Below are positions 1 through 64,000 of a stretch of DNA of 64,000 nt, piece by piece (positions within the stretch are counted from its first letter, which is position 1; every line of letters begins with the position of its first letter). Source of the stretch: Synechococcus sp. C9 (GTDB lineage Bacteria; Cyanobacteriota; Cyanobacteriia; Gloeomargaritales; Gloeomargaritaceae); assembly GCF_022984075.1 (NCBI RefSeq), contig NZ_JALAAD010000001.1, positions 1 through 64,000 on the forward strand, read 5' to 3'. Under the pieces are notes generated by a model. The model saw only the letters and a program-made list of their open reading frames with translations, made no database searches and was not told where the DNA came from. The position numbers were made by a program, and so were the translations under genes.

Positions 1-23
1 CCCAATCATAACTTAGATTGCTA

Positions 24-57
24 GGGCACATCCCCAAAAATAAGTTGCAGAGGTGCC
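24..57. repeat. short GGGCAC...GTGCC inverted-repeat relic
   Basis: GGGCAC at 24-29 faces GAGGTGCC at 50-57 around an AT-rich core. The same ends bound a 110-bp element at 14516-14625, and one end recurs at 3055 and 31958. I read this as an internally deleted copy upstream of shc. It could also be a simple hairpin in the shc leader. Confidence 0.4.
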
Positions 58-101
58 TGCTCCTGATATAAATAGAAATGGCTTGTCGCACTAGGAACCC
101 T

Positions 102-2057
102 ATGACCACCGTTGATTTGGCAAAACTCAAACAAAGCATCAGCCGCAGTCACGATTATTTACTGTCCCTACAACATCCTGATGGGTATTGGTGGGCAACC
201 CTGGAATCGAATGTGACCATGACGGCGGAATTGGTGCTTTTGTACTTTATTTGGGGCATTCCTGAGCGTTTACCCCTAGAGAAAATTAAAACCTATATTC
301 TCAACCAGCAACGGGAACATGGGGGCTGGGAATTATATTACGATGATGGGGGGGATTTGAATTGCACCATTGAAGCCTACATGGCGTTGCGTTTACTAGG
401 TTGTAGTGCGAATGAACCCGCTTTAGCAAAAGCCAAAACCCTGATTCTTTCCCGGGGTGGTGTGACCCGTGCCCGCATTTTTACCAAACTCAATTTGGCG
501 TTGCTTGGTTGTTATGATTGGCAAGGTTTGCCCTCGTTGCCCCCTTGGTTGATGCTGTTACCTGCTGGGGGTTTCTTTAGCATCTATGAAATGTCCAGTT
601 GGGCGAGAAGTAGCACCGTGCCGTTGATTATTGTCTTTGATAAAAAACCCATTTATCCCCAGGGATTTAATTTAGATGAATTGTATGTTGAATCCCCCAG
701 CGAACGCCGTTATGAATTACCCCAAAAAGGAGATTGGACAGATATTTTTGTCTGGCTAGATCAGGGGTTCAAATTCGCAGAAACTTGGAACCTTACCCCA
801 TTCAGACCGGAGGGTTTAATCGAGGCGGAACAATGGATTTTGCAACGGCAGGAAGAAACCGGGGATTGGGGGGGCATTCAACCGGCGATGGTCAATTCGC
901 TCTTGGCGTTACGTTGTCTGGACTATGACTTGGCGGAACCGGCGGTGGTGCGGGGGTTTCAAGCGGTTGAGAAGTTCTGTGTTGAGCGTGAACGTGAATA
1001 CTGGATGCAACCCTGTGTCTCGCCGGTGTGGGATACGGCTTTGACGGTGCGGGCGTTGGTGGACAGTGGGTTGGCTCCCGACCATCCAGCCCTGGTGCGA
1101 GCGGGGCAATGGTTATTACAAAAGCAGATTTTGAATACCTACGGGGATTGGGCGGTGAAAAATCCCCATGCCCGTCCGGGGGGTTGGGCGTTTGAGTTTG
1201 ATAACCGCTATTACCCGGATGTGGACGATACGGCGGTGGTGGTGATGGCTTTGGCACAAATCCGTTTGCCCAATGAACGGGAGAAACAGCAGGCGATCCG
1301 GCGGGCAGTGGATTGGATTGTGTCTATGCAATGTACTAATGGTTCCTGGGGGGCTTTTGACAAGGACAACAACCAGGAATGGCTGAATGCTCTGCCCTAT
1401 GGGGATTTGCGGGCGATGATTGACCCTGGCACGGCGGATGTGACCGCACGGGTGTTGGAAATGGCGCATTACCCAGGGGCGAGTTTGCCGCTCCCGGTGT
1501 ACCAACGGGCGGTGCATTATTTACTCCAAGTCCAGGAGCCGACGGGGAGTTGGTTTGGGCGGTGGGGGGTGAATTACATTTACGGGACAAGTGGGGTGTT
1601 GGCGGCGTTGCGGGGGGAACCGATTGCCGAACGGGCGTGCCAGCGGGGGCGGACGTGGTTGTTGGCGCACCAAAATCCCGATGGGGGGTGGGGGGAAACC
1701 TGCCGCAGTTACCAAGACCCGTCTTTGCAGGGGCAGGGCGTGAGTACGGTGTCCCAAACCGCCTGGGGGGTATTGGGGTTGCTTGCCGCTGGGGGTACGG
1801 CGGAACCGGCGGTTGAACGGGGGATTGATTACCTGTTGGCGCAACAGCAGACCGATGGTTCCTGGTCGGAAACCCTGTTTACCGGCACGGGCTTTCCCCA
1901 GCATTTTTACCTACGCTATAACTTGTATTATCAACACTTCCCGTTAATGGCTCTGGGACGCTATTACCAGCGGGTTGCCCAGCCCTTGGCGATACCTTTG
2001 GGGGTGCATCCTAGGTCTGAATCGGTGGTTTTACCGGTAAATTTGGCGGATGGGTAG
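102..2057 (+). CDS. shc: squalene-hopene cyclase
   Basis: Cyclises squalene to hopene/hopanol, the committed step of hopanoid synthesis, as a monotopic membrane enzyme. The catalytic acid motif DVDDTA lies at residues 373-378 counted from the ATG at 102, which matches its place in characterised enzymes. That favours this start over the ATG at 78. QW repeats (for example QEPTGSWFGRWG and QTDGSW) run through both halves, as in the family. The length of 651 residues is normal. The next gene, 73 bases on, is a squalene synthase, so the two probably form an operon that makes and cyclises squalene. Confidence 0.95.
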   Translation: MTTVDLAKLKQSISRSHDYLLSLQHPDGYWWATLESNVTMTAELVLLYFIWGIPERLPLEKIKTYILNQQREHGGWELYYDDGGDLNCTIEAYMALRLLGCSANEPALAKAKTLILSRGGVTRARIFTKLNLALLGCYDWQGLPSLPPWLMLLPAGGFFSIYEMSSWARSSTVPLIIVFDKKPIYPQGFNLDELYVESPSERRYELPQKGDWTDIFVWLDQGFKFAETWNLTPFRPEGLIEAEQWILQRQEETGDWGGIQPAMVNSLLALRCLDYDLAEPAVVRGFQAVEKFCVEREREYWMQPCVSPVWDTALTVRALVDSGLAPDHPALVRAGQWLLQKQILNTYGDWAVKNPHARPGGWAFEFDNRYYPDVDDTAVVVMALAQIRLPNEREKQQAIRRAVDWIVSMQCTNGSWGAFDKDNNQEWLNALPYGDLRAMIDPGTADVTARVLEMAHYPGASLPLPVYQRAVHYLLQVQEPTGSWFGRWGVNYIYGTSGVLAALRGEPIAERACQRGRTWLLAHQNPDGGWGETCRSYQDPSLQGQGVSTVSQTAWGVLGLLAAGGTAEPAVERGIDYLLAQQQTDGSWSETLFTGTGFPQHFYLRYNLYYQHFPLMALGRYYQRVAQPLAIPLGVHPRSESVVLPVNLADG

Positions 2058-2130
2058 GAGAACTGGTTTTTTTCCGCTATACTTTGCGCTAATGGTATGG
2101 TGTGTGTAGTGGTGGAAAGGAGTTGAGCGG

Positions 2131-2952
2131 ATGGATCTGCGCCGGGGTGCTTTAGAGTTGCTCAAGGAAACGAGCCGCACGTTTTTCATTCCCATCAGTG
2201 GCCTGCCTTCAGGTCTCCAGGAAGCGGTGACTTCCGCCTACCTCTGTATGCGGGCGATTGATGAAATTGAAGACCACCCGGATTTGGATAATGCCACCAA
2301 GGTAAAATTGCTCCGCTCGGTGAGCTTGACCCTGGAGGCGGCGACGGATACGTTTGCGGTGAATGATTTGTCCCTGGCGTTGGCGGTGCATCAAACCCCT
2401 CTGCCGGAGGTGACGGTGCGGATTGGGGAATGGGCACTTTTGGCTCCCCCGACGATTGCCCCCCGGGTGTGGGATGCGACGGCGGCAATGGCGGACCGGA
2501 TGGCCTACTGGGCTTCCTGCAACTGGCGGATTCAGACCGAGGCGGACCTGGATCGCTATACCTTTGGGGTGGCGGGGGCCGTGGGGTTATTGCTCTCGGA
2601 TTTATGGGCCTGGTACGACGGGACGCAGACCAACCGTTCCCTAGCCATCGGTTTTGGGCGGGGGTTGCAGGCGGTGAATATCCTGCGGAATCACGGGGAA
2701 GACCAGCGGCGGGGGGTGAGTTTTTTCCCGGATGGTTGGGGCAAGGAGGAAATGCACGCCTATGCCCGCCGGAATCTCGCCTTAGCGGATGCCTATAATG
2801 CTTCCCTGGGGGATGGCCCGGCTCTGAGTTTTTGCCAAATTCCTTTGGCTTTAGCCCATGCGACCTTGGGGGCTTTGGCCCAGGGACAAACGAAACTCAC
2901 CCGCAGTGCGGTGATGGCTCTGGTGGCGCAGGTGACTGGGGGCAGACGTTAG
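2131..2952 (+). CDS. sqs: squalene synthase (squalene/phytoene synthase family)
   Basis: Predicted to condense two farnesyl diphosphates to squalene. The first aspartate-rich motif DEIED is at residues 44-48. The second metal-binding site is NHGED at 187-191, where many relatives have a DxxED-type motif. The N-terminal SRTFFIPI stretch is typical of squalene rather than phytoene synthases. The protein has 273 residues, shorter than eukaryotic enzymes because it lacks the C-terminal membrane anchor, which is usual in bacteria. Its position after shc supports squalene as product; phytoene or dehydrosqualene synthase is the alternative. Confidence 0.85.
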   Translation: MDLRRGALELLKETSRTFFIPISGLPSGLQEAVTSAYLCMRAIDEIEDHPDLDNATKVKLLRSVSLTLEAATDTFAVNDLSLALAVHQTPLPEVTVRIGEWALLAPPTIAPRVWDATAAMADRMAYWASCNWRIQTEADLDRYTFGVAGAVGLLLSDLWAWYDGTQTNRSLAIGFGRGLQAVNILRNHGEDQRRGVSFFPDGWGKEEMHAYARRNLALADAYNASLGDGPALSFCQIPLALAHATLGALAQGQTKLTRSAVMALVAQVTGGRR

Positions 2953-3283
2953 GAACTATTTGCCCTATAACTTAGTACTAGAGAATTCTTTTGTACTAAA
3001 AATAGGTCAATTGCAAATTCCTATGGAAAGAGCATTCATCGGGAATCAACTCTAGGGCACCTCTGTAAATTCAAAGTTAGCGGTCGCAGGGGGCACCCCC
3101 GCTCTTGGTTCTGGAGAATTTCGGTATGCCTACGGCACGCCAGCGAACGCCAATCAAATAGGATGGCTATATGATCATGGCGGGTCATCATTTCGGAAGC
3201 CAGCGAGATATTTTGGGGTGGGATGCAATTCCGGTTCCCGCATCGGGCAGGAACCCTGTCTAAAATGTGTCAAAATGTAAAGC
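2953..3283. repeat. intergenic stretch with decayed dispersed-repeat halves
   Basis: No gene is visible. Bases 3082-3171 match the inner and right part of the window's MITE-like repeat in reverse orientation: the GGTCGCAGGG core, the GTATGCCTACGGCACGC segment and a degenerate terminus GGATGGCTATA. The other terminus is missing. A GGGCACCTCT end of the second repeat family lies at 3055-3064. The 3175-3280 part is unassigned and probably holds the ribF promoter. Confidence 0.6.
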
Positions 3284-4219
3284 GTGTGGACAACCGAAAC
3301 CCTGACCCATATTTTGACCCCAACGGCCATTGCCCTGGGGAATTTTGATGGCCTGCACCGAGGACACCGGGCGGTCATGGACCCGATTTTGGCTGACCCC
3401 AATCTGTGGGCAACGGTGGTTACCTTTCGTCCCCATCCGGTGGAGTATTTCAGCGGTCAACCCCGTGCCCTGTTAACCCCCTTAGCAGAAAAACAGGAAA
3501 TTCTGGCGAGTTGGGGCGTACAGCAATTGGTATTACTTACCTTTGACCGGGAGTTGGCACAGTTGACCCCGGCGGCATTTTTTGATGAAATTATTGTCCA
3601 ACACCTACACGCCCAGCGGATCAGTGTGGGTTTTGATTTTTGTTTTGGGCGAGAACGGCAGGGTAATGCGGAATTACTGCAAAAATTAGGGCAAGAAGCG
3701 GGCATCACCGTCACCATTATCCCAGAATGTACTGTAGATGGAGAGCGCATTAGCAGTTCCCGGGTGCGGGAATTACTGCTGGCGGGACAACCGGAACAGG
3801 TACAGCGTTTGTTGGGACGACCCTATGAGCTGATCGGTGAGGTGGTACGGGGGCAATCCCTGGGACATGGGTTGGGCTTTCCGACCGCCAATTTACAGTT
3901 ACCGGCACGGAAATTTTTACCCCGCCAGGGGGTGTACTGCGTGGAAGTGACGGCAGAGCGGGAGCTACAGGCGCAACCGGGGGTGATGAATTTGGGATAC
4001 CGCCCGACGGTGGATGGGCAAACCCTGACGGCGGAAGTGCATGTGTTGGGATGGCGGGGGGATTTGTATGGGCAACGTCTGCGGGTGGCTCTGCGGCATT
4101 TTTTGCGTCCCGAACAAAAATTCAGCGGGGTGAGTGCCCTGAAAGCCCAAATTCACCGGGATTGTCAGGCGGCACGGGAGTATTTCCAATTACCCTTAGA
4201 GCAGTTGGAGCCGACCTGA
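3284..4219 (+). CDS. ribF: bifunctional riboflavin kinase / FAD synthetase
   Basis: Phosphorylates riboflavin to FMN and adenylates FMN to FAD in the cytoplasm. The N-terminal adenylyltransferase domain carries GNFDGLHRGH near residues 18-27. The C-terminal flavokinase domain has GFPTANL near 198-204. The length of 311 residues is normal. The start is GTG; the nucleotide-binding strand begins only about 15 residues in, so no later start is reasonable. It lies 53 bases before rlmN on the same strand. Confidence 0.95.
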   Translation: MWTTETLTHILTPTAIALGNFDGLHRGHRAVMDPILADPNLWATVVTFRPHPVEYFSGQPRALLTPLAEKQEILASWGVQQLVLLTFDRELAQLTPAAFFDEIIVQHLHAQRISVGFDFCFGRERQGNAELLQKLGQEAGITVTIIPECTVDGERISSSRVRELLLAGQPEQVQRLLGRPYELIGEVVRGQSLGHGLGFPTANLQLPARKFLPRQGVYCVEVTAERELQAQPGVMNLGYRPTVDGQTLTAEVHVLGWRGDLYGQRLRVALRHFLRPEQKFSGVSALKAQIHRDCQAAREYFQLPLEQLEPT

Positions 4220-4272
4220 AGCCCTCCCATCCGTTACCCTAGAAATTGCAAACCCCGATTCTCGTCACCGCC

Positions 4273-5298
4273 ATGCACAGCCGTCCCCTGTTGGGGCAAA
4301 CCCTGACTGAACTCACCGCCTGGGTCACGGCGCAGGGGCAACCCGCCTACCGGGCAAAACAACTGCACCAATGGCTCTACCAGCGGGGGGTGCGGCACTT
4401 TCAGGACATTACCGTGTTTCCCAAATCCTGGCGGGAGCAGGCGCAACTGGAACTGGGGCGTTCCCACATAGCTCAGCGGTGGATTGCTCGGGATGGGACG
4501 GTCAAGTATTTATTACAATTGCATGACGGCAATCTGATTGAAACCGTCGGTATTCCCAGTGCGGATCGGTTGACCGTGTGTGTTTCGTCCCAGGTGGGTT
4601 GTCCGATGGCTTGTGATTTTTGCGCCACTGGCAAACAGGGTTTTACCCGCAATTTAGCGGTGCATGAAATTTTGGATCAGGTGTTGACGGTGCAAACGGA
4701 CATGGCACGCCGGGTGTCCCACCTGGTGTTTATGGGGATGGGGGAGCCGTTGCTGAACCTGGATGCCCTGGTAACTGCCATTCACCGCTTGCATCAGGAC
4801 TGTGGCATTTCCCAGCGGGCGATGACCATTTCTACGGTGGGGGTGCCCCAGCAAATTGCACGCCTTGCCCAAGCCCAACTCCAGACCACGTTGGCGGTGA
4901 GTTTGCACGCCCCCACCCAGGAGTTGCGCCAGCGGTTGATTCCCAGTGGTCGCCATTATCCCTTGGAGCAGTTATTGGCGGACTGTCGGGATTATGTGGC
5001 ACGGACAAAGCGGCGGGTGAGTTTTGAATACACCCTGTTGCGTGGGGTCAATGACACCCCGGAGTTAGCCCATCAGCTGGCGAAGTTACTGCGGGGTTTT
5101 CAAAGCCATGTGAATTTGATTCCCTACAATCCCATCGCCGATGCGGACTATCAACGCCCCACGATGGAGCAGGTGCAGGCGTTCCAAAGGATTTTGGCAG
5201 GGGAGCATATTGCGGTGACGGTGCGGCAAACCCGGGGTTTGTCTGCCCAGGCGGCTTGTGGTCAATTGCGTTCGCTGGTGGGAACAATCGCTAAATGA
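4273..5298 (+). CDS. rlmN: 23S rRNA (A2503-C2)/tRNA (A37) methyltransferase RlmN
   Basis: Radical-SAM enzyme that methylates C2 of A2503 in 23S rRNA and A37 in some tRNAs. The cluster motif CPMACDFC (CxxxCxxC) is at residues 110-117 and GMGEPLLN follows. The C-terminal methyl-carrying cysteine is in the AACGQL context near residue 330. The frame is open from a TTG at 4246, but the ATG at 4273 gives 341 residues, normal for the family. It probably forms an operon with ribF. Confidence 0.93.
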
Positions 5299-5422
5299 GT
5301 TGTCGCAATCACCCGTCAATTGTGCATGAAATTTTATATTTACAAAATCAATTCAACCTCAAGGGTCGCAGGACATCACCCGTCCTGGTTCTGGGGAATT
5401 TTTGTTCATAAATTATTGCCTA

Positions 5423-5514
5423 TAGTAATACCAACTGAAAATGGAATAGGGGTCGCAGGGCACCGCCCCGTTCTGGGGGATTTCTGCTCACTAATCAAGT
5501 AGGATTACTATATC
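5423..5514. repeat. MITE-like repeat, short form, reverse orientation
   Basis: It runs from TATAGTAAT to GTAGGATTACTATAT, degenerate versions of the TATAGCAATCCTA/TAGGATTGCTATA ends seen elsewhere. It contains the shared GGAATAGGGGTCGCAGGG core and lacks the GTGCCGTAGGCATAC block, so it is the short form. A second core fragment (GGTCGCAGGACATCACCCGTCC) lies just upstream at 5365-5386. The rest of the 5299-5729 gap shows no gene. Confidence 0.8.
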
Positions 5515-5729
5515 GTGAAAGTCTTGTGTAGCCAAAAGAATAGTCTCTATTTTCCACGATGTAGCCCCTTCTGATGTAGCTTTCCTCTAGAGCATGGACT
5601 GATAACCCTCAGAATGGCTCTTATCTAGTTGCCAATGCTAATAAACGCCCTGTGATAGAAAATATATGTAGAGAGGCAGGATACAACCCTCGATTATCGG
5701 TACACCTGAAGACCTTTTAGGAGATGACC

Positions 5730-5924
5730 ATGTGGAATGATCCAATTATCGAGGAACTACATAAAATCCGAGCCGATCGAGATGCTCAATTTAACGGTGA
5801 TCTAACTGCAATGCTGGAATCTCTTAAAACGATCGAGCAGGAATGGCTATTAAAATTTCCCAAGCTAATGTCAGGGGAGATTCGGGTAAAATCTGCAGAG
5901 CAACCGGTGGAGGATGTGCTGTAG
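5730..5924 (+). CDS. small conserved-type protein, possible antitoxin partner
   Basis: Soluble protein of 64 residues, mostly helical and charged, starting MWNDPIIEELHKIR. Such MWNDPIVEE-type small proteins recur in cyanobacteria beside mobile and TA-like genes, but I know no assigned function. The ATG at 5730 is preferred over 5724 because AGGAG at 5719-5723 then has a six-base spacing. The stop TAG shares its last base with the GTG of the DUF4160 gene, so the two are probably translationally coupled. A damaged copy of its 3' end sits at 6707-6769. Confidence 0.6.
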   Translation: MWNDPIIEELHKIRADRDAQFNGDLTAMLESLKTIEQEWLLKFPKLMSGEIRVKSAEQPVEDVL

Positions 5925-6178
5925 TGCCAACCGTCCTATATTTGCGTGGCTGGAGATTTCATTTCTATTCCAACGAAGGAGCAGAACCAATCCACATCCA
6001 CGCCCAAAAGGGAGAAGCTGAATGCAAATACTGGCTCGATTTGGAACTATATGACATTCGAGAAGCCTATGCTTATAATATGACTAAGCGAGATACTAGA
6101 GAGGTGCGTAAAATTATTCTACAAAATTTTGATGAAATTGTGGAAGCTTGGAACACTTATTTTGGAGATCAGCTATGA
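5924..6178 (+). CDS. DUF4160 domain protein
   Basis: The 84-residue product starts VPTVLYLRGWRFHFYSNEG and contains PIHIHAQKGEAECKYWL, the signature of DUF4160. The GTG start overlaps the preceding stop codon by one base; the longer open frame from 5843 lies inside the upstream gene and is unlikely. DUF4160 genes are typically paired with a DUF2442 gene in small two-gene modules that look like toxin-antitoxin pairs, and one follows here with an ATGA overlap. Biochemical role unknown. Confidence 0.75.
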   Translation: MPTVLYLRGWRFHFYSNEGAEPIHIHAQKGEAECKYWLDLELYDIREAYAYNMTKRDTREVRKIILQNFDEIVEAWNTYFGDQL

Positions 6179-6435
6179 GTAAACATCACATAGTGCAAAG
6201 CCTCACTTTTGACCAAGAGAATATGATTTTAACGGTGGATGGCTCGACCTATCACATTCCCATTGATCGAGCATCCAAACGGCTAGCTCAAGCTACCGAA
6301 GCAGAACGAAACTTCTATAAAATTTCCCCATCTGGCTATGGTATCCACTGGTTCACCATTGATGAAGACCTATCCATTGACGGTTTGATTCGCTTAGCTA
6401 ATAACCTACAACCGCAAAACATATCCCAATGGTGA
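6175..6435 (+). CDS. DUF2442 domain protein (first copy)
   Basis: The 86-residue product carries the DUF2442 pattern: DGSTYHIPID near residues 22-31, then the helix RLAQATEAERNFYKISPSGYGIHW and the end IDEDLSIDGLIR. The ATG overlaps the DUF4160 stop codon (ATGA), so the two are probably made together. The following gene is a second, divergent DUF2442 protein that again overlaps, by seven bases. Function unknown; partner of DUF4160 by context. Confidence 0.75.
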   Translation: MSKHHIVQSLTFDQENMILTVDGSTYHIPIDRASKRLAQATEAERNFYKISPSGYGIHWFTIDEDLSIDGLIRLANNLQPQNISQW

Positions 6436-6683
6436 AAGATATTACTGCTGTAAAACCAATCAAAGACTATCAACCGCATCTTAACTTTGAAGATGGTATA
6501 GAGGGCATTGTTGATCTAGCAGAAATTATTAAATTTAGCGGCATCTTTGAACTGCTCCAAGACCTAGCATATTTTACTACTGTTAGAGTCAATCCAGATT
6601 TAGGAACCATTTGCTGGGAGAATGGTGCAGACTTCGATCCTGTTGTGCTTTATGCAAAAATCGCTAACCACAACTACCAATAG
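6429..6683 (+). CDS. DUF2442 domain protein (second, divergent copy)
   Basis: The 84-residue product reads VKDITAVKPIKDYQPHLNFEDGIEGIVDL and then TVRVNPDLGTICWENGADFDPVVLYAK. This is the other common DUF2442 subtype, with the LGTICWENGADF end. It overlaps the first DUF2442 gene by seven bases. Usually this subtype follows its own DUF4160 gene, which is absent here. It may belong to a second module that lost its partner. Confidence 0.75.
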   Translation: MVKDITAVKPIKDYQPHLNFEDGIEGIVDLAEIIKFSGIFELLQDLAYFTTVRVNPDLGTICWENGADFDPVVLYAKIANHNYQ

Positions 6684-6706
6684 AGGAAATAAGCGATCGC
6701 CGGTTA

Positions 6707-6769
6707 CCCAAGCTGATGTCAGGGGAGATACGGATAAAATCTGCAGAGAAAATGGCGGAGGATGTGATG
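6707..6769 (+). pseudogene. remnant copy of the 3' end of the 5730-5924 gene
   Basis: Bases 6707-6769 (CCCAAGCTGATGTCAGGGGA, then ATAAAATCTGCAGAG and GGAGGATGTGATG) closely match the last 65 bases of the small gene ending at 5924, with a few substitutions and no stop at the equivalent place. No start or upstream half is present. A HIP1-type octamer GCGATCGC lies just before it at 6693-6700. The rest of the 6684-7106 gap shows no further gene. Confidence 0.75.
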
Positions 6770-7106
6770 GGTTACAGTCACACTCATTATACGTCATAGA
6801 ATTTAAGACTCCTATATTTTAACATCTAAAACTTTGTTGTTGGTGTTCTTTTTTTCTTGTCGTGTAGTAAGATATTGGGGTCTTCAGAACTATAGTGCTA
6901 TAAATGCGTGTATGGGGCAATCTTATTCAAGTAATGGTAAATTAGTATGAGGGATAAAATTAAGGGTACTCTTAATATGATTAGCACCAAAAGAAAGTTA
7001 TCTGGCTACAATACTGGTATAACTGAAAACAAAGACTGGGAGCTAAGTTCCGGCGATCCATGCTTAGAGGTTTAACAATGCGCTGTACCCTATGCGGCGG
7101 TGGGTT

Positions 7107-7700
7107 ATGAAAAAGGTTGTCATCCAATCCTTCATCCTGGGAATGTCCCTGGGCAGTGCGATTCCTATGGGGGCGTATGACCCGGTGCAATTGGCGCAAT
7201 TAAAAACCACCAAACAATGCCCGAATTGTGACCTGAGTCGGGCGGATTTGCAGGATCAGGATTTAACTGGAGCGAATTTACAGGGGGCGAATTTGACCAA
7301 TACCATTTTGGTGTTTACTCGCTTATCCCAAGCTAAGTTGCAGGGTGCCTATTTGGCGGGGGTCAATGCCTACGGGGTGAATTTGCAAAATGCTGATTTA
7401 ACCGGGGTGAATTTATACGTGGCGAACCTGGTGCGGGGGGAATTGCAGGGCGCTAATTTGACCCAAGCGTTTTTGGGTGGGAGCAATTTATTTGAAGCCC
7501 AACTGCAAGGTGCCAATCTCACCCAAGCCCGTTTGCCCTTTAGTAATCTGGGTTTTGCCCAACTGCAAGGGGCGAATCTGAGCGGGGCAGACCTGCGGGC
7601 GACCAATTTATTTCACGCCAATCTGACCGGCGCCAACCAACAGGATATGAACCTCACGGGTGCCCATCGGTTCCAAACCCTGGGGTTGCTCAGCCCATGA
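7107..7700 (+). CDS. exported pentapeptide-repeat protein
   Basis: An N-terminal signal-like segment (MKKVVIQSFILGMSLGSAIPMGA) is followed by a short CPNCDLSRADL cap. About 25 A(D/N)LxG-type pentapeptides then run to residue ~190, predicting a right-handed quadrilateral beta helix, probably in the periplasm or thylakoid lumen. The function of such lumenal pentapeptide proteins in cyanobacteria is mostly unknown. An ATG at 7092 would add MRRWV and cannot be excluded. The stop overlaps the start of rsmE (ATGA), suggesting co-transcription. Confidence 0.8.
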   Translation: MKKVVIQSFILGMSLGSAIPMGAYDPVQLAQLKTTKQCPNCDLSRADLQDQDLTGANLQGANLTNTILVFTRLSQAKLQGAYLAGVNAYGVNLQNADLTGVNLYVANLVRGELQGANLTQAFLGGSNLFEAQLQGANLTQARLPFSNLGFAQLQGANLSGADLRATNLFHANLTGANQQDMNLTGAHRFQTLGLLSP

Positions 7701-8422
7701 ACGCCCTGGCGGGGTATCAGCGGTTGACGATTCACCCCCAACAAATTCAGGGGCAACAGGTGCATTTGACCCCGGCGCAAAGCCATTACCTGGGGCGGGT
7801 GTTGCGGTTGGCGGTGGGGGATGAATTTATTGCGATGGACGGTCAGGGGCATTGGTGGCGGGCGCAATTGCTCACCCCGACTCTGGCGCAGTTGGGGGAA
7901 TTACTATCTATTTGGCGGGAACTGCCTGCCCCAATCGCACTGCTGATGGGAATTCCCAAGGGGGATGGGATGGATCAGGTGGTACGGCAGGCGACGGAAC
8001 TGGGGGTGCGGCAGATTTGGCCACTGCTTACAGAACGAACACAGGTACAACCGGGCCCTGGGCGCATTGAACGGTGGCGGCGGATTGCGGTAGAAGCGGC
8101 GGAACAGTCCTGGCGGCAATGGATACCGGCGGTGTTTCCGGCTCAACCTCTGGTCACAGCCCTAGCGCAGGTGGGGGATATGCCCAAATTGGTGTGCGAC
8201 CCAGCACCGGAATTGCCACATCTGGTAACTGTACTGCGCCCGGAACCGACGGCTTTGGCGGTACTCATCGGGCCGGAGGGGGGCTGGAGTCCGGCGGAAA
8301 TGGCTTGGTTGCAGACCCAGGGGGGGCAGGTGGTGTCCCTGGGGGGGCGGGTTTTGCGTACCGTCACCGCACCGGTCGTCGCTCTGGCGCTGATTGGGGC
8401 ATCATGGGAACAGTACCCTTAG
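7697..8422 (+). CDS. rsmE: 16S rRNA (uracil1498-N3)-methyltransferase
   Basis: SPOUT-class methyltransferase that modifies U1498 of 16S rRNA. Visible family blocks are SHYLGRVLRLAVGD near residues 30-43, KGDGMDQVVRQATELGVRQIWPL near 84-106, IGPEGGWSPAE near 193-203 and the knot motif SLGGRVLRTVTA near 215-226. Most relatives read LGxRILRxETA; here the acidic residue is V. The 241-residue length is normal. It overlaps the pentapeptide gene by four bases and is followed by pepF after 12 bases. Confidence 0.92.
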   Translation: MNALAGYQRLTIHPQQIQGQQVHLTPAQSHYLGRVLRLAVGDEFIAMDGQGHWWRAQLLTPTLAQLGELLSIWRELPAPIALLMGIPKGDGMDQVVRQATELGVRQIWPLLTERTQVQPGPGRIERWRRIAVEAAEQSWRQWIPAVFPAQPLVTALAQVGDMPKLVCDPAPELPHLVTVLRPEPTALAVLIGPEGGWSPAEMAWLQTQGGQVVSLGGRVLRTVTAPVVALALIGASWEQYP

Positions 8423-8434
8423 CAGGAAGCGTTC

Positions 8435-10222
8435 ATGACCGTCACCTACGCCCAAGAGTGGGATTTATCGGATTTGTACCACAGCCTGGCAGACCCCCGG
8501 CTGGATCAGGATGTGCAGGCGTTGCAGGCGCAGGCGGGGCGGTTTCGGGAGACCTACCGGGGCAGGGTGGCGACGTTGACCCCCCTGGAGGTGCGTACGG
8601 CACTGCAAACCCTGGAATCCCTCTGGGAACGGGTGGGTTATGCCTATGCCTATCCCGCGTTAATGTTTGCGGCAGATACCCAAAATACCCTGGCTCGGCA
8701 ACGGCTGGATCAGGTAATGCAAGCGGCGACCGAGATTGAAAATCAGGTGTTGTTTTTCTCCCTGGAATTGCAACAGTTACCGGCGGCGCAGTTAACCAGC
8801 CTGAGCCAGGCACCGGACTTGGCGGGCTACCGGCATTATCTGGAACGGCTCCAGTTGACCCAACCCTACCAACTGCCGGAGGCGGTGGAGCAAACCCGCA
8901 ACCAGGCGAGCTTGACGGGACGACAGGCCTTTATCCAACTGCGTTCTTTGCACCAAGGGGCTTTGACCTACCGCCCGGTGACCACCCCGGAGGGCACAAC
9001 GGCCACCCTGGAGGCGGAATTGGGGGCTCTGCTGTTTCACGGGGATGCGGACACCCGTTACCAAGCCTACACCAGCATCCGGGAGCGACTGGCGGAACAC
9101 AATTTACTTTATGGGTACATTTTAAGTACATTGGCGCAGGATCATCGCCTGGAAAACCAACTGCGGGGCTATCCCTCGACCCTGGCGAAGCAATTGCTGG
9201 CGGATGAGGTGCCGGAGGCGGTATTTAGGGCGGTGATGGACGGTACCCGGGCACGGTATGACCTATTCCAACGGTATTACCGGCGTAAGGGGGAAGCCCT
9301 GGGGCAAAAAATCCGCACCTGTGATGTGTTAGCACCCTGGCCGAGCCAACCGCCGGTGGACACTCGGATTGACTACGACCGGGGGATTGCACTGCTCCTG
9401 GGGGCGTTGGGGGAATTTAGCGACACCTATCGCCAGCGGGCGGAACAATTTTTCCAAAAGCGGTGGGTGGATGCCCAACTGCGTCCCGGCAAGCAGGGGG
9501 GGGCGTTTTGCTCCTATGTGTATGGCAAACACAGTTATCTATTGCTTTCCTATGCAGCGGATTACAATTCCCTGTTTACTTTGGCGCACGAAATGGGGCA
9601 TGGGTTGCATTTTGCTTGGATTGGGGAGGCGCAGACCTATTTCAACAGCAATCCGCCGATGGTGTTGGCAGAGGTGGCATCGGTGTTTAATGAATTGTTA
9701 TTGCTGGATTATCTGCTGGAGCGGGCGAGCGACCAACCGCAATTGCAACGGGTGTTGTTGGTGCGTTTGATCGAGGATCAGTTGAATTTAATTTTCCGAC
9801 AAAGCACGATCAGCCGCCTAGAATTAGCCATCCATGAAGGGGCGACCCAGGGCAGTTTTGACCACGAATTTGTCAATCAAACCTGGATGCAACTTTATCA
9901 GGAGTTGGGTGGCGATGCGGTGGAGGTACTGCCGGAACATGGGGTGGACTGGGCACGCATCGGGCACATTTTTTTCAAGCCCTATTACTGCTACCAATAC
10001 ACCGCTTCTAGTGTGGTGAGTTTGGCTTGCTATCAGCAGTACCGTCAGCACGGGCGGGAGTTTATCCCCGGGTATTTGCAACTGCTGGCCAGCGGCGGTT
10101 CCCAGGAGCAGATCGGGGCGTTACAGCAGTACGTGGGGGTGGATTTGACCCAACCGGCAACGATTGACCGGGCCCTGGATACGGTGGCTGGCTTGATTGA
10201 CCGGCTGGAAGCCTCCCGGTGA
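8435..10222 (+). CDS. pepF: oligoendopeptidase F (M3 family)
   Basis: Cytoplasmic zinc metallopeptidase that cuts oligopeptides. The HExxH motif is H385-E-M-G-H389 in TLAHEMGHGLHF, and the third ligand region NSNPPMVLAEVASVFNELLL follows. Length 595 residues, as expected. It lies twelve bases after rsmE. The end overlaps the longest possible version of the next gene by 26 bases. Confidence 0.93.
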   Translation: MTVTYAQEWDLSDLYHSLADPRLDQDVQALQAQAGRFRETYRGRVATLTPLEVRTALQTLESLWERVGYAYAYPALMFAADTQNTLARQRLDQVMQAATEIENQVLFFSLELQQLPAAQLTSLSQAPDLAGYRHYLERLQLTQPYQLPEAVEQTRNQASLTGRQAFIQLRSLHQGALTYRPVTTPEGTTATLEAELGALLFHGDADTRYQAYTSIRERLAEHNLLYGYILSTLAQDHRLENQLRGYPSTLAKQLLADEVPEAVFRAVMDGTRARYDLFQRYYRRKGEALGQKIRTCDVLAPWPSQPPVDTRIDYDRGIALLLGALGEFSDTYRQRAEQFFQKRWVDAQLRPGKQGGAFCSYVYGKHSYLLLSYAADYNSLFTLAHEMGHGLHFAWIGEAQTYFNSNPPMVLAEVASVFNELLLLDYLLERASDQPQLQRVLLVRLIEDQLNLIFRQSTISRLELAIHEGATQGSFDHEFVNQTWMQLYQELGGDAVEVLPEHGVDWARIGHIFFKPYYCYQYTASSVVSLACYQQYRQHGREFIPGYLQLLASGGSQEQIGALQQYVGVDLTQPATIDRALDTVAGLIDRLEASR

Positions 10223-12938
10223 CCCTGGTAAGCTGGTACTATTCCCAAAGGCTCTGGCGGTTTTGAAAGCGGCAGTCATCACGGAAGAGAGCAAGTTAAC
10301 CGCCCTGGTACAAGCGGTGGAACAACTGCGGGCGGCCACGACAGCGGAACAGGTCTGGAGCCAAGCGGCCGCCTATCTGGGGCAGGAATTGCAGACCCAT
10401 CTGGCCAGCGAGGGGCGCACCGGGTCGGTCTGGGTGTGGTTAGCCAGCTACGATGCTGTCCGCAATACCCTGGTGGGCAAAGACGGGGTAGTGCCCAACC
10501 CGAAGGAAGAGGGAACCCTCCTGCGACAACGGTTTGCGGTCACGGCGGGGGATGTGTGGCAACGGGCATTGCAGTCCCCAATGCCCCTGGATATTCCCGA
10601 CTGGAGCAAGGAGCCGAAGTTGGGGGAATGGGCGAACAAAATGAAACGCCTGCGCCCGGTGGGGGTCACCCTCTGTCCACTGCCAGGGGGAACGGGGGTG
10701 GCCTGGTTGGGGATTCCCGATTGGGGAGCCGCCCTGCGCCCGGATGGCAAACTGCGGGTGCGGTTATTTTTAGCGGAAATGGGGCAACAGTTGCACCGGT
10801 TGGCGGAACGGCAACAGCACCAGCAGACCCGCCAAGGGGGGGAATTTCTCACCCAGGTGATGCTCAAGTGCCGTCCCCAGAGCAGTTATGAGGAACGCTT
10901 GGCACTCATGGCCGAGCAGGTACACCAGGCCCTGGGGGCGGACCAAACCCTGGTGTATGCCTACGACGAACGGGCGAATCACTTTATCCTCAAAACCAGC
11001 GCTCCCCGACTGCGGCGGGAGGAAGTGGTGCCCCTGGCGATGATCCAAGGCCTGTACCAAAATCTCATGTTGGGGGAATTGGTGGCGATTAATGATGCCA
11101 GCCAAGCCGAGCGCATCCCCATCAGTCTCCAGTTTTGGCAACAGTACAATGCCAAGGCGTTGTTAGCCGCCGCTGTCCTGGCTCCCGAATCCAAGCAATT
11201 GCTGGGGTTTTATTGTTGCCTGAGCCGTCAGCCCCGGACTTGGGAACCGTTTGATAAATCGGCGCTCCAAGGGGTGGCCCAGTTGGCGGCCATGCTCTCC
11301 CCCCTGGCGGAATTGAGCCAAACCCTAGCCCGACTGGAAACGGAGCAAAAGGTCTATTTGGGCGTAGCGCAGGCGATTTACGGGGGGAGTGATTGGCAAC
11401 AGGCGCTCAAAACCGCCGGTCAAATTTTGGATCAGCATTTGCCGGGGGAACGGTGGTTACTCCTGCACCAAAATCCCGACAGCCGCCATTACGAGATTGT
11501 GTACCAAAGCTATAAAAAACGGCCTTTGGTGGGGCCGCTGGCACCTTTGCACGAATTGGATCAGGATTTACTCCGGCAGGGGGGAGTGGTGATCACCGTA
11601 CCCAACTGGCAAACGGAACTGAAACTGATGACCTGGCGGCAAACCCTGCAAAACCAAGGGGTACAGGCGGTGTTGGCGGCCAATGCGGTGCCGGAGCACA
11701 ACCCCCACATTCTCCTGGTCTTGACCCAAAGTGAACCCCACTATTGGAGTCCCCGGGATTGCCAGTTTGTCCAGGCACTAGCGCGGCAATTGGGGACGGT
11801 GGTGCGCCAATGGTATTTACAACAGTCCTACGAATCCCAAACCCGTTGGTATCGGGCGTTGGTGCGGGGCTTGGAACTCCTGGATCAACCCCTGGCGTTG
11901 GTACAACATCTCAGCGCCGCCTTGTCCCTACCGCAGGTGGCCTTGGTGACCTGGACGGCTGAAGCGCAGAGCGGACACGTGATAGCCGCCCATCCCCACC
12001 ACGATTCCCTCGCCGTCAATGTCCATGACCCCATTCCTGTCCATGAGGACCCCCTCCTGCAACGGGTGATTGCCCAGGCGGAACCTTGGTTACAAAGCGG
12101 GGTGGAGTTGGAACCGGTGACCCGCCGTTGGTTGACTGGGGAGGGGATTGACCAGATGCTCGCCCTGCCGATGGGGGAACCTGCCCAGGGGGTGCTGGTG
12201 CTGTTGGATACGGCGCAACAAACCTGGCCCCCCGCTTTGATCCAGGTGGTACAGGCGTTGGCGGGTGCTTTGGGGCGGGGACTGACCTGGAGCCAACGGG
12301 TGCAGCACTTGGAGCGGGACTATTTGCACCTGGCGAGTCAAAACTGGCAACGGCAATGGCATTGGCAGGAGTGGGCCGAGGCGGTGGGCCGTCTGACCCC
12401 AGAGCAATTCCCAGAGCAATGGCCGGAGAAACAGGCTCAGGCCACCCATTGGCTCAGCCTCGATGTCACCCTGCAGACCCAACCCGTGTCCCTGTCTGGT
12501 CTATTGCGCCGAGCCTCCGCCCGCATGAACGACCTGATCAGCCAAAATAAGGTCTGGTTTCGGGTGCATCAATCCGGGTTAGAAAAGGCAAACATTTTAG
12601 GGGATGGGGAACGCTTGGAGTTGATTGTGGCGGAACTCCTGCGGTTTGCCTGCCAACGCTCCCCCCAGGAGGGACGGGTGGATATTTGGTGTCAACTGGT
12701 GCAAGGCGGGGTGGTGGAGGTGGCGATTACCGACTACGGCCCAATTTTGATGAGTCTTTTAGAACTCCTGCGCCCGGATCAACCCGACCCCCTGGGCAAT
12801 GGCGTATTAAACCATTCCCCCGCCCGGGAGTTATTCCTGTGTCGCTTCCAGGTACAACAAATGGGGGGGGATGTATTTTACGAAAAATTGCCCGACAATC
12901 GTTTTTCCAGCCGGTTATGGTTACCCCTCGCCCTTTAA
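10197..12938 (+). CDS. multi-GAF sensor with degenerate histidine-kinase end
   Basis: Large soluble protein of up to 913 residues. Several GAF-type regions can be traced (around 60-200, 240-370, 390-540 and 560-700). A C-terminal segment resembles the ATPase domain of histidine kinases. ELIVAELLRFACQRS stands where the N-box (N-x-x-x-N-A) should be, and ITDYGP replaces DxGxG, so neither catalytic asparagine nor the glycine pair is present. I see no clear phosphoacceptor histidine box. It is likely a sensor or scaffold, not an active kinase. The start is uncertain: TTG at 10197 overlaps pepF, and TTG at 10263 is an alternative. Confidence 0.7.
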   Translation: MTGWKPPGDPGKLVLFPKALAVLKAAVITEESKLTALVQAVEQLRAATTAEQVWSQAAAYLGQELQTHLASEGRTGSVWVWLASYDAVRNTLVGKDGVVPNPKEEGTLLRQRFAVTAGDVWQRALQSPMPLDIPDWSKEPKLGEWANKMKRLRPVGVTLCPLPGGTGVAWLGIPDWGAALRPDGKLRVRLFLAEMGQQLHRLAERQQHQQTRQGGEFLTQVMLKCRPQSSYEERLALMAEQVHQALGADQTLVYAYDERANHFILKTSAPRLRREEVVPLAMIQGLYQNLMLGELVAINDASQAERIPISLQFWQQYNAKALLAAAVLAPESKQLLGFYCCLSRQPRTWEPFDKSALQGVAQLAAMLSPLAELSQTLARLETEQKVYLGVAQAIYGGSDWQQALKTAGQILDQHLPGERWLLLHQNPDSRHYEIVYQSYKKRPLVGPLAPLHELDQDLLRQGGVVITVPNWQTELKLMTWRQTLQNQGVQAVLAANAVPEHNPHILLVLTQSEPHYWSPRDCQFVQALARQLGTVVRQWYLQQSYESQTRWYRALVRGLELLDQPLALVQHLSAALSLPQVALVTWTAEAQSGHVIAAHPHHDSLAVNVHDPIPVHEDPLLQRVIAQAEPWLQSGVELEPVTRRWLTGEGIDQMLALPMGEPAQGVLVLLDTAQQTWPPALIQVVQALAGALGRGLTWSQRVQHLERDYLHLASQNWQRQWHWQEWAEAVGRLTPEQFPEQWPEKQAQATHWLSLDVTLQTQPVSLSGLLRRASARMNDLISQNKVWFRVHQSGLEKANILGDGERLELIVAELLRFACQRSPQEGRVDIWCQLVQGGVVEVAITDYGPILMSLLELLRPDQPDPLGNGVLNHSPARELFLCRFQVQQMGGDVFYEKLPDNRFSSRLWLPLAL

Positions 12939-14515
12939 GCTGGCAGTGGTTGTTGGGGTTGACCGGGCTGGCGTTGCTGGTCTGGCTGATTGGTCTGGAC
13001 AATGTACCGCTCCGGGATGTGGATGAAGGGCAAGTGGTGTTGGTGGCACGGGATATTTTTTGCACCGGCAATTGGCTCTTTCCCACCCGCATGGGGGAAC
13101 CCTATCTGAACAAACCGCCGTTGGTGCATTGGCTCACCGCCCTCAGCTATCACCTGGGGGGGATTACGGACTGGACAAGCCGGTTTCCCGCCGCTGTGGT
13201 GAGTAGCTTGGCTGTACCGGGGATGTATCTGCTGGGGCGGCAGGTGTTTGCCAAGGAAGCCACCGCCCGCTGGGCCGCTTTGGTGTTTTTGACCCTCCTG
13301 CCGGTGGTGCGGCATGGCCGTCTGGTGATGTTGGACGGCACGGTAGTGACGGGCTTGGTATTTTTGCTCATCACCACTGCTTATACCCGTCATCAACCCC
13401 GCTGGAGTTGGGGGATGGGATGCCTGCTGGGAATGTTAGCCCTGACCAAGGGATTAATTGCCGTACCCTTGGGGGTGATTGCCCTGGCATTTTTGGCTTG
13501 GGAACAGCCCCGCATCTTCCAAAACCTATCTTTTTGGGTGGGTTTACTGCTGGGAATGCTCCCCGGTTTGAGTTGGTTTCTCGCCCAAATGGTTCACTAT
13601 GGCACCACCTTTTTGCAAGGGCATTTACTCGACCAAAGTCTGGCCCGCACCTGGGAAGTGGTGGGTGGAGAACCGGGGCCGCCTTGGTATTATGTGCAAC
13701 ATTTATTTTTTCATAGTTGGCCCTGGTTGCTTTTTTGGCCGGGGGGATTACTTTTGGCTTGGCGCAAACGTGAGGAATCCTGGGCAAAACTCAGTTTATT
13801 GGGCACGGGGATATTTTTAGGCATTATTTCCTTGATGACGACAAAAATCCCCTGGTATGTCATGCCCGTTTATCCTTTTTTTGCGCTGACCGTCGGAGCA
13901 AATGTTACCCAAATTTGGCAGAATAAAACCATACCGCCCCGCTGGTGGCTTTATCTATTTGGATTTTTAACCGTTGGGGCAACGGGGGCAGGTATTTATT
14001 ATGGGTTCATGGCAAAACAGGTGGACTTAGGAGGAGTGTTATTTATCCTAACAATGACGTTTGGGGGAACCACCTTTTACTTCTGGCAAAAAAAACGGCA
14101 ATTTTTAGTAGTTTTAACCGGCGGATTTTATCTGGCTTTGGTCGCATTTATGGCGACCCCCCACTGGAATTGGGAATTAAATAACTCGGAATTTTCTGTG
14201 AAACCGGTAGCGGCACTCATTCGCCAATTTGTCCCCCCTGGCTATGACATTTATCTCTCCCGCCATCACAGCCGCAGAACCTTAGATTTTTACAGTGGCA
14301 GACGGGTGGAAGCCCATAGCCAAGAAACCCTAGAACGTCTGTGGCGAGAGCGACCGATACACCCATTTATCCTATTAAAAAATCAGGAATTAGACCAAGT
14401 GAATTTACCCAACCATCGGGTCTATGGTCAGACGGAACGTTATACCTTAGTCGGCCCGGTTTTAACCGTGTCAACCCAGGAACATTCCTCCCCCTGTCCC
14501 TTGCCAAAATTATAA
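12917..14515 (+). CDS. GT39-type membrane glycosyltransferase (ArnT/PMT-like)
   Basis: A 532-residue integral membrane protein with about ten or eleven hydrophobic segments. After the first segment comes RDVDEGQVVLVARDI, the lumenal acidic motif of the ArnT/PMT (GT-C fold) superfamily, and then EPYLNKPPLVHW, also typical. The soluble C-terminal part begins near residue 420. The likely role is transfer of a sugar from a polyprenyl-phosphate donor to a lipid or protein outside the inner membrane; the substrate is unknown. The ATG at 12917 is preferred; the frame extends to 12686, deep inside the GAF gene. Confidence 0.8.
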   Translation: MVTPRPLSWQWLLGLTGLALLVWLIGLDNVPLRDVDEGQVVLVARDIFCTGNWLFPTRMGEPYLNKPPLVHWLTALSYHLGGITDWTSRFPAAVVSSLAVPGMYLLGRQVFAKEATARWAALVFLTLLPVVRHGRLVMLDGTVVTGLVFLLITTAYTRHQPRWSWGMGCLLGMLALTKGLIAVPLGVIALAFLAWEQPRIFQNLSFWVGLLLGMLPGLSWFLAQMVHYGTTFLQGHLLDQSLARTWEVVGGEPGPPWYYVQHLFFHSWPWLLFWPGGLLLAWRKREESWAKLSLLGTGIFLGIISLMTTKIPWYVMPVYPFFALTVGANVTQIWQNKTIPPRWWLYLFGFLTVGATGAGIYYGFMAKQVDLGGVLFILTMTFGGTTFYFWQKKRQFLVVLTGGFYLALVAFMATPHWNWELNNSEFSVKPVAALIRQFVPPGYDIYLSRHHSRRTLDFYSGRRVEAHSQETLERLWRERPIHPFILLKNQELDQVNLPNHRVYGQTERYTLVGPVLTVSTQEHSSPCPLPKL

Positions 14516-14625
14516 GGGCACTTCTAAAAATAGGTCGCAGGGGCGTAGCCCCCGTCCGTGGTTCTCCTGAATATAAGGGTTCCAGCGAGATAATTTTGTA
14601 TCGTTGTGAATAAATAGAGGTGCCC
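14516..14625. repeat. 110-bp repeat with GGGCAC(C/T)TCT inverted ends
   Basis: GGGCACTTCTAAAAATAGG at the left faces AAATAGAGGTGCCC at the right. The interior contains GGTCGCAGGGGCGTAGCCCCCGTCC and CCAGCGAGATAATTTTGTAT. The ends recur at 24-57, 3055 and 31958, and CCAGCGAGATATTTTGG recurs at 3198. It shares the GGTCGCAGGGG core with the TATAGCAATCC repeat but has different ends. Confidence 0.6.
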
Positions 14626-14636
14626 ATAAATAAATC

Positions 14637-14741
14637 TATGGCAATCCTACTTGATTTACATTAGCTTGCGTGCCGTAGGCATACAAAAATTCCCCAGAAC
14701 TAAGTAGACCCCTATTCCATTTTCATTTAGGATTGCTATAT
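14637..14741. repeat. MITE-like repeat, core-deleted form
   Basis: Left end TATGGCAATCCTACTTGATT, then TTAGCTTGCGTGCCGTAGGC, and right end TTTAGGATTGCTATAT. The GC-rich hairpin CAAGGACGGGGGCGGTGCCCC, found in the other copies between CCAGAAC and the ACCCCTATTCC block, is missing here. That is a natural deletion of the inner hairpin with both termini kept. Confidence 0.85.
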
Positions 14742-14803
14742 CAGCATAATTGACCTATGGCAAGGGGGGTTCAACCGTATCCCATAACTACTTAAAAGAC
14801 TGT
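14742..14803. repeat. third dispersed repeat (TTGAACC...ACTTAAAAGACTG)
   Basis: ATAATTGACCTATGGCAAGG, GGTTCAACCGTATCCCATAA and ACTTAAAAGACTGTAA match the reverse complement of 31994-32053, with about one difference per ten bases. A more decayed copy lies near 31866-31905. Adjacent to a MITE copy in both places. Confidence 0.7.
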
Positions 14804-14807
14804 AAAT

Positions 14808-15149
14808 CTAAAGGGGAATGCGCCCGGTGGTGAGCAACGTATAGCCCGTTGTTAATGCCAACAATGATAGGAATAATTGCCACAAACTGGTGGGTTGCAA
14901 AACCGCTCGACCACTGGCAATGATCAACACAATCGCAAAGATAATCGGCAAAAGTCCCCAGCTTTTGGCATCCCTAGGCAGTAAAACCAACATCAACACC
15001 CCAGCAGTGAGGGCAAGCACTGACCCATCGGCGGCGATACCCCGCCAAAAATAGGGGAAGGCTTGGGTGGTGAAAAAGATATTTTCTCCTAGGACATAGA
15101 TGCCCCAGAGGGTCAAACCCAGACCAATTAATCGCAGAAAAAGATTCAT
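14808..15149 (-). CDS. small integral membrane protein, unknown
   Basis: A 113-residue product starting MNLFLRLIGLGLTLWGIYVLG, with four hydrophobic segments (about 4-22, 38-58, 64-84 and 90-108) and short polar links. I do not recognise a family. The frame extends upstream to 15221, but the extra residues are polar and unlike a protein start, so the inner ATG is preferred. It is divergent from the acetolactate decarboxylase gene, leaving an 86-base shared upstream region. Confidence 0.6.
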   Translation of the reverse strand: MNLFLRLIGLGLTLWGIYVLGENIFFTTQAFPYFWRGIAADGSVLALTAGVLMLVLLPRDAKSWGLLPIIFAIVLIIASGRAVLQPTSLWQLFLSLLALTTGYTLLTTGRIPL

Positions 15150-15235
15150 GCCTGACAACCGCTGACACACCCTAGGTTTCCCTAGAGAACAATTCTTTAG
15201 TAATATTAAATCTAATACCACGCCCTGGCAACCCC

Positions 15236-16051
15236 ATGTACATCAATATCTCCCCGCCATTACAAGCCGCCCTTGGTAAACGTAGCCAGGAAACCGGTCA
15301 GACCCCCGCAGAAATTGTCGCCATTGCCCTGCGGCAGTATTTGGAAATTGACGAAGAAACCCTCTTTCAAACCTCCACGATTGGAGCCTTAGTCGAGGGG
15401 GTGTATCGGGGGGATTTAACCATCGCTGAATTGCGAAATTATGGGGATTTTGGTCTGGGTACCTTTAATGATTTGGATGGGGAAATGGTGGTTTTGGATG
15501 GACAGGTCTGGCAGTTGCGTTCCGATGGGCGGGCCTACCCGGTGGCGGATGAGGTGAAAACGCCTTTTGCCACGGTGACGTTTTGGCAAGCGGATTGGAC
15601 AGCGGTGCTGGATCAACCCTTAACCTATGAGGAATTACAGCGTTATCTGGACACCCTTTTACCTTCGGGCAATATCTTTTATGCGATTAAAATTTCCGGG
15701 CAATTTCGCTCGGTGCGTACCCGTACCATTGAACGGCAAAATCAACCCACCCGTTTGGTGGAAGCCGCCGCCCGCCAGCCGGTGCATGAATTTTTTGATG
15801 TGCAGGGTGATCTGGTAGGTTTTTGGACACCCAGTTATATGAAAACGGTGAATGTACCGGGGTATCATTTTCATTTTTTGAGTGCGGATCGACAACAGGG
15901 GGGTCATGTGTTGGATGTGTGTATTGAGCGGGTGGATATTGGCATTGATGATACGCCCCGGTTACGCATGGCATTGCCGGACACCCAGGAATTTTTGGGG
16001 GCAAATCTCACCCGGGATACGGAGCAGGAATTGCATCAGGCAGAAAAATAA
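15236..16051 (+). CDS. budA: alpha-acetolactate decarboxylase with RHH-like N-terminal extension
   Basis: Residues ~40-265 match acetolactate decarboxylase, which turns acetolactate into acetoin. Blocks are TLFQTSTIGALVEGVYRG, ELRNYGDFGLGTFNDLDGEM and the zinc-binding region GYHFHFLSADRQQGGHVLD, whose three histidines are the expected ligands. The first ~37 residues (MYINISPPLQAALGKRSQET, AEIVAIALRQYLE) look like a ribbon-helix-helix module of CopG type, in place of the usual secretion signal. No acetolactate synthase gene is adjacent. The enzymatic call is firm; the RHH reading is inference from pattern. Confidence 0.85.
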   Translation: MYINISPPLQAALGKRSQETGQTPAEIVAIALRQYLEIDEETLFQTSTIGALVEGVYRGDLTIAELRNYGDFGLGTFNDLDGEMVVLDGQVWQLRSDGRAYPVADEVKTPFATVTFWQADWTAVLDQPLTYEELQRYLDTLLPSGNIFYAIKISGQFRSVRTRTIERQNQPTRLVEAAARQPVHEFFDVQGDLVGFWTPSYMKTVNVPGYHFHFLSADRQQGGHVLDVCIERVDIGIDDTPRLRMALPDTQEFLGANLTRDTEQELHQAEK

Positions 16052-16099
16052 AAAATCAAGGGATTTGATGGTGTAGATTTTTGGCTATCGTCACCATCC

Positions 16100-16399
16100 A
16101 TGCAAGTAACAATTAACCAAAAAATGAACGCAGAAACCAAACAAGAAATATGGTTGATTCTCAAGTTAATTGCCCTCACGGGGGTAATCAGTGCAGGTAT
16201 TAAAATTTTGGGGCAATTCCTCACCTTGGATACCCCTCCCGCTTGGGTGCCCATTATGGTGGTTGGGGGGACGATGGGCGGGGCGGGTTTGCTCTTGGGG
16301 TGGCAGACTTGGCGTGATAGCCGCCAGCAAATGTCACCACGCAGACCATCTGGGGCTGAGGCACACAAGCGACCCCCACCACCCGAAACAGGGGATTGA
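16100..16399 (+). CDS. small membrane protein, unknown
   Basis: Predicted 99-residue protein with two hydrophobic segments (about 17-40 and 48-68) separated by TLDTPPAWVP, and a basic proline-rich tail ([20 protein letters not shown]). No family recognised. Its last 146 bases overlap the 3' end of the CAP-domain gene on the other strand, so its tail may be an artefact of that overlap. The N-terminal half is outside the overlap and looks like protein. Confidence 0.5.
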   Translation: MQVTINQKMNAETKQEIWLILKLIALTGVISAGIKILGQFLTLDTPPAWVPIMVVGGTMGGAGLLLGWQTWRDSRQQMSPRRPSGAEAHKRPPPPETGD

Positions 16400-16937
16400 G
16401 CAAATTCACACGGTTGGGGCGATGCTTTTGCCCGTCATCAATCAACCAGGAAACCACGATGCTACGGGCGTGGGTGAAGCCCTGACTGCGGCAAAAACTG
16501 GCGTGACCTTCCCAGTGACCTTGGGTGTTCAGTTCGACTGCCAACTGGGTGGCGGTGATCTTCTGGGGAATGAGGCGTAGGGCGACCTGATCAATGCCCC
16601 CGACCCTCCGCAGAATCCCCAAGGGTTGCACTTGGTTCAGCCAGGCTTGTGCCTCCCGTAACCCCTTGACCCCCTCCCGGGTGCGTTGGCTGGGTTGCCC
16701 CGGCGGTTGCCAGCGTTTGCCCTGGTAATAGGATGTCCAGGCGTTTAATTGTGCCCCGTACCGGCGGGGATTTTGCCGCAGGAGGTTCAGTTCGGTGAGA
16801 ATCCCTCGGGCGAGGTTCACCTCCGGTGTGACTCCTTGGGCAAGGACAGGGGCGCTAACGAAAACGGTGAGGATGCCAATTTTGATACAGTAGAGCCGCA
16901 GTAACCCAGCAACCACAATTGGGGAATCCTTCACCAT
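16254..16937 (-). CDS. secreted CAP/SCP-domain protein
   Basis: A signal peptide ([27 protein letters not shown]) precedes a CAP (SCP/PR1-like) domain: [20 protein letters not shown], then [15 protein letters not shown], then a conserved VVSWLIDDG and the final [21 protein letters not shown]. It is probably extracellular or periplasmic; the function of bacterial CAP proteins is largely unknown. The ATG at 16937 interlocks with the surE ATG (CATG); a GTG at 16916 inside the signal peptide is an equally good start. The frame running further to 17228 is a shadow of surE. Confidence 0.75.
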
Positions 16938-17754
16938 GCGCCTCTTGGTTAGTAATGATGATGGCATTTTTGCGCCGGGATTGCGTGCCCTGGCCAATAC
17001 CCTAGCGCAGGCGGGACATGGGGTGACGGTGGTGGCTCCGGATCGGGAACGCTCGGCTACGGGGCATGGTTTGACGCTCCATAAACCCATTCGGGTGGAG
17101 CCGGTGACGGGTTTTTTTAACCCTACGGTGACCGCTTGGGCGTGTACGGGCACCCCGGCGGACTGCGTGAAACTGGCTCTGGGACGTTTGTTGACCCATC
17201 CCCCGGATTTGGTCGTCTCCGGCATCAACCAGGGGCAAAATCTGGGTACGGATATTCTCTACTCCGGCACCGTGTCGGCGGCGATGGAAGGGTTGATCGA
17301 AAATATCCCTGGGGTGGCCTTGAGCCTGGCCAGCTATACGGAACCGGAATTTGGGGTCGCCAGCCGGTTTGCCGCCGGGTTGATCCAGCAATTGTCCCAA
17401 GAACCCTTGCCCGGGGCGATTTTATTAAATGTGAATATTCCAGCGGTGGCCGCTCAGCAGATTGCCGGGGTTTGCCTGACCCGCCAGGGGGTACGCCGCT
17501 ACACCGACCAATTTGACGAACGGACTGACCCCCGGGGACGCACCTACTATTGGTTGGCGGGGACGGCCATTGAGGATGAACCGGAACCGGATGAGGGCGG
17601 GCAGAGCGACCATTGGCCGACGGATGTGGCGACTGTACGAAATCATAAAATTAGCATTACACCATTGCAGTACAATCTCACCCATGCCCCTGGGTTGGCG
17701 ACCCTGGCGAACTGGTCGGGGTTAAACCAAGGTTTATACTGGCTAAAGGATTGA
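16936..17754 (+). CDS. surE: 5'/3'-nucleotidase SurE
   Basis: Metal-dependent nucleoside-5'/3'-monophosphate phosphatase. The N-terminal metal site RLLVSNDDG is at residues 2-10, followed by [13 protein letters not shown] and [25 protein letters not shown] near 96-120, all invariant family blocks. Length 272 residues. It is divergent from the CAP gene with overlapping start codons, so its promoter must lie inside that gene's 5' end. The GNAT gene follows almost at once. Confidence 0.95.
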
Positions 17755-17765
17755 GGTGTCTGCGG

Positions 17766-18290
17766 GTGTTCTGGAAAAGTTTGTTCCCTGGCGCACTTGG
17801 CTCGGACAGCCCCACCGGCATTGGGGAGCGGGAGTTATTGGTCAACGAGTTTATCGCCGCCAACGGGGAACGGGTGCAGATTTACTTCAGTACCACCCGG
17901 GAGATTGATGTCTATGCCTTGGAAGCCTTGTGCGATGCGGTGGGCTGGGCAAAACGTCCCATTCGCAAGGTGCGTAAAGCCCTGGAATTTAGCTTTTTGG
18001 TGGGTTCCCTCTGGCAGGAACGGGGGCAAAATCGGCGGTTGGTGGGCTTTGCTCGGGCAACGTCGGATCATGCCTTCAATGCCACCCTCTGGGATGTGGT
18101 CATCCACCCGGAATTTCAGGGGAAGGGCTTGGGGAAAACCCTGATGCGCCAGATGATCCGGGAATTGCGCCGGGAAGAGATTAGCAACATTACCCTGTTT
18201 GCCGACCCCCATGTGGTCACCTTTTATGAGGAATTGGGTTTCCACCCCGACCCGGAGGGCATCAAGGGAATGTTTTGGTATCCGAATTAG
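17766..18290 (+). CDS. GNAT N-acetyltransferase, Ycf52/chloroplast-SNAT type
   Basis: Acetyl-CoA-dependent acetyltransferase. The coenzyme A loop is in [20 protein letters not shown] (Q-G-K-G-L-G-K), and the C-terminal [19 protein letters not shown] is typical. The pattern resembles plastid-genome Ycf52 and its cyanobacterial homologues, related to plant chloroplast GNATs, some of which acetylate serotonin or protein amines; the substrate here is unknown. GTG at 17766 is preferred because GAGGTG ends seven bases before it. The TTG at 17751, overlapping the surE stop, would add five residues. Confidence 0.8.
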
Positions 18291-18349
18291 ATGGTCAAAG
18301 CAGAGAAAATGGTACGATTATCTAATACTTCACATGGACATAAGATGAG

Positions 18350-18577
18350 ATGACAAGTCTGTTGCAAAAAGCATTTACAGAAATTCAGAAACTGCCGGAC
18401 TTTCTTCAGGATCAAATTGCCCAACAGTTACTAGAAGATATTGAGAGTGAATTAAAATGGCAGAATAGTTTTGCAAACGATGCTATTGAATTAGGAAATT
18501 TGATAACCATGGCGCAGGCAGCCCTCCAAGAGGAGCAAGCGGGGGAAACAGAAGATAAAGGCTTTGGAGAAGCATGA
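18350..18577 (+). CDS. orphan antitoxin-like small protein
   Basis: A 75-residue acidic, helical protein: LLQKAFTEIQKLPDFLQDQI, then AQQLLEDIESELKWQNSFA. This is the common cyanobacterial antitoxin-like pattern (LPEDEQDAIAQxxLEEIEDE...W) normally followed by a RelE/ParE toxin. No toxin gene follows; the next 85 bases hold no domain and the next gene is DUF427. I read it as a solitary antitoxin. The call rests on pattern resemblance only. Confidence 0.6.
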   Translation: MTSLLQKAFTEIQKLPDFLQDQIAQQLLEDIESELKWQNSFANDAIELGNLITMAQAALQEEQAGETEDKGFGEA

Positions 18578-18662
18578 GGTCAGCCAGAACTGCATCTGCC
18601 CCTATGGTAAGCTACCCATAACATCCCAAGTGATGCACAACGGGTGACTTGCCCGCACCTCC

Positions 18663-19142
18663 ATGTCCCACCCCATGCCCCCAGAATCCGTGTGGGATTA
18701 CCCCCGCCCCCCCCGAGTGGAACCGACGGCACACCTGATCGAGGTGTATATCCAAGGGGTGTGTCTCGCCCGCACCCAGAACGCCTATCGGGTTTTGGAA
18801 ACCAGCCATCCGCCGGTGTACTATCTGCCCCCGGAAGATATTCAGATGCAGTACTTGCGGTTAAATCCCCGCAGGAGTTTTTGTGAATGGAAGGGGTACG
18901 CCCATTATTACGATGTGCAGATGGGCAACCAGGTGATCCGGGAGGTGGCCTGGGGCTATGCCCAACCGACAGCGGACTTTCGGGTGATCCAAAACCATTT
19001 GGCGTTTTATGCCCAGAAGTGCGACCGGTGCCTGGTGGCGGGGGAGGTGGTCACGCCCCAACCGGGGGAATTTTATGGGGGCTGGATCACGAAGAATCTG
19101 GTCGGCCCGTTTAAGGGACAGCCCGGTTCCTGGGGTTGGTAA
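18663..19142 (+). CDS. DUF427 domain protein
   Basis: A 159-residue soluble protein with the DUF427 blocks: the arm VYIQGVCLARTQNAYRVLETSHPPVYYLPPEDI near residues 28-60, CEWKGYAHYYDV near 73-84, VAWGYAQPTADF near 93-104 and LAFYAQKCDRCLV near 111-123. Here the last block carries C-x-x-C. The family is widespread in actinobacteria and cyanobacteria and has no firm function. It is followed by a 215-base leader before rne. Confidence 0.8.
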   Translation: MSHPMPPESVWDYPRPPRVEPTAHLIEVYIQGVCLARTQNAYRVLETSHPPVYYLPPEDIQMQYLRLNPRRSFCEWKGYAHYYDVQMGNQVIREVAWGYAQPTADFRVIQNHLAFYAQKCDRCLVAGEVVTPQPGEFYGGWITKNLVGPFKGQPGSWGW

Positions 19143-19357
19143 CAATGGGTGACCGAAAACGCTATAATATGCCCTAATCCTGGAATGATTCCTGGTGCGA
19201 GTGGGTCGGTTGTTGACCAGTTTTGGGCGATAAGTTTTTACGGTTCCAATCAGCAGTTAGTCAGTACCCATAGTTTTTTGGTGGGTGACTTGAGGGCAAA
19301 GGTTGAACCGGATCGTACCAGTGGAAGCCGGGGGACGGGTTCATCCAAGGAGTATGA

Positions 19358-21352
19358 ATGTCTAAACAAATCATTTTGGCAGAGCAACATCGCATCGCCG
19401 CTGTTTTTGCCGATGACCAGATTCAAGAACTGGTGGTGGCAACGGGCAATTTGCAGGTGGGGGATGTGTTTTTGGGGGTGGTGGAAAATGTACTGCCGGG
19501 GATTGATGCCGCCTTTGTCAATATCGGCGACCCGGAACGCAACGGGTTTATCCATGTGTCGGATTTGGGACCCCTGCGCTTAAAACGCACGGCCGGGGCG
19601 ATCACCGAATTGCTCATGCCCCAACAAAAAGTGCTGGTGCAGGTGATGAAGGAGCCGACGGGGAACAAAGGCCCCCGGTTGACGGGCAACATTACCTTGC
19701 CGGGGCGGTATTTAGTTTTAATGCCCTACGGACGGGGGGTATTTCTCTCCCAGCGCATCAAAAATGAAAATGAACGGCACCGTCTGCGGGCTTTGGCGGT
19801 GTTGATCAAACCGTCCCAGATGGGTCTGCTGGTGCGTACCGAGGCGGAAGGGGTGAGCGAAGAGGCGGTGATGGAGGATTTGGAAAATCTGAAACGCCAA
19901 TGGGAAAAGATACAGCGGGATGGGGCGATGGCACGTTCGCCGGGACTGCTCAACCGGGACGATGATTTTATCCAACGGGTCCTGCGGGATTTCTACAGTG
20001 CCCAGGTGAATCGCATTGTCACCGATACCGCCGAGGGGGTGAAGCGGGTCAAGCAACAGCTCAGCAATTGGGGGGGGGGCAAACCGCCAGCGGGGGTCTT
20101 GGTCGATCACCACCGGGAACCGACCCCGATCCTGGAGTATTTTCGGGTGAATGCGGCGATTCGGGATGCCCTCAAACCCCGGGTGGATTTGCCCAAGGGG
20201 GGCTACATCGTCATCGAACCCACGGAAGCCCTGACGGTGATTGATGTGAATTCCGGTTCCTTTACCCGCTCGGCGACCGCCCGGGAAACCGTGTTGTGGA
20301 CCAATTACGAAGCGGCGACGGAAATTGCCCGCCAACTGCGCCTGCGGAATATCGGCGGGGTGATCATCGTGGACTTTATTGACATGGAGGACCGGCGGGA
20401 CCAACTGCAACTGCTGGAGCATTTCAGCAAAGCCCTGAAAACCGACAAGGCACGCCCCCAGATTATCCACCTGTCGGATTTGGGCTTGGTGGAACTGACC
20501 CGCAAACGCCAGGGGCAAAACATCTACGAACTCTTCGGTCAGACCTGTCCCACCTGTAATGGTTTGGGACATTTAGCCCGTTTGCCCGGACAGGCAGGCA
20601 GTGACGACACCCCCCCTAGCCCCCCCCGGGTGGTGATTGGGGAACGCTCGGAAAATTTGGAGGATTTGGGCTTTGCCCCTAGCCCCAACCCGGACTTGGG
20701 CTTTGCCACCCCCCTCTACCCCGTCACGCCCCTGGGAGGAAATGACCGGAATGCGCCCAACCGCCGCCGCCCCCGCCGTTATGAGAAACCGACCCCCCGC
20801 AGCGAACAGGAAGTGCCGCCTTTTGCCACCCCGTCCTCAGCCAGTCCGGTTCCCTCTGGAGGCAATGGCACCGGGAGCAGTAATGGTCTGCGGGAGGAAC
20901 CCCTAGAGCGCCAGACCTTCCGCCGTCGCCCGCTCAAACCGACCCCCGCCCCCGCCCAGGTGGTGACCGTGGGCATGACCCCCGCCGAACAAACGGTGTA
21001 TGCGGAAATGGGGCTTTCGCCGCTTCTGCTGACGGGGCAAACCCATCTCCAGGACGTGGCGGTCGAAGTCTGCTTACCGGAGGAGGTGCCCGTCTCAACC
21101 CAGCCGGAATTGCCGATGGCGCTTGCCCCGGAACCCCAACCTGTGGATGAGGGGATGACCCCGCCCACCCCCTTGGTGACCGCTGAAACCGAGGCAACGG
21201 ATGCAATTGCCATGACTCCGCCCCCGGTCGTAGCCCCTGCCCCGGTAGCATCCCCGACCCCAGATACCCGTCGTCGCCGCCGCCGTTCCGCCAGCCTGGG
21301 GGAATCCGCCCTGGCGTTGGGCGATGATAATTCTGCGAGTACCGCCATCTAA
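19358..21352 (+). CDS. rne: ribonuclease E/G with C-terminal PNPase-binding arginine run
   Basis: Endoribonuclease of RNA decay and processing. S1 domain about residues 35-120; catalytic region with VIDVNSGSF and IIVDFIDMEDRRD (metal-binding aspartates); zinc-link CPTCNGLGH near 395-403. The following ~260 residues are a low-complexity, proline-rich tail. Near the end is R-R-R-R-R-R-S-A; in cyanobacterial RNase E such an arginine-rich nonapeptide recruits polynucleotide phosphorylase. Length 664 is typical for cyanobacteria. The 19143-19357 leader is long and may carry autoregulation, which I cannot show. recO begins five bases after the stop. Confidence 0.95.
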   Translation: MSKQIILAEQHRIAAVFADDQIQELVVATGNLQVGDVFLGVVENVLPGIDAAFVNIGDPERNGFIHVSDLGPLRLKRTAGAITELLMPQQKVLVQVMKEPTGNKGPRLTGNITLPGRYLVLMPYGRGVFLSQRIKNENERHRLRALAVLIKPSQMGLLVRTEAEGVSEEAVMEDLENLKRQWEKIQRDGAMARSPGLLNRDDDFIQRVLRDFYSAQVNRIVTDTAEGVKRVKQQLSNWGGGKPPAGVLVDHHREPTPILEYFRVNAAIRDALKPRVDLPKGGYIVIEPTEALTVIDVNSGSFTRSATARETVLWTNYEAATEIARQLRLRNIGGVIIVDFIDMEDRRDQLQLLEHFSKALKTDKARPQIIHLSDLGLVELTRKRQGQNIYELFGQTCPTCNGLGHLARLPGQAGSDDTPPSPPRVVIGERSENLEDLGFAPSPNPDLGFATPLYPVTPLGGNDRNAPNRRRPRRYEKPTPRSEQEVPPFATPSSASPVPSGGNGTGSSNGLREEPLERQTFRRRPLKPTPAPAQVVTVGMTPAEQTVYAEMGLSPLLLTGQTHLQDVAVEVCLPEEVPVSTQPELPMALAPEPQPVDEGMTPPTPLVTAETEATDAIAMTPPPVVAPAPVASPTPDTRRRRRRSASLGESALALGDDNSASTAI

Positions 21353-21357
21353 AAACT

Positions 21358-22125
21358 ATGGGGCGCACCTATCAGGTCACCGCCATCAACCTGCACCTCC
21401 AGGGTTTAGGGGAAGCCGACCGGCTGATCACCATCCTCAGCCCAGAGCGGGGAGTGCAACGGGTGGTGGCTGTCGGTGCCCGCAAACCCCAATCCCCCCT
21501 AGCCGGACGGACGGGCTTGCTGGTGGTGAACCAGTTGGAACTGCGGGTGGGGCGTTCCCTGGATCGGATTGTCCAGGCGACTCTCCTGCACACCCACCAG
21601 GAACTGGCGCAGGAGTACACCCGCTGGGTGACGGCGCAGTACTTTACCGAATTGGTCTTGGGGCAAGCCCTGGCGAATTTGGCGCAGGGGGAACTGTACC
21701 ATACCTTCATCGAACTGTTGGCGAGCTTGGGGCATCTGCCCAGTCAGGAACCCTGGGAAATGGTGGTGCGGGGGGTAATGCGCCTGTTAACCTTAGCGGG
21801 ATTGCAACCCCAGGTGCGCCTCTGTTGCCTGACCGGACAGCCGGTTTCACCCCAGGAACGCTTGGGATTTAGCATTCCTTTGGGGGGGTTGGTGCGTTTA
21901 CCCTTACCCCCGGATACCCCGCCCTGCCGGGTCCTGCCCGCCGCCCAAGTGCAATTGCTCCAGGCACTGCATAGCCCCCCCCTGCAACCCATCCCGGCTT
22001 TTGCCCCCTGGCGCAGTTTGGAACCTCTCCTGCGGGGTTATGCGGAATACCACCTGGAGCGGTGCATCCGTTCCGCCCCCCTGCTGTATAGTACGATCAC
22101 CCCAGCACCCCAGCAATGTCCATGA
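21358..22125 (+). CDS. recO: DNA repair protein RecO
   Basis: RecO of the RecFOR recombination-mediator pathway. An N-terminal OB-fold (TYQVTAINLHLQGLGEADRLITILSPERG, split across residues 4-32) is followed by the helical domain with LHTHQELAQEYTRWVTAQYFTEL. The zinc-binding region has CCLTGQPV only, a reduced cysteine set as in many RecO proteins. 255 residues. Tight spacing to rne and a 10-base overlap with the MFS gene suggest an operon. Confidence 0.9.
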   Translation: MGRTYQVTAINLHLQGLGEADRLITILSPERGVQRVVAVGARKPQSPLAGRTGLLVVNQLELRVGRSLDRIVQATLLHTHQELAQEYTRWVTAQYFTELVLGQALANLAQGELYHTFIELLASLGHLPSQEPWEMVVRGVMRLLTLAGLQPQVRLCCLTGQPVSPQERLGFSIPLGGLVRLPLPPDTPPCRVLPAAQVQLLQALHSPPLQPIPAFAPWRSLEPLLRGYAEYHLERCIRSAPLLYSTITPAPQQCP

Positions 22126-23366
22126 ATGTGACCCAACCCAAACCGGCAGTAGGCTTGGCGAATCTGTGGCGGAATGGCAATTTCCTGGCACTCTGGTTGG
22201 CACAGGTGTTTTCCCAGATTGGGGACAAGGTGTACCTGGTGCTGATGATTGCCCTGCTGGATCAGCAATTTGCCGGTCAGGAAAGCATTACCCCCCTGGT
22301 CAGCGGCATCATGGTGGCGTTCACCATCCCGGCGGTGTTGTTCGGCTCCCTGGCGGGGGTGTTTGTGGACCGTTGGCGCAAACAGCGGGTTTTGGTGATC
22401 ACCAACCTCCTGCGGGGGGGCTTGGTACTGCTGATCATTCCCGGTCTGTGGTTGCAGTGGCAACCCTTGGTGACGTGGGGCTTTCTGCTGGGGATTACCT
22501 TTGCCGTGTCCACCTTGACCCAGTTTTTTGCCCCGGCGGAGCAGGCGGTGATTCCCCTGATCGTCCCGGCGGAGCAGTTACTTCCCGCTAATTCCCTCTA
22601 CACCACCACCATGATGGGGTCGTTGATTTTGGGTTTTGCCCTGGGCGACCCCCTGTTGAGCGTGGCGGCGCAGGTTTTGCCCGAGGGGCGGGAATTGCTG
22701 GTGGCGACAGCCTATGCTTTGGCGGCGCTGGTGCTGGTGCGGTTGTCCCCGCAGGAACGGCAAACCGAGCAGGGGGTGCAGACTTTGCCCCAGGTGTGGC
22801 AGGATTTGCGGGAGGGCTGGTCGGTCCTGCGGGAAAAACCCCAGTTGGGCAGGGCGGTGGCGCATTTGGTCGTTCTATACACGGTGTTTGCCGCCTTGGC
22901 GGTACTGACCATCCGTTTGGCGGAACAACTCCTGCGCCCGTCCCAGTTTGGTTTTCTATTGGCTGCCGCTGGGGTGGGGGTGGCGGTGGGGGCGCTCCTG
23001 CTCAATCTCCTGCGGAGCCGGGGCTGGTCCTACCGGCGGTATAGTGCGGTGGGGTCCCTGGTGATGGCTGGGGCATTGGTGGGGTTGGCGGCGGCGACCC
23101 ATAGTCTCCCCTGGGCACTGCTGGGGAACCTGACCCTGGGGCTAGGGGCGGCACTGGTGGCTATTCCCCTACAAACCCTCCTGCAAACCGAAACCCCGGA
23201 GGAGGTGCGGGGCAAGGTGTTTGGATTACAAAATAATGCGGTCAATATCGCCCTGAGTTTGCCCCTGGCGGTTACAGGGGTGATTGCCACGCAGGTGGGA
23301 CTGCCCCAGACGTTTCTGGGTTTGGCGGGGCTGGTGCTGGTGATGGCCGTTTGGCGGGGGAACTAG
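22116..23366 (+). CDS. MFS transporter
   Basis: A 416-residue protein with about twelve hydrophobic segments. LAQVFSQIGDKVYLVLMIALL near residues 28-48 and GVFVDRWRKQRVLVITN near 82-98 (the G-x-x-x-D-R-x-x-x-R loop between helices 2 and 3) are typical of MFS efflux carriers of the MefA/enterobactin-exporter type. Substrate not predictable. The ATG at 22116 lies within recO; the ATG at 22122 is a near alternative. Confidence 0.85.
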   Translation: MSMNVTQPKPAVGLANLWRNGNFLALWLAQVFSQIGDKVYLVLMIALLDQQFAGQESITPLVSGIMVAFTIPAVLFGSLAGVFVDRWRKQRVLVITNLLRGGLVLLIIPGLWLQWQPLVTWGFLLGITFAVSTLTQFFAPAEQAVIPLIVPAEQLLPANSLYTTTMMGSLILGFALGDPLLSVAAQVLPEGRELLVATAYALAALVLVRLSPQERQTEQGVQTLPQVWQDLREGWSVLREKPQLGRAVAHLVVLYTVFAALAVLTIRLAEQLLRPSQFGFLLAAAGVGVAVGALLLNLLRSRGWSYRRYSAVGSLVMAGALVGLAAATHSLPWALLGNLTLGLGAALVAIPLQTLLQTETPEEVRGKVFGLQNNAVNIALSLPLAVTGVIATQVGLPQTFLGLAGLVLVMAVWRGN

Positions 23367-23367
23367 G

Positions 23368-24318
23368 GTGGCCGATACCTATCCCATCCATCTTTGGCCG
23401 CGCCGTCTCCAACAGGCTTTGGATGCCCTACCCCCCGGTGCGCCTCCCCGGCCGGTGCCGGTGCTTGCCCCACGCCGCCGCCCCCGTTGGCCTTGGGGGG
23501 TGAGTTTAGCGGTGGTGGTAGCCGTTGGCATCATCGTTGGTGGGGTGGCGGGGCTGATACTGGCCGGATTGGGGTTGGGGTTGATCGGGGTGGGTTATGC
23601 CTGGGAAGCCCAGCAGTATCGTCAACAATACCAGCATTATCAACACCAGCAGGAAATTTATCAACGGCAAAAGCAGGTTTATGAACAATGGTTAAAGGAA
23701 CATGAATCCGAAGTTCAGCAACTCCGCCAGCCGAAAATCCAACAGGCGTTACAAAAAATGGTGGCCTATCCCGAACCGGCCAAATACCCCAAACCTGGCG
23801 TGAGTGAAGCGTATTTTCATTCATTCTTAAATCAATTTTTTCCCGGTATGATTCATAGTAATCTTGCCCTGGGTGACCCGATAAAGACTCAAAAATACCC
23901 CTATGAACCGGATTTTGTTTACATAGATGAGAAGCTAAATTTATACCTAGATATTGAGATTGATGAGCCTTATTTTTATGATCAAAAAACCAAGCAGGTC
24001 AAACCCCACCATATTAATGACCAAAAACGGGATGAATTTTTTCTCGCCGCCGGTTGGGTGGTGGTGCGATTTAGCGAATATCAAGTGGTGACCCAACCCC
24101 AATCCTGTTGCAAATACATCGCTGAAGTGATTGCCCAGGTGCAACAAACCCCCTTAGATACCCGCTGGGCATTGATTCCTGATTTGGAACCTGAACCTGG
24201 TTGGGATGAGAACAAAGCCCGGCAATTGATTCGCCAGCGCGCCCGTTATCATTACTTGAAACAATACTTACCCAAGGATATTTTTCAGGCTCAGAAGGAT
24301 TACATCCTGCAATTATAA
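23368..24318 (+). CDS. membrane-anchored PD-(D/E)xK-like protein
   Basis: A 316-residue protein with a GTG start one base after the MFS stop. The N-terminal basic stretch (RRRPRWPWG) precedes one long or two short hydrophobic segments (about 45-82). A Q/Y-rich coiled-coil linker (about 83-125) follows. The C-terminal domain carries PYEPDFVYIDEKLNLYLDIEIDEPY and RDEFFLAAGWVVVRFSEYQV, which matches the layout of DUF559/PD-(D/E)xK nucleases: D in the second strand, E-x-D in the third, then the VVVRFSE strand. The usual catalytic lysine appears replaced. Role unknown. Confidence 0.6.
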   Translation: MADTYPIHLWPRRLQQALDALPPGAPPRPVPVLAPRRRPRWPWGVSLAVVVAVGIIVGGVAGLILAGLGLGLIGVGYAWEAQQYRQQYQHYQHQQEIYQRQKQVYEQWLKEHESEVQQLRQPKIQQALQKMVAYPEPAKYPKPGVSEAYFHSFLNQFFPGMIHSNLALGDPIKTQKYPYEPDFVYIDEKLNLYLDIEIDEPYFYDQKTKQVKPHHINDQKRDEFFLAAGWVVVRFSEYQVVTQPQSCCKYIAEVIAQVQQTPLDTRWALIPDLEPEPGWDENKARQLIRQRARYHYLKQYLPKDIFQAQKDYILQL

Positions 24319-24320
24319 AT

Positions 24321-25040
24321 TCAAGCCCCCACGAACCCCGCATAGCGTTGCGCTACCACCGGCCAATTCACCACCTGCCACCAGGCGTTCAGGTAATCCG
24401 CCCGCCGGTTTTGATAATTCAAATAATAAGCGTGTTCCCACACGTCATTGCCCAAAAGGGGCGTGAATCCCACGCTCACCGGGCTGTCCTGATTCGGGGT
24501 GGTCATGATGTGCAACTGACCGGTTTTGTCCGCCACCAACCACACCCAACCACTGCCAAAGACCTGGGTGCCCGCCTCGGTAAACGCCTGCTGAAAGGTT
24601 GCTAAATCGCCAAAATTTTTCGCTAAAGCGGTTGCCAATGCCCCGGTGGGCGCACCCATCTGCGGCGGTCGCATACTCTCCCAAAACAGACTGTGATTGT
24701 AATGCCCGCCCCCGTGATTCCGCACCGCTGTCCGAATGTCCGCTGGTATTGCGTCTAAATTTTGTAATAACTGTTCCACAGGTTTTCCCCTCAGTTCGGG
24801 ATGCTTGGCAATCGCCGCATTCAGGGCTTTGACATAGGCTGTGTGGTGTTTGTCGTGGTGGAACCTCATGGTGCGCTGGTCAATCACCGGTTCCAGGGCA
24901 TCGTAGGCGTAGGGCAACGGCGGTACGGTGAACACTGCAAGTTCCACCTGAGTCGTGTCCGCCCCGGCGGGTTTTGCGCCCAAACTCCCCAAACAGGTCA
25001 ACGCCAATCCCCCCCAAAGCACCTGCCGTCGGTTTAACAT
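24321..25040 (-). CDS. sodA: exported manganese superoxide dismutase
   Basis: Dismutates superoxide. Metal ligands are in MRFHHDKHH, HYNHSLFW and DVWEHAYY. NQDSP carries the glutamine that marks manganese rather than iron enzymes. The N-terminus LNRRQVLWGGLALTCLGSLGA is a twin-arginine-type signal ending AGA, so the enzyme is probably thylakoid-lumenal or periplasmic. Length 239 from the second ATG. It is divergent from psaC with a ~140-base gap, next to the photosystem I gene that is a main site of superoxide formation; that functional link is inference. Confidence 0.92.
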   Translation of the reverse strand: MLNRRQVLWGGLALTCLGSLGAKPAGADTTQVELAVFTVPPLPYAYDALEPVIDQRTMRFHHDKHHTAYVKALNAAIAKHPELRGKPVEQLLQNLDAIPADIRTAVRNHGGGHYNHSLFWESMRPPQMGAPTGALATALAKNFGDLATFQQAFTEAGTQVFGSGWVWLVADKTGQLHIMTTPNQDSPVSVGFTPLLGNDVWEHAYYLNYQNRRADYLNAWWQVVNWPVVAQRYAGFVGA

Positions 25041-25165
25041 CACGACCCCTCCAGCCCATCAGCACCCATTGTAACCAGAGCCATTCGTTAAATTCCTTGA
25101 AGATTCCTGACGGAATGTCCGGCACCCGCCTGGGAGTGCTATAGACTGGGATGCTAGAAACCTGA

Positions 25166-25429
<264 letters not shown>

Positions 25430-25726
25430 CCCGTTTCGGGGGTATGGTTGGCAATTCCCTGTCCATACCCTCATGCCCACCTAAGGGATGGGGACATCCA
25501 TCAGGCGGGGATTAATAAAAAATTAAAAAATTGGGAACGGGTGGTCGCCGGAGTACTTCTGCCTGCATATTCCTGCATATCCATTCGGCGGAACGGTCAA
25601 ACCGACAACAACAAAAATTTACGTCCCATGTCGTCCCTGTTCCGGGGCGGTTATCCGCCACCAATCCTCCCAGGGACAGGTTACGATATTACTATCTGCA
25701 CAACCGGCTCAGGGCGGGGAAAGACT

Positions 25727-28201
25727 ATGTTTGAACGTTTCACAGAAAAAGCCATCAAAGTGATCATGCTTGCCCAGGAGGAGGCTCGTCGCCTGGGGCA
25801 CAACTTTGTGGGCACCGAACAAATCCTATTGGGGCTGATCGGCGAGGGCACCGGGGTCGCCGCCAAGGTATTGAAATCGATGGGGGTCAACCTCAAGGAT
25901 GCCCGGATTGAGGTGGAAAAGATCATTGGGCGGGGTTCGGGCTTCGTAGCGGTGGAAATCCCCTTCACGCCTCGGGCGAAACGGGTCTTGGAGCTTTCTT
26001 TGGAAGAGGCTCGCCAGTTGGGGCACAATTACATCGGCACGGAACACCTCCTGCTGGGGCTGATCCGGGAAGGGGAAGGGGTCGCCGCCCGGGTGTTGGA
26101 AAATCTGGGGGTTGACCTGTCCAAAGTCCGTACCCAGGTGATTCGGATGCTGGGGGAAACGGCGGAAGTGACCGCTGGCGGTGGGGGTGGGCGCACCAAA
26201 ACCCCAACCCTGGACGAATTTGGCACCAATTTGACCCAGATGGCTGCCGAAGGCAAGCTCGACCCGGTGGTGGGGCGGCAAACGGAAATTGAACGGGTGA
26301 TTCAGATTCTGGGGCGGCGCACCAAGAATAACCCGGTTCTGATCGGGGAACCGGGGGTGGGCAAGACCGCCATTGCCGAGGGTTTGGCGCAGCGGATTGC
26401 CAACCGGGATGTGCCGGATATTTTGGAAGACAAGCGGGTGGTGACCCTGGACATTGGCTTGCTGGTGGCGGGCACCAAGTACCGGGGGGAATTTGAGGAA
26501 CGGTTGAAAAAAATCATGGACGAGATTCGCCAGGCGGGGAATGTGATCCTGGTGATTGATGAAGTCCATACCCTGATCGGGGCGGGAGCCGCTGAGGGGG
26601 CGATTGATGCCGCCAACATTCTCAAACCGGCGTTGGCTCGGGGGGAATTGCAGTGCATCGGGGCGACCACCTTGGATGAATACCGCAAGCACATCGAACG
26701 GGATGCGGCGTTGGAGCGGCGGTTCCAGCCGGTGATGGTGGGTGAGCCGTCCGTGGAGGAAACGATTGAAATTCTGTTTGGTCTGCGGGAGCGGTACGAA
26801 CAGCACCACAAGCTAAAGATTACGGATGAGGCACTGCGGGCGGCGGCGAAATTGGCGGATCGCTACATTTCCGACCGGTATTTGCCGGACAAAGCCATTG
26901 ACCTGATGGACGAGGCGGGTTCCCGGGTGCGGTTGATCAATTCCCAATTGCCCCCGGCGGCGAAGGAATTGGACAAGGAACTGCGCCAAATTCTGCGCCA
27001 AAAGGACGATGCGGTGCGGAGCCAGGACTTTGAGCGGGCCGGGGAACTGCGGGACCGGGAGATTGAAATCAAAGCCCAGATTCGTGCCATTGCCCAAAGC
27101 AAGAAGCATGAGGCGCAAAACGGCAGTGGGGACAGTCCGATGGTGACGGAGGAGGACATTGCCCAGATTGTGGCTTCCTGGACGGGCATCCCGGTGAGCA
27201 AGCTGACCGAAACCGAGTCCGAGCGGTTGCTCCAGATGGAGGACACCCTCCACCAGCGGATTGTGGGGCAAGAGGAGGCGGTGCGGGCGATTTCCCGGGC
27301 AGTACGTCGGGCACGGGTGGGGCTGAAAAATCCCAATCGTCCCATTGCCAGTTTTGTCTTCTCTGGACCCACGGGGGTCGGGAAAACCGAGTTGACCAAG
27401 GCGCTGGCGGCTTACTTCTTTGGTTCCGAGGATGCCATGATCCGCTTGGATATGTCCGAGTACATGGAGCGGCACACGGTTTCCAAGTTGATCGGTTCGC
27501 CGCCGGGGTATGTGGGGTACAACGAGGGCGGGCAGTTGACCGAAGCGGTGCGCCGTCGTCCCTACACGGTGGTGTTGTTTGACGAAATCGAAAAAGCCCA
27601 CCCGGATGTGTTTAACCTGCTGTTGCAAATCCTGGAGGATGGGCGGTTGACCGATGCCAAGGGGCGGACGGTGGACTTCAAAAACACCCTCTTGGTGATG
27701 ACTTCCAACATCGGCTCCAAGGTGATCGAAAAAGGTGGGGGTGGTCTGGGGTTTGAATTCAGCGAAAACCAGGCGGATTCCCAGTACAACCGGATTCGTT
27801 CCCTAGTGAATGAGGAGTTAAAGCAGTACTTCCGCCCCGAATTTTTGAACCGGATTGATGAGATCATCGTCTTCCGGCAACTGACCAAGGAGGAGGTGAA
27901 GCAGATTGCCGACATTCTGCTCAAGGAGGTGTTTGGGCGCATGGCTGAGCAAGGGATTACCCTGCAGGTGACGGAGGCGTTCAAGGACCGTCTGGTGGAA
28001 GAAGGCTACAACCCCTCCTACGGGGCACGTCCTTTGCGGCGAGCGATCATGCGCCTGCTGGAAGATTCCCTGGCGGAGGAAGTCCTGTCGGGACGGATTC
28101 GGGAGGGGGATACGGCGACGGTGGATGTGGACAGCGAAACCGGTCAGGTGCGGGTGATTGCGGAAAGTCAACGGGAATTACTCCCCCAAGCCGCCAATTA
28201 G
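25727..28201 (+). CDS. clpC: AAA+ unfoldase ClpC
   Basis: Hexameric HSP100 partner of ClpP. Two N-domain repeats ([20 protein letters not shown] and [20 protein letters not shown]), first AAA domain with GEPGVGKT and [10 protein letters not shown], a UVR-containing middle domain ([18 protein letters not shown]), and second AAA domain with GPTGVGKTE and [14 protein letters not shown]. 824 residues from the ATG at 25727 equals the cyanobacterial/plastid ClpC length. The open frame upstream to 25448 encodes nothing protein-like and is untranslated leader. Confidence 0.97.
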
Positions 28202-28236
28202 TTGCGTTAATTCACTGAGAAATTTCCTCCCCTTTG

Positions 28237-28270
28237 CCCTGCCCAAGCTCTTTGGGTGGGGTTATTTTTT
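28237..28270 (+). terminator. intrinsic terminator after clpC
   Basis: CCCTGCCCAA, loop GCTC, then TTTGGGTGGGG, followed by TTATTTTTT. The stem has two G-T pairs and the U-rich tail is directly adjacent. It lies 36 bases after the clpC stop. Confidence 0.75.
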
Positions 28271-28398
28271 GGCGTGTGAATTACGTGTGAATTAATCTAA
28301 TTGCACCCGTCCTGAATTGCTCCCAAGGGTACAACCCCCGTTTTTTTAGGAATCAATGGGGTTTTAGAGAGATGATTCGGGTTAACGATGCGGGAATT

Positions 28399-28986
28399 TT
28401 AAAGAATTTCATGGGCGAAACTTTGCACCCGCACAAACTGAAATGGTCCGGCAATCGCACCCCAAACTTGTGCATCGGTTTCCGGGTCTCGCCCCCGGTC
28501 TAAACTAATAAATTCCTGGGCATTAATCGTAAATTCGCTATCCAAATAGGTTTTTTTGCCCCGCCGTTCCACAAAACATTGTTTGCCAGGGGCGACCCGT
28601 CCGTGAAAACTTTGACCATCCCAAGTGACGATCATATTACATCCCGGCAGGGGCGTCAGTTGCTCAGCCGTCAGGGAAGCCAGCCTTTTTTGGTCACGGG
28701 AAGCACCGTAGAATTGGGCTTCATTTTGGACGTAATAATTCTCAATTTCCAGGTGATCATTTACCGTGATCAGCTTCAGCACTCTGACCCGATAAGGGCT
28801 ATGGAGTTCATAATCATAGGCTTGTTCCACATATAAACTAAATCCATTCAAAAGTGACCAAGGTAAGGGACGCATACAGACCCGAATATGGGCAAAAAAA
28901 GGCGGATTTTCTAGGGCTTGTGCCTGATTGCTAAAGTCGGCGGCTAACCAACGGGCTAGGGTTTTTTGATCGGTGGCGTGGGTCAT
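28399..28986 (-). CDS. cpcT: chromophore lyase CpcT/CpeT family
   Basis: Attaches phycocyanobilin to Cys-153/155-type sites of phycocyanin or phycoerythrocyanin beta subunits. The pattern is LARWLAADFSNQAQALENPPFFAHIRVCMRP split over residues 10-40, GFSLYVEQAYDYELHSPYRVRVLKL, and LPGCNMIVTWDGQSFHGRVAPGKQC. The 195 residues from the ATG at 28986 match the family; the frame upstream to 29103 is not protein-like. Whether the substrate is phycocyanin (CpcT) or another beta subunit cannot be told. Confidence 0.88.
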   Translation of the reverse strand: MTHATDQKTLARWLAADFSNQAQALENPPFFAHIRVCMRPLPWSLLNGFSLYVEQAYDYELHSPYRVRVLKLITVNDHLEIENYYVQNEAQFYGASRDQKRLASLTAEQLTPLPGCNMIVTWDGQSFHGRVAPGKQCFVERRGKKTYLDSEFTINAQEFISLDRGRDPETDAQVWGAIAGPFQFVRVQSFAHEIL

Positions 28987-29057
28987 AGCCTCACATGAAT
29001 TAACATGGTAAATAAAATGCCATTTTACTAATTGTACGGTCTGGGGGCACGAAACGA

Positions 29058-29405
29058 GTGATTCAAAGCGATGGTTGGCGGTTTTGGTTGGGCTGGTTGG
29101 CAATTCTATTGGTGTTGAGCAGTCTGGGCTTGGGCTGGTTGGTGCGGGGGTTATCCCTGCTCCTGCTTTTGGTGATTCTCACCCCGACCCTGTTGACCCT
29201 GGGCATCCGCTGGTGGTTGGGGCGTAACATCGTCACGGGAGCTTGCCCGGTGTGTGGCTTCAGTTTGCAAGGGTTAGCCAACAGCCAGACCCAATGCCCC
29301 AACTGTGGGGAACGCCTCCAGGTCACGGGGGGGAAATTTACCCGCCTCACGCCGCCCGGAATCGTAGATGTGGAAGCCGTAGAAGTGCCCGAATCCAAAA
29401 ATTAA
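29058..29405 (+). CDS. small membrane protein with zinc ribbon
   Basis: A 115-residue protein. Two hydrophobic segments (about 9-28 and 29-52) precede a ribbon with CPVCGFSLQGLANSQTQCPNCG, four cysteines in CxxC pairs, and an acidic tail. No family name recognised; similar short proteins are common upstream of ygfZ in cyanobacteria. GTG start, divergent from cpcT, 38 bases before ygfZ. Confidence 0.7.
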   Translation: MIQSDGWRFWLGWLAILLVLSSLGLGWLVRGLSLLLLLVILTPTLLTLGIRWWLGRNIVTGACPVCGFSLQGLANSQTQCPNCGERLQVTGGKFTRLTPPGIVDVEAVEVPESKN

Positions 29406-29443
29406 ATAAAATTTATTACAACTTCTTACAACCAGCCGCAATC

Positions 29444-30535
29444 ATGTCCCTCACTGCCCTCCGTACCGCCCAACTGCAAGCCGGTGCCCAGTTCCATCCC
29501 GATGGCTATCCCCTCCGCTTCGGTCAGGAACAACCAACGCCAACCCTTCTGGATAGGGGAATGATACTTTTTGACCGCACCCACTGGGGTCGCCTGCGTT
29601 TACAAGGGGCGGATCGGATACGTTATCTGCACAACCAAAGTACAAACGATATACAATCCCTGCGGGTGGGGCAAGGGTGTGATACGGTGTTGGTCAATTC
29701 CACCGGGCGTACTTTAGATTTAACCACTGTGTATGTGGAACCGGAATGGCTGACGTTGATTACCTCGCCCGCATCCCATAGTTCGATGCACCAATGGTTA
29801 GAAAAATACATTTTCTTTGCGGATCAAGTCACGATTCACGACCAACGGGAAACCACTGCCATGTTTACCCTGATGGGGGCGGCAAGTCATGGATTAATTG
29901 CTCAATTAGGGGCAGGACATTTGGCAACGCAACCAATCGGAACCCATGCTTATATTCATTGGCAAGAAACAGCTCAAGAAACGTCTATTTTGATTGCCAA
30001 TGGCACGGGTTTATTGAACCCTGGTTATACATTCATTGTACCGATAGAATCTGCGGTGAGTCTGTGGCAATGGCTGTTAGCGCAAGGGGCAATGCCTTGG
30101 GGGGATCAGGCTTGGGAATGGTTGCGCATTCAGCAGGGACGACCGGCGGTGGGGGCAGAATTGACCACGGATTATAACCCTTTGGAAGCGGGATTATGGC
30201 ACGATATTTCCTTTAGTAAAGGGTGTTATATCGGTCAAGAAACCATCGCCCGCTTGAATACTTATCAAGGGGTCAAACAACAGTTATGGGGCTTAAAATT
30301 AACCGCTCCTGCTACTCCGGGAACCCCCATTCACATTGGCGAGGAAAAAGTGGGGGTGCTGACCAGTTATACCTATTATTTTGAACAGGCACATCTGGGT
30401 TTGGGCTACATCCGCACCAGGGCTGGGGGAGCGGGGCTAAGGGTGCAAATTGCCGGAGAAACTGCTGAGGTGGTGGATATTCCCTTGGCGCACCGGGGGT
30501 ATTTGTCACAGACTGAGTCAAAAGCTGAGGGGTAA
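29444..30535 (+). CDS. ygfZ: folate-binding YgfZ/GcvT-like protein
   Basis: Tetrahydrofolate-dependent helper in repair or assembly of iron-sulfur enzymes. The diagnostic KGCYIGQE is near residue 262, and GcvT-like blocks include LQGADRIRYLHNQSTNDI and GLLNPGYTFIVP. 363 residues from the ATG at 29444; the longer open frame lies in the zinc-ribbon gene. It runs convergently into sbcD with an 18-base tail overlap. Confidence 0.9.
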   Translation: MSLTALRTAQLQAGAQFHPDGYPLRFGQEQPTPTLLDRGMILFDRTHWGRLRLQGADRIRYLHNQSTNDIQSLRVGQGCDTVLVNSTGRTLDLTTVYVEPEWLTLITSPASHSSMHQWLEKYIFFADQVTIHDQRETTAMFTLMGAASHGLIAQLGAGHLATQPIGTHAYIHWQETAQETSILIANGTGLLNPGYTFIVPIESAVSLWQWLLAQGAMPWGDQAWEWLRIQQGRPAVGAELTTDYNPLEAGLWHDISFSKGCYIGQETIARLNTYQGVKQQLWGLKLTAPATPGTPIHIGEEKVGVLTSYTYYFEQAHLGLGYIRTRAGGAGLRVQIAGETAEVVDIPLAHRGYLSQTESKAEG

Positions 30536-31804
30536 TTGCGCCGTTTCCGGGGTGGGTATGGCTGGGGGTGCCTCTGTCCATTCCGGTTCTACGCCCGCTA
30601 ACAACGCCTGTGCCGCCGCCAGTAAATCCGTTTTGAGGGGATGCAAATGTTCATTTTCCCGCACGTATTGTTCCAGCACCGTCATCGGGTCAAGCACCTG
30701 ACTCAAATCCACCTGGGTTACCCGTTGTCTGGGCTGTTCGTTAACCAATTCCGGTTGCAGGGTGTAGTTATGGGCAGTTGCTAGGGCGGAGCGAATTTGG
30801 GCTTCATTAATTTTGGGCAATTGTTCCGCTTTGAGGCGATAAATGAGCCGGACGATACCCTCGGTAATTTCTGTGTTTTGAATCCGGGTTAAAAGTTCCG
30901 TTTGCGGGTCAGCGGATTGGGTCACATCTACCCGAATGGTGCGCATCAACCGGGTGGGCAAAGGACAAAATTCAAAGCGAGTTTCTGTGGGGGTAATATC
31001 AATCAAAACATACCCTTTTTGTTCCTCTTCTTCACTGAAATCCACCCGTTCAATACTCCCGGCATAAACCACCGGCGGCTTTTCACACAACACCTGATGG
31101 CGATGCACATGACCCAACGCCACATAGCGAAAACAGGGTTGGGCTAGGAGGGACAACGGTACGGTTAAATTCTTCCCCGCCGAGAGGAGTCGTTCCGCTC
31201 CAAATAGGGCTTTATCCGCCATCACATGCGCCGCTAAAATAGCAGGAATATGCTCGTCTAAATTCAAGATTTCTCCCGCTAAAACCTCCCGCAATCGGGT
31301 GAGCAATAGCTCGTTAATTTCATTCATGGATAGCCCTTGGGTTTCCGGTTTAGTTAACAGCATCGAGCGGGTAATCCAGGGCAAAGTCACAATTTGTATC
31401 GGTCCATTACGGGTTTCCAGAGTATAAGTGGTCAGGGATTCCCCCACCAGCACCCCCGGCACTTGCAGGGCACGATAAATGGACAGGGAAGCCCCCCCCT
31501 CCCCTTGCGTGTGTTGGTCATGATTGCCGACTAACAAAAGTACCGGAATCTGCGCCGCCACCAACCGGAGAAACTGTTGGGCAAATAGCTCCTGAATCCA
31601 AGGGGCAGGGGTAGCATCGGGAAAGGCATCGCCGGTAAATAAAACCACATCCACCGGTAGGTTCAACGCCTGATCCACCGCCGTTTGCAACGCCCGACTA
31701 AAATCCTCCACCCGGGTATTTAAGCCCGTCAGGGGGTTGGTACGCCCATGATTTTGACCGCTACCTAAATGAATATCGGAAATATGCAGAATCCTAATCC
31801 CCAT
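30518..31804 (-). CDS. sbcD: SbcD-type exonuclease subunit (calcineurin-like)
   Basis: Mre11-family nuclease. Metal motifs in order are ISDIHLG, LFTGDAFPD, LVGNHDQH, AAHVMA and ALGHVHRHQ, all intact. A C-terminal capping region follows. 428 residues from ATG 31804 (MGIRILHISDIHLG), the natural start since the catalytic strand begins at residue 3; frame upstream to 31840 is unlikely. The SbcC ATPase partner is not in the window. Confidence 0.9.
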   Translation of the reverse strand: MGIRILHISDIHLGSGQNHGRTNPLTGLNTRVEDFSRALQTAVDQALNLPVDVVLFTGDAFPDATPAPWIQELFAQQFLRLVAAQIPVLLLVGNHDQHTQGEGGASLSIYRALQVPGVLVGESLTTYTLETRNGPIQIVTLPWITRSMLLTKPETQGLSMNEINELLLTRLREVLAGEILNLDEHIPAILAAHVMADKALFGAERLLSAGKNLTVPLSLLAQPCFRYVALGHVHRHQVLCEKPPVVYAGSIERVDFSEEEEQKGYVLIDITPTETRFEFCPLPTRLMRTIRVDVTQSADPQTELLTRIQNTEITEGIVRLIYRLKAEQLPKINEAQIRSALATAHNYTLQPELVNEQPRQRVTQVDLSQVLDPMTVLEQYVRENEHLHPLKTDLLAAAQALLAGVEPEWTEAPPAIPTPETAQLPLSF

Positions 31805-31856
31805 AACCCTGCCTGGAATGGTGTCTGGTTTCATTATCACTGATTATGATTAACCT

Positions 31857-32100
31857 TTTATAGCCCATTAAGTGCCTATGGGATATGGTCGCAAACCCGT
31901 TGGCTCCAGGTCTGTTGATGCTTAGCCTTGGAAGATTTTTTGTATCCTTTAATTTATGGGCACCTCTACTTATTTGCACCCATGGAAGGTTACAGTCTTT
32001 TAAGTGCTTATGGGATATAGTTGAACCACACTTGCCGTGAGTCAATTATTCTGAGCCTTGAGAATGATGGAGGCTTTTTGTATCCTTTAATTGATAAATA
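31857..32100. repeat. nested dispersed repeats, no gene
   Basis: Two related blocks each begin TAAGTG(C)(C/T)TATGGGATAT and end TTTTTTGTATCCTTTAATT or GGCTTTTTGTATCCTTTAATT. The second (31994-32053) is the reverse complement of 14742-14803. A GGGCACCTCT end lies at 31958-31967. The block appears to have inserted into, or replaced, the 5' part of the tnpB relic that begins at 32101. Confidence 0.6.
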
Positions 32101-32235
32101 GACTGTAATGCCGCCAGAGTAATTTTGCAAAAGGGACTGAAATTAGCTTCTGAGAAGTACCCACGGGCAGTGGGAAACTTAACGCTTGGGGAGAGCTTGA
32201 CCGCTACTTTGAGCAATGAGAATTGTTTGAAGTAA
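32101..32235 (+). pseudogene. tnpB: 3' relic of an IS605-family tnpB
   Basis: In frame from 32101 the sequence reads DCNAARVILQKGLKLASEKY and then PRAVGNLTLGESLTATLSNE before a TAA at 32233. D-x-N-A-A-x-x-I-L is the third RuvC motif and C-terminal signature of TnpB nucleases. The ~350 upstream codons are gone and repeats abut the break. The terminal hairpin of such elements follows at 32254. An opposite-strand open frame over the same bases (32046-32240) is its shadow. Confidence 0.85.
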
Positions 32236-32253
32236 GTCATCTCGTTGAACCAA

Positions 32254-32286
32254 GAATCCCCGCACCTTTAGGTCGGGGAGTGTCAA
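32254..32286 (+). mobile_element. IS200/IS605-type right-end hairpin
   Basis: GAATCCCCGCACCTTTAGGT followed by CGGGGAGTGTCAA: CCCC..ACC pairs with GGT..GGGG around TTTA, and the TGTCAA end follows. This is the characteristic right end of cyanobacterial IS605-type elements. It sits 18 bases after the tnpB relic's stop, where the guide-RNA scaffold of an active TnpB would end. No tnpA or left end is visible. Confidence 0.75.
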
Positions 32287-32414
32287 TGGAAAAGCCGTAA
32301 GTGATCGAGTTTGCCCAACGCCCAATAATGGGTTGGTGTGGACGGTAAAGAGGTTGTTGGTTTGTGTTCGAGGTTATCTGCCGCCGCACAACTTCACAAA
32401 TTTTCAGACCGATG

Positions 32415-32882
32415 TTAGGGCATCCTCTTCAGCGGCGATGCGGCAACGGAAACCTGTAACTCACCCTTCACTATACCCACCTTAAAATCAATAATCATTA
32501 ACTTATGTTCTGGGAATAATTCCATCTTAGCCTGCATCAAGTCTTCCAGAATTTCTTTGATTTCCGCTTGGGATGCAGGGGGGAATATATTAACGTTGCT
32601 CTGCAAAAGCTCCGGTTGCTCTTCTAGCGGCTGAACAGTGATGTTCCAAGCCATCATCCCTAACAGGAATAACATTTCAATCTCATCTAAATCTTCTAAA
32701 TCTTCCGTCTCTTCAAGGTAAGGGGATAACAGTTCTAAGAGCATTGCCGAAACTTTAGGTTGCTGTTTGGGGGTCGAGACAAAGCGGGTATGATCACCCA
32801 GACGTTCTTGCAACTCCGCTTCTAACATCTCCGCAAGAGAAGCTTTTTTGCGCCGCCCTTGGCGTTTTTTGGGTGAACTCAT
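32415..32882 (-). CDS. uncharacterised acidic protein
   Basis: A 155-residue soluble protein. A lysine/arginine-rich head (SSPKKRQGRRKKASLAEML) is followed by helical acidic segments (EETEDLEDLDEIEMLFLLGM), MAWNITVQPLEEQPELL and a C-terminal beta-like MIIDFKVGIVKGELQVSVA. Codon use and the intact frame suggest a real gene; I do not recognise the family. It lies between the IS605 relic and a MITE copy. The 32287-32414 stretch upstream of its stop shows nothing recognisable. Confidence 0.6.
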   Translation of the reverse strand: MSSPKKRQGRRKKASLAEMLEAELQERLGDHTRFVSTPKQQPKVSAMLLELLSPYLEETEDLEDLDEIEMLFLLGMMAWNITVQPLEEQPELLQSNVNIFPPASQAEIKEILEDLMQAKMELFPEHKLMIIDFKVGIVKGELQVSVAASPLKRMP

Positions 32883-32978
32883 GGTAAAAACCCCGCAATG
32901 GTTGACTTTTTCAAAAGATACCCGAACGCCAGAGCAACCCGGCTCATTTCGTCATATCATTTTATCTTTTAGCTTAAC

Positions 32979-33091
32979 TATAGCAGTCCTACTTGATTAA
33001 CGTTAGCTTGCCTGCCCTGGGCATACAGAAATTCAAGGACGGGGGCGGTGCCCCTGCGACCCCTGTTTCATTCTCATTGAGGATTGCTATG
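32979..33091. repeat. MITE-like repeat, long form
   Basis: Left end TATAGCAGTCCTACTTGATT; long-form block TTAGCTTGCCTGCCCTGGGC; hairpin core GGACGGGGGCGGTGCCCC; right end GAGGATTGCTATG. It ends five bases before the amt stop codon, so it lies just beyond the amt 3' end. Confidence 0.9.
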
Positions 33092-33096
33092 TATCA

Positions 33097-34620
33097 TCAC
33101 TCCTTGGCAAAACCCGTGTACGCCTCCATGCCATGTTCCCCCAAATCCAACCCCCGCAACTCCTCCTCCGGGGGCACCCGCAGACCCACCGCCGTCGCCC
33201 GGATCAGCCCCCAGGCAAGCACGCTAAAGATCACCGTGTAAATGCCCACCGCCACCACCCCAGTCACTTGGTGAAACAGTTGGGTCGCATCGCCGGTCAG
33301 CAAAAACCCACTGCCAATCTCCACTTCCTCGAGCCAGGGATAGCCCCCCTTCCCAACGCTAAACAAGCCCAACGCCAGGGTGCCCCAAATCCCACATACC
33401 AGATGTACCGACACCGCCCCCACCGGGTCATCAATTTTCAGATTGTCAATGAAACTGACAGAAAACACCACCAAAACCCCTGCCACCAAACCGATCACCA
33501 CCGCACTGGTGAAATTCACATAGTCGCACGGAGCCGTAATCGCCACCAACCCCGCCAAAATCCCGTTAATCACCATGGATAAATCCGGCTTGCCGAAATA
33601 AATCCACGAGGTCAGAGCCGCCGCAATCCCCCCCAGCGACCCCGCCAAATTGGTCGTGAGCGTCACATGGGCGATTTGTGCCGCATCCGCCGCCAAGGTG
33701 GAACCGGGGTTAAACCCAAACCAGCCCAGCCAGAGGATCAGCCCCCCCAAGGTGGAAATCGCCAGATTGTGCCCCGGCATCGCCACACTTTTGCCCTGCT
33801 GATAGCGACCAATCCGAGGACCCAGCATGATTGCCCCCACCAAAGCCGCCCAGCCCCCGACCGAATGGACAACAGTAGAACCTGCAAAATCAAAAAATCC
33901 CGCTTGGCTCAGCCAGCCCCCGCCCCAAATCCAATGCCCCGTCACCGGATAGGCTAACCCCACCAACAGCAAACTAAACAGAAAAAACGCCGCAAACTTA
34001 ATCCGCTCCGCCACCGCCCCAGACACAATCGTCGCCGCCGTCCCCGCAAACACCAACTGGAAAAAGAATTTCGCTACCAGGGGCACCCCTGCCCAACTCA
34101 AAGATGTAAAAATTCCCTGATACGCATCCCCCGTCGCCGGGCTATTGTCCGCCCCCTGCAAAAACCAACCATTGCCCCCAAAAAAGGGCGACCCATCCCC
34201 AAACATAATCCCAAACCCAATCGCCCAAAAGGACACCGTTGAAAGGGCAAACACAATTAAATTTTTTGACAGGATATTCACCGCATTTTTCTGACGGCAA
34301 AACCCCGTTTCCAACATACAAAAACCCGCATTCATAAAAAATACCAATACCCCGGTGTACAACACCCAAACCGTGTCTAAATTCACCTTCTGAGTTTGCT
34401 CTTTTTCCTGCAGGGCGGCAATTTTTTCCTGCAATGCCTCCAAAGTCAATGCCTCTGAGTTAGCCGGTTGCGGAGCTATTGTTTCCACTGGTTTAGGTGT
34501 GGTTGTAAGGCTAGGCGTTTGGGCGACCGTCGGGGCAAAATTCAACGTGGACAAACCCACCAACAGGACAACCAAAAACACCGTTGCCCACCACCGCCGC
34601 ATCCACCCTTTTCCTGCCAT
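33097..34620 (-). CDS. amt: ammonium transporter Amt
   Basis: Eleven-helix ammonium channel of the plasma membrane. A signal-like N-terminus ([19 protein letters not shown]) and a linker with coiled-coil [17 protein letters not shown] precede the channel. [41 protein letters not shown] and [18 protein letters not shown] are typical blocks, including the pore histidine. 507 residues. A perfect NtcA half-site pair lies 76 bases upstream, implying activation under nitrogen limitation. Confidence 0.95.
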
Positions 34621-34695
34621 ACCTTTACCTCACCACTCAATCGGGCACTGCTTTACAGATTTTTTTATCATTTCGCAAACTTGGGTCGCCCGTAG

Positions 34696-34709
34696 GTATT
34701 TTAGGATAC
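34696..34709 (-). promoter_or_regulatory. NtcA-binding site upstream of amt
   Basis: GTATTTTAGGATAC fits the NtcA consensus GTA-N8-TAC exactly. It is 76 bases upstream of the amt start. On the amt strand an AT-rich GATAAAAA stretch follows at about the distance of a -10 element. amt genes are established NtcA targets in cyanobacteria. The remaining 34621-34932 gap holds no gene. Confidence 0.75.
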
Positions 34710-34932
34710 CAAACCGCCCCCACCCCAAGAACCAATGCCCGCAATGCCAACGGTTACCTCATGATTTTTAGTGAAAGCAATGGGAATGAGCGGGTTACAC
34801 CAAAATACCCACCAAAAAAAAACCATCAGCCAAACCATGACTGACGGGTTTACCTGTCCTCAAGGATCATCGGAACAACCTTATATTAGCACAACTTGCC
34901 CAGGTGCAAGTGAAGTAAATCACTTTTTGGGT

Positions 34933-35406
34933 CTAGGGTGCCTGTGCCAAGAGTTGAAACAACTGCGGGTCAAGCTGATACCCCAATACCTCCGCCATTT
35001 GCTGGAGTTTTCCCTGCCGTTCCTGACCCTGGCTGTGGAACCAATGGTGCAGATAAAAAATTTTCCCCATGATAAAAATATCCAGCGCCTCCGGGTTGAA
35101 CTGAATCCCGTCCTGGGGGCTGAACTGGTGGGGCACCAACATCGCCACATAGCGAGCCAATTCCGCCTGCCAATCCAAAAACAGGGGCAACCAGGGGTAA
35201 TGGGCATCCAACCGGATAAACCACAGGCGCACCTCCGGCACCTCGGACAACTCCCGCGGGTCACTGGGGTCACGGGGATAGTCAATGGCAAACTGCACCA
35301 CGAGATCGGCAGGGGGCACCGCATCGGGCAGGACAACCGCCTGTACCGGGCTTAAATCCAATCGCTCAATCACCTCTCGGGATAGGGAAATTTGCACCGC
35401 CGCCAT
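34933..35406 (-). CDS. crr6: CRR6-type NDH-1 assembly factor (DUF1817)
   Basis: A 157-residue protein matching the CRR6/DUF1817 pattern: FAIDYPRDPSDPRELSEVPE, VRLWFIRLDAHYPWLPLFLDW, LARYVAMLVPHQFSPQDGIQ and FNPEALDIFIMGKIF. In chloroplasts CRR6 assists maturation of the NdhI-containing hydrophilic arm of NDH-1, and the cyanobacterial homologues are tied to NDH-1 and cyclic electron flow. Single gene, spaced away from amt and from the IS element upstream. Confidence 0.85.
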   Translation of the reverse strand: MAAVQISLSREVIERLDLSPVQAVVLPDAVPPADLVVQFAIDYPRDPSDPRELSEVPEVRLWFIRLDAHYPWLPLFLDWQAELARYVAMLVPHQFSPQDGIQFNPEALDIFIMGKIFYLHHWFHSQGQERQGKLQQMAEVLGYQLDPQLFQLLAQAP

Positions 35407-35531
35407 CCATTACCTCCTAGGGTTTACCCACCCCTCACTATAGGGTCTGACGTTCGCCAAAAGCTAAAAATTTGGGAACACCTACGCCCCCGTAACCGCT
35501 AATTTAACTTATGGGAATAATAAGGTTACAT

Positions 35532-36618
35532 CAGTAGTGTTGAATGTTAACGAAAGGGTGGAAAAGGGAGACTAAAAATGGTATTTTAGATTGGTAGAAA
35601 CCACGAGTAACAGTATTTTTATGAGACGACAAATTCAGGGACTTATCAAGCCCTTGCTGAACCTTCTTCCCAAAAACGACTATCCAGTCTTGGATACTCG
35701 CTTGTTTGTACTCATATGGATGCACTTCATTTTAGATGCAAGAGTCGCCACCATGCGGGGCTTATTCTTCCTCTTGAATCATCTCAATTTTAAAGTTGAC
35801 ATATCAACGTTTTCTAAGGCGTGTAAACATCGTAGCACCGAGCCGTTTCAAGTGATCCTAAGAGAACTGCAAAAACGGCTTAAACATCATCAAGGTGAAT
35901 TTAAGCACTTATTCCCATTAGATTCTACCATTATCACCCTGACCAGCAAATTATTCTGGCACTACAAGCAGGTAAAATTGACGCTTGGCCTGGATATAAA
36001 TGAGGGCAATATCGGTGACGAATCAATTATATTTGGAAAGACTAATGACCATAAAATTGGGCATCTTGTGATTGGGACGATACCTGAGAATGCCGTTGGT
36101 ATCATGGATAGGGGTTTTGCTTCCTGGAAATTAATGGACGAAATGTGTAAACGAAATACATTGTTTATTGTGCGGATTAGAAATAATATGAAGTTGCAAC
36201 CTGACAATCCGGATATTCGGGTAATTCAATTTTTTAATGAAGAGGAAAACACAGAATATAGGCTAGCGACTAACGTGACTTCGATGACGGATGAAGAGAT
36301 TTGTTCAGCCTATCGTTTGCGCTGGCGAATTGAGTTGCTTTGGAAGGCACTAAAGATGCACTTGAAATTGGATAGAATCATTACCAAGAATGAGAATGGT
36401 GTGCGGCTACAGATTTATGCCGTATTGATTGGTTATCTAATTTTAAGATTGCTGGAGATAGGTCACAATAAGACCTATGAATTGATTGACAAGTTGCGAT
36501 ATTTACAAATAGAAATAGGCCGACACTGTAGCTTCATGGAACTCGTAGGGGTAGAGCCGCTCGTAGGATAACCCTGACCCCTTATGTTAAGTTTTATTAC
36601 GGACATTCAACACTACTG
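35532..36618 (+). mobile_element. complete IS4-type insertion sequence (1087 bp)
   Basis: Perfect 16-bp terminal inverted repeats: CAGTAGTGTTGAATGT at 35532-35547 and its complement at 36603-36618. They are flanked by a 9-bp direct repeat AGGTTACAT at 35523-35531 and 36619-36627, the target-site duplication. One transposase gene fills the element. Intact ends, intact duplication and intact gene indicate a recent and possibly active insertion in the crr6-map intergenic region. Confidence 0.93.
35621..36571 (+). CDS. IS4-family DDE transposase
   Basis: A 316-residue transposase. Catalytic residues: first D in FPLDSTIIT, second D in VGIMDRGFASW, and E in the YRLRWRIELLWKALK signature (Y-R..R-W-x-I-E..K), typical of the IS4 family DDE_Tnp_1 domain. 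The ATG at 35621 is preferred; a TTG at 35591 extends the frame. Uninterrupted, so probably functional. Confidence 0.9.
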   Translation: MRRQIQGLIKPLLNLLPKNDYPVLDTRLFVLIWMHFILDARVATMRGLFFLLNHLNFKVDISTFSKACKHRSTEPFQVILRELQKRLKHHQGEFKHLFPLDSTIITLTSKLFWHYKQVKLTLGLDINEGNIGDESIIFGKTNDHKIGHLVIGTIPENAVGIMDRGFASWKLMDEMCKRNTLFIVRIRNNMKLQPDNPDIRVIQFFNEEENTEYRLATNVTSMTDEEICSAYRLRWRIELLWKALKMHLKLDRIITKNENGVRLQIYAVLIGYLILRLLEIGHNKTYELIDKLRYLQIEIGRHCSFMELVGVEPLVG

Positions 36619-36706
36619 AGGTTACATGGCTACACCAGGCAGATTGTGAGAACTAAAACCGGGTTAAACCCTGCCATCCTGTGTGTTCTAATTATAAGTT
36701 TTCAAC

Positions 36707-36806
36707 TATAGCAATCCTACTTGATTAGTGAACAGCAATTCTCCAGAACCAAGGACGGGGGCGGTGCCCCTGCGACCCCTATTCCATTCTCATTTGGGAC
36801 TGCTAC
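36707..36806. repeat. MITE-like repeat, short form, first of a tandem pair
   Basis: TATAGCAATCCTACTTGATT, then GTGAACAGCAATTCTCCAGA, core GGACGGGGGCGGTGCCCC, and a degenerate right end GGGACTGCTACA. It is one base away from a second copy. The rest of the 36619-36972 gap has no gene. Confidence 0.9.
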
Positions 36807-36807
36807 A

Positions 36808-36909
36808 TATAGCAATCCTACTTGATTAGTGAACAGAAATTTCCCCGAACCAAGGACGGGGGCGGTGCCCCTGCGACCCCTGTTCCATTCTCATTTAGGA
36901 CTGCTATAT
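36808..36909. repeat. MITE-like repeat, short form, second of a tandem pair
   Basis: The same form as its neighbour, beginning TATAGCAATCCTACTTGATT and ending TTTAGGACTGCTATA. The tandem arrangement in one orientation implies local duplication or insertion next to an existing copy. Confidence 0.9.
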
Positions 36910-36972
36910 AGATTTTTGATGCACAATTCCGGTGATATTGCCATGTTATTTCCTAAAAGTTCCTAAAAATTT

Positions 36973-37803
36973 CTAAAAATTGCGATCCGTGAGAATCTCA
37001 TACCCCGTTGCTGTCACCAACACCGTATGTTCATACTGAGCCGATAGTTTGTTGTCCACCGTCACCGCCGTCCACCGATCCCGGAGAATCTTCGTTTTCG
37101 CCGAACCCTGATTCACAATCGGTTCAATCGCTAAGGTCATCCCCGCCCGCAATTTCACATTCGGCAATTGATTGGTGCGATAGTTAAACACCGATGGTTC
37201 CTCGTGCAGATACCGCCCCACCCCATGCCCCGTAAAATCCTCCACCACCCGAAACCCGTGCGCCCGCACATAGTCCTCAATCGCCCCGGCAATGTCAAGT
37301 AGAGTATTCCCCGCCTTGACCTGCTCAATCCCCTTGTACAAAGCCGCTTCCGCACACTGCATCAACCGTTGGGCTTCCGGGCTGACCTGCTGTACTGCGA
37401 TTGTTATACAAGAATCCCCATGAAATCCCTGGTAGTATGCCCCGGTATCCACCTTCAAAACATCCCCTGCCTTCAGCACTTTTTTGGCACTGGGAATGCC
37501 ATGCACCACCTCCTGGTTCACACTGGCGCAAATCGAAGCCGGAAACCCATGATACCCCTTAAAACTGGGCGTGGCTCCCATCTCCCGAATCCGCTGTTCG
37601 GCGTAGCGGTCCAAATCCAAAGTAGTCATCCCCGGTTTGACCAACTCGCTAATTTCCCGCAAAACCGTCGCCACAATCCGGGAAGCCACCCGCATAATCT
37701 CAATTTCCCGGGCAGACTTGATCGTAATCGGACGCTGTTGGGGACGGGCAGGTTCAACCGCCGGACGGCGCTGTGGGACACTTAACGAGCCAAACACATT
37801 CAT
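36973..37803 (-). CDS. map: methionine aminopeptidase, type I
   Basis: Removes initiator methionine. Metal ligands lie in [15 protein letters not shown] (two aspartates), [14 protein letters not shown] (histidine and E) and the C-terminal EHTVLVT. An extra proline-rich N-terminus of ~28 residues ([18 protein letters not shown]) precedes the catalytic domain, which starts [11 protein letters not shown]. 276 residues. It is divergent from groEL, sharing the CIRCE-containing region. Confidence 0.95.
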
Positions 37804-37856
37804 GGATTACCCAAAAATAAACCCAATCTATCCTAGCGTATCCCGCCCTGGCAAAT

Positions 37857-39561
<1,705 letters not shown>

Positions 39562-39601
39562 TTGGATTGATTTCCCTTCGATAAAATTTATCGGGGGGTC
39601 T

Positions 39602-39673
39602 GGGTGACTGGCGCAACGGTAGCGCATCGGACTCTTAATCCGCTGGCTCAGGGTTCGAATCCCTGGTCACCCA
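39602..39673 (+). tRNA. trnK-CTT: tRNA-Lys (anticodon CTT)
   Basis: A 72-base cloverleaf. Acceptor GGGTGAC pairs with GTCACCC, D-arm GCGC/GCGC, anticodon loop CTCTTAA with CTT, T-arm CAGGG-TTCGAAT-CCCTG, discriminator A. CCA is not encoded. The top pair of the anticodon stem is a T-C mismatch. It is the last feature before the accessory island on the other strand; I found no second copy of its 3' end that would mark an attachment site. Confidence 0.95.
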
Positions 39674-39750
39674 TCTCAATCGCAAGACAAGCTAACCGGT
39701 GACTTTATTTCAATTGGGTACGCTTCTGGCTAAAACGTTCTTTCACCTAA

Positions 39751-39871
39751 TATAGCAATCCTACTTGATTTACATTAGCTTGCGTGCCGTAGGCATACAC
39801 AAAGTTTCCAGAACCATTATGGGGGCAGTGCCCCTGCGACCCCTATTCCATTCTCATTTAGGATTGCTATA
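39751..39871. repeat. MITE-like repeat, long form, at the island edge
   Basis: TATAGCAATCCTACTTGATT, TTAGCTTGCGTGCCGTAGGC, a modified core GGGGGCAGTGCCCC, and the perfect right end TAGGATTGCTATA. Both 13-bp termini are exact. It lies between tRNA-Lys and the DUF499 gene. Confidence 0.93.
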
Positions 39872-39888
39872 GTCTTGATTTCCTTGTG

Positions 39889-42800
39889 TCAATTCTGCTC
39901 AAATGATTGATGATTAAACTTAAGCGTCCGGCAATTTTCCATCACAGTGCGCTCTACATCGCTGGGAACTCCATTGGGAATATCAGCTTCAATTTCCAGA
40001 GTGATTTTGACCGTTGCGCCATTCAAAGCGGTGAGATGTTGAATGACTTCGTCAGCGATCGTGGCACTATCGCGATTGATACGTATTGCATCTAAATTCA
40101 CACTACCAAAAAATCTACGATGCTTGGGTGGGGGAGCAATGGGAGGAGTGGGAGGACAGAAGTCAGAAATGAGTTGTTGATTGCTCGTTGTTTCGCTTTC
40201 CTCACTTCTCTCTTCTCGTTCCTCTTTTCTCTTTTCCTCATCCAATTGTTGCTGAGCTACTTCTGGTTTTACCAAAAGACTTTGGGAACTAATGCTGGGA
40301 TTGATACCTGTACCTGCTTTTAACTCGATATACCTGCTCTTAGCTTCATCAAAGCCTTCCGCATAGGCAAAGTGGTCAGACCAAGCCGTTGAGGCGACAC
40401 CATTGCGCACTGCATCTAAAAGCACCTCTGGATGCTTTAATCGGGGCAAATAGAGGTATTGGGTGAGATATTCCCAAAGCCGTTTGAGATCGATGTGATT
40501 GATATCCCGCCAGAGAAATTTGTCTAGGGCTTCGAGTCGTAGGTTGGTGGCTGAATAGACGGGGATGAGGTCACCTTCATGGACAGCTTTGCGGCTCGCT
40601 TGTAGGATGGGGGAGTCTTGATTGGCTAGGCGTGTCTCCTTCCATGCAATTCCACCTTGGGCATTGGGTTGATGAGGAATTAGTAACCATTGATAGGTTT
40701 CCCGCAGAGTTGCTACCACCGCATCATTGGATTGTTTGAACTTAGTATCAGCCTGCTTATATTGAAAGACATCTAAGTTAAGGACATCTTTATTATCAAT
40801 AATTCCCTTCCAAGCTAGATATTGAGCAGTATTCTTTTCCAGAATTTCCAGTTTAGCGCCATCTGCACATAGAAATAATAGAGTATTTTTGTAATAGCGA
40901 GGACTGCTACCTCGGGAATTCAACGCATCTGCAACCCACTGGCGAGCAGGGCTATTGCTTTCCCCTTTACGATGCCCATAGGTTGGATTGAGGACAACCA
41001 ATCTTACCCCTGAATTGGGGTCATCGGGTAGATCAGCAGTGGATTCGGGGGCGATATGCACAGCGCTAAATTCCCCTTTGTTCTTGTCTGCTCTCAGGCG
41101 TTTGACAATTTCTTCCCAGACAAAATGACGATCCAACAACAGTTGTTCTGCCCGTTCCTGAGCTAAACGATTCACATTGGGCTGGGTGGAAATCCAGTAA
41201 CGATTGCCATCCACATAGACATAAGTGGCTTGGTCCGTGAGGCGGCGCAGGGCATCGCCAAATGTGGCAACAGTTTCCCCCGGTTGCACGCAACCCAGCT
41301 TAATCCGTCGTTCTTCTAATCCCCTCGTGGCGGCTCGCAAAGTGGGAGCAGAACCCATGTAAATTGTCCGGGCAACCCGACGACAGGCAGAATAGCGCCC
41401 TAAATTGGGATTATTACCATCGAGAGATAGAGGTAAAGAATTAGCTCCATCCACATCTTTATCAATGATCGGAATCCAATTGTCATCCAGATAACGAGTG
41501 AGTTCAGGTTGCACTTGCAGGTCATCCATCGGCACATGGGCGGGCATGATCATCAGGCTTTGGTCATGGCGTTCCCATAGAGAATGAATGACTTTTGCCA
41601 TTAAACGCAGTACGCCCCGGGTTCTTTGGAATTTGTCAATGCTAGACCAGTCGGAATAAAGGCGATCAAACAATTCAGGATGGATGGGATAGGCGACTTT
41701 CATGCGTCGCTCATAGTCGGATTCCTTGCATTCACTAGGAAATTCAACACTCTGGGTGCGATACATATCCATAAACGCTTTAATCACTGCATCCCTCTGC
41801 ACAAACAAGGCAGGATCGGTAGTCGGTTGAAATAAACGCCGCCGCACAATTTCAAAACTCTCTTCGGCACTGGCAGGTCGCCAAGGGGATTCTACTCGCC
41901 CGATTGCATTTTTTAATCTAGTGAGAGCTTCCTTGCCCCGCTCGCCCCCAGTTTCAATATCAGAACATGGAATACTGACCACCAAGAGAGTTTTTTTAGC
42001 ACTTTTAGCCGATTCACTCAAGGTTTGAGCAAAGGTGAACTGGGTATCAAAACTACCGCCTGCTAGGTCATTCTGTTCATGTAATTGTCGGGCATAGGCA
42101 ACCCATTCATCAATCAAAATCAAACAGGGAGAGAAGCGGTTAAAAAGAGCTTTTAGGGTATCGCCAGGGTTGGTAGCGGTTTCATCGGCACGCCGTACCA
42201 TTTCATATCCTTCCATACCCCCTAATTGCCATGCCAATTCGCCCCACAGGGTGTTAATGACAGGACGCTTTGCCCCATCAGCACCATAGGGCATAATTCC
42301 ACTGGGCTGGAGTTTATTACCCACCAAGACAGCAACATTGACATTTTGAGGAGGGTGGTCAATACCTACTTCCTGAAAGATGGGTTCTGTACCAGGAAGA
42401 TCAGCTATTTTAAGAGCATGGCATAGGTGATAGAGTGCCAGCATGGCATGGGTTTTACCACCGCCGAAGTTGGTCTGCAATTCAATTACGGGATCGCCAC
42501 CTAGTCCATGCAAACGGCGTAAAGCATTCTTAAGTAGTTCTTTCAATCCTTCTGTCAGATAGGTGCGGCGATAAAACTCAGTGGGGTCACGGTATTCATC
42601 AGCACCTTCATCGAGATAAACCTGCCAGAGATCGGCGGCAAATTCTGCCAATTGAAAGCTTCCTGATGCCACATCGGGATGGGGTGTGGCAATTTCCCGC
42701 CAAGGCTTTAATCCTGATAATGGTTGTCCTTCTGTTGATGAAGTAGCGATGCGTCGGGTTTGCTGGCGGGCTTGTTCTTCAAATTTGAGACGGAGAAGTT

Positions 42801-43212
42801 CTTGTTTTTGTCGTTCTACTTGGTTAGCTTGTGGAGCAGAAATGGCGTTTAGGAGTCTAACAATGCTATCTAGGGCACGATAGGTATCATCGGTCGAAAA
42901 GATTTTGGTGTGTGCCCAGTCATTTCGAGTTGTTCTCAGTTCGCTAATTAAAGTTCTTTCTGATTGTCCTAAGGTTTTTTTGAAAACATCATTCCATTTC
43001 TGCCACATCAAAATTAACAGAGCTGAGACATCGGTTTTTAGGGCTTGTTCAGCGGTTTTATTATGTAAATAACTTTCTGGTATGGTAGTAGCGGCAACTT
43101 CTAGCCATTGATCGCCATATTCTGCTTTCATTTCCCGTTCTATGTAGGGATATAATTCATCACCGAGAAGGTCTAAGGCTCTGCCGATGCGTTCACGATT
43201 GGTGATTGACAT
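39889..43212 (-). CDS. Swt1-HEPN/DUF499 ATPase (defence-associated)
   Basis: A 1107-residue protein. The first ~130 residues are a Swt1-type HEPN domain (RIGRALDLLGDELYPYIEREM, then SELRTTRNDWAHTKIF, the R-N-x-W-A-H motif). The P-loop TNFGGGKTHA is near residue 246 and Walker B CLILIDEWVAY near 366, both typical of DUF499 (COG1483). The C-terminal IEADIPNGVPSDVERTVMEN is also DUF499. Such ATPases accompany DUF1156 methyltransferases in defence islands, and here the methyltransferase lies upstream on the same strand. The exact role is unknown. The start is the first ATG after which family similarity begins; the frame extends to 43287. Confidence 0.85.
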   Translation of the reverse strand: MSITNRERIGRALDLLGDELYPYIEREMKAEYGDQWLEVAATTIPESYLHNKTAEQALKTDVSALLILMWQKWNDVFKKTLGQSERTLISELRTTRNDWAHTKIFSTDDTYRALDSIVRLLNAISAPQANQVERQKQELLRLKFEEQARQQTRRIATSSTEGQPLSGLKPWREIATPHPDVASGSFQLAEFAADLWQVYLDEGADEYRDPTEFYRRTYLTEGLKELLKNALRRLHGLGGDPVIELQTNFGGGKTHAMLALYHLCHALKIADLPGTEPIFQEVGIDHPPQNVNVAVLVGNKLQPSGIMPYGADGAKRPVINTLWGELAWQLGGMEGYEMVRRADETATNPGDTLKALFNRFSPCLILIDEWVAYARQLHEQNDLAGGSFDTQFTFAQTLSESAKSAKKTLLVVSIPCSDIETGGERGKEALTRLKNAIGRVESPWRPASAEESFEIVRRRLFQPTTDPALFVQRDAVIKAFMDMYRTQSVEFPSECKESDYERRMKVAYPIHPELFDRLYSDWSSIDKFQRTRGVLRLMAKVIHSLWERHDQSLMIMPAHVPMDDLQVQPELTRYLDDNWIPIIDKDVDGANSLPLSLDGNNPNLGRYSACRRVARTIYMGSAPTLRAATRGLEERRIKLGCVQPGETVATFGDALRRLTDQATYVYVDGNRYWISTQPNVNRLAQERAEQLLLDRHFVWEEIVKRLRADKNKGEFSAVHIAPESTADLPDDPNSGVRLVVLNPTYGHRKGESNSPARQWVADALNSRGSSPRYYKNTLLFLCADGAKLEILEKNTAQYLAWKGIIDNKDVLNLDVFQYKQADTKFKQSNDAVVATLRETYQWLLIPHQPNAQGGIAWKETRLANQDSPILQASRKAVHEGDLIPVYSATNLRLEALDKFLWRDINHIDLKRLWEYLTQYLYLPRLKHPEVLLDAVRNGVASTAWSDHFAYAEGFDEAKSRYIELKAGTGINPSISSQSLLVKPEVAQQQLDEEKRKEEREERSEESETTSNQQLISDFCPPTPPIAPPPKHRRFFGSVNLDAIRINRDSATIADEVIQHLTALNGATVKITLEIEADIPNGVPSDVERTVMENCRTLKFNHQSFEQN

Positions 43213-43226
43213 AGGAGGTGAGGGGG

Positions 43227-43415
43227 TTAGCGGGTGGGATGGACGAAAATGCTGAGTATTTGCTCTAGGTCTTTGTTGATGTCGCATTCACTTAAATCAA
43301 TACTAACAGTTTTGTCTGCCAAACTCAAGAATCGCCAAATTGTGCCGCTGGTAACGGCGTTGTCCTGTTGATTAAAAATTTGGTCAACGATTATGGCGAC
43401 AATACATTGGGCAAA
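43227..43415 (-). pseudogene. C-terminal gene fragment cut by a MITE copy
   Basis: Read on the minus strand, an open stretch starts at the MITE boundary and runs FAQCIVAIIVDQIFNQQDNA, VTSGTIWRFLSLADKTVSID, LSECDINKDLEQILSIF to a TAA at 43227. The GTIWRFLSL...VSIDL...ILSIF pattern is the end of a family of putative restriction-like proteins common in cyanobacteria. No start is present: the 5' part is missing where the repeat at 43418-43518 begins. Confidence 0.65.
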
Positions 43416-43417
43416 GC

Positions 43418-43518
43418 TATAGCAATCCTATTTGATTAACCAACAAAAATTTCCCAGAACCAAGGACGGGGGCGGTGCCCCTGCGACCCCTATTCCATTT
43501 TCATTTAGGATTGCTATA
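43418..43518. repeat. MITE-like repeat, short form, inside the island
   Basis: TATAGCAATCCTATTTGATT, core CAAGGACGGGGGCGGTGCCC, right end TAGGATTGCTATA. It separates the Uma2 genes from the DUF499 gene and abuts the truncated gene fragment. Confidence 0.93.
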
Positions 43519-43530
43519 TTTTTGAGATTT

Positions 43531-44184
43531 TCAAGGTTTTGACCCTTGCAATGTTCTAATCCTTTGCCGTAGGGAACGCAGGGCGGGACTGCGACCGATT
43601 GCCTGACTTTGTGCCAGTACTTCTGATACCCATTCTAAAATTGGCAGATGGGGAAAGGTAGGACTAACAGTGGACTCTTGATATTCTCCTGATTGCAAAA
43701 GATAGATTTTCAATCCTGTGCCATCATAAACCCAAAGTTCGGGTACTCCTAAGCGGGTGTAGGCTGTGATCTGGGTTGTGGAGGTCACATCAACCTCAAT
43801 CGCAAGGTCGGGGGGCGGATCAACAAGTAAATCTAGGCGGTCTTTGCCAATCATAGTTGCATGATTTTGGATGTAAAAACACTCATCTGGCTCAATGCCA
43901 AAGTTCATCTCTTTTAGTTTAAATGTGGTTGAGCCAAAGCATTCACAATCAATTTCTAATTCCTCTAATAAGATTTTAACAATATCGCCAAGTATGGATT
44001 TTTGTCGTTCGTGTTTGGGTAGGGGCATTCTAATCTCCAAAGTTCCATCGCTGTAGGCAATCCGAAACGATCGCTTTTCGCCTAATTCTGTCAAAATAGC
44101 TTCAAATTCTGACCAGTCTAGGTCATGGATTAACAGTCGTTGACCGAGGGGAACATCTAGTTGGCGTAGTTGCAGGGTAACCAT
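43531..44184 (-). CDS. Uma2-family putative endonuclease (DUF820)
   Basis: A 217-residue PD-(D/E)xK-fold protein of the Uma2 family, very abundant in cyanobacteria. Visible blocks: LDWSEFEAILTELGEKRSFR, YSDGTLEIRMPLPKHER, GIEPDECFYI, PDLAIEVDVTS (D and E of the active site; V-D in place of the more usual V-K) and YTRLGVPELWVYDG. Function not established. First of three Uma2 genes here but of a subtype distinct from the other two. Eleven bases separate it from the next. Confidence 0.8.
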   Translation of the reverse strand: MVTLQLRQLDVPLGQRLLIHDLDWSEFEAILTELGEKRSFRIAYSDGTLEIRMPLPKHERQKSILGDIVKILLEELEIDCECFGSTTFKLKEMNFGIEPDECFYIQNHATMIGKDRLDLLVDPPPDLAIEVDVTSTTQITAYTRLGVPELWVYDGTGLKIYLLQSGEYQESTVSPTFPHLPILEWVSEVLAQSQAIGRSPALRSLRQRIRTLQGSKP

Positions 44185-44195
44185 ATTTTTGTGAC

Positions 44196-44774
44196 TTAGT
44201 GGGAATTCCAGATCAGGGTAAAATCCATTGTAAAGTTAGGCAGGACAGGATCACCAGCGAGGGTATCAGGGCGGTTACACACTTGTACGGTCTGCCCGGG
44301 GAGATAGCAGTAAACTTGGCAGGTTTCGGGATCAACTAACCATCCTAATTGTGCGCCATTTTCCATGTATTCTTGTAGCTTGGCTTGTAGGGTGGACAAG
44401 TCATCGCTGGGGGATTTGAGTTCCAAAACAAAATCGGGACAGAGGGGTGCAAAACGGCGGCGTTGTGCGGCTGTGAGGGCATTCCAACGAGATGCGTTAA
44501 TCCAAGCGGCATCGGGCGAGCGGATAGCTCCATTGGGCAAAGTAAAGCCAGCGGAAGAGTCAAAGGCTACACCTAGTTTAGTTTGTCGGTTCCATTGCCA
44601 AAGCTGGGCACTGAGACTCAAATTTTGGTATCCAGTTTCACTGCCAGCGGGTGCCATAGCGATCAATTCTCCTTGGGCGGTGCGCTCTAGGCGTAGGTCA
44701 GGGTTCTGCCGACAGAGTTGTTCAAAAACTGCATCGGTGAGTTCTAAGGTGGGTTTTAATTTCAGAGCGACCAT
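44196..44774 (-). CDS. Uma2-family putative endonuclease, duplicate A
   Basis: A 192-residue Uma2 protein with PDFVLELKSPSDDLSTLQAK (D...E-x-K) and YMENGAQLGWLVDPE. It is nearly identical to the gene at 44796-45368 except for a block around residues 50-72 (QNLSLSAQLWQWNRQTKLGV against YNADLLGQLWQWNRQKRLGI) and the last ~35 residues. That clustered divergence points to duplication with gene conversion, or exchange with a third copy. Confidence 0.8.
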   Translation of the reverse strand: MVALKLKPTLELTDAVFEQLCRQNPDLRLERTAQGELIAMAPAGSETGYQNLSLSAQLWQWNRQTKLGVAFDSSAGFTLPNGAIRSPDAAWINASRWNALTAAQRRRFAPLCPDFVLELKSPSDDLSTLQAKLQEYMENGAQLGWLVDPETCQVYCYLPGQTVQVCNRPDTLAGDPVLPNFTMDFTLIWNSH

Positions 44775-44795
44775 AGGTGTTAATTCCTCAGTAAA

Positions 44796-45368
44796 TTAAC
44801 TCCAAATTAGGGTAAAATCCATTGTAAAGTTAGGCAGGACAGGATCGGCAGAGAGGGTATTAGGACGATCGCACACTTGTACGGTCTGCCCGGGGCGATA
44901 GCAGTAAACTTGGCAGGTTTCGGGATCAATTAACCATCCTAATTGTGCGCCATTTTCCATGTATTCTTGTAGCTTGGCTTGTAGGGTGGACAAGTCATCG
45001 CTGGGGGATTTGAGTTCCAAAACAAAATCGGGACAGAGGGGCGCAAAACGGCGGCGTTGTGCGGCTGTGAGGGCATTCCAACGAGATGCGTTAATCCAAG
45101 CGGCATCGGGTGAGCGGATAGCTCCATTGGGCAGGGTAAAACCAGCGGATGAATCCAGTACTATTCCCAGTCGCTTCTGGCGATTCCATTGCCACAGTTG
45201 ACCAAGCAAGTCGGCGTTGTAATATCCAGTTTCACTGCCAGCGGGTGCCATAGCGATCAATTCTCCTTGGGCGGTGCGCTCTAGGCGTAGGTCAGGGTTC
45301 TGCCGACAGAGTTGTTCAAAAACTGCATCGGTGAGTTCTAGGATGGGTTTTAATTGCAGAGCAACCAT
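44796..45368 (-). CDS. Uma2-family putative endonuclease, duplicate B
   Basis: A 190-residue partner of the preceding gene, with the same PDFVLELKSPSDDLSTLQAK active-site block. It ends 21 bases before duplicate A begins and starts 13 bases after the methyltransferase stop, so all are probably co-transcribed. Function unknown; Uma2 proteins are nuclease-fold and often linked with mobile DNA. Confidence 0.8.
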   Translation of the reverse strand: MVALQLKPILELTDAVFEQLCRQNPDLRLERTAQGELIAMAPAGSETGYYNADLLGQLWQWNRQKRLGIVLDSSAGFTLPNGAIRSPDAAWINASRWNALTAAQRRRFAPLCPDFVLELKSPSDDLSTLQAKLQEYMENGAQLGWLIDPETCQVYCYRPGQTVQVCDRPNTLSADPVLPNFTMDFTLIWS

Positions 45369-45381
45369 ACATTATCAAGGG

Positions 45382-48300
45382 TTAGAACAAAGCAGTCTGG
45401 ACATTACGCTGGTTCATTTCTAAAGCTAAACGGCTGATTTCCGACCAAGAGATCACCAAGCTATTGTAACCGATCGCTTCTTGTGTCCAACCTTTTTTGT
45501 CGCACAAACTATAGAGCCGATAGGCAAGATCACGGGCGATCGCTCCTCTGTCATTCAGATTAGCCAACAATTCAGCGGCACCAACTTCCCCTTTTTGATC
45601 GAGGGCGTGGATCAGGGTTTGAGTGATGAGCCAGTCGGGGGGAGCGAGGAGTGAGGATTTATCTTTCCTCTCTTCTATTTCCTCTCTTCTCAACAATCGC
45701 ACTTTACCCGCTTTTGCTTCCAAAATTCCCGCTTCGACCATGCTTTGCACACTGACATTTTTGGCTTTACTGAGGGTTTCGGCATCGCCATACAGTCCCG
45801 CCTCAAATTGATATTGTTCAAACCAAGTGAGTGCCCAACGGGTAATGCTGTCAAATTCCCCTTCCTGTTCGGTGAGGTATTCATCGAGGTATTGGTTAAT
45901 CAGTTGCAGAGCGGTGCGGACAGTGAGGGGAGAACCATCGTTTTCTAGGACAGCGGCATAGCGAGAATAAACCGCCATCCCTGGACCAATGCTGGCTTGG
46001 GCTAAATCTACGGGGGCGATACTGCCCTGTTGCAGAAGTTTGAGGGCTTGGGGTAGTTCTTGTTTGAGTTCTTTGAGGAATTGACTACGACTGGCTTTGG
46101 GCGCATCCGCTGGACGGGGACGGCAAACCAAGACAATGGAAGAGGCAAGGGCATTAGATTTTTGTCCTCTCATGCGGTTACTCAACTCAGTACGAAGGGG
46201 CCAGGTGCCATCAATGCTAAAGTTAGATTGAATCAAACCTTGGAGAATAGTTTCCCAGCCTGTTGAAGCTCTCTGACTATTATCTTTTGCGTTCTTGTTA
46301 GGAAGATCAACTGCATCAAGGTCATCAACTTCATCATCATCAGAACCGCTTTCGGTTTGCTTTAGAGCATAATAAACTGTGACAGGATAATCAGGATGAT
46401 TTATATGATTGACACGATCGAAAACTTTGATGAGACTGCTTTCAAAAAATTCTTTAGCTTTATCTTTACTGCCATGCCGAAAGTGATCCGCCACCATTTC
46501 TTGAGCTTTGGGCACTAAAACTGTATTGAAAATGGTGGGATAAATGGAGCCAAGGGAGCGACGTAGCCAAACATAGAAGAAATCAGACAGGTCTGCATAG
46601 GGAACTGCGTCATAATAAGGGGGATCGGTGGAGATGAGCTTGGGGATGGTGTCGTGGGGGTGAGGAGCCGTTGCGTCGTGTTGGGTGACTTGTGCATAGT
46701 TTAAATCTGAAGGAATAGATGACAAACCTTTTAGCAGTCTAGTAAACAAATTATGGAAGCTTCCAGATGACTCACAAAAAGCGTTACTTTCTGCAAAATC
46801 CCAAACCATTGGGATAGCTTGGCGTGCAAAAACACTATGCATTTGCTGATTTCCCGGTTCCCATCGGCATACACTTGATTGGTGATTAGCCAGCTGATCA
46901 ACTAGAAACGCCAAATAAACGCTAATCGCCTCTCCATAAGCCCTAGCTCCTGTTCCACCCTCAGCCAAGGGCACATCATCATCAGTGAGTCCTGCGGCGA
47001 TCGCATCTTTGATGACTTGTTCCCGTGCCTCTGCTACCAAATCGCTGAAGGTTGTAAGGGCTACCAGTTGTCGAGGGGTGAATAGATCGGCGTGTTTGGT
47101 CATGCCGTAGCGGGGAGCCGCCATGTATTGCGAATGAGTAGATAACTCTGTATCCGGTTTCCAGGTTGGTTGAGCAGATTTGGCAATAGCTTCATGCTCT
47201 GCGGTGGGAGAGAGATAAATTCTGCCGTTTTGTCCCTCAGCCACGATCGCCATCAACTGCGCGCCCATGCGTCCTGCTCTACCTTCTTGGCGCACATGAT
47301 CCAAAGCTACAGGAGTTCCACAGGCGATACATTTTGCCCCTTTGCGACCCACTGTGCCTTCGGGGGCTTTGCCTTGACCCGACTTCACCACAAACCGGAT
47401 GGTTGGGCCCTCACCCTGCCCTCTCCCAGAGGGAGAGGGTTCTGAGTTTTTTCCCCCTCGCCCTTGGGGAGAGGGGGCTGGGGGGTGAGGGATACTCTGT
47501 CCCATGGAGAGAGGGGCATCCGTCCGCTCGATCGCCAGCTCTACCCAAGCCTCTTTGCCCTTCTTGGTCGAAAGTTGAAACGATCGAACCAACGGCATCT
47601 GACAACCGCAAGCAGGGTTAGGACACTTCACCGTTCTTGCCCACAGCCAAGCAATGACCGTTGCTTTTCCCTCACCCCCGGCCCCTCTCCCAGAGGGCGA
47701 GGGGAGAAAGGCGGCGCGGATTTGCTCCAATGCTAGGGGAAGATTAGTTTCCACAAGATGGCTACTGAGACGCACAAACCGCAATCCTAGACTTTCCAAC
47801 AGTTCCTGCCGTTGGCGATCCAAATCTTTTTGATGCTCGTGGATTGGCCCATCAACTTCTACAATCAAAGCCTCTTCCTTGCAGAAAAAATCAACCACAA
47901 ATGTGCCGATCGGGTGTTGCCGCCGAAACTTACGCCCCTCCAACTTACGGTTACGCAACACTTCCCACAAAATCGCCTCAGAACGTGTAGATTCCCGCCG
48001 CAGTTGTCGAGCTACCTCCTGCATTTTCTTCTGAATTGCTGGAGGAACTTCCCACTTCTCCAACTCCCCCTCGCCCTGTGGGAGAGGGGGCTGGGGGGTG
48101 AGGGAAACATCGCCCCTGGGGAGAGGGGGTTGGGGGGTGAGGGCAACCTTCGGATACAGATGCCCAATCTGCTTAAAAGCCTCATCCCGCATCCATGCTC
48201 CGTAGTAACGTACATCCGCCGCTAATCCCTGCGCCCCATACCACCGCTTCAAATCAACTACTCCCCCTCGCCCTGTGGGAGAGGGGGCTGGGGGGTGAGG

Positions 48301-48927
48301 GCAATCAATCGGGTTCACTGGTGGCTGATCCCTAAACTTCGGCGGGATTTCAATCAACGCCTTATTGATTAGTACCGCTACAGGATTCAAATCGCTGGCA
48401 TGAGCTTCTAATCCCAACCGCTGAGCTTCCAAGGGAATTGAACCCCCACCTGCAAACGGGTCATAGACAGGAGGAGCATACTGGGCAATGTAGCGCCTGA
48501 CCGCCTCTGGTTCCGTCGGTGGTTCTTCCCCCCGTTCCCATGCCAAACATCGGGCAATTTCCCGCTGTGCCGCCTCTAACACCCCCGAATTTGGGTCGTT
48601 GATGTCATCCCAAGACACCAACCCCCGCACGACTTGCTTCTTACTACCTTTCTTATCAGTCTCAATGACCACTCGCCCCAAAATATCGAATAACCGTTGT
48701 CTTTCTTTCGCTTGTTCTTCTTCCGTCGGGAACTTATCAGCCCAACTAGAAGGATCATCCACCAGGGAAGCCCACAATACCGCCCGACAAGCCGCCAAAG
48801 GTCTGCGTGCCCACCACAAGTGCAGGGTAGAGGGATGCCCATGACGGATAGACTTTTCCCGTGCCGACTCCATATTGATTGCTTCTAGGGGCAGGGCAAC
48901 TTCAATCAGCTTTTTGCGTTGGGGCAT
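45382..48927 (-). CDS. DUF1156 adenine-specific DNA methyltransferase with in-frame repeat and nuclease inserts
   Basis: An 1181-residue N6-adenine-type methyltransferase (COG1743). The N-terminal DUF1156 has [20 protein letters not shown] and [20 protein letters not shown]; the SAM motif YDPFAGGGSIPLEAQ is near 155, zinc-ribbon cysteines CPNPACGC and CIACG follow, and the catalytic DPPYYDAVPY is near 769. Three in-frame inserts interrupt it at loops: residues ~208-222, ~262-420 (a DUF559 nuclease domain with repeat ends) and ~479-506. Without them the protein would be about 980 residues, near the usual family size. No stop or frameshift is seen, so it may be functional. Probably protects host DNA in the defence cassette. 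Confidence 0.88.
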   Translation of the reverse strand: MPQRKKLIEVALPLEAINMESAREKSIRHGHPSTLHLWWARRPLAACRAVLWASLVDDPSSWADKFPTEEEQAKERQRLFDILGRVVIETDKKGSKKQVVRGLVSWDDINDPNSGVLEAAQREIARCLAWERGEEPPTEPEAVRRYIAQYAPPVYDPFAGGGSIPLEAQRLGLEAHASDLNPVAVLINKALIEIPPKFRDQPPVNPIDCPHPPAPSPTGRGGVVDLKRWYGAQGLAADVRYYGAWMRDEAFKQIGHLYPKVALTPQPPLPRGDVSLTPQPPLPQGEGELEKWEVPPAIQKKMQEVARQLRRESTRSEAILWEVLRNRKLEGRKFRRQHPIGTFVVDFFCKEEALIVEVDGPIHEHQKDLDRQRQELLESLGLRFVRLSSHLVETNLPLALEQIRAAFLPSPSGRGAGGEGKATVIAWLWARTVKCPNPACGCQMPLVRSFQLSTKKGKEAWVELAIERTDAPLSMGQSIPHPPAPSPQGRGGKNSEPSPSGRGQGEGPTIRFVVKSGQGKAPEGTVGRKGAKCIACGTPVALDHVRQEGRAGRMGAQLMAIVAEGQNGRIYLSPTAEHEAIAKSAQPTWKPDTELSTHSQYMAAPRYGMTKHADLFTPRQLVALTTFSDLVAEAREQVIKDAIAAGLTDDDVPLAEGGTGARAYGEAISVYLAFLVDQLANHQSSVCRWEPGNQQMHSVFARQAIPMVWDFAESNAFCESSGSFHNLFTRLLKGLSSIPSDLNYAQVTQHDATAPHPHDTIPKLISTDPPYYDAVPYADLSDFFYVWLRRSLGSIYPTIFNTVLVPKAQEMVADHFRHGSKDKAKEFFESSLIKVFDRVNHINHPDYPVTVYYALKQTESGSDDDEVDDLDAVDLPNKNAKDNSQRASTGWETILQGLIQSNFSIDGTWPLRTELSNRMRGQKSNALASSIVLVCRPRPADAPKASRSQFLKELKQELPQALKLLQQGSIAPVDLAQASIGPGMAVYSRYAAVLENDGSPLTVRTALQLINQYLDEYLTEQEGEFDSITRWALTWFEQYQFEAGLYGDAETLSKAKNVSVQSMVEAGILEAKAGKVRLLRREEIEERKDKSSLLAPPDWLITQTLIHALDQKGEVGAAELLANLNDRGAIARDLAYRLYSLCDKKGWTQEAIGYNSLVISWSEISRLALEMNQRNVQTALF
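47408..47491 (-). repeat. 84-bp in-frame palindromic element (methyltransferase copy)
   Basis: Ends CCCTCACCC and GGGTGAGGG are inverted; the two arms each form GC-rich hairpins (CCCTCTCCCAGAGGGAGAGGG and CTCGCCCTTGGGGAGAGGG cores). 84 bases equal 28 codons, so the reading frame is kept. On the gene strand it encodes PHPPAPSPQGRGG followed by KN and SEPSPSGRGQGEG. A sister copy of the same length and register is in the helicase gene at 52266-52349. Confidence 0.9.
47669..48143 (-). mobile_element. DUF559 nuclease cassette with repeat ends, embedded in frame
   Basis: CCCTCACCCCCGGCCCCTCT at 47669 faces inverted CTGGGGGGTGAGGG ends at 48104 and, in a second tandem arm, at 48143. Between them lies a Vsr-like DUF559 domain in the methyltransferase frame: RRESTRSEAILWEVLRNRKL, FRRQHPIGTFVVDFFC, LIVEVDGPIHEHQKD, RQELLESLGLRFVRLSSHLV. 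The catalytic-type D (VVDF) and E/H (VEVDG..H) are present. Conserved methyltransferase text stops at HLYPKV before it and resumes at ATVIAWLWARTV after it. Confidence 0.8.
48261..48301 (-). repeat. half-length palindromic arm in frame in the methyltransferase
   Basis: CTCCCCCTCGCCCTGTGGGA and GAGGGGGCTGGGGGGTGAGGG: one arm of the 84-bp element. It encodes PHPPAPSPTGRGG between the conserved blocks RDQPPVNPI and LKRWYGAQGLAADVRYYG. Confidence 0.85.
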
Positions 48928-48940
48928 AAAGACATCCGTA

Positions 48941-49330
48941 TTACTTCAGAATTTTAACATGGGGATAGTTAACAATCTTGGCATCCATCGTCAAGAGTGG
49001 ACAGTCATAAACTTGTGCTGTTGCCACAATAATTTGATCCGCTGGATCATTGTGAAATCCTACAAGTTGCGTAGATTGAATCACGATCGGCAAGGTCAAA
49101 TCCAGCAGTTGTACTCCGGGGTAAGAAATTGCTATATTTAGCCATTCATTGACTGAGCCAGTCAATTCCATACGACCCTTTTCTACTAGCTTGGCAACTT
49201 CCCAGCAAGAAAAGATGTTAACTCCTAAACTGCTTGATTGATGTATAGTAATTAACTCCCGCAGTCGCTTCGTTAACTGAGGGCTGTCATTGACCCACCA
49301 CACCCAAATGTGAGTATCTAAAATAATCAC
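48941..49330 (-). CDS. PIN-domain toxin (VapC-like)
   Basis: A 129-residue PIN ribonuclease-type toxin. Acidic residues: D in IILDTHIWVWW, E in SCWEVAKLVEKGR, D in NDPADQIIVATA and D in LLTMDAKI. GTG at 49330 overlaps the antitoxin stop (GTGA), the usual coupled arrangement. It ends 13 bases before the methyltransferase start, making it the last TA gene in the slot. Confidence 0.88.
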   Translation of the reverse strand: MIILDTHIWVWWVNDSPQLTKRLRELITIHQSSSLGVNIFSCWEVAKLVEKGRMELTGSVNEWLNIAISYPGVQLLDLTLPIVIQSTQLVGFHNDPADQIIVATAQVYDCPLLTMDAKIVNYPHVKILK

Positions 49331-49542
49331 TTCAGCACTTCCCAATCTTCAGTAGGTACGGCTGGCTCAAAGGGATCGTCATAGCGTAGCACAGTCCCTC
49401 GCAATGGGTGGTCTATTGGTCGTTCTGCCTTTTTCTGCTCCAGAATGATGATTTCCACTGTATCCCCAGCGTGAAACGGCAATCCTTTCAGCAGTAGGGT
49501 TCCATCTTCTATCAAAGTCACGGAGAGCTTATGGACATTCAC
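49327..49542 (-). CDS. antitoxin of the PIN module
   Basis: A 71-residue protein: KLSVTLIEDGTLLLKGLPFH, AGDTVEIIILE (swapped-hairpin-like beta head), then LRGTVLRYDDPFEPAVPTED (toxin-binding tail). The start is GTG at 49542, with AGGAGG seven bases ahead. That ribosome site is the end of the helicase gene fragment at 49546-49589, not part of the TA gene itself. The ATG at 49569 is inside that fragment. Confidence 0.8.
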   Translation of the reverse strand: MNVHKLSVTLIEDGTLLLKGLPFHAGDTVEIIILEQKKAERPIDHPLRGTVLRYDDPFEPAVPTEDWEVLK

Positions 49543-49545
49543 GGG

Positions 49546-49785
49546 TTGTCCTCCTTGGGTCATATCCATGTTGCCACAGTTCTTTCCATCGGAAATTGAT
49601 CAGCCCAACTGGTAAGGATCATCCACTAGGGAAGCCCACAATACCGCCCGACAAGCCGCCAAAGGTCTGCGTGCCCACCACAAATGCAAGGTAGAGGGAT
49701 GCCCATGACGGATAGACTTTTCCCGTGCCGACTCCATGTTGATGGCTTCTAGGGGTAGGGCAGCTTCAATCAGCTTTTTTTTCAT
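49546..49785 (-). pseudogene. chimeric scar: methyltransferase 5' fragment fused to helicase 3' end (copy 2)
   Basis: Bases 49785 to 49590 (minus) repeat the first ~195 bases of the DUF1156 gene: [20 protein letters not shown] and on to LWASLVDDP, then a stop. They join at 49590/49589 to 44 bases (49589-49546) that match the last 44 coding bases of the helicase (full copy 51365-51322) with one difference. The identical join occurs at 50251/50250. It is a recombination product, and its helicase part supplies the SD for the antitoxin downstream. Confidence 0.88.
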
Positions 49786-49795
49786 AGGATAAAGG

Positions 49796-50005
49796 TTATT
49801 CGAGATCAGATTCTGATAGCTTAGCTTGTTTCATAAAGTGGCGGAGTAGTCCAATTTTGAGGTCTTTATTGCCGTGGATCGGGACAGAAATGCGGATTGA
49901 TTCACCAGGTTTAGTATAAATGTGATGGCTACCCTGCACTCGAACCAATTGCCATCCTTTACGTTCCAAAATTTTGGCAAACTGCTTACCTAAAATGGAC
50001 TTCAC
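49796..50005 (-). CDS. hicA: HicA-type toxin
   Basis: A 69-residue double-stranded-RNA-binding-fold toxin, mRNA interferase: [20 protein letters not shown] with the catalytic histidine in GSHHIY, then [20 protein letters not shown]. It overlaps the HicB gene by four bases (ATGA). Unusual only in order: antitoxin HicB comes first here. Confidence 0.9.
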
Positions 50006-50205
50006 ACAGCAATTTCCATAATTCTGCTTTTTTCAGAAGTAGCAGGGGCTTCAATGTCCACGGACAAACAACCCTCGATCGCTTCATAAAGATTTGTCAG
50101 CAACTCTTCAAAGCTATCCCCCTGGGTTGCACAGCCAGGAATAGCTGGTACTTCCGCCCAAAAACCACCCTCTTCAGCTTCATGCACTATAACTTTTAAC
50201 TTCAT
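50002..50205 (-). CDS. hicB: HicB-type antitoxin
   Basis: A 67-residue HicB: VIVHEAEEGGFWAEVPAIPG, CATQGDSFEELLTNLYEAIE, the partial RNase H-like fold without a DNA-binding tail. Its ATG overlaps the stop of the helicase 3' fragment (ACA-ATA-TGA), reproducing the coupling expected after a complete helicase gene; the AAGGAGG site lies in that fragment. Confidence 0.9.
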   Translation of the reverse strand: MKLKVIVHEAEEGGFWAEVPAIPGCATQGDSFEELLTNLYEAIEGCLSVDIEAPATSEKSRIMEIAV

Positions 50206-50206
50206 A

Positions 50207-50375
50207 TTGTCCTCCTTGGGTCATATCCATCTTGCCACAGTTCTTTCCATCGGAAATTGATCAGCCCAACTAGAAGGGTCATCCACAAGGGAAGCCCACA
50301 GCACCGCCCGACAAGCCGCCAAAGGTCTGCGTGTCCACCACAAGTGCAGGGTAGAGGGATGCCCATGCCGACTCT
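50207..50375 (-). pseudogene. chimeric scar: methyltransferase 5' fragment fused to helicase 3' end (copy 1)
   Basis: Bases 50375-50251 match the early methyltransferase region ([20 protein letters not shown] by eye) but have lost the start codon and a ~19-base stretch. They join at the same point as copy 2 to a 44-base helicase 3' end (50250-50207). More decayed at the 5' side than copy 2. Confidence 0.85.
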
Positions 50376-50429
50376 AGTTTTTGCGATGGGTCACAGGAGT
50401 TGAGAGTATAAATTTTCAACCAGTTTAGC

Positions 50430-50852
50430 CTAGACCTCAAGTGGAATCTGCCGTGTCAGCAAATCTTGGAGAATAGACTGCCAAATTCCTCTCGCCAATT
50501 CTATAGCTTCCCTAGCATTAGCTTCAGTTAAGTTTTCCCTCAATATCGGATAGCGGGACACAACGAACCAGTCCGTGAGTATTCCCAACTGCGGGTAGTT
50601 ATGTTTCACTCCCCAACTATCTGGCAGAAGATTCTTCAGAAGATCAAGATCGTGAGTTTTCGGAAAATCAATTTGCTCTAAGACCAATGCTGTTTTCAGA
50701 GCTTTTTCTGCCGACTGCTGGGCAAAAGCGCAGATATGGCGGGGCACTTCAGGATTGTTTTGCATCAATAGCTCTGCCGCCTGCAAATCCTCTGTGGCGT
50801 ATTGCCACCACCGCTGGACTAGCCCTATTTGTTCAGGACTGGGGACACTCAT
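50430..50852 (-). CDS. HEPN-domain protein of an MNT/HEPN module
   Basis: A 140-residue HEPN protein: LVQRWWQYATEDLQAAELLM, ICAFAQQSAEKALKTALVLE (the diagnostic helix) and VSRYPILRENLTEANAREAI. HEPN/MNT pairs are TA systems in which the nucleotidyltransferase AMPylates or otherwise silences the HEPN RNase. The ATG at 50852 lies 20 bases inside the MNT gene; the frame upstream is shadow. Confidence 0.88.
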   Translation of the reverse strand: MSVPSPEQIGLVQRWWQYATEDLQAAELLMQNNPEVPRHICAFAQQSAEKALKTALVLEQIDFPKTHDLDLLKNLLPDSWGVKHNYPQLGILTDWFVVSRYPILRENLTEANAREAIELARGIWQSILQDLLTRQIPLEV

Positions 50853-51183
50853 AAAGCATTTTCCCTTCGCACAGAGCAGGTCGTAGAATCGTGCCGACCA
50901 GATGCCCATAGGCTTGAATTTCTTCTGGCGTTGTCACCACAATATCTTTGGGGATAGGTAAATCGCTGAGTAAGGCAAGAATATCCAAAGTCTTCTGCCG
51001 TTTATTATCCACAGTGGAAAATACTATCAGGAGATCAATGTCGCTGTGAGGAGTAACTTCGCCTCTAGCATAGGAGCCAAACAAGATGATTTTTAGGGGG
51101 GCAAAGTGCTTGATGATGCGATTACACATCACATCTATCCAAGGGTTGGGTGGAACATTGTCAAAAGGGGCAAGAGAGACCAT
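50833..51183 (-). CDS. minimal nucleotidyltransferase (MNT) of an MNT/HEPN module
   Basis: A 116-residue nucleotidyltransferase: APLKIILFGSYARGEVTPHS followed by DIDLLIV (GSxARG-x10-DxD catalytic motif). The third carboxylate lies in KDIVVTTPEEI. ATG at 51183 preferred over the TTG at 51186. It overlaps the HEPN gene by 20 bases. Confidence 0.9.
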   Translation of the reverse strand: MVSLAPFDNVPPNPWIDVMCNRIIKHFAPLKIILFGSYARGEVTPHSDIDLLIVFSTVDNKRQKTLDILALLSDLPIPKDIVVTTPEEIQAYGHLVGTILRPALCEGKMLYECPQS

Positions 51184-51204
51184 CAAACTTGTCTGAGATA
51201 GTTC

Positions 51205-51317
51205 TTATATCCATCACTGGCTCAAAAGGGTTTTCATATTGCAATTTACGAGAGGGCGATTGCTCTCAGGGTAATTCTCTCTTGTTTTGAGATCACTTTT
51301 AGCTTAAGAGTGGTCAT
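51205..51317 (-). pseudogene. decayed antitoxin gene coupled to the helicase stop
   Basis: From ATG 51317, overlapping the helicase TGA (ATGA), the frame reads MTTLKLKVISKQERITLRAI and ends at a TAA after 23 codons. Just after, in another frame, LQYENPFEPVMDI matches the C-terminal RYDDPFEPAVP of the PIN-module antitoxin at 49327. I read this as a frameshifted, internally deleted antitoxin of that family whose toxin is gone. It implies a fourth TA module once occupied the slot. Confidence 0.7.
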
Positions 51318-54300
51318 ACATTTGTCCTCCTTGGGTCATATCCATCTTGCCACAGTTCTTTCCATGAGTAATTTACACTGCATGACCGGAAATCGGGGGG
51401 CTGAAATGGCTGATGCACATAGCGCACTGCACAATCTAATTGATAATCTCCATCAGATTCTCGCACTCGATATGCGTCCCCCTCGACAAAATCACGATCA
51501 ACGGGAACCTGCACCAATGCCAAAATAAAATTATCGGGTTTATTCAGGGCGGTTAAAATTTCATTTTTCGTAACTGTAACCGTTTCCGCCCCTGCTACCC
51601 TGCCTTTGACTTCTATAAATCGCAATTTCCCTGTACTGGGCACAAATGATTCAATATCATAGCCGCACTTTTCATGACTCACATCTTTTGGTTCATGTCC
51701 CAGCGATCGCTCTATTGCCATGACTGCTAACATTGCCGCTTGTTCCACCCGCTGGGTTTCTCTCGCAAAGGTGTTAGGGGTAGATGTCCGCTTGCCCTGG
51801 AGTCTTTGCAATAAGCCGATGGGCAGGATCAACGCCCCACCCACTACTACAGGCGGTAAAGGGGAAAGTTGGCGTTCCTGTTCTAACTCCAGCAATCGCT
51901 TTTGCAAGCGTGCCGCCAATTCATCCGCCCGTTGTTGGGCTTTGGCAGAGTTCAGTTTGGCATTGGGTTTGCCTGCCTGTTCCTGTAAACGTAAATCCGC
52001 CGCCCGTTGATCCCAATAGTTAATCTCTTTCGTCAGTCGGTCTTTAACTGCCCGCACTGTTTTTTCAATCAATCTTTCTTTCCCTTCCTTTACTTCTTGC
52101 AGATGGGGAGCAACCAGATGGGCAATGGCATAACTCATTGCTTTACTTTCAATATCCTCACGCAAACCCAAATCATTGAGAGCCGATGCGACCAAGGGCT
52201 TTTCGCTCTCCTCTAACGGGCGATAGTCCAGGTAGGGGGCATAACCAGCATTTCTGATTCTTACCCCCTCACCCTGCCCTCTCCCAGAGGGAGAAGGTTC
52301 TGAGTTCTCTCCCCCTCGCCCTTGGGGAGAGGGGGCTGGGGGGTGAGGGTCAAAAACCTCCACATATTGCATTCGCCGTGATACAACCCTTCTACTGCCA
52401 TCCCGTTCTGTCCGTCCATCCTGAATCGAATGCTCCAAGTACACCAATGCCCGAACTGCCTCACCGGGGTCATTGTCATCAACGAGAACAGCCCCTTGAC
52501 GAAGCAGATGGCGGTGACGCTCCAAAGTCAGGTCAATGGTGGCATCCAGGAGCGGATGACCAGGACAAATAAACTCAGCCAAGGGCTTTCCCGCCACACT
52601 AATCAAGTTTTTCTCAAAACAAACCCGCTCATACCGTTTCAAAATCACCTGCCCCCTACCAATCAAACGATCCCGACTACGAATTATCCCCGGAACATGG
52701 GTAATTTCATAGCGTTTCGGTTCCCGCTGGTGAATTGTACCGCCCAAGCACTGGAACGCTTCCAAGAAAAAGGCTGAGATGAAATGGGGCTGGAGTTTGC
52801 GGGCTTCTATTCTGTCCATTTCCCGGCGAATTTGTTGTACCTTAGTCACATCCATCGAATCCCCTGCTAAGGCTCGTTCTTCTAGCAATGCTCGCAGACG
52901 GTTTTGATCCAAGCGGTTCTTCACCACCTGATCCAACTTTGCTCTGACTTCAGGACGATCGCCATAACGAATTGCCTCAATCAACAGTTCCCGTAGTTCC
53001 TTCCCGGCGATTGCTTTCCCCAACACATCAAACACCTTGCCGCCGAGAGCTTTTTGCTCAATTTCTAGCTTCTTAAGCAGTGCGAGATACACATCTCCTT
53101 CCCTCGTTTCTTCTGCTACCAAGTTCCAAAGATGGCACACCTCCGTCTGTCCAATCCGGTGAATCCTGCCAAAGCGTTGCTCCAACCGATTGGGGTTCCA
53201 GGGCAAGTCATAATTGACCATCAAATGCGCTCGTTGCAGGTTAATCCCTTCCCCCGCCGCATCCGTAGCGATTAACACTTGCACCGTCACATCTTGCTTA
53301 AAGGCTTCCTCTGCTTTCTTACGCTCTTCCCGTCCCATACCCCCATGAATCGTCACCACCGCCTCCGGTCGCCCCAACAGGGTGGTAATTTGACTGACCA
53401 AATAATTTAGGGTATCGCGATGTTCGGTAAAGATAACTAATTTTCGGCGCTGTCCCCCTGCATCAAACATCTCTGCATTATTCTGTAACAGCTTGGATAG
53501 CTCATCCCACTTGCGGTCCTTGCCACTGCGTCGCACCCGTAGGGCTAAATTTTCCAGTTCACCGAGCTGGTGAATTTCCGCTTGCAGTTCAGCGATAGTA
53601 CGAGCCGCCGTGGCTTGGTCAACTACTTCTTCCTCTTGTTGTTCTCGTTCATCACTAGGGGCATCCTCAAAATCATCATCCCAATCCTCCGGGTCAATTA
53701 GAGGAGTGAGTAACGAGAGTTGAGAAGCGAGAAATTGTTGCGCTCCTGTCTCGCCTTTCTTCTCAATCCGCTCTCCTCTCTTAAGTAGTTCTTCTTCCCG
53801 TAGGCGTTTCTGCAACCGCTCCCGCCGTCGTTTAAGAGACTGATAAATCGCTTCTGGAGAAGAAGCAAGCCGACGTTGCAAAATCGTTAAAGCAAAACCA
53901 ACTGTCCCTTTTCGTCCATCATTGGCTAAGGCTTCAGCCCGGTTAAATTCCTCCCTGACATATTCTGTAACTTGTTTGTAAAGCATTGCCTCCAGGTCAG
54001 ACAAAACATACTTGACGGTATGGGCACAACGTTCAGGAAAGAGCGGTTTGCCATCGAATTTCAGCAGGTCCTCCTTGACCAAACGACGCATCAGGTCCGA
54101 TGGGTCGCAAGTATGTACCCCGTCTCGAAATCGCCCCTCAAAGCGATCCCCATCCAACAGTGCTAAGAACAGCTGAAAATCTTCCTCCTTGCCGTTATGA
54201 GGCGTTGCCGTCATCAATAGGAAATGGCGAGTCAGGGTTGATAACAATTTACCGAGCTTATAACGTTTGGTTTCCTTAATTTCACCCCCAAAAAACGAGG

Positions 54301-55009
54301 CAGACATCTTGTGCGCCTCATCCACCACAATCAAGTCCCAGTCTGTCTGTTGTAACTTTAACTGCAAGTTCTCGTCACGACTGAGTTTGTCCAACCGCAC
54401 AATCACTAGGGGCATTTCCGCAAAGGCGTTCCCAGAGCGAGCCGCTTCGAGCCGGTCATTGGTCAAAATCTCAAAAGGCAGATGAAATTTTTGCAACAAT
54501 TCATCTTGCCACTGCACCGCCAAACTGCCAGGACAAACAATCAAACACTTTTGTAAATCACCCCGAATCAATAGTTCACGAATAAATAGCCCCGCCATGA
54601 TGGTTTTTCCGGCTCCTGGATCGTCTGCTAGGAGAAACCGCAGGGGTTGCCGGGTCAGCATTTCGCCATAAACCGCCGTGATCTGGTGAGGCAGAGGTTC
54701 CACCAACGAGGTATGCACCGCCAGCAGTGGATCAAATAAGTGAGCCAAACGAATGCGATGGGCTTCAGAAACCAACCGCAACAGCGCACCATCCCCGTCA
54801 AAACCCCAAGGTCGTCCGTCCGTAACGATTGCCAAGGTCGGCTCCCGGTCACGAAACAGAATCTCCGTGTGAGGTTGCCCGTTCGCATCCTTATAGGTCA
54901 GTTCAACCACGTCACTCCCATGCCACTTCGCATCAATGATGGTCACGTTATGATTTGGCAAAATGCCTCTGACAGTAGCACCACGGGTGAGGTCTTCGAG
55001 CTTCGCCAT
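51314..55009 (-). CDS. SNF2-type helicase with DUF3883 nuclease-like C-terminus
   Basis: A 1231-residue superfamily-2 helicase. Motif I DDPGAGKTIMAG near 125, motif II VVDEAHKMS near 226, motif III TATPHNG near 264, and helicase-C blocks ATDAAGEGINLQ and EQRFGRIHRIGQ near 580-625. The C-terminal DUF3883 (PD-(D/E)xK-like) has CGYDIESF and LRFIEVKGR near 1105-1135. An in-frame 28-residue repeat peptide lies near 888-915. First gene of the minus-strand island operon; likely the DNA-translocating part of the predicted defence system. Its last 44 bases recur twice downstream. Confidence 0.9.
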   Translation of the reverse strand: MAKLEDLTRGATVRGILPNHNVTIIDAKWHGSDVVELTYKDANGQPHTEILFRDREPTLAIVTDGRPWGFDGDGALLRLVSEAHRIRLAHLFDPLLAVHTSLVEPLPHQITAVYGEMLTRQPLRFLLADDPGAGKTIMAGLFIRELLIRGDLQKCLIVCPGSLAVQWQDELLQKFHLPFEILTNDRLEAARSGNAFAEMPLVIVRLDKLSRDENLQLKLQQTDWDLIVVDEAHKMSASFFGGEIKETKRYKLGKLLSTLTRHFLLMTATPHNGKEEDFQLFLALLDGDRFEGRFRDGVHTCDPSDLMRRLVKEDLLKFDGKPLFPERCAHTVKYVLSDLEAMLYKQVTEYVREEFNRAEALANDGRKGTVGFALTILQRRLASSPEAIYQSLKRRRERLQKRLREEELLKRGERIEKKGETGAQQFLASQLSLLTPLIDPEDWDDDFEDAPSDEREQQEEEVVDQATAARTIAELQAEIHQLGELENLALRVRRSGKDRKWDELSKLLQNNAEMFDAGGQRRKLVIFTEHRDTLNYLVSQITTLLGRPEAVVTIHGGMGREERKKAEEAFKQDVTVQVLIATDAAGEGINLQRAHLMVNYDLPWNPNRLEQRFGRIHRIGQTEVCHLWNLVAEETREGDVYLALLKKLEIEQKALGGKVFDVLGKAIAGKELRELLIEAIRYGDRPEVRAKLDQVVKNRLDQNRLRALLEERALAGDSMDVTKVQQIRREMDRIEARKLQPHFISAFFLEAFQCLGGTIHQREPKRYEITHVPGIIRSRDRLIGRGQVILKRYERVCFEKNLISVAGKPLAEFICPGHPLLDATIDLTLERHRHLLRQGAVLVDDNDPGEAVRALVYLEHSIQDGRTERDGSRRVVSRRMQYVEVFDPHPPAPSPQGRGGENSEPSPSGRGQGEGVRIRNAGYAPYLDYRPLEESEKPLVASALNDLGLREDIESKAMSYAIAHLVAPHLQEVKEGKERLIEKTVRAVKDRLTKEINYWDQRAADLRLQEQAGKPNAKLNSAKAQQRADELAARLQKRLLELEQERQLSPLPPVVVGGALILPIGLLQRLQGKRTSTPNTFARETQRVEQAAMLAVMAIERSLGHEPKDVSHEKCGYDIESFVPSTGKLRFIEVKGRVAGAETVTVTKNEILTALNKPDNFILALVQVPVDRDFVEGDAYRVRESDGDYQLDCAVRYVHQPFQPPDFRSCSVNYSWKELWQDGYDPRRTNV
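52266..52349 (-). repeat. 84-bp in-frame palindromic element (helicase copy)
   Basis: Same length, ends (CCCTCACCC/GGGTGAGGG) and register as the copy at 47408-47491, differing at only a few bases. It encodes PHPPAPSPQGRGG, EN, SEPSPSGRGQGEG between QYVEVFD and VRIRNAGYAPYLDYRPL, a loop before the conserved AGYAPYLDYRPL block. Confidence 0.9.
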
Positions 55010-55292
55010 GAATTTCAGAGTTGCCGGTTATGGGGTGGCTGTGAAAAACTCGGTGTTCACGATTCTAGCTTTGTCCTTTTTTGACTCAAGACCGCTATAG
55101 GTGTGGGAATCCCCCGCTCAACCAACAAGTCTGGTAATGCCAGTAGCACAGGGCAAACCCTCATTTCTCTTCCGTATCCCACTTCGTTGCATGGAATATT
55201 AGCATAAATCCCTGAGATTGCTATATTTGAAAACTTTATTCATCACTCAACCTCCACGCATCCTATTCAAAGGGCAAAAATCCTATCAGTCA

Positions 55293-56906
55293 TTACTCGG
55301 AGTCACTACCCGGTTCAACGCATTGAACGTTCAAGGCAAAGGAACGCTTATTAAGATCGTCACTCATTACATAAACTTTAATATCCTCGTAATCCCATAT
55401 CATTGTAGCCATACCAAATCCCTCTGTTCTGGCAACACTTGGGGGTTTACCAATGATTGCTTCAATTTCGCCTACAGTTACCCCTTCCCCATACCGCTTT
55501 AAGATGGCGCTACAGCGAGATAAAGTGGGGTTGGTTTCACTATCTTTATTACCAAAATTAAATTCCCCTAGTTGAGGTATTCCCCCGATAACTATACCCA
55601 AAATCATACCTAAAAGACTCAATCCCAATACTAGTTTTGCTAGACCACGAAATCGGGCAAAACTCATATCTTCATACTCTTCTGATGTCCCCAAACCACG
55701 GACAACTGAACGACCAATACTGCCAATAATCACTCCGGCGATTCCCCCAACCCACGCAACAGCTATCCAGGGCATGAGCAACAGAGTTATGAAATAGATA
55801 ATTATGGCTGGAATTATGGCAACTATAAATATGATCATGTGAATAAATAAAGCTTTTAGACTGACACGCCCCAGAACTAGAAATTGGACTTCATTACAGA
55901 TGCTTAGGTACCAACCACCCAAGAGCGTGAATATAAAGAAAATCGTACCTAAAATGTCAATTGAAAATGTTACAGCTCGACCGACATAGGTAACCACAAC
56001 AGTTAGGATAATTAAACCTAGTAAAGTAAAAATTTTGGTTGCAGGATGAGCTATCGGTTCACTAACCGCTTTGCTAGGAAACGGCATTGTGGCTCCATGT
56101 GAACTATGGCTACTGTCAGCAGTTGGCTGACTCCGTCCCCCCGAGGTCGTTCTCGCTTGCCGTTCGGCTAAACGGGCTTCCCGCTCCTGTCTGGCACGTT
56201 CTTTTGCCGCTTCCTTCGCCGCCTTGATCACCCCCCGCACCGTCTCTAGCGTGGTCTCCGGGTGGGCACAATAACGACTCAGCCAAATCGCCATATTGCG
56301 GGTTTCTTCATCCCCAAAGTTCCGCACTTTGCCCAACCACGCCCGCATTTCCTCCGACCAATTCGCTGTATTGACCCCATCGGGATTGCGTAAAAAAGTG
56401 CTGAATTGCTCTAAAATCAGTTGCTTCTCTGAGTCCAGAAAATGATCAAAATCCCGGAGTAATTCTGCCAGGGCAATTTTGGGGCTGGGTAGGTCAGCCG
56501 TTAATAACGCCCGGTTGCGGGTAAAACAGTATTTGGCAAGGTTAAACGGTTCGGGTTCGCTGGGGGCAGGGGTATCGGCAACTGCGGTTAAAAAAGGATT
56601 TTCGCTACTGCTAACTGGGGTGGGGGCAGTCGGTGCCGGTGCGACGATGTCTAAACTGGTTTCGTATTCTAATTCTTCTTGCCCGTACACCCGTCCGTAA
56701 ACGGCGACATATTGCATCTCTGGAATGCCGATTTGCCCCAATAATTCAGCGATGCGCTGGCTCAGGGCGGGATAATCCGGCGGGAGTTGGGTGCGGTTAA
56801 TCACCACCTGCACGTAGGGGACAGCAAAGGCAACTTGTAGGACTAAACTGCTGTCATTCAAACTGGCTTCTAACTTTCGAGTCAGGGTGGCTTCGTCCAT
56901 AACCAA
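55293..56906 (-). CDS. multi-domain membrane protein with SmpA/OmlA-like C-terminus
   Basis: A 537-residue protein. The N-terminal ~80 residues form a small alpha/beta unit (LQVAFAVPYVQVVINRTQLP); residues ~120-220 are helical (FSTFLRNPDGVNTANWSEEM); a charged coiled stretch (KAAKEAAKERARQERE) follows. About five hydrophobic segments span ~290-455. The end, AILKRYGEGVTVGEIEAIIG and KPPSVAR, is like the SmpA/OmlA or BLIP-like fold. The whole is not a family I can name. Its promoter side faces the AT-rich gap. Confidence 0.65.
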   Translation of the reverse strand: MVMDEATLTRKLEASLNDSSLVLQVAFAVPYVQVVINRTQLPPDYPALSQRIAELLGQIGIPEMQYVAVYGRVYGQEELEYETSLDIVAPAPTAPTPVSSSENPFLTAVADTPAPSEPEPFNLAKYCFTRNRALLTADLPSPKIALAELLRDFDHFLDSEKQLILEQFSTFLRNPDGVNTANWSEEMRAWLGKVRNFGDEETRNMAIWLSRYCAHPETTLETVRGVIKAAKEAAKERARQEREARLAERQARTTSGGRSQPTADSSHSSHGATMPFPSKAVSEPIAHPATKIFTLLGLIILTVVVTYVGRAVTFSIDILGTIFFIFTLLGGWYLSICNEVQFLVLGRVSLKALFIHMIIFIVAIIPAIIIYFITLLLMPWIAVAWVGGIAGVIIGSIGRSVVRGLGTSEEYEDMSFARFRGLAKLVLGLSLLGMILGIVIGGIPQLGEFNFGNKDSETNPTLSRCSAILKRYGEGVTVGEIEAIIGKPPSVARTEGFGMATMIWDYEDIKVYVMSDDLNKRSFALNVQCVEPGSDSE

Positions 56907-57449
56907 TCCTTAATGTTTGCTCTTGGGTAAGCGATTAAATTAGCGTTTTGTTGGACTAGGTCTTGTTGCCTTGATTTTAGATGGGATGATTGAGAAATGT
57001 CAACGAAAATTTGGTTTTATTTTAGGATTAAAACCCGATAATTAATTATTAAATAATCCACTTTTGATCTGATCCCAAAATGACCTTTGCAACTATTGAA
57101 ACCTAATCTCAAGGGAATGAATTGCCTGGTTTGCTCTTTGCCCAATCTGCTATGGGCTATGCACAAGCGACGGTTTCCCTGCCTAGAGTGCTGAATTTCC
57201 CCACGTCACAGGCGGATTCCTGGGAGTTACCCCTTGACTAAAACATGGTTGAGTATAGTTACAATTTAATATTATTAATACAAGCTTTAATTTGCTAACC
57301 GCAAGCCTTAATTTAATAAGGCTATACAATAATTATCTTAAATTAAGCAAAAATTTTAGTGGGTTAGATTTTAGCTTTATTAGCGTTTGATTTACGTTGA
57401 TTGGTTTTGGGAATATACTGGGGGCAGTTGTTTATAGTTGGGTATTGTT
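56907..57449. other. 543-base AT-rich gap, nothing recognised
   Basis: No gene, repeat-family member or tRNA is visible. The part 57240-57340 is rich in short A/T repeats around AATTTAATA and TTAAATTAAG. Promoters for the two divergent neighbours must lie here. A small RNA cannot be excluded. Confidence 0.5.
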
Positions 57450-57821
57450 ATGGCTAAAGATGAGTCACGGCGGTTGCGTCCGGCTCTGTTGCAGGCGGAT
57501 CAGGAGGTGTTGGCGGCATTGTTGGCATTTCCCGATTACACCCCGAGCAACCCGGAGTGTCGGCGGGAGGTGTTGATGGAGGCGTTGCAGACCATGCAGG
57601 CGAAGCAGTCTTTGGAGGTGCAGACGTTGGCGGCGGCGAAGGCGGCACGGGATGAGGCAAATAGCAGTGAGTGGCGGTTTCACAATTTGATTTTGGCGGC
57701 AAAGGAGCAGGTGATTGCCCAGTATGGGCGGGATTCGGCGCAGGTGCAGGCGTTGGGTTTGCGGCGGAAGTCGGAGTATCGGGGGCGGACACGGCGCAAG
57801 GGCAATTCAGCGGCAACGTAG
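57450..57821 (+). CDS. conserved-type hypothetical protein
   Basis: A 123-residue soluble, helical protein: RPALLQADQEVLAALLAFPD, YTPSNPECRREVLMEALQTM, then AAAKAARDEANSSEWRFHNL and ending VQALGLRRKSEYRGRTRRK. The two-helix repeat plus final DSxxVQALGLKxKSEY is a pattern I associate with short uncharacterised proteins in several bacterial phyla. ATG at 57450 preferred. Function unknown. Confidence 0.65.
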   Translation: MAKDESRRLRPALLQADQEVLAALLAFPDYTPSNPECRREVLMEALQTMQAKQSLEVQTLAAAKAARDEANSSEWRFHNLILAAKEQVIAQYGRDSAQVQALGLRRKSEYRGRTRRKGNSAAT

Positions 57822-57863
57822 GTGATGTATAGTGATTAACCAGACGGCAACCGGGGGGCGAAG

Positions 57864-59237
57864 GTGCGTCAACGGCGGCTAGGACAGCCTTTAGACCGGG
57901 CGGCGTGGTTGGTGTTGGCAATCTTGGGTATCCTCATCGCCCTGTTGTTGGGTGGGGGGGATCATTCCCGTCCCCGGGTGCAACAGTTTTCCTGGCAGGA
58001 ACGGGTGGTGGGGGCGCAGGATCAGGCGTTTTTGTTGACGTTTAACCGCCCGATGGATACCCGCACGGTGGAACAGCATTTACGCATTACGCCGGGTCTG
58101 CCGGGGAAGGTGAGTTGGGCGGGTCGCCGCTTGGCTTATACCCTGTTGGAGCCGATTCCCTATGGGCGAGAGTACCAGGTTGAACTGACGGAAGCAAAGG
58201 ATAAGTACGGGCGGGGGGAGCGGATCGAGCCGTTTCAGGGGCGGTTTGCCACCCGGGACCAGGGGTTTATTTATGTGGGCACTCAGGGGGAGGAAACGGG
58301 CAGACTGGTACTGCACAATTTCACCCAGGGGACGCATCAGGTGTTGACCCCGGCGGATTTGATCGTTTTGGATGCCCAGCCCTTGCCCCAGGCGGATCGG
58401 GTGGTGTTTAGTGCCCAACGGCGGGATGACCCTCTGGCGGGTACGGAATTGTACACGGTGACGACGGGGTTGCAGTACGCTACGCCCAATGGCACGCCTC
58501 CCCGACAGGCGGCAGGACGGGTGGAAACTCTGTTGGCGAGTGAGGGGTTTCAGAATTTGAAATTTGACCTGGCTCCCAGCGGGGATAAGTTGGTGGTGGC
58601 ACGGGCGAGTTTGCACAATTCGGCGCAGTCAGGGCTGTGGCAGGTGGAGTTGGGGGGCAGACGGCAGGCGTTGCATCTGGCGTTGGGTGGGGATTTTCGA
58701 GTGACCCCGGATGGGCAAAACCTGGTGATGGCCCAGGGGGAGGGGTTGGCGCTATTGCCCCTGCAACCGGAGGCGAAACCCTTGGATTTTTTGCCGAAGT
58801 TTGGGCAGTTGTTGGAGTTTGACCGGCTGGGCACCCGGGCGTTGATGGTGAAATTCAACAGCGATTTTACCCGTTCCCTGTTTTTGGTGGGGGGGGCGGG
58901 GGAGCAGGAATTATTGCGCCTGCGGGGTTCTTTGCTGAGTGCCAGTTTTGACCCCCGACGACCGTGGGTGTATGTGATTGCTACCGAGGCGGGGGAGGCG
59001 AATAATTACCAGGAACTGCCCTATTTGGCGGCGATTGCCTTGCCCACCAAGCAGGTTCTGCCCCTGGTGCAGTTTGACGACCCGGCTGTCCCCCACATGG
59101 CGCTGGCTCCCGATGGGCGGAATTTATTGTTGGAGGTGAATGGGCATCTGTGGCGGTTCCCCTTGGGGGCGAATCCGATTGCCCAACTGCCGGAGGACTT
59201 GGGGTTGTGGGGGCGGCAACCCCGCTGGTTACCCTGA
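57864..59237 (+). CDS. membrane-anchored Ig-like/beta-propeller protein
   Basis: A 457-residue protein with a GTG start. One N-terminal membrane segment (AAWLVLAILGILIALLLG), an Ig-like domain of the Big_5 type near 45-135 (FNRPMDTRTVEQHLRITPGL, YTLLEPIPYGREYQVEL), then TolB/WD40-like beta-propeller blades with recurring LAPSGDKLVVA, VTPDGQNLVMA and LAPDGRNLLLE. Probably a periplasmic protein; the partner is unknown. Confidence 0.7.
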   Translation: MRQRRLGQPLDRAAWLVLAILGILIALLLGGGDHSRPRVQQFSWQERVVGAQDQAFLLTFNRPMDTRTVEQHLRITPGLPGKVSWAGRRLAYTLLEPIPYGREYQVELTEAKDKYGRGERIEPFQGRFATRDQGFIYVGTQGEETGRLVLHNFTQGTHQVLTPADLIVLDAQPLPQADRVVFSAQRRDDPLAGTELYTVTTGLQYATPNGTPPRQAAGRVETLLASEGFQNLKFDLAPSGDKLVVARASLHNSAQSGLWQVELGGRRQALHLALGGDFRVTPDGQNLVMAQGEGLALLPLQPEAKPLDFLPKFGQLLEFDRLGTRALMVKFNSDFTRSLFLVGGAGEQELLRLRGSLLSASFDPRRPWVYVIATEAGEANNYQELPYLAAIALPTKQVLPLVQFDDPAVPHMALAPDGRNLLLEVNGHLWRFPLGANPIAQLPEDLGLWGRQPRWLP

Positions 59238-59284
59238 GCCTTATGATGGAGGCGGTAATCGGTAATCCTCTGAGGTGGCAAGGC

Positions 59285-60130
59285 ATGGGGCGTTGGTGGC
59301 TGGGCATCGGCGGGATTATATGGTTATTAGTCGCCTGTGCGCCGGTGGATTCCTCGTCCCGGTTGGTGGTGGCGGGCTTCAATGTGGAATCCGGGAGTGC
59401 TGATGCCAGGGTGATTGCCCAAAAACACATCCAGCCCCACCGCAACCAGGTGGATATTTGGGGGTTTGCCGAGGTGGAGAGCAACGATTGGATGGAGAAA
59501 TTTCGGCAGGCGATGCAGTCCGGGTGGGGGTCGGATTACCGCTGGTTGCTGGGGCGTTCCGGGGGCAAAGACCGCTTGGGGGTGGTCTATAATGCCCGGC
59601 GGTTGACCTATCTGCGCCATGAGGAATTGGATCAGATCAACCTACGGGGGAGGCTCCGTTCCCCCTTGGTGGTGGAGTTTCGGTTTGAACCCACAGGACA
59701 ACGGTTTTTGTTTATGGTCAATCACCTGCGCCGGGGGGATGCGCAAACTGCCCAAGAGCGGCATCGGCAGGCGCAACTGCTGAATGAATGGGCACGCACC
59801 CAGGATTTACCGATCATTGCGGTGGGGGATTACAACCTGGACTGGGATATTGACAGTCGGGGCGGCAAACGGGACCGGGGGTTTGATTTATTGACCCAGG
59901 ATGATGTGTTTCGCTGGGTGCAACCGGAGGTTTTGGTGGACACCCAATGCAGTCCAGAATTTAATTCGGTTTTGGATTTTGTGTTTGTGGCGGGTGAAGC
60001 GAAAAACTGGTCTGCCGCCAGTGACATTCTCTATCCAGAACCGGAATACTGTAGCCCAGCCAACCACCCGACCTATAGCGACCACCGACCGGTGCGGGCG
60101 GTGTTTGAACTGGTGGTGGGACAACCCTGA
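59285..60130 (+). CDS. lipoprotein of the endonuclease/exonuclease/phosphatase fold
   Basis: The signal GRWWLGIGGIIWLLVAC ends in a lipobox (LVAC), so the protein is a membrane-anchored lipoprotein. Catalytic-fold motifs: FNVESGSA, GFAEVES (metal-binding E), MVNHLRRGD, VGDYNLDWD and the terminal SDHRPV. EEP enzymes cut phosphodiesters of nucleic acids or lipids; the exported form suggests use of external DNA or phospholipid, which is inference. Start chosen for the lipoprotein signal; ATG 59243 is possible. Confidence 0.8.
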   Translation: MGRWWLGIGGIIWLLVACAPVDSSSRLVVAGFNVESGSADARVIAQKHIQPHRNQVDIWGFAEVESNDWMEKFRQAMQSGWGSDYRWLLGRSGGKDRLGVVYNARRLTYLRHEELDQINLRGRLRSPLVVEFRFEPTGQRFLFMVNHLRRGDAQTAQERHRQAQLLNEWARTQDLPIIAVGDYNLDWDIDSRGGKRDRGFDLLTQDDVFRWVQPEVLVDTQCSPEFNSVLDFVFVAGEAKNWSAASDILYPEPEYCSPANHPTYSDHRPVRAVFELVVGQP

Positions 60131-60202
60131 GAAAAATGCCCCCCCCGGCAACCCAGACCCGATTTCTGCGTCTAAACTGGATACTAAGCATACGCCACGA
60201 CT

Positions 60203-61165
60203 ATGAAAGCTTCCACATTTCTGTTGCCTCTGCTGGGTTTGACGTTGGCTACCGCCACCCCGGTAATCTCAGTTTCCCCCAGTTGGGCGCAAACCCGCTT
60301 CCAGGGGGATGAGCAGGTCAGCATCCAGGTGTATCAAAAGGCCAGCCCTGCCGTTGTCACCATTCGGGCGGGGAATGGCAACGGTTCGGGGAGCATCATC
60401 AGCCCCGATGGGTTGGTACTGACCGGGGAACACGTCGTCAGCGGCTTTCGCACGGTACAAGTGATCACGCAGACCGGTGTCCGCTACAATGCCCGGGTGA
60501 TTGCCACCGACCGGCAGAGGGATTTAGCCCTCCTGCGTCTGGAGAATGTCCAAGGCCGTTTACCCACCCTGCCCTTGGCGAGTCGGGAGGGGATTCAGGT
60601 GGGGCAGAGAGTATTTGCCATCGGCAGTCCCTTTGGTCTGTCCGGCACCTACACCACCGGCATTCTCAGCCGGATCGCTCCCAATGGGGATTTGCAAACG
60701 GATGCGGCGATTAATCCGGGCAACTCCGGCGGTCCCCTGCTCAATTCCCGGGGGGAGTTGATTGGGGTCAATCGGGCGATTTTGAGTCCCGGCAGTGTGG
60801 GTGGCAATATCGGCATTGGGTTTGCCACCAGCATCCTGAATGCCCAGGCATTTATCGCCCAAAACCGCAATAATCCCGGCCCGGCGGTGGCCAGCCGACC
60901 GGAAGCCCGCCCCAATCTCCCCAATGCCCAGGGGGTGCGCTTGGGGGTGGCTCTGGACCCGGAAACCCTGACCGTGCGGGATGTGGAACCCAACTCTCCG
61001 GCAGAGGCGATTGGTCTGCGCCCGGGGGACCGTTTGCTGGCGGTGAATGGCTGGCCCCTGGAGAACCCGGAAGAATTGCGGGCGTTTCTTGATCGCCGAC
61101 CCAGGGCGATGGTGCTGACCGTGGCCCGGCGGGGACGGGTGGCAAACGTACTGGTGCGGTTTTAG
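60203..61165 (+). CDS. htrA: HtrA/Deg-type serine protease with one PDZ domain
   Basis: Secreted serine protease: signal peptide to SWAQ near residue 30. The triad is H in LVLTGEHVVSG, D in RQRDLALLRL and S in NPGNSGGPLL. One PDZ domain (VRDVEPNSPAEAIGLRPGDR) at the end. TGEHVV replaces the common TNxHVV around the histidine, and the protein is short (320 residues). Probably periplasmic quality control. Confidence 0.9.
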   Translation: MKASTFLLPLLGLTLATATPVISVSPSWAQTRFQGDEQVSIQVYQKASPAVVTIRAGNGNGSGSIISPDGLVLTGEHVVSGFRTVQVITQTGVRYNARVIATDRQRDLALLRLENVQGRLPTLPLASREGIQVGQRVFAIGSPFGLSGTYTTGILSRIAPNGDLQTDAAINPGNSGGPLLNSRGELIGVNRAILSPGSVGGNIGIGFATSILNAQAFIAQNRNNPGPAVASRPEARPNLPNAQGVRLGVALDPETLTVRDVEPNSPAEAIGLRPGDRLLAVNGWPLENPEELRAFLDRRPRAMVLTVARRGRVANVLVRF

Positions 61166-61168
61166 GTG

Positions 61169-62566
61169 ATGCAGGCGACCCCGATCCGGGAACTACTCCA
61201 CCAGACCGCCCCGGATACCCCGGTGTTGGCTCAGGGCTGGGTGCGTACCCGCCGGGAGTTGAAGGAGCTATGTTTCCTGGAACTCAACGATGGCAGTTGT
61301 CTGGCCAATTTACAGATTCTCGTCCCCAGGGAATCGCCCGCCTATGACCTGGCCGCTGGCTTGCACACGGGGGCGGCCATTGGGGTGACAGGGCTGTTGG
61401 TCGCTTCTCCCGCCCAAGGGCAACGGGTCGAATTGCAGGCGCAAGCGATTACCCTGTACGGAGATGCGGACCCGGACAGCTATCCCCTGCAAAAGAAACG
61501 CCATTCCTTTGAGTTTTTACGCACGATTGCCCATTTGCGCCCCCGCACCAATACTTTTGGGGCCGTCCTGCGGATTCGCAACCACTGTGCGGTCGCCATC
61601 CATCGGTTTTTCCAGGAGCGGGGATTTGTGTGGGCGCACACCCCTATTTTGACCGCCAGCGACTGTGAGGGGGCGGGGGAATTGTTTACCGTCACCCAGT
61701 TTGACCTGCGTCACCCCAACCGCATTCCCCAAAATCCGCAGGGGGAGGGGGATTTTTCCCAGGACTTTTTTGGTCGTCCGGCCTATCTCACGGTCAGCGG
61801 TCAATTGGAGGCGGAAATCCTGGCGACCGCCCTGACCAAGGTTTATACCTTTGGGCCAACCTTTCGGGCGGAAAACTCGAATACATCCCGGCATTTGGCG
61901 GAATTTTGGATGATTGAGCCGGAGATGGCTTTTTGCGATTTGCAGGGGGATATGGATTTGGCGGAAGCCTTTTTGCAATATGTATTTCGTTATGTTTTGG
62001 AACAGGGGATCAGCGACCTGGAATTTTTCCAACAACGGATTGATAGCACGGTTTTGGACACGGCACAGAATATCATCCAACAACCCTTTGCCCGGTTGAG
62101 CTATACGGAAGCGATTGAGCAATTACAAAAATCAGGAAAATCTTTTGAGTATCCGGTAAAATGGGGGATGGATTTACAATCAGAACATGAGCGATATTTG
62201 GCGGAAGAATTGTACAAAAAACCGGTGATTGTGTATAACTATCCGATGGAAATCAAAGCCTTTTATATGCGGTTGAATGAGGATGAAAAAACCGTTGCCG
62301 CTATGGATGTTTTGGTTCCCAGGGTTGGGGAATTGATTGGGGGTTCCCAACGGGAAGAACGCTACGATGTATTATTAAAACGGTTAGAAAATCAGGGTTT
62401 AGACCCCCAGACCTATTGGTGGTATTTGGATTTACGCCGTTATGGTACGGTGCCCCATGCGGGCTTTGGTTTGGGGTTTGAGCGGTTGATTCAATTTATG
62501 ACGGGGATGGGTAATATTCGGGATGTGATTCCCTTCCCTCGCACGCCGGATGGGATTGATTTTTAG
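61169..62566 (+). CDS. asnS: asparaginyl-tRNA synthetase
   Basis: Class IIb synthetase. The N-terminal OB fold has [20 protein letters not shown]; motif 2 is [20 protein letters not shown]; motif 3 is [30 protein letters not shown] distinguishes AsnRS from AspRS. 465 residues, normal. ATG at 61169 is three bases after the htrA stop; an in-frame GTG directly precedes it. Confidence 0.96.
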
Positions 62567-62577
62567 CAGGTTTTTAA

Positions 62578-63654
62578 TTAATCCGTGGTCAAGGCTAAAA
62601 CGGACACTCGCGCCGCCACCCGCCCCGCCAGTTCCCGCAGAGCCACCGCTGAGGCTAATTCCGGTTGGGCAACCACCACTGGCATTCCCGCATCCCCCCC
62701 CGTGCGTACCGGCAGTTCCAGGGGAATTTGCCCCAACAGGGGTACCCCCAAACTTTGTGCCAACTGGGTGCCGCCGCCTTCCCCAAAAATGGCATAGCGT
62801 CGCTCCGGGGCATCGGGCGGGATAAAGTAGCTCATGTTTTCCACCACCCCCAGGATGGGTACCCCCAACTGGCGGAACATTTCCAACCCCCGGCGGGCAT
62901 CGGCGACCGATACGGTTTGGGGTGTCGTGACAATGACTGCCCCCGCCATCGGCACCGCCTGCGCCAAGGTCAACTGGGCATCCCCGGTACCGGGGGGTAA
63001 ATCCACCAGCAAGTAATCCAATTCCCCCCACTGCACCTGGTAAAGGAATTGGCGAATCACCCCGTTGAGCATCGGTCCCCGCCAAATGATGGGTTGCGCC
63101 GGAGTGACCAAAAAAGCCATAGACACCAGCTTGACCCCATGATTTTCCGCCGGGGTGAGTACCTCCCCCTGGGGACTGTCCGCCACCACCAGCCGCTGTT
63201 GACTGACGCCCAACATGAGCGGGTCATTGGGACCATAAATATCCGCATCCAATAACCCCACCCTCGCCCCGGTTTGCGCCAAGGCTACCGCCACATTCAC
63301 CGCCACAGTGCTTTTGCCGACCCCGCCCTTACCGCTGGCAATCGCCACGATATTCCGTACCCCCGGTACCCCCTGGCGCTGGGGAAGGGACTTTTGCTGG
63401 GGGGTTTCCGCCGTCGTGACAATTTCCACCTGCTTGATCCCCGGCAAGCTCAAGACTGCCTGACGACAGTCATCCTCGATCAATTGGCGCAGGGGACACG
63501 CTGGGGTGGTCAAAACCAGATTAAACGACACCCGCCCCGCCTGTATCTGCACCTGGCGGATCATATTCAGTTCCACCAAACTCCGGCGCAGTTCCGGGTC
63601 TTGCACCGGGCGCAACACATCCAACACCTGCTGGGGGGTGACCGTCTGGCTCAT
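62578..63654 (-). CDS. mrp: Mrp/ApbC-type iron-sulfur cluster carrier ATPase
   Basis: P-loop scaffold that delivers Fe-S clusters. An N-terminal MIP18-like domain (VLDVLRPVQDPELRRSLVEL) is fused to the NTPase with the deviant Walker A ASGKGGVGKSTVAVN, LLDADIYGP and LVDLPPGTGDAQL. 358 residues from the ATG at 63654. The C-terminal CxxC of many Mrp proteins is absent (ENMSYFIPPD stands in its place). Convergent with asnS. Confidence 0.92.
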   Translation of the reverse strand: MSQTVTPQQVLDVLRPVQDPELRRSLVELNMIRQVQIQAGRVSFNLVLTTPACPLRQLIEDDCRQAVLSLPGIKQVEIVTTAETPQQKSLPQRQGVPGVRNIVAIASGKGGVGKSTVAVNVAVALAQTGARVGLLDADIYGPNDPLMLGVSQQRLVVADSPQGEVLTPAENHGVKLVSMAFLVTPAQPIIWRGPMLNGVIRQFLYQVQWGELDYLLVDLPPGTGDAQLTLAQAVPMAGAVIVTTPQTVSVADARRGLEMFRQLGVPILGVVENMSYFIPPDAPERRYAIFGEGGGTQLAQSLGVPLLGQIPLELPVRTGGDAGMPVVVAQPELASAVALRELAGRVAARVSVLALTTD

Positions 63655-63691
63655 AAAGTTCTCTCGTTCTCTCTCCATTGGGCATGGTAAC

Positions 63692-64000
63692 TCACTTATC
63701 CCGTCGGTGCAGGCTAAATTGGGCACGGGCTTGTACCACCGGGTCACTATCCTGGGTGAAATGTTGCAGCAGGGCATCCAAACGAGGGCGCAAAGGTGCA
63801 GGTACATTCCCCGATTGCCACCACAATTCCACAGCCACAATCACCGCATACCGAATCCCCCAGTCCCCATCCCGGCTCACTGCCTCTAGGGTCTGTAGCA
63901 CCTGGGTTTGCGCCGCCTCCGGTTGGGGGAGACTATCCCAAACCATGCTCCCCAATCCCCGCAAAGCCGCCCGCCGTACACTGGGGGCAAAATCCGCACG
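63692..64000 (-). CDS. HEAT-repeat protein, phycobilisome-lyase type (5' end outside window)
   Basis: The frame is open to the window edge, so the N-terminus is missing. The visible ~102 residues hold HEAT-like helices: SVRRAALRGLGSMVW, ETC-type GDWGIRYAVIVAVELWW, and SDPVVQARAQFSLHR. The DGxWGxRYAxIVALE pattern is typical of CpcE/CpcF/NblB-type phycobilin lyases and related proteins. Exact subtype cannot be fixed. Confidence 0.6.
   Translation of the reverse strand, partial: RADFAPSVRRAALRGLGSMVWDSLPQPEAAQTQVLQTLEAVSRDGDWGIRYAVIVAVELWWQSGNVPAPLRPRLDALLQHFTQDSDPVVQARAQFSLHRRDK

Follow-up and report, generated by a model that had tools for sequence, protein, structure and literature searches.

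A DUF559 nuclease gene between inverted hairpin arms, kept in frame within a cyanobacterial DNA methyltransferase, as a probable copy of a single-gene mobile element

The DUF1156 DNA methyltransferase gene hmaB lies in the 64,000-nucleotide stretch of Synechococcus sp. C9 DNA analysed here (the window). It contains a cassette that is probably a copy of a single-gene mobile element, in which the mutually inverted hairpin arms P1 and P2 enclose a DUF559 nuclease gene and the whole is retained in the host protein. The cassette has a defined anatomy and an open frame. Elsewhere it recurs in unrelated genes, inverted arms accompany the nuclease, a close pair of sites differs by its precise presence or absence, and the embedded nuclease evolves under purifying selection. 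Such cassettes may further represent a hitherto undescribed class of mobile element, spread across phyla and consisting of hairpin arms and one DUF559 gene. Its members would become permanent translated domains of their host proteins, home without splicing, give rise to 84-bp derivatives devoid of the nuclease and, in cyanobacteria, prefer restriction-modification (R-M) genes. We regard this wider proposal as a serious possibility that falls somewhat short of being probable.

The cassette in hmaB

The features referred to below are the following.

39889..43287, minus strand: hmaC, ATPase (DUF499) of the Hma defence locus (PADLOC HmaC)
45382..48927, minus strand: hmaB, the host gene, DUF1156 DNA methyltransferase (Pfam; PADLOC HmaB)
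47408..47491: 84-bp short element (P1, spacer, P2), in frame in hmaB
47669..48143, minus strand: the entire cassette, comprising two 5' hairpin arms, the DUF559 nuclease and one 3' hairpin arm, in frame in hmaB
47669..47704: 3' arm, P2 half of the element, peptide LPSPSGRGAGGEG
47713..48027, minus strand: DUF559 nuclease domain, predicted Vsr/EDxHD-like with a PD-(D/E)XK fold (Pfam, alignment, model, PDB matches)
48064..48104: inner 5' arm, P1 half, peptide LTPQPPLPQGEG
48108..48143: outer 5' arm, second and diverged P1 copy, peptide LTPQPPLPRGD
48260..48301: solo P1 half-element without DUF559, in frame in the hmaB ORF, peptide PHPPAPSPTGRGG
51314..55009, minus strand: hmaA, helicase of the Hma defence locus (PADLOC HmaA)
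52266..52349: second 84-bp short element, in frame in hmaA

PADLOC matches all three components of an Hma system, HmaA, HmaB and HmaC, together in the window. A single unbroken frame (45382-48927, minus strand) encodes the 1181 amino acids of HmaB, in which Pfam detects both DUF1156, at the N-terminus (E 2.7e-31), and DUF559, at residues 301-405 (E 5e-30). This bears out the original prediction, made from the letters alone, of a repeat-bounded nuclease in frame within a DNA methyltransferase. The conserved methyltransferase text ends at HLYPKV, as had been noticed, and an alignment of about 30 homologues places its resumption at TVIAWLWARTV. The cassette is 475 bp long and preserves the frame of hmaB. 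DUF559 is the sole gene that Pfam finds in it and uses neither a start nor a stop codon of its own, while the arms are translated as Pro/Gly-rich linkers. Upstream of the hmaB start codon, the 5' end of the gene is repeated twice in truncated form (49594-49790 and 50235-50380), with DUF1156 matches at 49609-49761 and 50242-50385; these repeats are apparently partial duplications.

The 5' and 3' arms of the cassette are GC-rich and mutually inverted (46 nt, 78% complementary). They had been taken to be the same as those of the 84-bp element. The two are indeed related, but each arm corresponds to one half only, P1 or P2. The short element thus reads P1-spacer-P2 and the cassette P1-DUF559-P2, with the nuclease standing where the short spacer stands. 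When the 84-bp element is folded as single-stranded DNA, an outer stem bearing two hairpins results (z = -3.8, better than 200 of 200 shuffles). Its two copies, in hmaB and in the neighbouring helicase gene hmaA, are identical at 81 of 84 positions. A 21-bp palindrome occurs eight times in the window with at most two mismatches, against 0.05 expected. The 2.96-Mb genome holds six exact copies, all within one 5-kb locus in the hmaB/hmaA region. Since none was found in the other genomes of the same genus that were searched, this locus looks imported, and the cassette probably reached the genome along with it.

The nuclease scores 104 bits against the DUF559 family (PF04480), whose gathering cut-off is 20.6. 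The catalytic-type residues that had been pointed out from the sequence are invariant across 40 aligned sequences: D61, E72, D74, H78 and D85, a D, ExD, H, D motif. An AlphaFold2 model of the domain built from the 40 sequences (pLDDT 88.6) matches 3hrl, an endonuclease-like protein of Neisseria (E 2.4e-7), and 3r3p, the catalytic domain of the homing endonuclease I-Bth0305I (Foldseek E 5e-4, probability 1.0, TMt 0.72). By its modelled fold and its catalytic-type residues, the domain is a predicted member of the EDxHD/Vsr-like nuclease superfamily. A DUF559 gene is placed in EDxHD, in passing, in PMC9403480, and DUF559 is treated as Vsr-like in PMC12907096 (VsrA of Caulobacter).

The linker that joins HLYPKV to TVIAWLWART varies among the roughly 30 cyanobacterial DUF1156 proteins aligned. 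DUF1156 homologues both with and without the insert were found, as had been asked for. DUF559 occupies this linker in five proteins (the window, L072, L130, L141 and L146), always with arms, and about 14 have a short linker of 10-13 amino acids. It is thus not a regular, borderless part of the DUF1156 family, the finding that was to have counted against an insertion. Palindrome sequence without DUF559 is found at the same place in L122 and L124, and other repeats, such as NHGGTEDTE-type and EVSKENG tandem repeats, in L129, L131, L143 and L144. The HLYPKV linker of DUF1156 proteins is a hotspot for repeat insertion. In L041, DUF559 lies within a DUF1156 protein at a site other than this linker.

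Inverted arms, palindromes and empty sites

To measure the association of arms with DUF559, the two 250-bp flanks of the gene were compared for their best inverted match; scores of at least 16 were counted, and the same measure shifted by 1-2.5 kb served as control. Inverted arms were present at 35 of 73 named loci against 0 of 526 shifted controls, and at 24 of 54 loci on viral contigs against 0 of 325. For two partly overlapping cyanobacterial sets the figures were 48 of 57 fetched loci (controls, 2/424) and 21 of 29 top loci (controls, 0/54). The arms fall into several sequence families, and the two ends match within each cassette. Like insertion sequences and MITEs, the cassettes carry terminal inverted repeats at both ends (about 30-50 bp).

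Stand-alone DUF559 genes with the same repeat ends had also been proposed as a check. Inverted-repeat ends do exist at such genes, but the cyanobacterial stand-alone genes with a RIRGTTP start (L004, L006, L007, L013, L018, L026 and others) have a different inverted arm, GCCCCCTAAATCCCCCATTCTGGGGGACTTTGA, which is common to several genera; palindromes of the window's style were looked for around them and were absent.

DUF559 is found in 240 of 390 cyanobacterial genomes. Palindromes and DUF559 occur together in 119 genomes, palindromes alone in 28, DUF559 alone in 121 and neither in 122 (odds ratio 4.3, p 6e-10, kinship ignored). The suggestion that DUF559 is the autonomous partner that mobilises the short palindromic copies is plausible in the light of this co-occurrence, but 13 of the genomes, with five or more palindromes each, have no DUF559.

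A pair of genomes of the same genus provides an empty and an occupied site in HsdR (G123, locus L314, and G212, locus L313, respectively). Over 600 bp to each side, the flanking sequences of the pair are 95% identical. The insert is 586 bp long and replaces 7 bp; the net gain of 579 nt is a multiple of three and leaves the frame open. The same gene holds a short P1-P2 element in G129 and G252, where it replaces 27 host nucleotides; G123 and G212 lack this element. Neither the HsdR cassette pair nor the HsdR short-element site, the two sites examined, has a target-site duplication.

These data bear on the reading in which the cassette is passive, that is, a DUF559 gene that was caught between dispersed palindromes and is moved about by ordinary recombination or by template switching, the nuclease playing no part in this. 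It would accommodate the lack of target duplication, the occurrence of palindromes without DUF559 and the copies (L037, L042 and L048) that have complete, directly oriented P1-P2 repeats on their flanks. Yet the same gene is found between arms across phyla, even though the arm families differ, and its active site is conserved. Moreover, G288 and G177, genomes of 5-6 Mb, contain just two exact palindromes each, both of them flanking DUF559. We consider a passive cassette unlikely.

Host genes, selection and descent

Open frames of more than 300 amino acids hold 56 of the best ~150 cyanobacterial DUF559 matches listed, and most of these 56 loci have the arm-DUF559-arm layout. All 23 hosts recognisable by Pfam are R-M genes: MmeI-like (at least six positions), Eco57I-type IIG, type ISP, HsdR, HsdS and DUF1156. 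This count leaves out L086, a truncated ORF showing DUF559 only. In named genomes of other phyla, R-M genes again carry the cassette in frame (HsdM, HsdR, ISP and MmeI-like), as do genes for LeuRS, ValRS, a PurL-type amidotransferase, MetH, UvrA and HisF; insertion specific to R-M genes was accordingly rejected. In five Bacteroidota (L186, L188, L199, L208 and L242), DUF559 sits in frame in the editing-domain region of LeuRS, an essential enzyme; two of these hosts were typed by Pfam and three by matching flanking sequence. A query made by joining the two flanks matches the window genome's own LeuRS across the junction; an ordinary LeuRS thus has no insert there. The short palindromes do not share the R-M bias, being found in a glycosyltransferase fusion, CheA-like, WD40 and HEAT proteins, as well as between genes.

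The make-up of the cyanobacterial hosts could be taken to mean that DUF559 was recruited to give R-M and other defence enzymes an additional nicking or cutting activity, the arms being incidental linkers. Besides the 23 R-M genes among 23 typed hosts, the intact active site and the purifying selection would agree with such a fusion, as would the plasmid-borne DUF559 genes, stand-alone or separate, that adjoin DUF1156 and PglX genes or lie inside them. However, the same cassette occurs in LeuRS, ValRS, PurL, MetH, UvrA and HisF, it occupies several unrelated positions even among MmeI-like enzymes, it is missing from most homologues, and the inverted arms are left unexplained. Because the hosts include housekeeping enzymes, the earlier idea of a nicking function added to the defence enzyme is weakened, and functional fusion seems to us improbable, slightly more so than the passive cassette. 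The cyanobacterial preference for R-M genes may reflect their frequent transfer and tolerance, or some benefit. That the cassette is the remnant of an intein or intron, removed from the protein or the RNA, would suit an in-frame nuclease of patchy distribution in a conserved gene, but is very improbable indeed: Pfam finds no Hint/intein domain in any scanned host (the window's HmaB, other cyanobacteria, other phyla), an Rfam scan of window positions 45000-53000 reveals neither a group I/II intron nor another known RNA family, the insertions lie in variable linkers away from conserved motifs, and the arm peptides are Pro/Gly-rich linkers. Together with the in-frame recurrence in unrelated genes, this agrees with the view first put forward, that a nuclease gene travels in a palindromic element without splicing motifs.

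The embedded DUF559 domain is under purifying selection. Its median dN/dS is 0.07-0.13 in the three larger groups, near the host value, with many pairs saturated; one group consisting of a single pair gives 0.49, from very few changes. Between G288 and G177, fourfold-degenerate differences number 0 of 33 in the cassette domain and 115 of 350 in the host (p 5e-6), and the conserved tract stops near the arms, which is suggestive of homing-like transfer. Two further pairs show the same trend and other pairs do not; lower divergence of the cassette than of its host holds for some close pairs only and was rejected as a general rule.

A tree of DUF559 was built from 106 columns, and many of its forks are weak. 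It places the window copy in a group, supported at 94% SH-aLRT, whose other members are copies from DUF1156, type IIG and MmeI-like hosts and L164, a stand-alone gene flanked by arms. Judged by sequence, this group is one cassette lineage distributed over three host families. Host types cluster on the tree with weak support, which would mean that moves to new genes are rare and that resident copies are mostly inherited with their host. No movement between loci inside one genome was seen.

Possible mode of movement and kindred systems

If the cassette is indeed a mobile element, its nuclease likely drives the movement, by cutting and homing. The nuclease would be made as a domain of its host protein and would cut the unoccupied allele or hairpin DNA. 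The break would then be repaired by copying in the cassette, by way of flanking homology and the arms, in a homing-like manner that leaves no target duplication. Such repair-based insertion fits better than classical transposition, since target duplication is absent and few host nucleotides are replaced. Survival would require landing in frame within a tolerant linker, where the Pro/Gly-rich arms could serve as flexible tethers, and the cassette would stay in the host protein as an extra surface domain. The 84-bp P1-P2 elements may be nuclease-less derivatives or precursors, and the copy in hmaB would be carried along by the defence gene.

By analogy, the cassette would work like a homing endonuclease combined with an in-frame palindrome of the Rickettsia type, in a layout that resembles REP/RAYT. 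EDxHD homing endonucleases (I-Bth0305I, PDB 3r3p; PMC3943268) share the catalytic-domain fold, the patchy spread and the insertion into protein genes. They reside in introns or inteins, or are free, and have long DNA-binding regions, whereas the cassette encodes a catalytic domain only, lacks a splicing element and has hairpin inverted arms. Rickettsia palindromic elements (PMC10969869), compared by description rather than by sequence, are likewise in-frame palindromes retained in proteins, but they are short and no nuclease gene is described for them in that paper; the cassette family has a nuclease-bearing form and spans many phyla. LAGLIDADG and ShiLan inserts in actinophage methylases (PMC9957025) are also non-intein nuclease domains in frame in DNA methylases, but of the LAGLIDADG type and in a single gene family, with palindromic arms unmentioned. 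The Vsr mismatch endonuclease and VsrA of Caulobacter (PMC12907096) resemble the cassette in their Vsr-like fold, DUF559 and the link to DNA methyltransferases; they are stand-alone repair enzymes tied to cytosine methylation, whereas the hosts of the cassette are mainly other R-M or housekeeping enzymes.

In REP/RAYT (REPtron) systems, a small gene for a DNA-acting enzyme also lies between palindromes and is accompanied by many short solo copies. The enzyme there is a Y1 HUH transposase and that of the cassette a Vsr/EDxHD-like nuclease; a REP/RAYT element was rejected for the window cassette, which has DUF559 in place of Y1_Tnp. An insertion sequence was likewise rejected, as DUF559 is the only cassette gene and no known transposase is present, and a classical insertion sequence or MITE also fails on target-site duplication at the two sites examined. 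The linker of type ISP enzymes holds the DUF559 cassette in several genomes, a RAYT-like Y1 transposase in two and four residues in two others. It is thus used by palindrome-flanked enzyme genes of two unrelated kinds. The in-frame RAYT-like Y1/HUH genes, L159 (G315:C292) and L160 (G157:C1, about 4603800), have AAGGGGCTTAAGCCCCTT palindromes.

If the proposal is correct, the cassettes form a class of selfish elements between inteins, homing endonucleases and palindromic in-frame repeats. Its members would enter coding and even essential genes without being spliced. Such a class would hint at the biology of DUF559, a family that is common but uncharacterised, and name a likely mobiliser of the GC-rich palindromes (PSPPAPLPxGEG / SPSGRGxGGEG peptides) that occur both within bacterial genes and between them. 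It would also point to a source from which R-M enzymes gain new domains and linkers. In the open literature searched, we found no paper joining DUF559 with such palindromic repeats, and a text search for CCCTCACCCC returned unrelated papers only.

At two loci, L308 on plasmid pAQ6 of PCC 7002 and L312, a stand-alone DUF559 gene lies immediately upstream of a DUF1156 methyltransferase gene. The pAQ6 pair, being in a model strain, offers a handy system for experiments.
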